This document shows, piece after piece, positions 1 through 33,899 of a stretch of 33,899 bases of DNA; within the stretch, counting starts at the first letter, position 1, and each line of letters begins with the position of its first letter. The stretch is from a virus. The notes under the pieces were generated by a model, which was given only the letters and a program-made list of their open reading frames with translations, searched no databases and had not been told where the DNA came from. Made by a program: the position numbers and the translations under genes. The stretch covers positions 1-33,899 of the IMG/VR virus record IMGVR_UViG_3300030098_003618. One strand, 5' to 3'.

Positions 1-231
1 TTTTGGGATGATCTTAAGGCAGGTAACAAAGCAAGGGCATTTGGTAGGTTGGCTACAATATCCACTGCCTTTGTTGTTTGCAACGGAACTGCCGATGCTA
101 TAAAGGACTGGTTAAGAGGAAAGCCTATTCACTTTGATGATATATTTTATGAAAACCTACTTAGGCTTCTAGGTATGTCTAGGTATCAGATATGGGTAGC
201 ACAAACATATGGGGTGGAGCAGGCAGTGTCT
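1..231. repeat. Left copy of 231-base terminal redundancy
   Basis: Bases 1-231 align without gaps to 33669-33899. I count mismatches at 24, 41, 42, 61, 112, 133, 157, 160 and 165, about 96% identity; 166-231 is identical. Three altered codons are silent and five change the residue (F/W, S/A, L/I, F/L, L/F, left/right). Both copies encode the same part of the giant protein. This is best explained as the overlap of a circular or circularly permuted genome assembled from two related variants, because a real direct terminal repeat should be identical. Confidence 0.95.
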
Positions 232-591
232 AAGTTCTTTATGCCCCCATCAGGAAGTATAGCATCAGAGATATTTGAAGATTTTACGAATATAAAAGAT
301 TGGTTTGATGGCTATATATTAGAAAAGTCAAGCCTTCCACTTAGGATACCTGTTGTTGGAAACTATATATACTACACACATGGCAAAGGTCAAAAGTCTA
401 CAATCAATCAAGAGTATAGAAGGTTATGGGATAAGTTTAAGGAAGACGGATCCCTGACTCTATCAGATCAAAAGATATTCTTGGAGTGGCTTGAGAAGAA
501 AGCACTACACTCCCCACCACCAAATACTAAAAATGTACCAGAATGGAAACGAAAAAAAGCAAAAGAAATCAAGGGAAGATATAAAAAATAA
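1..591 (+). CDS. C-terminal part of giant polyvalent/virion protein (continues from 33899)
   Basis: This frame is open from base 1 and ends with TAA at 589-591, giving 196 codons without a true start. Bases 1-231 match 33669-33899 in the same reading frame, so this is the end of the gene that starts at 25542; joined through the repeat the protein is about 2,905 residues. The segment carries a hydrophobic stretch (RLATISTAFVVCNGTADAI) that could touch a membrane, then a charged region rich in aromatic residues, and a very basic tail (WKRKKAKEIKGRYKK). A TTG at 49 could be read as a start, but it lies inside the coding frame and has no ribosome binding site, so I reject it. The endolysin gene follows after 9 bases. 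Confidence 0.9.
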   Translation, partial: FWDDLKAGNKARAFGRLATISTAFVVCNGTADAIKDWLRGKPIHFDDIFYENLLRLLGMSRYQIWVAQTYGVEQAVSKFFMPPSGSIASEIFEDFTNIKDWFDGYILEKSSLPLRIPVVGNYIYYTHGKGQKSTINQEYRRLWDKFKEDGSLTLSDQKIFLEWLEKKALHSPPPNTKNVPEWKRKKAKEIKGRYKK

Positions 592-600
592 GAGGTGACC

Positions 601-1050
601 ATGAAAGAAACTATAAGAAAGATAATTAGAAAGGTACTTGAAAAGCTCTCAGACTCAGGTATAAAGTACAGTGACAATGCAGAGGATCTTATATTTGAAA
701 CAGGAAATGCAGAGACTGGATACAGACACCTTGAACAAATGGGTGGTGGTCCAGCAGTAGGTTTCTTTCAGATAGAGGGGTGGGTTATTAAAGACTGTTG
801 GGATAACTACATTGTATTTAGAAAGCCTCTTATTGAATTTGCAAAGTCCCTTGGGTTTAACGAAGAGGATATGGAGTTTTCTGTCACCTCCAACATAGCA
901 CTTCAAGTTTTCTTTGCTAGAATATGCTATCGAAGAAAGCCGGGATCTATACCAGAGACTATGGAGGATAGAGCTAGTTACTGGAAAAAACATTATAATA
1001 CCCCACTTGGAAAGGGAACACCTGAACATTATTTAAAAGCAAATAAATAG
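601..1050 (+). CDS. Predicted endolysin (lysozyme-like cell wall hydrolase)
   Basis: 149 residues. The ATG at 601 has AGAGG at 591-595 with 5 bases between; the upstream GTG at 595 lies inside that site and is less likely. The first helix is amphipathic and basic. Then come LIFETGNAETG (Glu33, Glu38), GGGPAVGFFQIE around residues 48-59, and a C-terminal block, ASYWKKHYNTPLGKGTPEHY. I know this pattern (an early E in a (T/E)xxxE context, 'GGPAxGxFQxE', 'YWKxxYNTxxGKGT') from small phage lysozyme-like proteins, where the early Glu is the likely acid. It should cut peptidoglycan at the end of infection. It heads a cassette with two holin-like proteins, which supports the call. There is no signal peptide, so export would depend on a holin. 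I am fairly sure of a lysis role but not of the exact bond cut. Confidence 0.75.
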   Translation: MKETIRKIIRKVLEKLSDSGIKYSDNAEDLIFETGNAETGYRHLEQMGGGPAVGFFQIEGWVIKDCWDNYIVFRKPLIEFAKSLGFNEEDMEFSVTSNIALQVFFARICYRRKPGSIPETMEDRASYWKKHYNTPLGKGTPEHYLKANK

Positions 1051-1328
1051 TGGATCCAGTTCAATTTTTAGAGCAGTTCGGTCTACCTGTCACAGGGTTA
1101 GCATTTTTTGGGTATTTTATCTGGAAGCAACAACACTGGATACAAAAAGACCTAGTCAAAGATATGGATGAAAAATTTAAAAGATTAGAAGGAATTATTA
1201 TAACATTAATATCTCAAATAAAAAAAGCACAGCTAGATATAAAAGAGTTGAAAGGGTTTGTAAATGGGATAGAAGATATATTAACAAAGTTAACTGGCAA
1301 CGGATTAAAAGATAAGGATAAAAAATGA
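1050..1328 (+). CDS. Holin-like membrane protein with coiled-coil tail
   Basis: 92 residues from a GTG start whose G is the last base of the endolysin stop (TAGTG), a layout that implies translational coupling. Residues about 8-25 (FGLPVTGLAFFGYFIW) form one membrane helix. The rest is charged and heptad-like (MDEKFKRLEGIIITLISQ, then IKELKGFVNGIEDILTKL), ending in a lysine-rich tail. A single N-terminal helix plus a cytoplasmic coiled coil resembles small holin-like proteins of the BhlA type, and the position after an endolysin agrees. It could also be a pinholin or an anti-holin partner of the 60-residue protein that follows. I see no lipobox or signal sequence that would suggest a spanin. 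Confidence 0.55.
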   Translation: MDPVQFLEQFGLPVTGLAFFGYFIWKQQHWIQKDLVKDMDEKFKRLEGIIITLISQIKKAQLDIKELKGFVNGIEDILTKLTGNGLKDKDKK

Positions 1329-1507
1329 AGGATACTTTAGAATATTTAGGTAACAATCCACATGTAGGAATATCATCTTCAATAGGAGGCAGTCTTTTGC
1401 ACTGGCTTGAACTGGTTAACCCCTTAATCAGCTTTCTAGGTATGCTTGTAGGACTTGCTGTAGGTATTGTAACCCTAACCATAAAGATAAAGGAGCTATT
1501 AAAATGA
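1325..1507 (+). CDS. Small holin-like membrane protein
   Basis: 60 residues; the ATG overlaps the previous stop as ATGA. A polar N-terminus (MKDTLEYLGNNPHVG) is followed by a weakly hydrophobic segment, SSSIGGSLLHWLELVNPL, and a strong membrane helix, FLGMLVGLAVGIVTLTIKI, with a basic end (KIKELLK). Two potential membrane passes with an exposed start fit class II phage holins of about 60-70 residues. Together with the gene before it this gives a two-component membrane module behind the endolysin. Which of the two is the holin cannot be decided from sequence. Confidence 0.55.
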   Translation: MKDTLEYLGNNPHVGISSSIGGSLLHWLELVNPLISFLGMLVGLAVGIVTLTIKIKELLK

Positions 1508-1746
1508 TCCCAGCCTATGTTTTAAAATTAGTTATGCCTATGATCCTTAACAAACTCTCAGATGTTATTAAGTATGTACGAGAGGATAACGAGCTAGACA
1601 AACAGGTACGAGCCTTAAAGAAAGAGGTTATACTATTGGGTCAAGACCTAGAGACCTTAAAGGGATGGAGCCATCCACCAGTATTTAAAGAAGAACAGCT
1701 AGAAGATATACATAAACGATTAAAGAAACTGGAGAAGAAAAAATGA
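1504..1746 (+). CDS. Small coiled-coil protein of the lysis cassette
   Basis: 80 residues with an ATGA overlap to the gene before. A short hydrophobic amphipathic start (MIPAYVLKLVMPMILNKL) is followed by a long charged helix with heptad spacing (LDKQVRALKKEVILLGQDLE) and a Lys-rich end (LKKLEKKK). I do not recognise the family. Size, place and shape would allow an inner-membrane-attached Rz-like spanin or a holin regulator. However, the N-terminal segment is weak for a membrane anchor and no outer-membrane partner gene is visible. Function unknown. Confidence 0.5.
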   Translation: MIPAYVLKLVMPMILNKLSDVIKYVREDNELDKQVRALKKEVILLGQDLETLKGWSHPPVFKEEQLEDIHKRLKKLEKKK

Positions 1747-1952
1747 ACCTAATAGAAAAGATCCTATCTGAAAATAAACAATCCATAGTAGACACAATCT
1801 TTGACGAAGAGCTTAAGGCAAAGGTTTGTAAAGCTATCAACGACAATGTAGATGTGCCTTTTATAGGAGAGGAGACAGAGGCAAAAATAATTGATGCATT
1901 GTACAGCTCTGTCGAGGATGTTGTTAAAGAGGCTATTATAAAAAAGCTATAA
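1743..1952 (+). CDS. Small hypothetical protein ending the lysis cassette
   Basis: 69 residues with an ATGA overlap to the gene before. The protein is acidic and helical (MNLIEKILSENKQSIVDTIF, then KVCKAINDNVDVPFIGEETE, then a basic end, AIIKKL). There is no membrane segment or Zn site and I do not recognise it. It is the last of four genes joined by 4-base or 1-base overlaps after the endolysin, so it should be translated with the lysis genes. A weak AT hairpin follows at 1969-1990. Confidence 0.5.
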   Translation: MNLIEKILSENKQSIVDTIFDEELKAKVCKAINDNVDVPFIGEETEAKIIDALYSSVEDVVKEAIIKKL

Positions 1953-1968
1953 AGTACTTGTGCCATAA

Positions 1969-1990
1969 CTAAAAAATCCTTAGATTTTAG
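1969..1990 (+). terminator. Weak AT-rich hairpin between lysis and replication genes
   Basis: The 67-base gap 1953-2019 holds two competing 6-bp pairings: CTAAAA (1969-1974) with TTTTAG (1985-1990), or AAAATC (1973-1978) with GATTTT (1983-1988) around a 4-base loop. A short T-run (GTTTTAATTT) follows. This could be a weak terminator or an attenuator before the annealing-protein gene. AT-rich sequence forms such pairs by chance, so the call is tentative. Confidence 0.25.
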
Positions 1991-2019
1991 GGTCGTTTTA
2001 ATTTAAATGGAGACAAGTT

Positions 2020-2748
2020 ATGACACACAAAAAGAATATGGTACTATGGAACAAGGTATGTGAAACCGATCCTAAGTACACCAAGAAGTTAACCTACGGA
2101 GCCAAGCTAACCACAATAGATGCACAGTCTCAGATACTTAAAGCTACTGAGATATGGGGTCCATTCGGTGGTAACTGGGGATTAAAGTCAGAGAACTACG
2201 ATGTTACCTCTTTAACAGGTACCTGTATATACACTGCTGACTTCTACTACCTAGATGGTGAGGAGATTAACCAGTTCCCAATCTCATCTGATATTAAAAT
2301 AAGAGAAGACTTTATGAAGAGTGTCCAAACGGATGCACTTACAAAAGCCTTGTCAAGGCTAGGCTTTAATGCAGATGTATTTATGGGAAGGTTTGATAAC
2401 AATAAATACATTCGTGAGATGAATGCAAAATTTGGAGATAAGAAGGAAGGGGTCTCTCAAAAACCTACCTCAAACCTTGTCTCCAAACAAAACGAGGATA
2501 AAGAGGGATCTCTTCCTACTATTGATACAGTCCTAAAGGCTAAGATTGAAGTAGGATTCAGGAGCAAGGAAAATCATACATACAAGAGTGGGTATAAAAA
2601 TATTGATGAGATGAGAAAGGATATTCAGTATTGGAGTGGAAGGTCTGAACTCAGTGATACCCAGAAAGCTCATGTTAAAAACCTAAACATACTAATTAAA
2701 CACCACAACACTCAGGCTATTGAGAACGGTGTTTTAGGTGGTATATAG
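2020..2748 (+). CDS. Predicted Rad52-like single-strand annealing protein
   Basis: 242 residues; the ATG at 2020 has TGGAG upstream (AATGGAGACAAGTT). Residues about 30-55 (LTTIDAQSQILKATEIWGPF, then GGNWG) resemble the Rad52 core pattern of a helix with 'NExFGxxGWS', and residues 104-115 (TDALTKALSRLG) resemble its 'TDALKRALRxFG' helix. ADVFMGRFDNNKY follows. The C-terminal half (from about 150) is polar with a helical end and probably interacts with partners. Such proteins coat and anneal single strands in phage recombination. Its direct partner downstream is a RecB/Cas4-like nuclease, which makes an annealing-protein/exonuclease pair like those of other phages. A RecT- or Erf-type label cannot be excluded without a profile search. 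Confidence 0.65.
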   Translation: MTHKKNMVLWNKVCETDPKYTKKLTYGAKLTTIDAQSQILKATEIWGPFGGNWGLKSENYDVTSLTGTCIYTADFYYLDGEEINQFPISSDIKIREDFMKSVQTDALTKALSRLGFNADVFMGRFDNNKYIREMNAKFGDKKEGVSQKPTSNLVSKQNEDKEGSLPTIDTVLKAKIEVGFRSKENHTYKSGYKNIDEMRKDIQYWSGRSELSDTQKAHVKNLNILIKHHNTQAIENGVLGGI

Positions 2749-3515
2749 TGGATCTTAAGATGTGCAGGCAGGTAGACAATGCCTCTCTTGGTCGATGGTA
2801 CGATGTTGATGGGATTTATGTCCCATCAGTATCTACTGTTGCTAAGTACGGATGTCCAGTCAACAGCTATCTATGGGATCATATGCTTAAACAAGCTATA
2901 CGATCTGGAGCTTTAGACTCTTTCAAGAGAGAAAAGTCAGAGGCTCTTAGGGTAGGAACTGCTGTTCACGACAATGTAGAGAGGTTAATAGAAGGAAGAT
3001 CCATAGACATAGAGAACGACCCAGAAGTGCAAAGAGGGTTGATCTGCTTTATGAAATTTATGGATGCCTACAAGCCTAAGATTCAAAACTATGAGGAGAT
3101 ATTATTTTGTACTGATATGTACCAAGGTGCATTAAAATATCCCTTTGCTGGCAGGTACGATGCTACTATGATAATAGACTCAGAGCTATGGTTAATTGAT
3201 TGGAAGACATCGTTAACCCTAGATGACAAGAGGTTTCCTATTCAGCTATCAATGTACAAAGCTCTATACGATGCAACACACGATAGACCTATTGATAGAA
3301 TAGGAGTTGTACATTTAAAGAAGAGGTACCAAGGGGCAGAGCCAAGCTCTAGGACTAAGTACCTTAAAGAGTACCAGTTTGATATGACTGCTGTTAAGTG
3401 TGCTCTTTATATGTTCAACTATTTCTACGATCATAGTGACAGCAAGGGTAAGCCTAAGCTCAAACCTAACCTTCAATCTAAATTCAAATTAGGAGATATG
3501 TATGAAAATATTTAA
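2748..3515 (+). CDS. RecB/Cas4-like PD-(D/E)XK exonuclease
   Basis: 255 residues from GTG, whose first base is the last base of the upstream stop (TAGTG). The motifs are in RecB-family order: GTAVHD with His74, GRYD with Asp138 (GRYDATMIIDSELWLIDWKT), then IDWKT with Asp151 and Lys153, and QLSMY with Gln166 and Tyr170. This H-D-(D/E)xK-QxxxY set is the metal site and DNA-binding signature of Cas4/RecB-type exonucleases. I see no Fe-S cysteine cluster of the Cas4 kind. It should resect DNA ends to feed the annealing protein encoded just upstream. An alternative ATG at 2760 is possible. The end overlaps a small membrane protein gene at 3502. Confidence 0.8.
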   Translation: MDLKMCRQVDNASLGRWYDVDGIYVPSVSTVAKYGCPVNSYLWDHMLKQAIRSGALDSFKREKSEALRVGTAVHDNVERLIEGRSIDIENDPEVQRGLICFMKFMDAYKPKIQNYEEILFCTDMYQGALKYPFAGRYDATMIIDSELWLIDWKTSLTLDDKRFPIQLSMYKALYDATHDRPIDRIGVVHLKKRYQGAEPSSRTKYLKEYQFDMTAVKCALYMFNYFYDHSDSKGKPKLKPNLQSKFKLGDMYENI

Positions 3516-3648
3516 GTCTATCATTCAAGGTCTGGCTAGTGGTCAGTTCTTGGATGTGTTATCAATGATAATTCACATCTTAACAATGTTTACATTGCTA
3601 GGATTCTGTCTGTTTGTTTGGTTTTTTCTCCTTGAGATTGTACTTTGA
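3502..3648 (+). CDS. Small membrane protein (48 aa)
   Basis: The ATG at 3502 lies inside the end of the nuclease gene with AGGAG at 3491-3495 and 6 bases of spacing, a strong initiation site; the stop is TGA 3646-3648. After a polar start (MKIFKSIIQGLASGQFLDV) comes a long hydrophobic helix (LSMIIHILTMFTLLGFCLFV, then WFFLLEIVL), so it is almost certainly a single-pass inner membrane protein. The start of the replication initiator overlaps its stop. Function unknown. Small membrane proteins in early phage operons sometimes act in exclusion or host takeover, but nothing here shows that. Confidence 0.65.
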   Translation: MKIFKSIIQGLASGQFLDVLSMIIHILTMFTLLGFCLFVWFFLLEIVL

Positions 3649-4382
3649 GTACGATTAAAAATGATTATATTCTCATTCCCGGCTATATAGCTAGGGATGG
3701 GGGTATATCATTAATTCAAAGGTTGATTCTAGCTAAGATCCACAACCTGCAATCTGACACTGGTTGCTATGCATCCAACGAATACTTTGCTGAACTGTTT
3801 GATGTATCAAAAAGATATGTGTCTACCAGCTTAAACATACTAGCTAAGAAGGGATACATTGAATTTGAGTTCGATAAAAGGAACCGTAGATACATCAATG
3901 TTAGGGGTGGAACAAATGGTAAACCCCCTATGGAACAAATGGTTAAGTCCACTAAAAGAACAGATGTAATAAAGAAAACAATACAGGAAGTTTCTGATAA
4001 ATTTATTTCAGATGTTAACCAATACATCAATTCTAAATACATAGACTTCCCTGATAAAGAAAACTTTATTAGCTACTGGACTGAACCTAATTCTACTGGA
4101 ACTAAGATAAGAAGACAAGAACAAAGGTACTTTGATATAGGTAGAAGAATTTCAACTTGGCAAAACACAGGCAAGAAGTTTACACCAAAGCCAAAGACAG
4201 ACCTTAAAAGATTTAATATAGCTGAAGGAACTGGGCACTATAAAGGATACTGTCATAAACATCCAAAGGAAGGTGCATCATTCTTTAAAGAGTGGGATAT
4301 GAAGAAGGACATTGCAGAGATGCCTTGCTGTGGATCTAAACCTGAACCTCAACCAAAAAGGAAGGTATTAAATGGATTTTAA
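3645..4382 (+). CDS. Winged-helix replication initiator protein
   Basis: 245 residues. The proposed start is TTG at 3645, overlapping the upstream TGA. Residues about 5-85 form a helix-turn-helix/winged-helix domain (LIQRLILAKIHNLQ, then NEYFAELFDVSKRYVSTSLN, then LAKKGYIEFEFDKRNRRYI), as in phage replisome organisers of the lambda O / DnaD-linked kind. After a linker, residues about 143-176 (FISYWTEPNSTGTKIRRQEQ, then FDIGRRISTWQN) match the 'FxxYWTExxxxGTKxRxExxxxFDxxRRLxTW' block that I know from such proteins. The C-terminus has CHKHPKEG and MPCCGSKP, a possible small Zn site. It should bind the origin and recruit host replication proteins. Two 13-bp repeats lie in the linker region (3908-3943), as in lambda O. 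Confidence 0.75.
   Translation: MSTIKNDYILIPGYIARDGGISLIQRLILAKIHNLQSDTGCYASNEYFAELFDVSKRYVSTSLNILAKKGYIEFEFDKRNRRYINVRGGTNGKPPMEQMVKSTKRTDVIKKTIQEVSDKFISDVNQYINSKYIDFPDKENFISYWTEPNSTGTKIRRQEQRYFDIGRRISTWQNTGKKFTPKPKTDLKRFNIAEGTGHYKGYCHKHPKEGASFFKEWDMKKDIAEMPCCGSKPEPQPKRKVLNGF
3908..3943. repeat. Iteron-like direct repeat inside the initiator gene
   Basis: TGGAACAAATGGT occurs at 3908-3920 and again at 3931-3943, start to start 23 bp, close to two helical turns. The two copies are read in different codon frames (GTNG against MEQMV), so protein conservation cannot explain them. They fall after the winged-helix domain and are followed by AT-rich coding sequence (about 3945-4045), the lambda ori layout. 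This is a candidate initiator binding site and origin. Confidence 0.5.
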
Positions 4383-4596
4383 AAGTCCGATTGAAAGAGA
4401 CCCTAAGAAGGAGTTTGCTGAAAGCCTTAAGTCCTTTAACAGGGAAGAGTTAATAGAGAGATTAATACTTATGTATGATGACTTAGAATATGAAAAAAGA
4501 CAAGGGGAGCTAAGAAATGCACATGTATCAGAACTCAATGCTAGGCTATCACTTTACGAAAAACTTGATAAAGCCGAACAAAAAGATAAATCCTAG
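4372..4596 (+). CDS. Small acidic helical protein after the initiator
   Basis: 74 residues; the ATG at 4372 overlaps the last 11 bases of the initiator gene (AATGGATTTTAA). The protein is strongly charged and helical (FAESLKSFNREELIERLILM, then YDDLEYEKRQGELRNAHVSE), probably a coiled coil. It has no metal site or membrane segment. I do not recognise the family. Its place directly after the initiator would allow a role as a helicase-loader-like or accessory replication protein, but the sequence does not show this. Confidence 0.5.
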   Translation: MDFKSPIERDPKKEFAESLKSFNREELIERLILMYDDLEYEKRQGELRNAHVSELNARLSLYEKLDKAEQKDKS

Positions 4597-4747
4597 TTCT
4601 AACTGTCAGTGCTGTGGCAAGATGTATAAGAGAACCCATCAATATTATATGTGGTACTCAGCAATAGATGGAAGACTGCTGTGGGACTTTATATGCACAC
4701 CATGTGCCAAGAGAGAGAACGGAACCAAAAGAAAACTACCAACCTAA
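4517..4747 (+). CDS. Small zinc-ribbon protein
   Basis: Up to 76 residues. The frame is open from ATG 4517, which overlaps the previous gene by 80 bases; a later TTG (about 4565) is an alternative start, and the N-terminal 20 or so residues look uninformative, so the real start may be downstream. The core is CQCCGKMYKRTHQYYMWY, then GRLLWDFICTPCAKRENG. The two CxxC pairs (C-Q-C-C and C-T-P-C), about 30 residues apart, fit one zinc ribbon with aromatic residues between. Similar tiny ribbons occur near phage HNH nucleases. It is followed by an HNH gene with no gap. Confidence 0.5.
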   Translation: MHMYQNSMLGYHFTKNLIKPNKKINPSSNCQCCGKMYKRTHQYYMWYSAIDGRLLWDFICTPCAKRENGTKRKLPT

Positions 4748-5200
4748 TTGATATGCAATACTTGCAACGGAGACAAGGATGAAAAAGAATTTCACTGGAG
4801 ATTCAAAGAGAAAGGGATCAGACTGGGTAAGTGTAAGCAGTGTGCTAATAGTTATAACCAAAAATACTATCAAAAAAATCGACAATACCTTATTCAAAAA
4901 AATAAAGAGTACTATAAAAAAGTTAGTAAAAACAATTCGGTTTTTATTTATGAGATTAAGCTATCTAACCCCTGTGAACTTTGTGGTGAGTCGGATCCGA
5001 GGGTTCTCCAGTTCGATCACCAAGATCCTAAAAAGAAAAGACGGAACATCTCAGAGATGAAGAACAGATACGGACACAGGTCTATCCTTAGAGAGATGTG
5101 CAAGTGTATGGTGCTGTGTGCTAACTGTCACCAGAAAAAAACAGCAAAGCAGTATCTATGGTACGATAATATATTTGGAGACAAGAATGGCAACACATAG
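4748..5200 (+). CDS. HNH endonuclease with N-terminal zinc ribbon
   Basis: 150 residues from a TTG that directly follows the upstream TAA; Cys3 is close to the start, so little choice of start remains. The N-terminal ribbon uses Cys3/Cys6 and Cys29/Cys32. A Lys/Tyr-rich helix (YNQKYYQKNRQYLIQKNKEY) follows, then the HNH domain: C76-x-x-C79, VLQFDHQDP with Asp90-His91, Asn100, and C124-x-x-C127-His128. The His-Asn-His/metal finger arrangement is intact, so activity is plausible. It may be a free-standing homing-type nuclease or one that helps recombination or packaging. Its end overlaps the next gene by 14 bases. Confidence 0.8.
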   Translation: MICNTCNGDKDEKEFHWRFKEKGIRLGKCKQCANSYNQKYYQKNRQYLIQKNKEYYKKVSKNNSVFIYEIKLSNPCELCGESDPRVLQFDHQDPKKKRRNISEMKNRYGHRSILREMCKCMVLCANCHQKKTAKQYLWYDNIFGDKNGNT

Positions 5201-5639
5201 AGATAATTTTTATGAAAGAGTTAGCCAAGAAAATCAAGTTACAGAAATGGCTTGTGAAGAACACTTTAAAGACAAAGGATACTTACATAGGTTTGGATGG
5301 GGAGAAGAGCTTGAAACAGATAAACTTATACGGAATTTATTTTATAATCTTCCTGACCCTTTAAAAAGAATGCCAGACTATATACTGCACAATAAAAAAG
5401 GAACTAGCTTTATAGAGTCCAAAGGATATGCTAATCAACTTAAACTTAAAAAACAAGATTACGAGGCTTATAAGATTTGGAATAAATTTGAAATACCCTT
5501 CTACATATTTGCATATGACTGCCCTAAAAAAAAAGAAACTATTATCAATTTAAATAAAATTATAGAAAAAGTAGAGCTTGGCTTATATGAAGAAGGTGCA
5601 TATGAGAACGATGGTAATGAATACTATATAATAAAGTAG
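5187..5639 (+). CDS. PD-(D/E)XK-like nuclease
   Basis: 150 residues from ATG 5187, with GGAG at 5177-5180; the frame is open further upstream but that stretch lies inside the HNH gene. The core has M-P-D-Y (Asp64), then SFIESKGY with Glu77 and Lys79, which gives the PD...(E)xK metal-binding triad on a hydrophobic strand. IPFYIFAYDCP follows as a late strand. I would place it near small restriction-endonuclease-fold or Holliday-resolvase-like proteins; the family is not certain. It closes the recombination/replication operon, being followed by a structured gap with a clear terminator at 5709-5730. Confidence 0.65.
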   Translation: MATHRDNFYERVSQENQVTEMACEEHFKDKGYLHRFGWGEELETDKLIRNLFYNLPDPLKRMPDYILHNKKGTSFIESKGYANQLKLKKQDYEAYKIWNKFEIPFYIFAYDCPKKKETIINLNKIIEKVELGLYEEGAYENDGNEYYIIK

Positions 5640-5660
5640 GCAACAAACAGCACATCAGCA

Positions 5661-5689
5661 CATTACAGCTAGGAGCTTCGTGTGTAATG
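5661..5689 (+). other. RNA hairpin in intergenic gap
   Basis: CATTACA (5661-5667) pairs perfectly with TGTAATG (5683-5689), and inside the 15-base loop AGCT occurs twice (AGCTAGGAGCT). It sits 21 bases after the nuclease stop and ahead of the terminator hairpin. It may be part of a structured 3' end of the upstream transcript or of a small RNA. Confidence 0.4.
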
Positions 5690-5708
5690 ATGAACAACAT
5701 AAACAATT

Positions 5709-5730
5709 AGCACTTTATTAAGTGCTTTTT
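5709..5730 (+). terminator. Rho-independent terminator
   Basis: AGCACTT (5709-5715) and AAGTGCT (5720-5726) form a perfect 7-bp stem around the loop TATT and run into TTTT; with the stem's own last T the run is five. It lies 70 bases after the nuclease stop, before a new SD-led gene at 5826. It should end the replication/recombination transcript. Confidence 0.8.
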
Positions 5731-5778
5731 GCAAGGGATTAGAATTGAGTGGCTGGAAGTTGCACTAGGTCTCGGTTG

Positions 5779-5803
5779 AGGCAGTATAAAAACTCCACTG
5801 CCT
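5779..5803 (+). promoter_or_regulatory. Hairpin in the leader of the next operon
   Basis: AGGCAGT (5779-5785) pairs perfectly with ACTGCCT (5797-5803) across an 11-base loop containing ATAAAA. No T-run follows, so it is not a simple terminator. It ends 22 bases before the ATG at 5826. It could be an operator or a leader structure. I see no convincing -35/-10 pair beside it. Confidence 0.35.
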
Positions 5804-5825
5804 ACTTTAAAATTAAGGAGATAGA

Positions 5826-6203
5826 ATGACAAAAGATGAGTTTGATAGACACTTTACTAGGTTTATGGATAGAGTTAAAACTACCAGAGACAGTGGTCAG
5901 AAGGAATATGCACAGCAAGAGGATGAGGTGTTTGCAGATTTTATATGGGAGGCAGATACCATAGGCAACACCCCTTTAGAGGTTATGTATACATTTCTAC
6001 TTAAACATATAAGAGGGGTTGGTTCCTACATACAGGGGCACAAGAGTCAGAGAGAATCTGTTCACGGAAGGTTGGAAGACATTTGTGTTTATATTTCTCT
6101 TATGGATGCTTATATTACAGAGTCGGCTGAGGTCAAGGAAGTTAACCCCAAGCCTAAGAAGTTTACTAGAAAGGAGTTAAATCTTAATAAGATGAATGTA
6201 TAA
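5826..6203 (+). CDS. Phage protein, possibly MazG-like/Nmad1-like
   Basis: 125 residues; ATG 5826 with a strong AAGGAG 9 bases upstream. The helical core reads TRDSGQKEYAQQEDEVFADF, then LEVMYTFLLKHIRGVGSYIQ, then SQRESVHGRLEDICVYISLM. The last block, a conserved R/D-rich helix with 'GRxxDxxVYxxLL', is common in phage proteins and reminds me of the helical DUF1599 / nucleotide-modification-associated domain 1 type. I cannot confirm that without a profile search. The tail is Lys/Pro-rich. It is the first gene of the second early operon, and a methyltransferase follows. Confidence 0.55.
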   Translation: MTKDEFDRHFTRFMDRVKTTRDSGQKEYAQQEDEVFADFIWEADTIGNTPLEVMYTFLLKHIRGVGSYIQGHKSQRESVHGRLEDICVYISLMDAYITESAEVKEVNPKPKKFTRKELNLNKMNV

Positions 6204-6204
6204 C

Positions 6205-6858
6205 ATGAATATTGATTTATTTGGAAATAAAATAAAAAACAAAAGCTATAGAGCTTTAAGGCATGATATTACGAGAAGTAAACAAAAAGCTAATTCAATA
6301 GAAACACATCACCCAGATTATAAAATAAATCAAATAAATAGTTACTTGGTAGGGAATAAAAGTTTACCTGAAAAAGATAAAGTTAAAATTTTAGAACTTT
6401 TTGCAGGAAGAGGGAATTTAACAAAGATATATGATAACATTGGAAAGGTAGAGGCTTACGATAAAACCCATTTAAAAACTGGTGATAGTTATAAAGTTTT
6501 TCATAAACTTATTTATAAAAGAAAAAAATACAACATAATAGATCTTGATCCCTATGGCTTTCCTAATAGATTTTTTCCAGATATTTTTTTACTTATAGAC
6601 AAGGGGTTTTTAATTATAACAATGCCAAAACCTTATGTTAATATATTAAATGGAATAACTAAAACACATCTATCCTCTTATTACGGTGTTTACAATCCAA
6701 GTAAAATGCAAGTTATAGAAAGAATATGCACATGGGGTCTTTGTCATTGGAGAAAGGTTACATTGCTAAATACGGTAAAGTTTGATAAGATGTGGAGATT
6801 TTTATTTGAGGTTGAAAAAGTAAAAGCTACAGATTATACTGGAGTAAAAAATAAATAA
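6205..6858 (+). CDS. SAM-dependent methyltransferase, Trm1-like motif
   Basis: 217 residues from ATG 6205, one base after the upstream stop; ATG 6196 would add three residues and overlap that stop. Neither has a good SD. Motif I is KILELFAGRGNLT (residues 61-73), the SAM-binding loop; motif IV is DLDPYG (113-118), followed by FLLIDKGFLIITMPKPYV. DLDPYG is the hallmark of the tRNA guanine-N2 methyltransferase Trm1 group, while DNA amino-methyltransferases usually show (D/N)PP(Y/F). It may modify tRNA or another nucleic acid. The gene is visibly more AT-rich, with many AAA, ATA and TTT codons, than its neighbours, suggesting separate acquisition. Confidence 0.65.
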   Translation: MNIDLFGNKIKNKSYRALRHDITRSKQKANSIETHHPDYKINQINSYLVGNKSLPEKDKVKILELFAGRGNLTKIYDNIGKVEAYDKTHLKTGDSYKVFHKLIYKRKKYNIIDLDPYGFPNRFFPDIFLLIDKGFLIITMPKPYVNILNGITKTHLSSYYGVYNPSKMQVIERICTWGLCHWRKVTLLNTVKFDKMWRFLFEVEKVKATDYTGVKNK

Positions 6859-6864
6859 ATGTAA

Positions 6865-7038
6865 ATGTATAAAATAAAAAGAAACGAACCATGTCCCTGT
6901 GAAAGTGGAAAGAAGTGGAAGAAGTGTTGTATGTCAAGGTTCGGCAGATACTTTGAAAGAGACTACGGAGATGCATATTATAAGCACATGGTTAAAATTA
7001 TGAAGGAGAGCAAGGATGACGATAACAAAGAGGGATAA
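6865..7038 (+). CDS. SEC-C zinc-motif microprotein (57 aa)
   Basis: ATG 6865 to TAA 7036-7038. Residues 7-22, NEPCPCESGKKWKKCC, are an almost perfect SEC-C motif (CxCxSGxKxKxCC), the Zn knuckle known from the SecA tail and many small proteins. The rest is short, charged and helical (RYFERDYGDAYYKHMVKIMK). No SD stands out, so translation may be coupled to the methyltransferase that ends 6 bases upstream. SEC-C proteins often bind nucleic acid or ribosome-associated partners; here the target is unknown. Confidence 0.75.
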   Translation: MYKIKRNEPCPCESGKKWKKCCMSRFGRYFERDYGDAYYKHMVKIMKESKDDDNKEG

Positions 7039-7234
7039 GTATATAACACACAGAATGATTTTAGATTACTACAGAGACTTTTTAAATAGATACGAGTCAG
7101 TAGGTGTGGGAAATAGAACTGAGTACAATACAGTGGTCACTCAACGAATGATTGACCTAACAAGGGAGAGACTGCATGAGCTACAAACTGGCAGATCTAT
7201 CCGTAAATTAAAGCTAAGGAGTGGATTGAAATGA
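7016..7234 (+). CDS. Small basic hypothetical protein
   Basis: 72 residues from ATG 7016, which overlaps the SEC-C gene by 23 bases and has AAGGAG upstream. Sequence is polar and basic: MTITKRDKYITHRMILDYYR, then YNTVVTQRMIDLTRERLHEL, ending RKLKLRSGLK. It is probably helical and may bind nucleic acid. I do not recognise it. The next gene starts with an ATGA overlap. Confidence 0.5.
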   Translation: MTITKRDKYITHRMILDYYRDFLNRYESVGVGNRTEYNTVVTQRMIDLTRERLHELQTGRSIRKLKLRSGLK

Positions 7235-7518
7235 AAATCGAAAACTATAAACCGATCAATAAAGGCACACTTAAGGCAGTGTTTACACTGGTAACAAACG
7301 AAGGACTGAAGATCAGAGGCATGAAGGTTATTGATGGAATGAACGGTCTCTTTGTAGGATCACCCAGTGAAAAGAGAGAGGTTAATGGAGAGGCTAAGTA
7401 CTTTGATACTGTGTTTATTCCAAACGGTAAGGATGGAGATCCCAATGTGCAAGATAAGTTGCAGGATCTAGTCAATCAAAACAGTGACCCGGTAGGAGAT
7501 GATGACCTACCTTATTGA
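7231..7518 (+). CDS. SpoVG-like protein with SSB-like acidic tail
   Basis: 95 residues, ATGA overlap with the gene before. Residues 13-46 (TLKAVFTLVTNEGLKIRGMK, then VIDGMNGLFVGSPS) match the SpoVG core, where the typical block is 'RVIDGxNGLFVAMPS'. SpoVG proteins are small dimers that bind DNA and RNA. The protein ends with DPVGDDDLPY, close to the DDDIPF tip by which bacterial SSB recruits repair proteins. I infer a single-strand or nucleic-acid binding protein that substitutes for SSB in this phage. The following reading frame begins inside the tail-coding bases at 7499. Confidence 0.7.
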   Translation: MKIENYKPINKGTLKAVFTLVTNEGLKIRGMKVIDGMNGLFVGSPSEKREVNGEAKYFDTVFIPNGKDGDPNVQDKLQDLVNQNSDPVGDDDLPY

Positions 7519-7732
7519 AGTATATAAGAAGATAAACAAGGAGCTCCAGATTCACAACAAGAGTCTGGAGACATCCCTTGACTATTATAAAGAGATGTTT
7601 AAATCTGCTGATAGTATTATTGAAATATTTAAACAGGGAGACAGGCTCCCAGAGGTAACTAAAGAGTATGAAAAGCAAAAGGAAAGGCTGACTAAGAAAT
7701 ATGAAGATCTACTTAGTAACACTTCCGAATGA
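7499..7732 (+). CDS. Coiled-coil hypothetical protein
   Basis: 77 residues from ATG 7499 (or 7502, in tandem), overlapping the SpoVG-like gene by 20 bases, with TAGGAG directly before; the second ATG has the better spacing. The protein is almost wholly helical and charged (YLIEVYKKINKELQIHNKSL, then KEYEKQKERLTKKYEDLLSN). No recognised domain. Probably a small oligomeric partner protein. Confidence 0.5.
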   Translation: MMTYLIEVYKKINKELQIHNKSLETSLDYYKEMFKSADSIIEIFKQGDRLPEVTKEYEKQKERLTKKYEDLLSNTSE

Positions 7733-7907
7733 GGAGATGGTATTTTTTGAGACAATCCAAGAGGCTATGCACTTTTGGGATGAGGTCGTTTCTCCATATG
7801 TAGATGAGCATGCAGAGGTAGTAGAGATGCATTTCAATGAGGAAGAGATTGAGGGTGAGACAAAGGAAGAGTTTGTTAACCACTTAAACAAGCACGGTAT
7901 AAACTAG
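7701..7907 (+). CDS. Small acidic hypothetical protein
   Basis: 68 residues; ATG 7701 overlaps the previous gene by 32 bases. It reads MKIYLVTLPNEEMVFFETIQ, then EAMHFWDEVVSPYVDEHAEV, then FNEEEIEGETKEEFVNHLNK. The alternation of short strands and an acidic helix suggests a compact alpha-beta fold. It is strongly acidic, as DNA-mimic or anti-host proteins often are, but nothing specific supports such a role. Confidence 0.5.
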   Translation: MKIYLVTLPNEEMVFFETIQEAMHFWDEVVSPYVDEHAEVVEMHFNEEEIEGETKEEFVNHLNKHGIN

Positions 7908-7916
7908 GAGACAACA

Positions 7917-8081
7917 ATGACATTCTTATTATTTACAGTTATTGCAGTTTTAATTTTTATCATATTCCTGCAATCAATATCAAGAGATATAATGAAAGCA
8001 GACTTAGATTTTTACAAGAACGAGCACGAACTAAACAAAGAACAAACAATAGATGAGATAGAGTCACCTTATGAAACATAA
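7917..8081 (+). CDS. Small membrane protein (54 aa)
   Basis: ATG 7917 with AGGAG at 7906-7910 (6-base spacing) to TAA 8079-8081. Residues 2-21 (TFLLFTVIAVLIFIIFLQSI) make a strong N-terminal membrane helix. The remainder is hydrophilic and acidic (MKADLDFYKNEHELNKEQTI, then DEIESPYET), probably cytoplasmic. The stop overlaps the next ATG by 11 bases. Function unknown. Confidence 0.65.
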   Translation: MTFLLFTVIAVLIFIIFLQSISRDIMKADLDFYKNEHELNKEQTIDEIESPYET

Positions 8082-8358
8082 AGACGATGTTAACCAATAT
8101 AAACTAGATGAGGCTGAAAGACAGAAGAAAAAAGATTGCAGTCCTACTGATAACCAAAATGTAACTGGTTGGGAGAAGTACAGGTCACAGGGAAAGGGAG
8201 ACAAGAACAGAATAAGAGGGTGGTACAATGAAGAAATCTCGGAAAGGCTCAAACAAATCTTCGGCAAAAAGGGCAAGCAGAAGGAAGAAGTTAGCAAGCA
8301 AGAGGAAGACACTGGTAAAGAAACTGGACACGATAGTAAGCCAGATAGTAAGGACTAG
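8071..8358 (+). CDS. Small highly charged hypothetical protein
   Basis: 95 residues from ATG 8071. The N-terminal two-thirds has a distinct pattern (DEAERQKKKDCSPTDNQNVT, then GWEKYRSQGKGDKNRIRGWY) that looks like a conserved folded core. The C-terminal third is low-complexity Lys/Glu/Asp. The gene overlaps the NinG-like gene by 131 bases in another frame. The low-complexity end may be imposed by the NinG frame. I believe the gene is real, since the core is not shadow-like, but its function is unknown. Confidence 0.5.
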   Translation: MKHKDDVNQYKLDEAERQKKKDCSPTDNQNVTGWEKYRSQGKGDKNRIRGWYNEEISERLKQIFGKKGKQKEEVSKQEEDTGKETGHDSKPDSKD

Positions 8359-8665
8359 AGATGAATACTGTGTACAGTGTGGAACCCCAGAGAATTTAAC
8401 TTGTGGACATATATTCAGTAGAAGGTCATACTCTACAAGGTGGGATCTAAACAACTGCTTTGCACAGTGTTGGTCACACAACTTTCAACACAGCTACGAT
8501 AACTACGACTACTACAAGTGGTACCAAGATAAGTTTGGTGAGGATAGGTTTACTGAGCTTAGGAAACAGTTTAAGGCACCCAGAAGGTTTACCATTATAG
8601 ACCTTGAAGAGCTGTATGAAAGGATGGTAGAGTTTAAAGATTTACTTGAGAGGTCAAAGCAATGA
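8228..8665 (+). CDS. NinG/Rap-like recombination endonuclease
   Basis: 145 residues from ATG 8228, preceded by GAGGGTGG. A very basic N-terminus (residues 2-32, Lys/Arg/Ser-rich) leads to DEYCVQCGTPENLTCGHIFS, then RWDLNNCFAQCWSHN, and a C-terminal helix, RRFTIIDLEELYERM. This follows the lambda NinG layout: CxxCG, (A/C)GH, RxxxxN, C-x-x-C/H. The last metal ligand pair is C-W-S-H here rather than CxxC. NinG (Rap) proteins cut branched recombination intermediates and fit with the annealing protein and exonuclease of this phage. A later start is possible because the basic leader overlaps another gene. Confidence 0.75.
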   Translation: MKKSRKGSNKSSAKRASRRKKLASKRKTLVKKLDTIVSQIVRTRDEYCVQCGTPENLTCGHIFSRRSYSTRWDLNNCFAQCWSHNFQHSYDNYDYYKWYQDKFGEDRFTELRKQFKAPRRFTIIDLEELYERMVEFKDLLERSKQ

Positions 8666-8850
8666 AATCAAAATACTTAGAATGGGGTCGTTTAAACGAT
8701 CAGGTAGACACAGTTATAAGAGATGCAGAGATACGAGCATATTGGAATGGTTTAGAGCATGCAGATAAGACCTATAACGAAAGAATCTCGATAGTCAAAG
8801 CAGAGTTCAACATATCGAGATCCTTAATTGAGAAATGCTTATATCTTTAG
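8662..8850 (+). CDS. Small hypothetical protein, last gene of early operon
   Basis: 62 residues with an ATGA overlap to the NinG-like gene. It reads MKSKYLEWGRLNDQVDTVIR, then DAEIRAYWNGLEHADKTYNE, then IVKAEFNISRSLIEKCL. The C-terminal part ('IxxxFNISxSxIEKxL') could be a short helix-turn-helix. The stop overlaps the stop of the convergent leftward gene (CTTTAG), and no terminator separates the two. Confidence 0.5.
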   Translation: MKSKYLEWGRLNDQVDTVIRDAEIRAYWNGLEHADKTYNERISIVKAEFNISRSLIEKCLYL

Positions 8851-9233
8851 AGCTCTTTGTACTCAGCCATCAGCTCTTCTTCGTGCTCTGCTACTAGCTT
8901 TTCTTCAAGCAGTTCGTTCCTAGAGAACTCTCTGTTGGGTAGCTTGGCTAGGTATCTTATGTGGTTCATTACCTGAGCCTCTGTCTGCCAACCTTTAACA
9001 CCTGCTACAGTTTTCTCTGTGCTTGAGGATAGCATCTCAAATGTGTTAATCCCATCCCCATATAGACCACCATAATTGCTCACTGTTTTGTTGTTACCAC
9101 CAAAGGGTGCACCTACTAAAGACACCCAGTGTCCGTTGTCTAACTCTATCTTAGCAATTACACCATTAGATGCACTAGGGTGAGGTGTAAACTTAATATC
9201 TTTAAAGCTCTTAGGGTTTCTAGTCTTAATCAT
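8847..9233 (-). CDS. Only leftward gene; hypothetical, possibly regulatory
   Basis: 128 residues, ATG at 9233-9231 with AAGGAG (complement of 9241-9246) 7 bases upstream. The core (FTPHPSASNGVIAKIELDNG, then HWVSLVGAPFGGNNKTVSNY, then YGDGINTFEMLSSS) looks like a beta-rich fold seen in small phage proteins with 'xFDNGxxVSVVxGxxxYxDGxxTFEV'; function unknown to me. The C-terminus is acidic and helical. It has its own promoter-like sequence and a perfect 16-bp palindrome just upstream (9254-9269). That arrangement suggests an autoregulated early protein, but I see no clear DNA-binding motif. Confidence 0.65.
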   Translation of the reverse strand: MIKTRNPKSFKDIKFTPHPSASNGVIAKIELDNGHWVSLVGAPFGGNNKTVSNYGGLYGDGINTFEMLSSSTEKTVAGVKGWQTEAQVMNHIRYLAKLPNREFSRNELLEEKLVAEHEEELMAEYKEL

Positions 9234-9253
9234 TACTTGTCTCCTTGTTTGAT

Positions 9254-9269
9254 TGTAGTAATTACTACA
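9254..9269. promoter_or_regulatory. 16-bp perfect palindrome (operator candidate)
   Basis: TGTAGTAATTACTACA is perfectly self-complementary. It lies 21-36 bases before the leftward start codon and directly after the promoter-like -10, where it would cover the transcription start. This is the classic position for an autoregulatory repressor site. No second copy was noticed elsewhere. Confidence 0.6.
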
Positions 9270-9270
9270 G

Positions 9271-9300
9271 AATATATTATGAATAAATAATTAAATCCAA
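9271..9300 (-). promoter_or_regulatory. Promoter candidate for the leftward gene
   Basis: Read leftward: TTGGAT (9300-9295), 18 bases, then TATATT (9276-9271). The -10 matches sigma-70 in 5 of 6 and the -35 in only 3 of 6. The spacing is acceptable and the surrounding bases are AT-rich. The palindrome begins 1 base after the -10. The evidence is moderate at best. Confidence 0.4.
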
Positions 9301-9324
9301 GAAAAAACTTACTTGTCGAGGGAA

Positions 9325-9348
9325 AATAATATTTAATAATATTTAATA
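9325..9348. repeat. AT-rich 10-bp tandem repeat
   Basis: AATAATATTT is repeated at 9325-9334 and 9335-9344, with a partial third copy AATA at 9345-9348. The period is about one helical turn, and the DNA here has no G or C for 24 bases. It would unwind easily, as in the unwinding element of an origin or an UP-type promoter element. Confidence 0.55.
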
Positions 9349-9352
9349 GTTA

Positions 9353-9488
9353 GGTGCTATTAAACTTAAAGACCCCTAGTCCTATATGTTGTGTTTATTG
9401 TGGTTACTCCTCGATGACCCCCTAATCGACCCCCTCCCTAATTCTCCCCCTACCAAAACCCCTACCTACTAACTCAGTTAATAGCACC
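9353..9488. repeat. 11-bp inverted repeat flanking the C-rich tract
   Basis: GGTGCTATTAA at 9353-9363 and its exact reverse complement TTAATAGCACC at 9478-9488, 114 bases apart, bracket the C-rich tract. The right arm overlaps the first TAACTCAGTTA palindrome. It may be a pair of protein sites or a large stem. Confidence 0.45.
9418..9462 (-). other. G-quadruplex-capable tract
   Basis: The top strand has C-runs of 5, 5, 3, 5 and 4 (9418-9422, 9430-9434, 9436-9438, 9446-9450, 9459-9462). On the bottom strand the first four give four G-runs of at least 3 with loops of 7, 1 and 7, a canonical quadruplex pattern. The top strand from about 9408 to 9466 is almost free of G, which is unlike the rest of the genome. 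Confidence 0.6.
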
Positions 9489-9525
9489 AAACCAATGAGT
9501 GAAACACACCGACTAACTCAGTTAA
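9468..9525. promoter_or_regulatory. Paired operator-like repeats 44 bp apart
   Basis: ACTAACTCAGTTAA occurs at 9468-9481 and 9512-9525. Each contains the palindrome TAACT-C-AGTTA. Centre-to-centre distance is 44 bp, about four helical turns, so two dimers would sit on the same face of the DNA. Likely binding sites for a phage or host regulator. Confidence 0.5.
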
Positions 9526-9616
9526 ACGGTTCACGAGGAGCTAAAGAAAATAATAAAGAAAACTTAAATAAAGAGTGTGCATTGCCTTCTTGCCTTCTTG
9601 TAAAGTTAACCCTCTG

Positions 9617-9638
9617 AACCTTATTAAAATATAAGGTT
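9617..9638 (+). other. 8-bp hairpin before the packaging operon
   Basis: AACCTTAT (9617-9624) and ATAAGGTT (9631-9638) form a perfect 8-bp stem with the loop TAAAAT. No T-run follows. TATACT at 9644-9649 and TATAAA at 9649-9654 lie just downstream and could be -10 boxes, but I find no good -35. The first packaging gene starts at 9673. Confidence 0.4.
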
Positions 9639-9672
9639 ACCTATATACTATAAAATGCCGAAATTATGAGCA

Positions 9673-9936
9673 ATGGAAGGTGTATTATATTTTATACTAG
9701 GTTTAACGAGTGGTGCTGGCATCACCTTTTTATCTTTTAAATATGGTGCACATACTTATGAGAAAGCAATCATAAGAATTACAGAACCTCCAGTGGTTAC
9801 CAGTGATAAAGAAGTTAACCCAGACGAATCTATACCATATAACTGGGAAGAGGCAGAAGACAACATGAACCTATCATTCGATGACCCAACCAGCTTTGGT
9901 GTACTCAAAGGAGACGATGATGACCAAAGGAACTAA
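9673..9936 (+). CDS. Small membrane protein ahead of terminase
   Basis: 87 residues from ATG 9673. Residues about 4-23 (VLYFILGLTSGAGITFLSFK) form one membrane helix. The rest is soluble and acidic, ending GVLKGDDDDQRN. It has no clear SD and is the first gene after the control region, so it may be translated from a short-leader message. I do not recognise it. A Gly-rich single helix with an acidic tail is common for small phage early or accessory proteins. Confidence 0.5.
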   Translation: MEGVLYFILGLTSGAGITFLSFKYGAHTYEKAIIRITEPPVVTSDKEVNPDESIPYNWEEAEDNMNLSFDDPTSFGVLKGDDDDQRN

Positions 9937-10147
9937 ACCCTCAATAGTACATAGAATGGCAATCAAACTACTCAAAGACACTACAGTGTTCAACGACATT
10001 ATAAACGGTGCCTGTGGTGAGGCTTATGACATAGGCTACAAGTCTGGACTAGAAGAGGGCATGAAGATCAATGGTACACCGACCAGAAAGATCAAGAGAG
10101 CCATAAAGAATGCTTATAACAAGAGCAACCTCAAAACAGGAGAATAA
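9920..10147 (+). CDS. Small hypothetical protein
   Basis: 75 residues from ATG 9920, with AAAGGAG at 9907-9913 and 6-base spacing; ATG 9917 is an in-frame alternative with worse spacing. It overlaps the membrane-protein gene by 17 bases. It reads PSIVHRMAIKLLKDTTVFND, then GEAYDIGYKSGLEEGMKING, then a basic end (TRKIKRAIKNAYNKSNLKTG). Helical, DNA-contact possible. It precedes the terminase small subunit by 3 bases; function unknown. Confidence 0.5.
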   Translation: MTKGTKPSIVHRMAIKLLKDTTVFNDIINGACGEAYDIGYKSGLEEGMKINGTPTRKIKRAIKNAYNKSNLKTGE

Positions 10148-10150
10148 CAG

Positions 10151-10465
10151 GTGAGCACAACAAGATCATCTAACGGTACATTTAAGAAGGGTCAGAGTGG
10201 TAATCCCGGTGGAAGACCAAAGAAGGGATCCACCATTGTAGACTCTTTTAGAAACGATCCCAAGTGTGAGGATGTAATCAGTAAACTAATAGGCATAGCA
10301 TCAACACTGGGAACCAAAGACCAACACCCTGATGCAATGGCTTGCACCAAGCTAGTAGTAGAAAGAATAGTACCTGCACTTAAATCCTCAGAGATGAAGA
10401 TACAGAGTGATGATAGTTCAGGATTTGTATTTTTACCTAAACAACAAAACAGTGAGCAATCATAA
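10151..10465 (+). CDS. Terminase small subunit-like protein (DUF5681 type)
   Basis: 104 residues from GTG 10151 with AGGAG upstream. The N-terminus, residues 9-25, reads NGTFKKGQSGNPGGRPK, the DUF5681 signature 'FxxGxSGNPxGRPK' that is commonly encoded next to large terminases. A helical region follows (IVDSFRNDPKCEDVISKLIG, then MACTKLVVERIVPAL) and a polar tail. The position two genes before the large terminase supports a DNA-recognition subunit. The pac or cos site it binds might lie in or near this gene. Confidence 0.65.
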   Translation: MSTTRSSNGTFKKGQSGNPGGRPKKGSTIVDSFRNDPKCEDVISKLIGIASTLGTKDQHPDAMACTKLVVERIVPALKSSEMKIQSDDSSGFVFLPKQQNSEQS

Positions 10466-10477
10466 GAGGAGATAAGT

Positions 10478-10939
10478 ATGGCAAGTATGTGGGATAAACT
10501 AAAGAAAATAGTAATGGGTAGTGGTGGACCTGTTAAGCCTGTTAAAAAGATTAAAACAGATTCAAATAAATACCTTAAAAAGCTAAGAGAGAAACAGAGT
10601 CCATCTGCAAAGGTAATAAAACAGGGAAAGGATATTGATAAGTTTGCTAAGAAAGAAGTAATTAGAGGGAAGGATGCCACAGGAAGGCAGACTGTACAGA
10701 CTAAGTACACACCAGTAGTTGAGAAGACTAAGGGTGGTGACTACGAGAAATATGGTAAAGACACCAAGACTGCTCAGTCTTTTAGAGATGCATTTGCAAA
10801 AGCAAGAGGTCTATGGAAGAAAGGCAAAGGTGGAGACACATTTGAATGGGAGGGTAAGAAGTACTCTGTACAAACAGCAGATGATAAGAAGAGAAAAGAA
10901 AAGTTTAAAAAGATCTTACCTTATATGAAGGGAATGTAG
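10478..10939 (+). CDS. Lys-rich protein with SFxxAF...WxGKxY motif
   Basis: 153 residues; ATG 10478 with GAGGAG upstream. The first 95 residues are Lys/Gly-rich and probably extended. From Ser101 comes SFRDAFAKARGL, then FEWEGKKY (122-129). This two-part motif recurs at the C-terminus of the ejection-type protein at 24303 (SFGEAF at 213, FSWKGKRY at 229), and a shorter relative, FRHSGKTY, lies at residue 92 of the protein at 14788. I recall this pattern at the ends of small podovirus virion proteins; its role is unknown. Sitting between the two terminase genes, it may be a virion or packaging accessory protein. Confidence 0.6.
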   Translation: MASMWDKLKKIVMGSGGPVKPVKKIKTDSNKYLKKLREKQSPSAKVIKQGKDIDKFAKKEVIRGKDATGRQTVQTKYTPVVEKTKGGDYEKYGKDTKTAQSFRDAFAKARGLWKKGKGGDTFEWEGKKYSVQTADDKKRKEKFKKILPYMKGM

Positions 10940-10945
10940 TAGTGG

Positions 10946-12361
10946 ATGGATGCTCTATGGAAACCACACGAAGGTCAACAGACACTTGCACTCCAAGTAG
11001 ATGATGTTTCAGAGATACTATACGGAGGCAGTAGAGGTGGTGGTAAGACAGATGCAGGGATTGTATGGCTACTTAAAGAAAGTAACAACCCTGATTTCAG
11101 AGGCTTGGTCATCCGTAAGAACAGTGAAGATCTGGCAGACTGGATCGACAGGGCAGGAAAGCTCTACACCAATGCAACGATTTCTGGAAAGCCTGCAACC
11201 ATCAAGTTCCCAAGTGGAGCAATCATCAGAACAGGTCACCTCAAAGACGACCAAGCATACACGAAGTACCAAGGGCACGAGTACCACAGAATTGTAATAG
11301 AAGAACTGACTCAGATACCAACTGAGGAAAGCTATTTGAAATTAATATCGAGTTGTAGATCAACAGTAGAGGGGCTAACACCTCAGATCTTTGCTACTGC
11401 CAATCCCGGAGGCAAGGGACATAACTGGGTTAAACAAAGGTGGCAGATAGGACTAAAGCCAGTGAACAAGTCCTTCCCAGACCCAGTAAGCAAGAGACTT
11501 AGAATGTTTATACCAGCTACAGTAGATGACAACCCTACCCTAGTTAAGAGTGATCCTGACTATGTGAGATTCTTAGACAGTCTTCCTGAACCTTTAAGGT
11601 CAGCATGGAGAAATGGAGATTGGAATGTCTTTGCAGGTCAGTACTTTGCTGAGTTCCACCCAAGGATACACCATATAAGTGAGGACAATGCAAAAAGACT
11701 AGGCTACGGAAGATCATATAACTCTAAATATATAGGCATTGACTGGGGGTTTGCTAATCCCTTTGCCTGTGTCTGGATAGAGGTAACACCTAACAATAGA
11801 GTGTTCTGCTACAGGGAGTTGTATGGGACTGAGAAACATCCTGCACAGTGGGGTGAACAAATCTCAGAGTTGTCAAGGGAAGAGTCTATAGTGATGAGCA
11901 TGGGAGATCCTAGTATGTGGCAGAGGAATCCAATGTCTTGGAATAAACCAGAGAATCCAATGTACTCACCAACGAGTGTGGCAAACGGACTGATAGGGGA
12001 TCCTTCAAGACCACTTGTTCCAAACCTTCAACCAGCTAACAACAACAGAGTTAACGGATGGAGAAACCTAGCACAGCTTATGCACTTTACCCCAAAGAAA
12101 GCACCAAATTTCTTTATAGTGCAAGGGAGCTGTCCTAACCTACTAAGGACAATACCGATGCAGATAAGGGATGAAAAGAACCCTGAAGATGTAGACACAA
12201 CTGGAGAGGATCACATACTCGATGCACTTAGGTATGCACTATCAAGTGTTATAGCACCAGTAGTACCTAAGAAGAAGTTAACCAAGATAGATAGAGATAT
12301 AGAAAGATTAAAACAACTACCACTAGATAATAACGATTGGAACTGGAGCTTTAACGAATAA
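10946..12361 (+). CDS. terL: Terminase large subunit
   Basis: 471 residues from ATG 10946. The ATPase domain has Walker A GSRGGGKT at residues 28-35 and Walker B IVIEE at 116-120, followed by ATANPGGKGHNW, the coupling region. The nuclease domain has YIGIDWGFANPFACVW with Asp266 and DHILDALRYAL with Asp422/Asp426, the RNase H-like metal site. All key residues are present and length is normal. It pumps DNA through the portal into the capsid and cuts it, together with the small subunit encoded at 10151. A headful mechanism would fit the circularly permuted contig. Confidence 0.95.
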   Translation: MDALWKPHEGQQTLALQVDDVSEILYGGSRGGGKTDAGIVWLLKESNNPDFRGLVIRKNSEDLADWIDRAGKLYTNATISGKPATIKFPSGAIIRTGHLKDDQAYTKYQGHEYHRIVIEELTQIPTEESYLKLISSCRSTVEGLTPQIFATANPGGKGHNWVKQRWQIGLKPVNKSFPDPVSKRLRMFIPATVDDNPTLVKSDPDYVRFLDSLPEPLRSAWRNGDWNVFAGQYFAEFHPRIHHISEDNAKRLGYGRSYNSKYIGIDWGFANPFACVWIEVTPNNRVFCYRELYGTEKHPAQWGEQISELSREESIVMSMGDPSMWQRNPMSWNKPENPMYSPTSVANGLIGDPSRPLVPNLQPANNNRVNGWRNLAQLMHFTPKKAPNFFIVQGSCPNLLRTIPMQIRDEKNPEDVDTTGEDHILDALRYALSSVIAPVVPKKKLTKIDRDIERLKQLPLDNNDWNWSFNE

Positions 12362-12362
12362 C

Positions 12363-12545
12363 ATGATAATAATAATTAAAAAGAAATTCCCAGATACACC
12401 TGAAGGAGATAAAGAGGCAGAGCTATTTCTTAAGAAGGTGAATGGTGCTAAGAAGAAAGCAAAGTTTGTTCTATCAAAAAATGAAGAAGATGGCAACCAA
12501 GCCAACCCTGACCTAGTATCTGAGGACAGTGGGTACAACCTTTAG
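12363..12545 (+). CDS. Small Lys-rich hypothetical protein (60 aa)
   Basis: Starts at ATG 12363, one base after the terminase stop. It begins MIIIIKKKFPDTPEGDKEAE, continues LFLKKVNGAKKKAKFVLSKN and ends acidic and Ser-rich. It is the first of three tiny basic proteins between terminase and portal. I do not recognise a domain. They may be minor head proteins or peptides that bind packaged DNA. Confidence 0.5.
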   Translation: MIIIIKKKFPDTPEGDKEAELFLKKVNGAKKKAKFVLSKNEEDGNQANPDLVSEDSGYNL

Positions 12546-12552
12546 GAGTGAT

Positions 12553-12705
12553 ATGTCTATAAAACTTAAAAAGAAAAAGAAAAAAAAGAAGTTTACAATT
12601 AAATCTAACTATATTAAACAAGCTAGAAGGGTTGAACCTTACCCTTACAAATATGGTAAGCAGTGGGAGTACGGAGACCAAGCTGATGAAGGAGGTTCTG
12701 AATAA
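12553..12705 (+). CDS. Poly-lysine microprotein with EPYPYK motif (50 aa)
   Basis: ATG 12553 with TAGGAGTG at 12543-12550; TAA 12703-12705. It opens with MSIKLKKKKKKKKF, continues TIKSNYIKQARRVEPYPYKY and ends acidic. The run of lysines is encoded by a nearly pure A-tract (about 12568-12590). The motif RVEPYPYK is repeated as QIEPYPYK in the next gene, so the two may be diverged copies or share a partner. The strongly basic start would bind DNA or a capsid acidic patch. Function unknown. Confidence 0.55.
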   Translation: MSIKLKKKKKKKKFTIKSNYIKQARRVEPYPYKYGKQWEYGDQADEGGSE

Positions 12706-12707
12706 CT

Positions 12708-12911
12708 ATGCCGACAGTTGATGGAAAGAAATATCCCTACACAAAGGAAGGAATTAAGAAGGCAAACAAGGCTAAGATTAAGCTAAAGAAAAAGAAGAAA
12801 AAGCAAACAGGCAGGGTGCATAGAAAGAAAAAGGGAATACAAATTGAGCCTTATCCATACAAAGGTGGTGAAGGTGAGAGTGGATCCTATGGTGGTCCCG
12901 GAGGAGAATAA
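12708..12911 (+). CDS. Lys-rich protein with EPYPYK motif and Gly-rich tail (67 aa)
   Basis: ATG 12708, two bases after the previous stop, with GGAGG at 12691-12695. The start (MPTVDGKKYPYTKEGIKKAN) is typical of small phage proteins of the 'GKKYPYTxxGxxxAxxAKK' kind. A lysine run (IKLKKKKKKQTG) follows, then GIQIEPYPYKGG and a Gly-rich end (GESGSYGGPGGE). Its last base is the A of the portal ATG. The Lys run and the EPYPYK motif mirror the gene before it. Probably a minor virion protein. Confidence 0.6.
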   Translation: MPTVDGKKYPYTKEGIKKANKAKIKLKKKKKKQTGRVHRKKKGIQIEPYPYKGGEGESGSYGGPGGE

Positions 12912-14638
12912 TGGCTAGAAAAGATTATCCAGATATTTCACCAGAGAACTACAACCCAGATCAGGGTGATGCTTTAGCTGTTAAGAAACTAGAGAAGAAG
13001 TTCGAAGAGTCTAAGAAAGCAAAACAGCACAAGGTTCCAAGATGGAGAAGGAACGAGGAGCTGTACAACGGTAACTTTCTAAAACCCTTTAACCTTCCTA
13101 AATACAAATCAAGGATAGTGGCTAACACTGTCCATTCAACAATAGAGACAATGTACTCCATAGTAACAGACAGAGAGCCGAAGGTTGATGTTATGCCTCG
13201 TAGAGAGGAGCAGGTAGACAAGGCAAAAACTGCTCAGGAAACGATAGAGGCTGTATTCGAGAAATCAAAAGTCCAAAGAGCTGTGGCTATGATGAAGAGA
13301 GATGGACTGATATACGGAAATGGATTTATTAAGATGGTATATGACGATGATAAGGGAGAGATTAAATATCTTAACCCAGATCCATACACAGTATTCTTTG
13401 ATCCTCTATGTACTAATATGTCGAATGCAAAGTGTGTCATCTTTGCAACACCTACTTATCTTTCTGAGATTCGTGATAAATATACTAAAGGCAAGTATGT
13501 CAAGGATGAGGGAAGGCTGACGGAGTATAAGTCCTTTGTCAAGCTCTCCAAACAAGAAAAGGAAGATAGAGATAATTTCAATGTAAGAACTGAAGGTCCA
13601 CTGGAAGAATCAGATACAAGCAGTCAAGACTATGCAGGTGGTCAAGCCTTACTCAAGGAGGCTTGGTACTACGAGGGTGATACTTTATACCTTGCAACTT
13701 GGGCAGGGAATGTGCTCCTCCAAAAAGAACAATCCCCCTATAATTTCATACCTCTAGTAACCTTCAAAAACTACCAGAATGCTCATACAATATGGGGCAA
13801 GGGTGAGCCAGAGCCTATAGAAAGTCTATGTGTAGGAACTGCAATACTCCTGTCTCAGGGAATTGATAATATCATTTATCACGGTAACCCAGCAATGGTT
13901 ATGAGCAAGGCAATGGCTAAAACAGTGGGCAACAGACCAAGTGATAAACCCGGTCAAATATACTATACAAATGGTCCACACGAACAGGTAAACAGACTGC
14001 CTGCTGGTAATATATCAAGCTCAACCCTACCTATGGCTCAGACACTTATGCAGATGACAGACACAGTAAGTGGTGTGCATGATATAACTCAAGGTCGTAA
14101 CCCATCTGGAGTTACAGCATCAAGGGCAATACAGCAACTGCAAGAGGCAAGTCAGCAGGTTATAAGGGCAAAGGAAAGAGAGATAGGAACAGACTCTATT
14201 ATAGACCTTTACAAGTACACACTTAGAATGCTTGCTATGAATTTCTCAAGAGAGATAGATGTAAGAACATTTTCACAGAGTGGTGCAGGCTATGAGTTTA
14301 AAAAGGTTAACCCTATAGACCTAGATCCTGATATGGACTTTAAATATGTACCCGGTAGCTCTATGCCAGAGTCAAGGGCATCTCGTATGGATCAGGCTAT
14401 GGATCTTATGCAGATGGGACTGCTAGACCCAGAGAAGTTCTGGAGATGGGTACAGAAAGATATATCTAAGGATATACTAAACGAAATACTTGAACAGAAA
14501 GACCAGATGCAACAGCAGTACCAACAGGATATGGAAACAATGCAGACATCTGAAGATCCACAAGAGATTACAGATGCACAGCTAAGAATAAGACAAATGA
14601 TGGGAATGCAGGATGAGCAAGCTGAAGCTCCACAGTAG
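12911..14638 (+). CDS. Portal protein
   Basis: 575 residues; the ATG overlaps the upstream TAA by one base, with GGAGGAG before it. It shows the usual portal sequence: a basic N-terminal clip (KVPRWRRNEELYNG), RIVANTVHSTIETMYSIVTD, DGLIYGNGFIKMVYDDDKGE, YLNPDPYTVFFDP, GNPAMVMSKAM, then the crown region HDITQGRNPSGVTASRAIQQ, LQEASQQVIRAKEREIG. The last part is Gln/Met-rich and forms the barrel or a tail. The ring of 12 forms the DNA gate of the head and docks terminase, adaptor and scaffold. Length fits short-tailed phage portals with a moderate C-terminal extension. Confidence 0.9.
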   Translation: MARKDYPDISPENYNPDQGDALAVKKLEKKFEESKKAKQHKVPRWRRNEELYNGNFLKPFNLPKYKSRIVANTVHSTIETMYSIVTDREPKVDVMPRREEQVDKAKTAQETIEAVFEKSKVQRAVAMMKRDGLIYGNGFIKMVYDDDKGEIKYLNPDPYTVFFDPLCTNMSNAKCVIFATPTYLSEIRDKYTKGKYVKDEGRLTEYKSFVKLSKQEKEDRDNFNVRTEGPLEESDTSSQDYAGGQALLKEAWYYEGDTLYLATWAGNVLLQKEQSPYNFIPLVTFKNYQNAHTIWGKGEPEPIESLCVGTAILLSQGIDNIIYHGNPAMVMSKAMAKTVGNRPSDKPGQIYYTNGPHEQVNRLPAGNISSSTLPMAQTLMQMTDTVSGVHDITQGRNPSGVTASRAIQQLQEASQQVIRAKEREIGTDSIIDLYKYTLRMLAMNFSREIDVRTFSQSGAGYEFKKVNPIDLDPDMDFKYVPGSSMPESRASRMDQAMDLMQMGLLDPEKFWRWVQKDISKDILNEILEQKDQMQQQYQQDMETMQTSEDPQEITDAQLRIRQMMGMQDEQAEAPQ

Positions 14639-14834
14639 AGGCATAGTAACACTGAAGAATTGGTGTGAGAAGAACGGATACGATGGTGTAACCAAGGAGT
14701 GTGTTATATCTGCATCTAACTCATCTGATGAGGAAGTTCAAGAAATGGCTAAACAATATAAATTAAAATCGATTGCAGGAGGCAGTGATGGGAAAGGTAA
14801 AGGTAAAAAAGAAAAAGTCTACTTCGGCAGATAA
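14613..14834 (+). CDS. Small hypothetical protein overlapping portal end
   Basis: 73 residues from ATG 14613, overlapping the portal by 26 bases and the next gene by 47. It reads MSKLKLHSRGIVTLKNWCEK, then NGYDGVTKECVISASNSSDE, then EVQEMAKQYKLKSIAGG, then a Lys/Gly-rich end. The middle (GIVTLKNWCEKNGYDGVTKECVI, in two blocks) looks like a compact fold rather than a shadow. I see no good SD, so translational coupling to the portal is likely. Function unknown. Confidence 0.45.
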   Translation: MSKLKLHSRGIVTLKNWCEKNGYDGVTKECVISASNSSDEEVQEMAKQYKLKSIAGGSDGKGKGKKEKVYFGR

Positions 14835-15141
14835 GAAACGGTATTCAGCTAAAGGACTTTCTAAGGCAGTAAAATCAATTACAGGTAGAGCATCTTCTGA
14901 GTACATGAAGTACGGTGATATTAAGAAGGTATCAGATGTTGACACACAAACATCTATCTCAGCAGGGAGAGCTACTTGGGCAATAGGTGACTTTACAGCA
15001 AACCAGTGGGCACAAAAATTAGTAACACCACAAGGTGGATCTAAAACAGCAGGCACAAAGTTTAGACACAGTGGTAAAACTTACAAAATTAAAACCACTG
15101 GTGCACCACCAATCACTACAGCAGAATTAGTAAAAACATAA
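14788..15141 (+). CDS. Small basic structural-region protein
   Basis: 117 residues from ATG 14788, with AGGAGG 6 bases upstream; the frame continues further left but without that signal. It has a basic start (MGKVKVKKKKSTSADKKRYS), then SKAVKSITGRASSEYMKYGD, DTQTSISAGRATWAIGDFTA, and FRHSGKTYKIKTTG at residues 92-105, a weak relative of the FxWxGKxYxT motif of two other virion-region proteins. It lies between portal and scaffold, where minor head or decoration proteins are usual. Family unknown. Confidence 0.55.
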   Translation: MGKVKVKKKKSTSADKKRYSAKGLSKAVKSITGRASSEYMKYGDIKKVSDVDTQTSISAGRATWAIGDFTANQWAQKLVTPQGGSKTAGTKFRHSGKTYKIKTTGAPPITTAELVKT

Positions 15142-15169
15142 ACAAAGACCAACCCAGAGGAGTGTCTAA

Positions 15170-16039
15170 ATGAGTAAAGAAAACTATAACAATGTAGAAA
15201 TAACAGCAGATGAATTGTCTGCATTAGAATCAACAGGGACCACAGAGTCTCAGGTGCAAGAACCACAGGTCGAGGAGCCTTCTTCGGAAGTAAATGAATC
15301 GGTAGGTGAAGAGCAGTCAGATGTGCAGGAGTTCGATCCAGAGGACTATGTCATAGAAATAGACGGAAAGGACTATGATCTGTCAGATATTATGGAGTGG
15401 CAGAAGGACTCACAGAACAAGAGTGATTGGAATAAATCCAACACAGAGAAAGCACAGGAGATTGCAAGGTTAGGAAAGTTAGCCAACAAACTAAAGGAAG
15501 ACGACTCTTTCAGAGATCACTTAAAAGACTACTTCGATGACGATAAGGACTACAAATCCTTGAACATCGAGTCTTGGGTCAACAGTGACTATGCAAACGA
15601 TGTCGATCAGAACTTAGGGCAAGAAGCTAGTCAGGAGATACCAAGTGAGTTAGAGCAAAGACTTGAGAGGCTTGAGGATGTAGACCAAGAAAGGTTTATA
15701 GAGCAAGAAACTCAGGGGTTAGCCAACCACCTTGAATCACTTGAACAGAAATACCCAGACCTAATCAACGAAGGAAATGTCCATGAGTTTTTAGACTTTA
15801 TGATTGACAATGAGATCGGTGATATGGAGGCAGGGTTTAGAGTATGGAGCTACGATGCCATGTCGGAGAAGATGGAGAGCCTATCCAAGCTGGATGAAAA
15901 TAGACAAAGGAATACTGGTAAGGTCATAAGTGAGTCAGAGGTTGGTGCTAAGGAAGTTAAATCTCCAAAGATTAAAACAACTGACTGGAAAGAAATAACT
16001 TTAGACGATCCAGATATTGCTAAATATTTTAACGAATAA
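15170..16039 (+). CDS. Capsid scaffolding protein
   Basis: 289 residues; ATG 15170 with AGAGGAG upstream. The protein is very acidic and helical: a Glu/Ser-rich disordered start, then YVIEIDGKDYDLSDIMEWQK, NKSNTEKAQEIARLGKLANK, LEQRLERLEDVDQERFIEQE, and a short basic/acidic tail, SPKIKTTDWKEITLDD. High charge, coiled coils and position just before the major capsid gene are the standard signature of scaffolds. The C-terminal region probably binds the coat subunits inside the procapsid. It should leave or be degraded before packaging. No protease domain is visible. Confidence 0.8.
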   Translation: MSKENYNNVEITADELSALESTGTTESQVQEPQVEEPSSEVNESVGEEQSDVQEFDPEDYVIEIDGKDYDLSDIMEWQKDSQNKSDWNKSNTEKAQEIARLGKLANKLKEDDSFRDHLKDYFDDDKDYKSLNIESWVNSDYANDVDQNLGQEASQEIPSELEQRLERLEDVDQERFIEQETQGLANHLESLEQKYPDLINEGNVHEFLDFMIDNEIGDMEAGFRVWSYDAMSEKMESLSKLDENRQRNTGKVISESEVGAKEVKSPKIKTTDWKEITLDDPDIAKYFNE

Positions 16040-16056
16040 CTTAGGAGTAACTAAAA

Positions 16057-17244
16057 ATGGCATTAACAACAAGTTTATCGGCTCTGACTAGGGACAAGTT
16101 TATCCCTGTTTTGGTTGATAACATATTTAACTCCAATGTTCTTACATTTAAGCTACTTAAAAATGCAGAGAAGTTGGACGGTGGTGTTAAAATTATAACA
16201 CCTATCGAGAATCTACAAAACACACAACATGGTTGGATCGGTAGTGGTGGAAACACCTACGAAGGTGGAACACATGGAGTAACTGTAGAAGTTGCCACAA
16301 AGGCAGAGTGGGATTGGGCAACAGCCTACGAGACTATCGTGATTGAAGGTGACATTAACTACAAGAACAGAGGATCTTCACAGGTACTTTCACTTCTTAA
16401 AGCAAAACTTAAGAATGCTGAAAAGTCTATGAAGGATCTTTTTGGGACTGGCTTGTTTAATGCAAGCATGGTCGGTGATGGTCTATACACACTTAACGGT
16501 ACAGGAGTTTATGATGGTGAAGGAGGTGGATCTTCCGGAGCTCAAGCTAAGGCTCACGATGATGGGCTCGGTCTTATCCACGATGCATCAAGCTGGACTG
16601 GAACAGATGCCTACTACATACCTGAAGGTGCTGTAGCTAATTCTATAGTTGGCTATGATAGAGCTGTAGGTGGTATTGACTCTGGAACTCCGGGACAAAA
16701 TGATTTCTGGAATGCTAATACTGGTTCTTTTGTATGGGCAATCGGAAAAGCTTCCGATGGTTCAGCTTTAAATGTTAATGGTAGTGATGACTTTGAAACC
16801 GTTGATATTGATAAGTTCTGTACAACAACATCTGGAATTGCAGATGGTGTTAAGGCTATGACTAAGATGTATGGTGCTTGCACAGTAGATAACGATATGC
16901 CAGACCTTATTGTTACTACACAGGCTGTGTACGATGCATATGAATCTGCTCTTCAGGCAAACAAGAGATTTACAGGTAACTCAGAAATGGCAGATGCTGG
17001 ATTCCAGTCTTTGCAGTTCAAGGGTGCCTCAGTAGTAGTAGACTCTCATGTACCTGCTGGACAGATGTACTTCTTAAACACTAACTACCTTGACTTTAAG
17101 GTTCACTCTCAAAGAAATTTCCAGTTTGAGGACTTTAAAGCTCTTGAGCAAATGGACAAAATCCAAGCTAGATTATTCTGGATGGGACAAGTTGTTTGCA
17201 CAAACCCAAGGATGCAAGGAGTACTTGTAGGAGGTCCTACTTAA
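16057..17244 (+). CDS. Major capsid protein
   Basis: 395 residues; ATG 16057 with TAGGAG 9 bases upstream. It begins MALTTSLSALTRDKFIPVLV, and has WDWATAYETIVIEGDINYKN, LLKAKLKNAEKSMKDLFGTG, a Gly-rich insert (EGGGSSGAQAKAHDDG), DMPDLIVTTQAVYDAYESAL, QSLQFKGASVVVDSHVPAGQ, MYFLNTNYLDFKVHSQRNFQ. The late blocks 'KGAxVVxDxxxPxGxxYFLNTxYL' are typical of HK97-fold coats of podovirus-like phages. The order scaffold-then-coat and the strong hairpin after the gene support a highly expressed structural gene. Confidence 0.92.
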   Translation: MALTTSLSALTRDKFIPVLVDNIFNSNVLTFKLLKNAEKLDGGVKIITPIENLQNTQHGWIGSGGNTYEGGTHGVTVEVATKAEWDWATAYETIVIEGDINYKNRGSSQVLSLLKAKLKNAEKSMKDLFGTGLFNASMVGDGLYTLNGTGVYDGEGGGSSGAQAKAHDDGLGLIHDASSWTGTDAYYIPEGAVANSIVGYDRAVGGIDSGTPGQNDFWNANTGSFVWAIGKASDGSALNVNGSDDFETVDIDKFCTTTSGIADGVKAMTKMYGACTVDNDMPDLIVTTQAVYDAYESALQANKRFTGNSEMADAGFQSLQFKGASVVVDSHVPAGQMYFLNTNYLDFKVHSQRNFQFEDFKALEQMDKIQARLFWMGQVVCTNPRMQGVLVGGPT

Positions 17245-17260
17245 TCATAACTGATTGATC

Positions 17261-17292
17261 TTATGGGGAGGTGGGCAACTGCCTCCCTATAA
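17261..17292 (+). other. Strong hairpin after the major capsid gene
   Basis: TTATGGGGAGG (17261-17271) pairs with CCTCCCTATAA (17282-17292), 11 bp with one G-T wobble and a 10-base loop TGGGCAACTG. It lies 16 bases after the capsid stop. Without a T-run it is more likely a partial terminator or a stem protecting the capsid message than a full stop. It leaves AAAGGAAAAT as the SD of the next gene. Confidence 0.55.
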
Positions 17293-17303
17293 TAAAGGAA
17301 AAT

Positions 17304-17504
17304 ATGAGCAAACAAAGTAAACTAAGAAAAATATTATCAAAGGGTGTTGATCTTTCACCTCTAAGCTCGAGAGAGCAAAAGGCTATGATTGAGCACTCTA
17401 AGCACCACACAAAGAATCATATACAGGAAATGGTTAACCTAATAAGCAACGGAGCTACTTTTACAGAGGCTCATAAAAAAGCAATGCAAACCGTAGGAAG
17501 ATAA
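17304..17504 (+). CDS. Conserved small phage protein (HHTxxH...AH motif)
   Basis: 66 residues from ATG 17304 with AAAGGA upstream; the frame opens earlier, at 17271, inside the hairpin, which I reject. It reads LSPLSSREQKAMIEHSKHHT, then KNHIQEMVNLISNGATFTEA, then HKKAMQTVGR. I know this 'Mxx H(S)xHHTxxHxxxMxxxMxxGxSFxxAHxxAMxxVG' pattern from many phages, often near capsid or neck genes, with no known role. The several His residues could hold a metal. Confidence 0.65.
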   Translation: MSKQSKLRKILSKGVDLSPLSSREQKAMIEHSKHHTKNHIQEMVNLISNGATFTEAHKKAMQTVGR

Positions 17505-18227
17505 ATGGCATTTAATTACGAATATAAAAACACTGGAAATGTTCAGATCCAAAACATAAGGGGTGGGTTTGACAAAAGAAACGGTAAGGTTTTCTTTGAC
17601 TTCGAGGTCAAGGGAGCTGACTGGGATACCTCTGATAGTAACTACATAGATGCACACATCAGATACGGTGGTGTAAGCAAGGCATCTCAGGCTGTTAAAA
17701 GAATTAAATTTAGAGATGTTTGGAAGAAGGAAAGGGTAGAGTGGGAGGCTGGCAAGGAGCTCAACAATCAGAACCTAGGTGCTCAAGATGTAGTGCTAAG
17801 GATAGAGGACGAGAACAATGTTAACCAAGACACAACAAAGTCTATAACTATAGACCTAGACCCCAACGAATTTAAACTAACATCTGAACATCCACCTTCT
17901 TTTGGTGGTACAGCAACACCTGATATAAAGTGGGCACTTAAAAATTTATTTAGTGAACAGCATATGGTTCCAACCGTAGCTGTTACTGGTGGCTCAAGCT
18001 CTACTGCACTAGCTATTACCTTTGACGATGATACAAGTGTATCTGGACTATCATCTGGGGTAGTTAACCTAAACGGAGTAACCTTTGGTGATTCTAGTTT
18101 AACAATGAACTCAACAGAGGCAGGAAGAGCATACTTTAAAAATATAAAGCAATACAAAATTACATCTCCTACTATGACATTGGGGAGTAACACATACACA
18201 ATAACATTAAACTGCACAGCAATTTAG
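17505..18227 (+). CDS. Beta-rich structural protein
   Basis: 240 residues; the ATG directly follows the previous TAA, with TAGGAAG before it. Composition is that of beta-sandwich virion proteins: YEYKNTGNVQIQNIRGGFDK, FFDFEVKGADWDTSDSNYID, VLRIEDENNVNQDTTKSITI, then a Thr/Ser-rich C-terminal region, TLGSNTYTITLNCTAI. The end looks like an Ig-like or adhesin-type domain. It may be a head decoration, a head fibre or a tail-side component. No family recognised. Confidence 0.6.
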   Translation: MAFNYEYKNTGNVQIQNIRGGFDKRNGKVFFDFEVKGADWDTSDSNYIDAHIRYGGVSKASQAVKRIKFRDVWKKERVEWEAGKELNNQNLGAQDVVLRIEDENNVNQDTTKSITIDLDPNEFKLTSEHPPSFGGTATPDIKWALKNLFSEQHMVPTVAVTGGSSSTALAITFDDDTSVSGLSSGVVNLNGVTFGDSSLTMNSTEAGRAYFKNIKQYKITSPTMTLGSNTYTITLNCTAI

Positions 18228-18238
18228 AGGAGTATTAA

Positions 18239-19498
18239 ATGGCTTTAAATACAAAAACAATATCAGCAGGTGTAGGTGACATCCTCAATATAGACAGTGG
18301 ACTCACAGGCTCTGCAAAAAATGTACTAGACGGTGACGGAACGGTATCACCTCTCTGGTTAACCACAACAAAACTAGGTATAGGAGGAGCACCTTCTTAC
18401 CTCTTAACAGTAGATGAGGACGGTGCAGATGCAACGGTATCTGTAGACTGCCACAGTGATACAGAGGCACACTCACCTATATTATTATTTTCCAAGTCAG
18501 ACGGAACCAAGGCATCACCTACAGCAGTAGACGATGGTGCATATCTTGGATGGATCAAGGCTTTTGGACACGATGGAACAGACTATGCAACACTAGGTGC
18601 AGGTATTAGGTTCGAGGTAAACGATGCAGGCACTGGCTCAATCACTACAAACAGAATACCAACCGATATGCAGTTCTTAACCTCAGCAGGAGCAAGTGAT
18701 AACGACAATGCTGTGAAGATGACACTGTCGGCAGATGGTAAGCTAGGTGTAGGGGTAGCAGATCCAGACACTACATTGGAAGTTTTAAGCACAACTACTC
18801 AGTTGAAACTATCATACGATGCAGATTCATTTGCAACTATAACGGTAGCAGATAGCTCCAATATGACCATAGCAACTGGAGAGTCTGGAACTATAACAAT
18901 ATCAGATGCAACGACACTTTCAAGTAGTTTGGTAGTTACAGGTACAACAACCTTAAATGACCATATAACGGTAGCTGAGAACAAAAAGATATACTTTGAT
19001 TCAACCGACACCTACATCTATGCAAACACAGATGCTACAGAGGACTTAGTAATAGGTGCAGATGATGACATTATACTAGAGCCAGATGGTGAAGTTACAG
19101 TGTCAGCAGGAAACCTTGCACTAACAGATGGTAACCTAGTAGTGACAGCAGGAGATCATGGAATTATTCACTCAGGAAGTGGCACTGTGACACAGGGCAC
19201 AAGCATAACAACAGGTGTGACCCTAAACACAACCAGTGGAATTATAACGATGCATGCAACAGCTATATCGGCTGATGAGAACATTGAGTTCACAGTAACC
19301 AACTCTACGGTTCAGGCTGACTCAGTGATTCTATTGTCTATGCAGGATGAGAACACTGTTGATAATACACAGCTCGTATGTGCAACACACACAATAGCAG
19401 GTGGTAGCTTTAAGATTACTGTAGCCAATACAGACTCGGCTCAGGCATCTTCAGCTACAGCAGTTAAGATTCACTTCTTAGTAATCAACAACAGTTAA
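18239..19498 (+). CDS. Tail fibre / adhesin-like protein
   Basis: 419 residues; ATG 18239 with GAGGAG 7 bases upstream. The N-terminal half carries fibre-type repeats (KLGIGGAPSYLLTVDEDG, then KLGVGVADPDTTLEVLST), the 'xLGIGxxxPxxxLxV' motif of phage fibre heads. The middle is a Thr/Ser/Asp-rich beta-helix-like stretch (SLVVTGTTTLNDHITVAENK, then LVIGADDDIILEPDGEVTVS). The C-terminal domain (VTQGTSITTGVTLNTTSGII, then FTVTNSTVQADSVILLSM, GGSFKITVANTDSAQ) is a beta-sandwich I recall from the ends of many marine phage fibres. It probably contacts the host or decorates the particle. Confidence 0.7.
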   Translation: MALNTKTISAGVGDILNIDSGLTGSAKNVLDGDGTVSPLWLTTTKLGIGGAPSYLLTVDEDGADATVSVDCHSDTEAHSPILLFSKSDGTKASPTAVDDGAYLGWIKAFGHDGTDYATLGAGIRFEVNDAGTGSITTNRIPTDMQFLTSAGASDNDNAVKMTLSADGKLGVGVADPDTTLEVLSTTTQLKLSYDADSFATITVADSSNMTIATGESGTITISDATTLSSSLVVTGTTTLNDHITVAENKKIYFDSTDTYIYANTDATEDLVIGADDDIILEPDGEVTVSAGNLALTDGNLVVTAGDHGIIHSGSGTVTQGTSITTGVTLNTTSGIITMHATAISADENIEFTVTNSTVQADSVILLSMQDENTVDNTQLVCATHTIAGGSFKITVANTDSAQASSATAVKIHFLVINNS

Positions 19499-19505
19499 GG
19501 ATAAT

Positions 19506-19697
19506 ATGAAACCAGTTAAAACAGACTATAAAAAAGAAGCCGATAAGATGGCAAAGCCAGATGTAAAAGAGGTACTTGAGAACTTGAAGGTTCAGTTTGA
19601 ACAGCACGAAAAACAAGAGAAGTACCACAGGAATATGAAGCTGAAGGCTCTAGGAGCTATCGAGGTGTTAACCCAAATGGAAGGAGATAAAGAATGA
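19506..19697 (+). CDS. Small coiled-coil protein
   Basis: 63 residues; ATG 19506 with AAGGATA upstream. It is fully helical and charged: MKPVKTDYKKEADKMAKPDV, KEVLENLKVQFEQHEKQEKY, HRNMKLKALGAIEVLTQ. The region VLENLKVQFEQHEKQEKYHRNMKLKALGA, here in two blocks, is amphipathic and would form a helical hairpin. It sits between fibre and adaptor genes with an ATGA overlap to the latter. It may be a chaperone or a minor virion part. Function unknown. Confidence 0.5.
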   Translation: MKPVKTDYKKEADKMAKPDVKEVLENLKVQFEQHEKQEKYHRNMKLKALGAIEVLTQMEGDKE

Positions 19698-20362
19698 CAG
19701 GTACAGAGTTAAGCTCGAACTTGGGTCTACGACTCGAGGATCCAGCAGAGAGTATATTCACAGAATCAGCTAAAAGAGATGCTATTAATCTAGCACAGAA
19801 ATCAGTAGTTAATATGTTACACAACGGATATTTAACAGAGCTAGAAGGAGCAACCGATACCGTTAATTTGCAAGTAGCCGAAGGCTATCCCTTGTTTAAT
19901 TCAAAATACCAAATTTTTGCTAACTTATTTACAGGTGGATCTCCAATTAGAGGTGGAATAACTGGTGTTAAAGATGTTACAAATGGCAAGTGGTGTACTA
20001 TGATTGAGTCTGGAGATTTTAAGAGGCTTGAAAATAGTTACTTAGATGGAACCACATCAAACCCAGTTGCTTGGGTTTACCGTGAGGTTGTTTTTGTTAG
20101 ACCTTCATCTTGTAATACTATTCAAGTTACATATCTTCAGTCTCCAACTGACTTTACTTCTGAAACTATGGCTGATGAGTGTGAGCTTAACCCAGCACTT
20201 CAAGAGATTGTACTAGACTTTGCTGAGTCACAGCTATGGAGAATGGATGCAAAGCCAGACAGGGCACAGCTTTCTTATAACAATGCCCTTGCAATGATTA
20301 AAACCCTAAACGATAGATATGCTATAGATGGTCCTGAAGGGATCGGAACAAAAGGAAGGTAG
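19694..20362 (+). CDS. Head-tail adaptor protein
   Basis: 222 residues; ATGA overlap with the gene before, GGAG upstream. The N-terminus has helices (LEDPAESIFTESAKRDAINL, AQKSVVNMLHNGYLTELEGA). A beta middle carries a short loop with TTSNPVAWVYREVVFVRPSS, and the C-terminal helices read NPALQEIVLDFAESQLWRMD, DRAQLSYNNALAMIKTLNDR. This order, with helical bundle ends around a beta insert, is that of portal-adaptor proteins of short-tailed phages (gp4/gp11-like). It lies next to the nozzle gene. It should form the ring below the portal. Confidence 0.7.
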   Translation: MTGTELSSNLGLRLEDPAESIFTESAKRDAINLAQKSVVNMLHNGYLTELEGATDTVNLQVAEGYPLFNSKYQIFANLFTGGSPIRGGITGVKDVTNGKWCTMIESGDFKRLENSYLDGTTSNPVAWVYREVVFVRPSSCNTIQVTYLQSPTDFTSETMADECELNPALQEIVLDFAESQLWRMDAKPDRAQLSYNNALAMIKTLNDRYAIDGPEGIGTKGR

Positions 20363-23300
20363 ATGGTAATTAAGATTCCTTTAGATGGTGGACTTGTAAC
20401 TCAGGTCGACCCAGATGAAGTAGGTGCAAATGCCTGCACAGCTCTATCAAATGTTGAGTTTGATAAGTCAGGTATTTTATACAAAAGGAACGGATTTACT
20501 ACAGGGGTTAATATACATCCAGAAGGTTTAGACAGGTCAACAGGTAGTTATTCTTGGTGGTTTACCAACGACATGGTTTGGCTGAAATCAGTAAAAAGGT
20601 TCTACAACCCCAACCTAACATCTAAGTATGTATGGGTGGCAACCTATGTACATAAAAAAAGTTACGGCTCCAATGAGTTCTATATTTCTTTTTGGTATTC
20701 TACCAATGGAACCTCTTGGACTATAATAAACGAAAGAACAGCAAGCTCTTATAATTCATCCACTACAGATATTCCTCTTTCCGAAACTGATTACTCAAAC
20801 GACAACTACAGAGTAGACATCAAGGACTTTAACAGTCAGATAAGGTTCGTACTTGGAAGAACAAATGAACCAAGATTGTGGACTTATATAGATAGAAAGT
20901 TTTTTTGGACATCAGAAGAAATGTCAAATATCCCCGGATTTTATATTGACACAGCAAGACCAAGAGATATAATAAAAAACTATATAGAAGGAACAAATTT
21001 AGAGATTTCAGATCCATCAACTGAGAATCATTGGTTTCACGAAACAGGTGTAGGAAGTTTAAATTTAGCAACAACCTACTACTATAAGTATTCTTTAATA
21101 TTTGATGGAGTCCAAGAAACAAATTTATCTGGTCTCCTTGAGGATACTTCATTAAGCAGTCTCGACAACAGAATACCAAAAATTAAAGTGTTTATAGATC
21201 CGGGGTCAAGCCTGAGTAATTGGAACCCTAGAGTTACAGGGTTAAACCTATACAGATCAACCAATGTTAACGGTCCATATTCTAAGATAATTCCTGTATC
21301 TACAAAGGCAGAAGATCCTCAGATTACTACAGTTGATGATGCATACTACGATGCTACAAAAATATTTGTAGATGGAGAGGTTTATACTGAAAATGAATTG
21401 GTAGGCAAATATATTATATGTCAAGGATTTTCAGCTAAAATAGTAGCCAACACAGACAATTCAATTACTATTGAAGATAAATTCAGGGATTGGGTTGCAT
21501 ACAACAATATAAATGTAGGTGATGCTGTAAGTACTCATTTAGCACAAGTTAACTACCCTTTATGTTTTGAAGGTCCTTTATGTTGGAATAAAAGAAGTAT
21601 CCCTTATGAATCTAACTACCAAATAGCAGAAGATGTAAATCACTGGGTTTGGAGTAATCAAGGTCCTCATACTATGAACAGTAATTCACACGGATACCTT
21701 GAGCCTTATTATGCAAATAACCCCGGAGGTAGTGTTGATACATATACATCTGGACTTCCAGATATATTTCAAGGGATTGATAGAAATCATAGAATTGTTA
21801 TTAGTCCGGATGGAACATACGAAGGTTGGAAAACAAATGGAACGATGCAAGATTTAAACGGTAATCCACTTGACATAGTAGAGGGTGCAACATACCATTA
21901 TGAAGGTTGGCATAAATTCCCTGCAGGAGATGGTGCAGATAGGGGTAGGCTTTTGTTACAATTTCCATCAGGTATATTATACTTTCACATTGGAAGTGAT
22001 ACAATAGAGGGTACAACAGTTCTAAGAGAAACATTCCCAGATGGAACAGTTAGAGATCATTTTGATACAGATGCTGATCTTCATAGTTCTTCTTATAATC
22101 ATCACGAATGGCATAAGTTTGAGCTTGAATGGGTAGCAACTGAAAATACTACTCTAACTAAACTTTACTTTATTGGAACAATAGCAATAGGGACTGGTAC
22201 AGGTGTATGTTTTGTTGGTCCTCAACAGTTTTACAGAAAAGCAGATAAAACTGCATCTAGGGGTTATGCAGGTAAGGATGTTATATTTTCTGACTCCTTG
22301 AGGCTTGGATCCTTTGATTCACATAAAGGGTTTATATACCAAAAAGGTTCAGGAGGTTTGCAGAACGATGAATATGGATATATAAAAGCAAACAGCCAGA
22401 GAGCTATAAAAGTTGGAGATGACGATACATTCCCTTATAACTTAGAAAGAATTTCAACACCTAGAAAATTAATTATAAACAGAAATTATTTATGGCAAAA
22501 AGATAATAATAACAATCAAGTTTTAACATACTTTGATAAAGGTGAGGCAAATGGAACTCAACATCCCTTTGAAGAGGTTAGTACACAAACTAAATATTCA
22601 TATTCAAAGTTTATCAATGGAAGAAACTTTGTAGCAAATGTTGAGATTACAAATGGTGAAGAAATTGAAACTCATGAAAATTGGGTTATTTATTCAGAGC
22701 TTAACCAACCAGATAACCTGCCTATTACAAACTACATACAGATAGCAGACTCACAAGGAGGAGCTATCGTTGGACTTGAAAATCTACTTGGTGACTTGGT
22801 TGTGTTTATGGAACGAGGTATATACAGGCTGTCTATTCCTTCGGTAGATCCAACAGGGTGGTCTCTTAGTGAGTCGGAGGAGAATATAGGATGTATTTCT
22901 CCTGAGAGTATTACAAAGTGGGAGGCTGGAGTATTCTTTGCAGGCAAGGATCATCTTTACTTCTTAGATGCAAACTTTCAGGCTCAACCAATGACAAGGG
23001 CAATAAAGGATCTCTATCAAAACTATGCAGATGCAAGTGTGGTGGCATACGATGGAATTAAAACCTCTTACGATCCAAAGAAGAATAAATTATTTCTTTA
23101 CAATATAGGAACTAGCAAGCTCCCTTATTGTTTAGATTTATCAGTTTTTCCAAAAGAAAGATGGTCTTATCAGCACCATTTTTATACTTATAATAGACCA
23201 AAAATTATTACTATAGATGAAGATCTTAAGGTTTATCAGATAGGTGACTTCCAATCTGATAATTATAGACGGATGAGAACCCAAGAGGGAACAGCAACAG

Positions 23301-23599
23301 AATCAACCCTTATGGATAGAAGAACTGGATGGATATCTGGTCCTGATTTAGGGAAAAGAATCCATGTTAGAAGATTAAATTTAAAATATAAATCATCTGA
23401 TGATATCACAGTTAGGTTCTATGTAGATGGAGATGACTCTACGATTATTAGAACCTTAACAATCCCAGCAGATACTTTAGGTCAGGATTGGTACAGGTGT
23501 GCACCCGGTGTTAGGGGAAGGCAGTTTATGATAAGAATGACTACTGGTTATTCTACAGATGATGTAGAGATTAGAAGATTGGAGGTAGAGTTTGAGTAG
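20363..23599 (+). CDS. Tail nozzle/stabilisation protein with beta-sandwich insert
   Basis: 1,078 residues; the ATG directly follows the adaptor stop. The start (VIKIPLDGGLVTQVDPDEVG, then LSNVEFDKSGILYKRNGF) and the late propeller-like blocks (GLENLLGDLVVFMERGIYRL, ESITKWEAGVFFAGKDHLYF, GIKTSYDPKKNKLFLYNI) are typical of the tail tubular / DNA-stabilisation proteins of podoviruses (T7 gp12, P22 gp10 type). Residues about 415-625 look inserted: a jelly-roll-like segment (RIVISPDGTYEGWKTNG, GATYHYEGWHKFPAGDG, HHEWHKFELEWVA, GTGTGVCFVGPQQFYR) resembles carbohydrate-binding modules. The last part is a beta domain (HVRRLNLKYKSSDDITVRFY). It probably forms the tube and may bind cell sugars. Confidence 0.8.
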   Translation: MVIKIPLDGGLVTQVDPDEVGANACTALSNVEFDKSGILYKRNGFTTGVNIHPEGLDRSTGSYSWWFTNDMVWLKSVKRFYNPNLTSKYVWVATYVHKKSYGSNEFYISFWYSTNGTSWTIINERTASSYNSSTTDIPLSETDYSNDNYRVDIKDFNSQIRFVLGRTNEPRLWTYIDRKFFWTSEEMSNIPGFYIDTARPRDIIKNYIEGTNLEISDPSTENHWFHETGVGSLNLATTYYYKYSLIFDGVQETNLSGLLEDTSLSSLDNRIPKIKVFIDPGSSLSNWNPRVTGLNLYRSTNVNGPYSKIIPVSTKAEDPQITTVDDAYYDATKIFVDGEVYTENELVGKYIICQGFSAKIVANTDNSITIEDKFRDWVAYNNINVGDAVSTHLAQVNYPLCFEGPLCWNKRSIPYESNYQIAEDVNHWVWSNQGPHTMNSNSHGYLEPYYANNPGGSVDTYTSGLPDIFQGIDRNHRIVISPDGTYEGWKTNGTMQDLNGNPLDIVEGATYHYEGWHKFPAGDGADRGRLLLQFPSGILYFHIGSDTIEGTTVLRETFPDGTVRDHFDTDADLHSSSYNHHEWHKFELEWVATENTTLTKLYFIGTIAIGTGTGVCFVGPQQFYRKADKTASRGYAGKDVIFSDSLRLGSFDSHKGFIYQKGSGGLQNDEYGYIKANSQRAIKVGDDDTFPYNLERISTPRKLIINRNYLWQKDNNNNQVLTYFDKGEANGTQHPFEEVSTQTKYSYSKFINGRNFVANVEITNGEEIETHENWVIYSELNQPDNLPITNYIQIADSQGGAIVGLENLLGDLVVFMERGIYRLSIPSVDPTGWSLSESEENIGCISPESITKWEAGVFFAGKDHLYFLDANFQAQPMTRAIKDLYQNYADASVVAYDGIKTSYDPKKNKLFLYNIGTSKLPYCLDLSVFPKERWSYQHHFYTYNRPKIITIDEDLKVYQIGDFQSDNYRRMRTQEGTATESTLMDRRTGWISGPDLGKRIHVRRLNLKYKSSDDITVRFYVDGDDSTIIRTLTIPADTLGQDWYRCAPGVRGRQFMIRMTTGYSTDDVEIRRLEVEFE

Positions 23600-23726
23600 A
23601 ATTAGTGTAAAGCCAGAGAGTGTAGTAGTTGACAAGGCAGTTGTCAGATTACAAGCTCTTATAAACAAATTAAACCAAGATATAATATCCCTCAAAGAAA
23701 GGGTTACAACATTGGAGAATGCATGA
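23592..23726 (+). CDS. Tiny coiled-coil protein (44 aa), TTG start
   Basis: TTG 23592 overlaps the nozzle stop by 8 bases and has GGAGG at 23581-23585, 6 bases before it; TGA is 23724-23726. Residues about 12-44 (VVDKAVVRLQALINKLNQDI, then ISLKERVTTLEN) give clean heptads of Leu/Ile/Val, a trimeric or dimeric coiled coil. Its stop overlaps the next ATG (ATGA). Such small coiled coils between tail genes may be fibre linkers or plugs. Function unknown. Confidence 0.6.
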   Translation: MSRISVKPESVVVDKAVVRLQALINKLNQDIISLKERVTTLENA

Positions 23727-24301
23727 CATTTGATAAATTAGCAGATAGATGTTTGTTGTTCGTTGATGAACGGAAGCAAATGTTAATAGAACTTTTAAAA
23801 GAGGCAGAGCTAGAGATTACTCGTAGGTGTAATCTTTATGAATCCATAGAGACTATATCCTGTGATGGATCAGAGTCATATCCTTTGCCTAAAAACTACA
23901 AACAAATAATATTTGCACAGCATGATGGTGATAAGTTATATCCTGTAGAGGAAGATCAAGTTTCATATGACGGTGATGGATCTATAGGAACAGGAACACC
24001 GACAGGTTATTTTATAAGAAACAGCAACTTTCACCTTGACTACAAAACATCGTCAGGAACAATAAGAATATCCTACTACGGAACTGTTGATGATATACAA
24101 GATCAAAATCCAGATCCTTCTCCAATAATATCAGATCAGTATCACAGAGACTTGTGTGACTATGCTATTGCAGTTGCATATGCAAAAACAGACTCAGGTA
24201 TGCACGATAAGTTTATGGGGTACTGGGAGAACAGCATAGCAAGAACAATGGAACAACAAAGAGATAAAGAATTAATACACGAAATTAAAGGAGAGATATA
24301 A
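23723..24301 (+). CDS. Second adaptor/connector-type protein
   Basis: 192 residues, ATGA overlap. Helical start (DKLADRCLLFVDERKQMLIE, LLKEAELEITRRCNLYESIE), a beta core, SYPLPKNYKQIIFAQHDGDK, LYPVEEDQVSYDGDGS, GTPTGYFIRNSNFHLDYK, GTIRISYYGTVDD, and C-terminal helices YHRDLCDYAIAVAYAKTDSG. This 'LPxxYxxIxxVxxDGxxLxPV...YFIxNxxLxL...IxIxYYG' pattern is known from phage adaptor proteins joining portal and tail. With the adaptor at 19694 there would be two connector rings, as in P22-like or N4-like tails. Confidence 0.7.
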   Translation: MTFDKLADRCLLFVDERKQMLIELLKEAELEITRRCNLYESIETISCDGSESYPLPKNYKQIIFAQHDGDKLYPVEEDQVSYDGDGSIGTGTPTGYFIRNSNFHLDYKTSSGTIRISYYGTVDDIQDQNPDPSPIISDQYHRDLCDYAIAVAYAKTDSGMHDKFMGYWENSIARTMEQQRDKELIHEIKGEI

Positions 24302-24302
24302 G

Positions 24303-25028
24303 ATGTGGTGGATGGCAGTACCAACAGTAATCCAAGGTCTTGGATCTATATACGGTAAGAACGAACAAATTAAAGCTCTTGAAAAACAAAAACAAATGGG
24401 CAAGTACGAGAAGGAATACTTCAAGAGGATGGAGAGTGAGGCTAGAAAAGGTGACCCTATGTATCAGCAGAAGTTGAACCAAGCCTTATCACCTATCAGA
24501 CAGCAGGGTCAGTTTATGCAACAAAGAGCAACAGGAACTGCTATACAACAGGGTCTTGAAAACTCTATCATTGCAGATGAGCTTAGGAAGAGAGCATCCA
24601 GAACTACTATGGGTCAAATTTCACAGACTTCCGAAAGAATGGCTATACAAAATGCTGAGTACAGAAGACAGGCTCAAGGCAGGTTGGATCAGGCTAGACT
24701 ATCAAGAGAAGAAAAACTTAGAGGCATAGCACAGCAACAGGCTGGTTTAAAATCAGGTATGATAGGTGATGTTATAGGTATGGGAGCTAGTTTAGCAGGT
24801 CAATATGCAGGCATGAAGCAACCTCAGTTAACCCAAGCACAGATAGGAGGTCAAGACATACAAGGTGTATATTGGGATCCATCAACTAAATCATATACAG
24901 ATTTCGGAGAGGACTTTAATCAAGAACCACAGTTTGGAAGTTTCGGTGAAGCATTTGATTATTATAAAAGTCAAGGAGCTCAAGAGTTTTCATGGAAAGG
25001 GAAACGATACAATACAAAAACAAAATAA
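24303..25028 (+). CDS. Ejection/internal virion-type protein with SFxxAF...WxGKxY tail
   Basis: 241 residues; ATG 24303 with AAAGGAGAG at 24288-24294. It has a long helical, Gln/Arg-rich body (QGLGSIYGKNEQIKALEKQK, GTAIQQGLENSIIADELRKR, SERMAIQNAEYRRQAQGRLD), then a Gly/Ala-rich possible membrane-active segment, SGMIGDVIGMGASLAGQYAG. The C-terminus is a motif module: SFGEAF at 213 and FSWKGKRY at 229, shared with the protein at 10478. Position between adaptor and giant protein fits a T7 gp14 / P22 gp7-like ejection protein. No enzymatic domain is visible. Confidence 0.65.
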   Translation: MWWMAVPTVIQGLGSIYGKNEQIKALEKQKQMGKYEKEYFKRMESEARKGDPMYQQKLNQALSPIRQQGQFMQQRATGTAIQQGLENSIIADELRKRASRTTMGQISQTSERMAIQNAEYRRQAQGRLDQARLSREEKLRGIAQQQAGLKSGMIGDVIGMGASLAGQYAGMKQPQLTQAQIGGQDIQGVYWDPSTKSYTDFGEDFNQEPQFGSFGEAFDYYKSQGAQEFSWKGKRYNTKTK

Positions 25029-25035
25029 GGGCAAT

Positions 25036-25542
25036 ATGGGAATAAAGAGGTATAAATCACTTGGTGAGCTTATGCTTGCTAGAGAGAAAGAAGGTATAAG
25101 GAAGGCTAAGAAGAAGTCTAGGTCAATGTATAAAGGCTTGAAGGACTGGGAGAAGTCTCAGATAAGAATAAACAAGCAGGACTACCTACCCCACAACAAG
25201 AAAGAATACACAGAATATTTTGGTCCATACAAGGACAGCTTTATTGCACAGAGAGATTCATCCTTGGTATCTCAGCAAAAGCTAAAAGTTAGGAAGAGCA
25301 TGGACAAGCTAAAGAAAGAACTAGATGAAAATAGATCACTACTTAAGGACTGGAAAGCTGATTTAAAGAAACTGAAAGATAAAGGCTTTCTTGGTTTTGG
25401 AAAGGCAAAACCTGAAGATATAGAACATAATAAAAAAGTTATTAAAGAGTATGAAGATAAGATTAAATTAGGAGAAAAAGACTCTACAAATATTCAATTT
25501 AAGTTGGACAAGCTAACCAATAAAAAGCCTAAATTATACTAA
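25036..25542 (+). CDS. Lys-rich coiled-coil virion-region protein
   Basis: 168 residues from ATG 25036; an earlier open stretch overlaps the previous gene in another frame and is rejected. SD is weak (AAGGGC). The protein is basic and helical: MLAREKEGIRKAKKKSRSMY, DKLKKELDENRSLLKDWKAD, KKVIKEYEDKIKLGEKDSTN. The stop overlaps the start of the giant gene by one base (TAATG), suggesting coupled translation. It may be a small ejection protein or a chaperone of the giant protein. Family unknown. Confidence 0.6.
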   Translation: MGIKRYKSLGELMLAREKEGIRKAKKKSRSMYKGLKDWEKSQIRINKQDYLPHNKKEYTEYFGPYKDSFIAQRDSSLVSQQKLKVRKSMDKLKKELDENRSLLKDWKADLKKLKDKGFLGFGKAKPEDIEHNKKVIKEYEDKIKLGEKDSTNIQFKLDKLTNKKPKLY

Positions 25543-28500
25543 TGAGTGAACAGCTTTATAAGAACCTTCAGAAAGAGTATGATCTTCCTGATTACTGGGA
25601 CTGGCTTTCTGATATGCAGGATGATGATAAAAGAAAAAAAGCCTTTGACAGCTTAGTTAACCCCAACCTACAAGAAGAAGATTATAACAATGCATACCAA
25701 GAATGGACAAACGAATTGGTTCCACAATTTGATCCAGAGTCTGAAGGATACGACTACAGCACTGCCTTAAAGTCAGGTGGAAGACCCGGAGAGGATCAGC
25801 ACTGGGGAAGTTTAGATCCTAACACTGGAATGGTTCTAAAAGGAAGAAACCACGAGACTTGGGATAAAACAGTTTTAGAGGAAGAACTTAGAGGCAATGT
25901 TATAGTCAAGGGTGAGGATGGTCGTTTCTATAGCAGAAAAAATCCTAACACAATAAATAAGGACAGACCGGCAGGTGTTCCTGCTCCTGTATCTGATCCT
26001 GTTTATGGCAGATGGTTGAACCACGAGCCTGTCCCCATTGAATCACAAAAAGATCCTAGAACCATGAACTTTTCAAAAACTATTGAAGTTGATGGTAGAA
26101 CTCTTGGTTTAGTTAAAAAAGACAAGACCATAGACAGAATGGAAGACGGAACCCTTGCTGATGATACAGCACCTGTAGAGGATGAAAGTATATTTAAAGA
26201 GGCAGTAGAGTCTCTTACTTTTAATTACGATCAATCTTGGATAGAAGACCCTTCTATTACACAAGAACAAGCAGAGGCAATAAAAGACGACCAGATGGAA
26301 AGTTTAAAGAAAGCTAAACAGTTTGAAGAACAAGGATATGAAATATACGATCTTACAAACGAGTCTTATATACCTATGCAGTGGAACAGATATGAGAGAA
26401 ATATACTTAACCACGACCAACTTAAACATTTATCAAATTCACAACTTAAAGATGAAGGATGGTGGAAAGAGATAAAGAAAAATTACAACATAAAAAACAA
26501 CGAAGCTCTCCAGTCTCAAGAAAATTATAATATAATACTAAGTGATGATGTTGAAGCTAGAGAGAAGATGGTTCAGGATTATATCAACAACGGAAAACAA
26601 ATTTCGTTTACAGATGATACAGATGGTATTTTTGAAAAACTTTTACATTCAACGGTAAATATTATTCCAGATATGAAAAATGCAGTAATCAATGGTCTTA
26701 ACTGGGGTGTTCAAGGTTGGATGGCAGGCACAGTAGCTGGTGCAATAACAGGTCCCGGAACTTTAGCTACTGGAGGTACAGGAGCTGTTGTTGGGTTTGG
26801 ATCAGGGTCGACAGAGTATTGGAGAAGGCAAGGAACCCAAGAGCTTTATCTTAGGCTTAGGGCAGAGGGTGTAGATCACGATATATCCCTTTCAACATCT
26901 TTACTTGGAGCAATGCCATATGCTCTTACAGAGCTTGTTAGTACACAACTGCAAAGTAAATATGTTAAGGCTATGATACTCGATTCAATAACAAAATCTG
27001 GCTTTGTTAATTTAGTTAAAAAAAGAGGATTAGAAGGAACTAAAGATTGGTTAAAAGAGATAGGTCAAGAAAACTCTCAAGAGTTAATTATGGACTTAGC
27101 ACAAGATATTGGAGTGACCACAAGCAACCATCTTAGAAGTACAGATATAGAATATAAAAGTTTAGCAGATAGAATTGATACCCATATAGAAGTATCAAAA
27201 GAAACAGCAAAAGCATTAATTCTTCCATTTGTGGCTGGGTCAGGGATGAGGGTGGCTACAGAGTACAAGATGGATCCTGCCGAAAGAGCTTACAGAAGAA
27301 AACAAAAAAGAGACAAGTTCTTAGAGACAACAGAGATAGGAAAGCAGATTCAAGTAGCTAGAGATTCAGGTAAGTACGATGAGTTTACACTTGACTTCCT
27401 AGCAGATATGGCTATAAGGAACCCAGACATAATAGAGGAGTCTGGTGCTATAGATCTAACAGAGAAGGCTGTTAACCTAACACAAGACTACTTTAGAGCA
27501 GAGCTAGAAAAAAATGATGAGGTATATACAGATGAAGAGTGGAACGAGGTAGGAAGAGATAAGTATGTAGAGTTCCTTGCAGGAGAGGGAATGACAGAGC
27601 AAGATGCAGAAAATATATTTGCTACTGGTTCTACAGAGAACTTCCAAGATTTAATAGAGGGAAGTACAAAGGTTCTTATGAAACTCAACCAAGGTGCAGA
27701 TGTTTCTACCGTTGTTGAGGAAATGTACGGATGGTACCACAGAGCCTTGAACGACCAAGAGTCATTTTTGTTCCAAGAGTATTATAACTCTATACACAGC
27801 AACCCAGAGCTAAAAGAAAGACTTTATCTTAGGCTTATGGAGAATGGCTTTGTAGATGAAAACTATGACTACGAGAACAACTCACTAAGCTCACAGGAGT
27901 TCTTTGAAAAAGATGGTATGAACTACTTTGCAAACCAAAACCTATACGAAGACTCTGCACTAAGAAAGGTATACAGAAAGGTTATGGAGTACTTTCAAAA
28001 CCTACTAGGTATATCAGATATATCACCAGATGTAGTCAAGATGTACGAAGAGGCAGGACAGTTTAAAGTAAAGAAGGTAACCCAAGCTCAAGATATAGAA
28101 ATTAGTAAAGAAAAAGGAATAGGAACTCCTAAGTCATACCAACTAAGCTATATGGGTAGTCATAGACCTTCACGAGAAGGACCACCTGCACATAATCTAC
28201 TTGAAGGTAATAAAATTCCAGATGATGTATATGATACACCTAGATACTATATAGGCTCTATAAATACGGGAGAACAAAAGAAAGTTTATCAAGAAACCGT
28301 AGAGGCAATAAACTATTTAAAATCTATAAAAGGAAACCCAGATGCAGAGGTAACAGTTTATAGGGCAGGACCAAAAAAAGAATTAAATGCAGGAGACTGG
28401 ATAACCCTTTCTAAGACCTATGCAAAAGACCACTCAATGTACTTTAAAACCCCTGTACATAAATTTAAAGTAAAAGCTAAAGATGTACTATGGGATATGA

Positions 28501-31500
28501 ACTCACTGGAGGAGTGGGGATACTATCCTAAAGGTCAAGAAGTAAAACAAAACGATATTTTAGACAGATCCTTCCAACTAAAAAAACCCTCAACCCCCAC
28601 AAGCTCAGGGACTTCGATGCAGAAGTCTGTACTACAGGTAGCCAAGAAGCTAAAGAACAACTCAATCATTAACCCACCTACAATTAAAACACCTAAAGAA
28701 GAAATTAAGAAAATGAAGAACAGGGGGAATTTAAAAGGCTTTAGAGAATCTTTAAAGTACCTAGACGAGGGTAAGGATGTAGATGGTGTAAGACAGTGGT
28801 ACGATGGAGTTGACTATGCTTTAGAACAGATGGCTATTGAAGTCCCTGAAGTCCTTCAGTCAGAAGAAAATAAAACATTTGCACTTCTTATGCTAGCCAT
28901 AACTTCTCAAGGTACAAAGGTTCAACCTAACTACGACATGGCTGTAGATATAGTAAGGGAGTACTTTAGAACAGGAAAGATGCCTATAAGAGAGAACGAG
29001 ATTATAGACTCAGTGACTAAAAAACCTAAAACTATTTATGGTCTTGTAGGAAGAGGGTGGGACGGAAGAGATAGGATGGCTGGTGGAAAGTTGTACAAGG
29101 CTGTTACTGGCAATGCACAGATGATTGAAAGGTTGATTAACGATCTAGGTCTTGAGGGTGCTATGCAGTACCTACTTGAAACAAGAACAGGAAGAGCTCA
29201 CCTTAAAAGTGGTTATAAACTTAACGAAAAGGGCAACCCCTCACTGGCTGGGTTTATGACTGCAAATGAAACACACTACGGAGCAGAACAGCTTGGTCCA
29301 AAGATAGGTGCATTCTTTTTAAACATGAACGGAGTATCGGACATTCCTACCTTAGACCTATGGTGGTCTCGTACTTGGAACAGGTGGATGGGAACCCCAA
29401 CAATTATAGATAAAAAATCAGGAAAGGAAAAGGTAGTAGAAACACCTAGAAACAAATCAGAAAGAAATACAATGATCGAGGTATTAGATAATATCTCTGA
29501 ACAACTAACAAAAGAAACAGGAATGGAGTGGTCGAACACTCAGGTACAGGCTCTGCTGTGGTACTACGAAAAAGATTTATATCAAAACGAAGGTGCACAG
29601 GTAGATCCGGCTATATCATTCAGGGAGGCATCAGATGTCAGACAAGAAAAATTTAACGAATTTACCACATCCAACGATCTTGGGGATCTTAGAGGATATG
29701 AAGAACAAAGGGATGCTGAGGAAAGAGTTCTTCAGAATAGGACAAAAAGCATTGACCAAGTCTCTAAACTTCGACAAAAGTCCTTCCAACTTAGAAAACC
29801 AAGAGTAGAGTCGGTTCCACTGTGGGAGTCAAAGATAAAGAAAAGCATTGATGGTTTTGATGTTGATTCCGATGGGAACCTACGAACAGCAAAGGGACAG
29901 CCTCTAAAGTGGAAAGATCTTCAATCAATACTAGGTGTAAGCAAGACAGAGTTTAAGTGGTCTTTTGTAGATGATATGCTTGAAAGTAAAAACCCCAACG
30001 ACAAGGTTAACAAAAACGAACTGGTAAATACACTTGACCTTGAGAGAATAGCACTAGAAGAAAGTGTTCGTGGTGGAAAGCTAGAGGGGGTTGAAGAGTA
30101 TAAACCTCAAAAAATTAATTATGGAGAAGACTATGCAAGGGAGTGGACTCCTGAGCTAAAAGAAACTATAGGTAAACTTACTTCAGACACACTGATAGAT
30201 GAAATTGATCTTTTTTATAGTCCAGAAGGGAAAGATACTAAGGAGCTTAACAGACTAGAAGCACTAAACCAACCATTCCCTGAAGAGGCTCCAAACTGGC
30301 AGTTTGTAATTGCCAGTGTTATACATACAAACGATCCAAATGCTCCAATAATAATAGAGTCCTATATTCAAAACACAAAGACTGGTGATATAAAGAGAGC
30401 CAGTGAACCCTATAGAGTCTGGTCAGACGAAGCTATAACCAGCTCACAAGGTACAGAGATAGAGGCTGAAATAAAGGCAAAAACAATATATCAAGAACAG
30501 CAAGCCAGAGAGCTTGGTCTTATTATAAATGCAAAAACAAAGCACGATAGCTTAGTAAGGAAAATAAAAGAAGGTGGTACAGAGCCTGCCTACCACGAGG
30601 ACTATACAGAGCACATAATAACCCTTCCCTCACTAACACCTAGAGGTGAGGTAGAGTACATTGTTAAGCCTTACGAAGATCAGTACGGACTTTTTGCTGT
30701 TCTAGGTGGAAAAGAGATGATGATTAGTTTTGGAACAAAGAAAGAAATGGAACAGTTATTAAGAGCTCCAGACACTACTGATTATAAAACAAAAGAAGAT
30801 ATGCTAGGACAAGATTACTATGAAAGTCCTCCACATCATTTTGAAGATAAAAATATAGCTGTGTTTGTTAGACACACTACCAGATACACTCCAGATGGAA
30901 AGAAAGTTTTATATATAGATGAACTACAAAGTGACTGGGCAACAGATCTAAAAACCCCATCAGAAAAAAGAGACTACGAAAAGCTCAATAAACTTTTTTA
31001 TAAAAGAAGAAAACAATGGACTAACCTCTTTGAAGAAACAAAATTATATGCAGAGTGGGGACTAAAAAACTTAAAAGAATTTGCTGAAAACCTTCTGGTG
31101 CCGGTTGGGAATGATTTTGTAAGAAGAAAAGTGGACAATTTTTTAGCAGGGGTAGAGGTAGCTGAAGAAAGTGGAATTGAAAATGTAAACCATGATTTTG
31201 TTAAAGACGACATGACAGACTTACTTGCTTTAATAAAAACAAACGAAGACATCTTTATAGACCCTCAACTTTTAGCTGACTTTGAATACAAAACAAAACA
31301 ACTAGAAAGTCAAAAAAATATAACAAATAAAGCAGATAGTGACCACAAGAACTACCAAGCAGAGACAGCCATAAAAACTCCACCTATGCCTTATGAGGGT
31401 TATGACTACATAGGTCTTGCACTAAAGAGAATGATAAGAAAGGCTGTAGATCAAGACTACGACTATGTTGCTGTAACTGATGGAAAAACATCGGCAGACC

Positions 31501-33899
31501 TGTACAGTGCAAGACAAGTATTTGAGCATGTAGTTGTCAATAAATATATAGATAACAGATTGGAATATTACAATGCAGAAGTACTAGATAAAAGTGCACG
31601 AAAAATAGAAATACAAGGAATAGGACACAGGAACAAGCTAGACTTCTCTAGGTTAACTGCTGGTGAAGTTATTAGGGCATTTGGAAAAGACTTAGGTGAA
31701 AAAATTATAAAAGGAACAGAAGAAGTTCTTCCTGCTGAGTACTATACAAAAAAACGAGACGAATACTTTTCCAGCTATAACCTTCATGCCTCTGAAAACG
31801 AGGGACTGAAGATCAAGAACCTTGTCAACACTATGTTCTCAGGTAACACATCTCTTGTTACAGATGAAAGTTTTGGGGTCGATAGAACTGGAAATAGATT
31901 TTATGAAAAATTTCAACAAACAAGCAAGAGTCATATTATATCAGGAAAAGATTTAGAGGTTGGTGGATATATGCACAAGGCTTTGTATGACAATGCAATC
32001 CCCAACAAGATGAACAAGCTAGGCAAAAAGTTTACAGGAACAAAGGTAGAGGATATAGAGATTGCATCATTTAAAGATCCAGATGCTATTGATTATGATG
32101 AGGGAGGTTCAGAGTTGCCTTCAACATTTTCATCTAAGGCAATGAAGATAACCAAAACCTTAAGAGAAGAGGGTGGCAAGCCTATGCCTTCGTTCCAGCT
32201 TAAAAAAGGAAAGCTACCTAATAAGCTGTTAACAGGAAAGGGCAAGGTGCTTAAAACAAAAGATCCAAGTTTTTATACAGAAGCATTAATCCCTATATCA
32301 ACAAGACTTAAAAGAATACATCCTAAGCTAAGGGTTATACTTAGGAAGTTTGAGTTTGATCTCGGTGTTAAGGTGAATGCAGACAGAAAGACTATAGTAC
32401 CATTCTTAAATAAGTTTGAAAAAATGAACGAGGAAGATAAAAAGATTTTAACTCTTGCCTTGTACAACGGATACGAAGAAAGTATACAGGAGATGTTAGA
32501 TAAATATGATATGAACTCTGAGTATGTATCTGTTCAAAAACTTCTTGAAAAATTCTACAATGATGCACTGTCGGTTGGTTACGATATAAACCAAATAGAA
32601 AACTACTTCCCTAGACTTGTTACTGACTACGAAGGAATGATGAACTATCTTGGTGGTGTTGATCCTGATTCTAAAACAATTATTGAAGAGGCTCAAAAGA
32701 AAAAAGAAAAGTCTCTTGGTAGGAAACTTACAGATGAAGAAAAAATTTCCATTGCAAACTCTGTTATAGCTGGTCATGGATTTAAATCTAAGTCAACCCC
32801 AAGAAATATTAAAGGAAGAGAAATAGAGAATGTATCTGAAGATCTACTGCAATTTTATTCAAGTCCTGTTGAATCCTTGATAGGGTATGTTGATAGTATG
32901 AACGAAGGTATTGCATCTAAAAAGTTTTTTGGCAAGGGTGAGGACTTGGGTGATTCAATAGGAAAGTTTGTAGCAGGAATGGTTGAAGAAGGCTTAATTA
33001 ACAAAACCCAAGAGAGAGAGGTTGTTACTATTCTAAATGCAAGGTTTAATAAAACTCCTATGAAAGATTTTCTTAGAACAGTAAGAGATGCAACCTATAT
33101 AATGACGATGGGACAATTTACAAGTGCAGTTACACAGATCGGTGATGTGGCTTGGTCGATTGTAAATGCTCCACTACAGACCCCAAAGGCACTAGGGAAG
33201 GCATTTGCCAGTGCTCTGCCTAAGATTAACCTTAAACGAATTACCAGAGAGGATGTTGGGGTAGAGCATGTTGCAGAAGAAATGCAAGATCCTAAAGGTT
33301 TCGGTAAGTGGGTCAACAGAGTGTTTAAAGCAATAGGTCTTGATAAGGTCGATCAAGCTGGAAAAGAAACACTGATGAATGCTACCATTGAAAACTTTCA
33401 GAAGAAAGCCAAGACAGATAAGTTAACCAAAAGACAAATGGAAACTCTTACCGAGATATTTGAAGATGAAGCACCACAGGTTATACAGGATCTAAAAGAC
33501 GGAAAGATTACAGAGAATGTTAAGTTCCTAGCATTCTGGACACTGATGGAGTTTCAACCTGCAAGCAAGAGTGAGGTACCACAGAAGTACCTTGACAGTC
33601 CAAACGGAAGGATGTTATATCAATTAAAGACATTTACAATCAAGCAGTTGGATGTATATAGAAACCAATTTTGGGATGATCTTAAGGCAGGGAACAAAGC
33701 AAGGGCATGGGGTAGGTTGGCTACAATAGCCACTGCCTTTGTTGTTTGCAACGGAACTGCCGATGCTATAAAGGACTGGATAAGAGGAAAGCCTATTCAC
33801 CTTGATGATATATTTTATGAAAACTTATTTAGACTTCTAGGTATGTCTAGGTATCAGATATGGGTAGCACAAACATATGGGGTGGAGCAGGCAGTGTCT
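25542..33899 (+). CDS. Giant polyvalent/injected virion protein (5' 2,786 codons)
   Basis: One open frame from ATG 25542 to the window edge, continuing at 1-591 (total about 2,905 residues). Residues 1-380 are polar; about 387-450 hold a Gly-rich hydrophobic segment (GWMAGTVAGAITGPGTLATG) that could enter a membrane. Four S(F/Y)QL motifs (Ser865, Ser1010, Ser1414, Ser2217) divide the rest. Module 868-1008 is ADP-ribosyltransferase-like (VTVYRAG with Arg941, ITLS with Ser957, EEWGY with Glu990/991). Module 1010-1414 has a GPKIGAFFLNM block near 1254. Module 1414-2217 has IDELQSDW at 1794-1799 and IGLALKRMIRKAV near 1960. The last module has NYFPRLV at 2354. These are known themes of large polyvalent proteins that travel with phage DNA. 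No lytic domain is obvious. Confidence 0.85.
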   Translation, partial: MSEQLYKNLQKEYDLPDYWDWLSDMQDDDKRKKAFDSLVNPNLQEEDYNNAYQEWTNELVPQFDPESEGYDYSTALKSGGRPGEDQHWGSLDPNTGMVLKGRNHETWDKTVLEEELRGNVIVKGEDGRFYSRKNPNTINKDRPAGVPAPVSDPVYGRWLNHEPVPIESQKDPRTMNFSKTIEVDGRTLGLVKKDKTIDRMEDGTLADDTAPVEDESIFKEAVESLTFNYDQSWIEDPSITQEQAEAIKDDQMESLKKAKQFEEQGYEIYDLTNESYIPMQWNRYERNILNHDQLKHLSNSQLKDEGWWKEIKKNYNIKNNEALQSQENYNIILSDDVEAREKMVQDYINNGKQISFTDDTDGIFEKLLHSTVNIIPDMKNAVINGLNWGVQGWMAGTVAGAITGPGTLATGGTGAVVGFGSGSTEYWRRQGTQELYLRLRAEGVDHDISLSTSLLGAMPYALTELVSTQLQSKYVKAMILDSITKSGFVNLVKKRGLEGTKDWLKEIGQENSQELIMDLAQDIGVTTSNHLRSTDIEYKSLADRIDTHIEVSKETAKALILPFVAGSGMRVATEYKMDPAERAYRRKQKRDKFLETTEIGKQIQVARDSGKYDEFTLDFLADMAIRNPDIIEESGAIDLTEKAVNLTQDYFRAELEKNDEVYTDEEWNEVGRDKYVEFLAGEGMTEQDAENIFATGSTENFQDLIEGSTKVLMKLNQGADVSTVVEEMYGWYHRALNDQESFLFQEYYNSIHSNPELKERLYLRLMENGFVDENYDYENNSLSSQEFFEKDGMNYFANQNLYEDSALRKVYRKVMEYFQNLLGISDISPDVVKMYEEAGQFKVKKVTQAQDIEISKEKGIGTPKSYQLSYMGSHRPSREGPPAHNLLEGNKIPDDVYDTPRYYIGSINTGEQKKVYQETVEAINYLKSIKGNPDAEVTVYRAGPKKELNAGDWITLSKTYAKDHSMYFKTPVHKFKVKAKDVLWDMNSLEEWGYYPKGQEVKQNDILDRSFQLKKPSTPTSSGTSMQKSVLQVAKKLKNNSIINPPTIKTPKEEIKKMKNRGNLKGFRESLKYLDEGKDVDGVRQWYDGVDYALEQMAIEVPEVLQSEENKTFALLMLAITSQGTKVQPNYDMAVDIVREYFRTGKMPIRENEIIDSVTKKPKTIYGLVGRGWDGRDRMAGGKLYKAVTGNAQMIERLINDLGLEGAMQYLLETRTGRAHLKSGYKLNEKGNPSLAGFMTANETHYGAEQLGPKIGAFFLNMNGVSDIPTLDLWWSRTWNRWMGTPTIIDKKSGKEKVVETPRNKSERNTMIEVLDNISEQLTKETGMEWSNTQVQALLWYYEKDLYQNEGAQVDPAISFREASDVRQEKFNEFTTSNDLGDLRGYEEQRDAEERVLQNRTKSIDQVSKLRQKSFQLRKPRVESVPLWESKIKKSIDGFDVDSDGNLRTAKGQPLKWKDLQSILGVSKTEFKWSFVDDMLESKNPNDKVNKNELVNTLDLERIALEESVRGGKLEGVEEYKPQKINYGEDYAREWTPELKETIGKLTSDTLIDEIDLFYSPEGKDTKELNRLEALNQPFPEEAPNWQFVIASVIHTNDPNAPIIIESYIQNTKTGDIKRASEPYRVWSDEAITSSQGTEIEAEIKAKTIYQEQQARELGLIINAKTKHDSLVRKIKEGGTEPAYHEDYTEHIITLPSLTPRGEVEYIVKPYEDQYGLFAVLGGKEMMISFGTKKEMEQLLRAPDTTDYKTKEDMLGQDYYESPPHHFEDKNIAVFVRHTTRYTPDGKKVLYIDELQSDWATDLKTPSEKRDYEKLNKLFYKRRKQWTNLFEETKLYAEWGLKNLKEFAENLLVPVGNDFVRRKVDNFLAGVEVAEESGIENVNHDFVKDDMTDLLALIKTNEDIFIDPQLLADFEYKTKQLESQKNITNKADSDHKNYQAETAIKTPPMPYEGYDYIGLALKRMIRKAVDQDYDYVAVTDGKTSADLYSARQVFEHVVVNKYIDNRLEYYNAEVLDKSARKIEIQGIGHRNKLDFSRLTAGEVIRAFGKDLGEKIIKGTEEVLPAEYYTKKRDEYFSSYNLHASENEGLKIKNLVNTMFSGNTSLVTDESFGVDRTGNRFYEKFQQTSKSHIISGKDLEVGGYMHKALYDNAIPNKMNKLGKKFTGTKVEDIEIASFKDPDAIDYDEGGSELPSTFSSKAMKITKTLREEGGKPMPSFQLKKGKLPNKLLTGKGKVLKTKDPSFYTEALIPISTRLKRIHPKLRVILRKFEFDLGVKVNADRKTIVPFLNKFEKMNEEDKKILTLALYNGYEESIQEMLDKYDMNSEYVSVQKLLEKFYNDALSVGYDINQIENYFPRLVTDYEGMMNYLGGVDPDSKTIIEEAQKKKEKSLGRKLTDEEKISIANSVIAGHGFKSKSTPRNIKGREIENVSEDLLQFYSSPVESLIGYVDSMNEGIASKKFFGKGEDLGDSIGKFVAGMVEEGLINKTQEREVVTILNARFNKTPMKDFLRTVRDATYIMTMGQFTSAVTQIGDVAWSIVNAPLQTPKALGKAFASALPKINLKRITREDVGVEHVAEEMQDPKGFGKWVNRVFKAIGLDKVDQAGKETLMNATIENFQKKAKTDKLTKRQMETLTEIFEDEAPQVIQDLKDGKITENVKFLAFWTLMEFQPASKSEVPQKYLDSPNGRMLYQLKTFTIKQLDVYRNQFWDDLKAGNKARAWGRLATIATAFVVCNGTADAIKDWIRGKPIHLDDIFYENLFRLLGMSRYQIWVAQTYGVEQAVS
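33669..33899. repeat. Right copy of 231-base terminal redundancy
   Basis: Matches 1-231 with 9 substitutions and no gaps, and keeps the reading frame of the giant protein across the joint. The copy reads WGRLATIATAF and DWIRGKPIHLDD where the left copy reads FGRLATISTAF and DWLRGKPIHFDD. It supports closing the contig into a circle of about 33,668 bp. Confidence 0.95.

What the first reader, a model, noticed from the sequence alone, without database searches (positions are those of the whole stretch)
25542..33899. Giant injected protein divided by four S(F/Y)QL motifs, a possible polyprotein
Within one frame of about 2,905 residues, the motif S(F/Y)QL occurs at Ser865 (KSYQLSYMG), Ser1010 (RSFQLKKP), Ser1414 (KSFQLRKP) and Ser2217 (PSFQLKKG). 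In the last three it is followed by K/R-K/R. Each sits at a module boundary: ART-like, GPKIGAFF-type, ELQSDW-type and NYFPR-type segments lie between them. Recurring short motifs at such boundaries suggest either protease cutting points that release separate effectors after injection, or a docking signal that each module needs for loading into the virion. The phage encodes no protease that I can see, so a host enzyme would be needed.
Basis: partly seen in the sequence, partly recalled or inferred. Interest (0 to 1): 0.72.

Follow-up and report, generated by a model that had tools for sequence, protein, structure and literature searches.

The report
Phage giant protein with boundary tags
A phage's giant, probably injected protein is a chain of effector modules separated by one repeated short tag; related phages use other tags, matched to the rest of the protein rather than to the modules they swap, which suggests a phage-specific cutting or docking code.

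Summary
S(F/Y)QL occurs at residues 865, 1010, 1414 and 2217 (0.04 expected in shuffles), always between modules. The gene wraps round a circular-like contig, so about 2,905 residues is right. The K/R-K/R that follows three copies is not conserved.

The protein is a phage "polyvalent protein". In relatives with shuffled modules the tag stays at the boundaries. AlphaFold2 puts three copies in unstructured linkers and the fourth at the edge of one. The feature is broader than the finding: many phage giants repeat one short boundary motif in their own dialect (KYSLR, RFAVA, QFMPAE, FSAR, SFSL, TMQA). Non-homologous modules in one giant agree far more than chance (0.50 vs 0.22; 0.34 vs 0.10).

The strongest case is L278/L282. 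They share modules 89% and 71% identical, yet every copy is S(F/Y)S(L/I) in one and T(M/F)QA in the other. Similarity stops at the tags, so the tag follows the backbone, not the cargo.

I read it as an address for a backbone-matched factor, most likely a cutting site, possibly a docking site. Cleavage is not shown, no protease was found, and the metallopeptidase-like domain lacks HExxH. I found no earlier description in the papers searched.

The parts
25542..33899 (+). giant polyvalent-type protein, 2,786 aa in the window; the gene continues at 1-591 (about 2,905 aa in all)
   Evidence: ORF list and translation; wrap-round
1..591 (+). C-terminal end of the same giant gene (contig ends overlap by 231 nt, 96% identical)
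   Evidence: match to the end of the relative P0002; overlap
25542..27281 (+). N-terminal region (residues 1-580), no boundary tag, diverges fastest between window and L002
   Evidence: alignment
27351..28055 (+). metallopeptidase-like domain (residues 604-838); HExxH replaced by EEMYG, probably inactive
   Evidence: alignments; hhalign to active MPTases E 0.0023, probability 12%; bridging sequence L223 GADVSTAVHEVAH
28134..28145 (+). boundary tag 1, SYQL865
   Evidence: linker in AF2 model
28146..28550 (+). ART-like module (residues 869-1003)
   Evidence: PHROG 2579 E 1.7e-24; standalone homologues; confident fold
28569..28580 (+). boundary tag 2, SFQL1010
   Evidence: linker in AF2 model
28719..29741 (+). 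GPKIGAFF-type module (residues about 1060-1400), about 30% identical to parts of other phage giants and standalone proteins
29781..29792 (+). boundary tag 3, SFQL1414 (SFQA in L002)
   Evidence: linker in AF2 model
29811..32189 (+). ELQSDW-type module (residues about 1424-2216), homologous to the EIQSDW modules of many polyvalent proteins
32190..32201 (+). boundary tag 4, SFQL2217
   Evidence: end of folded module
32202..33899 (+). C-terminal backbone domain (NYFPR, YQLKTFTIKQ), shared with L002, L200 and L278
24303..25028 (+). upstream gene, weak T7 gp14 (internal virion protein) match, no cysteine
   Evidence: Pfam E 0.008
24865..25542 (+). gene directly upstream of the giant, coiled-coil-like; its counterpart differs strongly between L278 and L282, so a candidate for the matched factor

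Best explanation
The giant is a polyvalent protein: a backbone (N-terminal region, metallopeptidase-like domain, C-terminal domain) carrying interchangeable effector modules. Each flexible linker after the metallopeptidase-like domain holds the same short tag, here S[FY]QL. The tag is read by a factor that co-varies with the phage backbone. Shown here: the tag sits in linkers between non-homologous modules; it is uniform within a protein, different between proteins, and unlike the cargo it does not travel with a swapped module. Inferred: a matched reader exists.
For: Recurrence far above chance (23 S[FY][QS][LI] in 8 clade members vs 1.5 in shuffles). Same boundaries in relatives with shuffled module order, such as L200: GPKIG module - SYQL - SYQL - ART - SYQL - ART-PolyVal - SYQI - C-terminal domain, with the Pfam ART-PolyVal hit at 1709-1826 bracketed by tags at 1691 and 1838. 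Linker position in AF2 models. Unbiased repeat search finds protein-specific motifs in other giants: [KR][FY]SLR x5, RFAV x5, [FY]SAR x6, QFMPAE x4-5, QYSGR x3-4; reduced-alphabet 5-mers with 4 or more copies: 8 vs about 1.2 in local shuffles. Dialect agreement between different anchor classes in the same protein: +1 residue 0.495 vs 0.225 +/- 0.039, +2 residue 0.341 vs 0.104 +/- 0.031; none of 2,000 permutations reached either. L278/L282: modules 89% and 71% identical, tags changed in concert, DNA identity about 91% inside the cassette and background at the tags. Synonymous codon changes among the window copies. Polyvalent proteins often carry metallopeptidases, and P1 DdrB is reported as processed (PMC5512222).
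Against: No cleavage is shown. No protease was recognised in the window, and in the window's clade the metallopeptidase-like domain lacks HExxH, so self-cutting by it is unlikely. Dialects are loose and a few boundaries hold weaker forms (SYDV, SYKL, SFDL, SFQA). Codons at same-residue positions agree more than codon usage predicts (0.58 vs 0.39), so some copies may be recent DNA duplications. The ELQSDW tail motif also occurs near the C-terminus of some proteins, where nothing follows to be separated.
Confidence: 0.6

Rival explanations
1. Docking or assembly tag: each linker binds a backbone-encoded partner (the degenerate metallopeptidase domain as a peptide-binding pseudo-protease, the upstream coiled-coil protein, or a core protein) so that the chain is folded up in the head and threaded out in order. 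Nothing is cut.
For: The clade's metallopeptidase-like domain has lost HExxH but is kept. Alternating polar/hydrophobic S-F-Q-L suits a beta-strand peptide (inference). The metallopeptidase-like domain is only 25% identical between L278 and L282 although their cargo is 71-89% identical, so it could co-vary with the dialect. N4 virion RNAP is reported as packaged uncut (PMC5512222).
Against: Standalone proteins with the GPKIG-type module and small ART-PolyVal proteins mostly lack the tag. Known capsid targeting of P1 DarB needs one N-terminal signal of 30 residues or fewer (PMC9024508). No binding is predicted or shown.
Confidence: 0.3
2. Module tail: the motif is just the conserved last strand or end of each domain family and has no separate function.
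For: The ELQSDW module ends in a family-wide tail of the form ITxxMRExxxxGxPxF and ART-PolyVal modules in PDIR[FY]. Both occur upstream of the variable residues.
Against: The same short motif caps at least five non-homologous modules in one clade. The residues after the aromatic follow the protein and not the module family. The near-identical modules of L278 and L282 carry different tags. AF2 gives low confidence and no strand at the tags.
Confidence: 0.08
3. DNA-level junction: the tag is a microhomology left by, and used for, module recombination. Uniformity comes from copying, not from protein function.
For: Codons at same-residue tag positions agree more than expected (0.58 vs 0.39). Homology between L278 and L282 ends at the tags.
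Against: The window and L176 copies differ by synonymous codons (TCA/TCC/TCC/TCG; TCT/TCA/TCG/TCC/TCC). Flanks of copies are hardly more alike than random positions (0.089 vs 0.064). In L278/L282 the DNA at the tags is not shared, so it cannot have been the crossover homology there.
Confidence: 0.12
4. A host protease cuts the linkers and the dialect follows the host's protease specificity.
For: No phage protease was recognised. Hosts of the metagenomic phages are unknown and may differ.
Against: Many unlike dialects (RFAVA, QFMPAE, YSGR, TMQA, SFQL) would need many specific host proteases. The dibasic suffix that would suit OmpT-type enzymes is not conserved.
Confidence: 0.12

Closest known systems
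Polyvalent proteins of phages and conjugative elements (Iyer et al. 2017, PMC5512222)
   Same: Very large multi-domain protein in the virion-gene region. Relatives in the same clade carry ART-PolyVal (PF18760) and LPD38 (PF18857) Pfam domains, and the window's own domains are homologous to modules of such proteins.
   Different: The paper does not mention a repeated linker motif (no occurrence of 'linker' or 'short motif'). The window's protein itself gives no Pfam hit, and its metallopeptidase-like domain lacks HExxH.
Viral polyproteins with cognate protease sites
   Same: Works like one in layout: repeated, protein-specific sites in flexible linkers between folded units, changing in concert between relatives.
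   Different: No protease identified and no cleavage shown; the chain is a probable virion cargo and not the whole proteome.
Capsid targeting sequences (T4 internal proteins, P1 DarB; PMC9024508)
   Same: A short peptide acting on injected phage proteins.
   Different: Those are single and N-terminal (P1 DarB: 30 residues suffice). Here the tag is repeated, internal, and absent from the N-terminal 850 residues.
DarB-like giants of Bcep22-like phages (JC1 gp69, 4,515 aa, PMC9144972; BcepIL02 gp70, 4,667 aa)
   Same: A giant protein in the virion (51 peptides in JC1 virions). BcepIL02 gp70 has two [KR]FSV sites (3307, 3750).
   Different: Only two candidate tags. Its metallopeptidase-like HEAFH motif is intact.

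Membership tests
Polyvalent protein | several domains of unlike predicted activity in one very long chain | tested here: met
   ART-like, GPKIG-type, ELQSDW-type, metallopeptidase-like and C-terminal domains in about 2,905 aa
Polyvalent protein | encoded with virion morphogenesis genes | tested here: met
   terminase, SU10/P22-like portal, major head protein, adaptor, internal virion and T7 gp14-like genes upstream
Polyvalent protein | recognised polyvalent-protein domain families | tested here: inconclusive
   no Pfam hit in the window protein; PF18760 and PF18857 over cut-off in clade members L200 and L202
Polyvalent protein | packaged in the virion and injected | not testable with these tools
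   only analogy: JC1 gp69 and P1 DarB are in virions (PMC9144972, PMC9024508)
Polyprotein cut by a cognate protease | repeated site in flexible linkers between folded units | tested here: met
Polyprotein cut by a cognate protease | site specificity varies in concert between relatives | tested here: met
Polyprotein cut by a cognate protease | an encoded active protease | tested here: not met
   no protease family hit; HExxH absent
Polyprotein cut by a cognate protease | cleavage at the sites | not testable with these tools
   needs mass spectrometry
Capsid targeting sequence | single N-terminal signal | tested here: not met
   tag is internal, repeated, first at residue 865
Zincin-like metallopeptidase (MPTase) of polyvalent proteins | HExxH active site | tested here: not met
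   EEMYG/EEFLG/EEFYG at that place in the window clade

The most novel reading that the evidence does not exclude
Phage giant injected proteins use a private boundary code: every linker carries a phage-specific tag read by a backbone-encoded partner, so cargo modules can be exchanged between phages only once re-tagged in the recipient's dialect.
Probability: 0.15. Interest if true: 0.9.

Novelty: new variant of a known kind. Interest (0 to 1): 0.74.

Why it matters
Polyvalent proteins have been known since 2017, but how their many domains are released, ordered or matched to a virion is open. It could also explain how effector cassettes move between unrelated phages and still work.

Tried and rejected
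Searching phages with the ELQSDW and C-terminal segments of the window clade found nothing. Pattern scans with A3 and A5 returned only the same three phages. A PF18760 search in 274 genomes of one class gave just two hits. Simple counting of [FY][SQ]L over all giants is not enriched, because each protein has its own dialect; the signal appears only at anchored boundaries or within proteins. Reduced-alphabet 4-mers show no excess over local shuffles, only 5-mers do. A larger AF2 alignment including the GPKIG module was mis-aligned and dropped. Foldseek with model 1 gave no meaningful match (best E 0.88), so the ART label rests on sequence. The ALFN repeat of L249 was checked by eye and looks like chance inside helices. 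The dibasic suffix was rejected as part of the motif. I set aside the Stx-converting phage homologues and used other phages instead.

Full report
What is in the window. The window is one phage contig of 33,899 bases with SU10/P22-like virion genes: large terminase, portal, major head protein, adaptor, an internal virion protein of 1,078 aa and a weak T7 gp14 match. Its ends overlap by 231 nt at 96% identity, and the giant gene at 25542-33899 continues as the frame 1-591.

The observation. S[FY]QL is at residues 865, 1010, 1414 and 2217 as stated. Shuffles of the protein give 0.04 copies on average and none of 2,000 reaches four. The nearest relative, L002 (2,868 aa; 67% identical in its best segment), keeps three copies and has SFQA at the third. 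The four copies use different synonymous codons, so they are not a recent DNA repeat. The basic pair that follows three of them is not conserved in relatives.

The copies lie between modules. The ART-like module between the first two copies exists alone as a 130-aa protein in a mycobacteriophage, starting right after the position of the first copy and ending about 12 residues before the second. AlphaFold2 models from shallow alignments give pLDDT under 50 at copies 1, 2 and 3. They place copy 4 right after the last helix of the ELQSDW module, with pLDDT under 50 from the next residues on. Mean pLDDT was 61-63, so this is support and not proof.

Relatives. L006, L007 and L008 (about 2,400 aa) carry SYQI/SYDV before the GPKIG-type module, S[FY]QI before an ART-PolyVal-type module, and SYQL/SYKL before a different C-terminal domain. 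L200 has the modules in another order and still has SYQL or SYQI at each boundary from the GPKIG module on. Its Pfam ART-PolyVal match at 1709-1826 is bracketed by tags at 1691 and 1838. L202 has SYQL, SFDL and SFQL at its boundaries. In eight clade members there are 23 S[FY][QS][LI] against 1.5 in shuffles. Looser forms include a few that are not at boundaries, such as SFKV 1089 in L006 and SFDA 707 in L008.

The wider pattern. I collected 186 phage giants of at least 1,200 aa, mostly by three of their modules. Counting one fixed motif over all of them shows no enrichment. Asking for repeats inside each protein does: L176 has [KR][FY]SLR five times, L187 RFAV five times, L093 [FY]SAR six times, L048 FMPAE five times, L045 YSGR four times, L292 L[FY]MPA four times. 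Reduced-alphabet 5-mers with four or more copies number 8 against about 1.2 in local shuffles. Next to ART-PolyVal modules, [FY][SQ][LIVRK] lies within 22 residues upstream in 18 of 73 proteins; random windows give 3.1, with a maximum of 9 in 1,000 draws. That pattern was chosen after seeing examples, so I rely more on the next test.

Dialect test. I anchored sites on three unrelated places: upstream of ART-PolyVal, the PDI-type tail, and the tail of the ELQSDW module. I then compared the residues after the aromatic between different anchor classes of the same protein. Agreement is 0.495 at the first residue against 0.225 +/- 0.039 permuted, and 0.341 against 0.104 +/- 0.031 at the second; no permutation of 2,000 reached either (41 proteins, 91 pairs). 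Non-homologous modules in one protein thus share the protein's own version of the tag. Anchors were found by pattern, so some are wrong, which should dilute the signal and not create it. Shared ancestry of the modules cannot explain it, because the classes are different modules.

The decisive pair. L278 and L282 share a GPKIG-type module at 89% (protein) and about 91% (DNA, 1,118 nt) identity, and the ELQSDW module at 71%. Their metallopeptidase-like parts are 25% identical and their C-terminal domains are unrelated. All boundaries in L278 read SYSI, SFSI, SFSL, NFSL, SFSL; all in L282 read TMQA, TMQA, TMQA, TFQA. DNA identity falls from about 90% to background at the tags. A cassette was exchanged, and on both sides the tag matches the backbone. 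The ART-like module shared by L002 and L200 at 72% is also bounded by tags.

Mechanism. Shown: a repeated tag in linkers, protein-specific, staying with the backbone. Inferred: a reader matched to the backbone. The layout is that of polyprotein cutting sites, and polyvalent proteins often carry metallopeptidases (PMC5512222), so I favour cleavage. Against that, no protease was recognised in the window, and the metallopeptidase-like domain of this clade has EEMYG or similar in place of HExxH. Its kinship to active peptidases is itself only moderately supported: hhalign E 0.0023 with probability 12%, a bridging sequence GADVSTAVHEVAH in L223, and the same register. A docking role is therefore a serious rival.

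Comparison with the known. The protein is best filed with polyvalent proteins, with two features untested or unclear (see the membership table). The founding paper has no mention of a linker motif, and my other literature searches found none. The library is limited to open papers, so novelty is provisional. P1 DarB is loaded by one N-terminal signal (PMC9024508), which is unlike this. The DarB-like giant of phage JC1 is in virions (PMC9144972), and its relative in BcepIL02 has two [KR]FSV sites, so the idea can be tested in a cultured phage.

Noticed in passing
window 25542-33899; 186 giants from L002-L298: The giants are almost free of cysteine: 1 Cys in 2,786 residues here, median 0.00% in 186 giants, 173 of them at or below 0.1%. 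The two genes just upstream (24303-25028, 24865-25542) have none, while most other phage proteins have 0.4-3.5%. This may reflect passage through the tail or periplasm.
   Followed up: partly
window 1-231 and 33669-33899: Imperfect direct overlap of the contig ends (231 nt, 96% identical, 9 mismatches); it joins the two ends of the giant gene and suggests a circular map assembled from slightly different strains.
   Followed up: yes
window residues 1505-2117 vs L002 (30046-31892): Within a protein otherwise 85-100% identical, the ELQSDW module falls to about 15-50% identity between window and L002 while both flanking tags stay, as if this module had been replaced or evolved fast.
   Followed up: no
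L278 1002-1387 vs L282 914-1300: Recent cassette exchange between two phages with unrelated C-terminal domains, with edges exactly at the boundary tags.
   Followed up: yes
L023, L027-L029, L031, L032 and other standalone GPKIG-type proteins: Some carry a single EAE[FY]QLSQP about 11 residues before the module, possibly a lone boundary tag in a two-module protein.
   Followed up: no
L136, L137, L160: A possible dialect without an aromatic residue: IRKS[EA]DR / IRKTEDR at several module edges.
   Followed up: no
window 7231-7518 and 8228-8665: A SpoVG-like gene and a NinG-like gene. No endolysin or holin was recognised in the ORFs searched.
   Followed up: no
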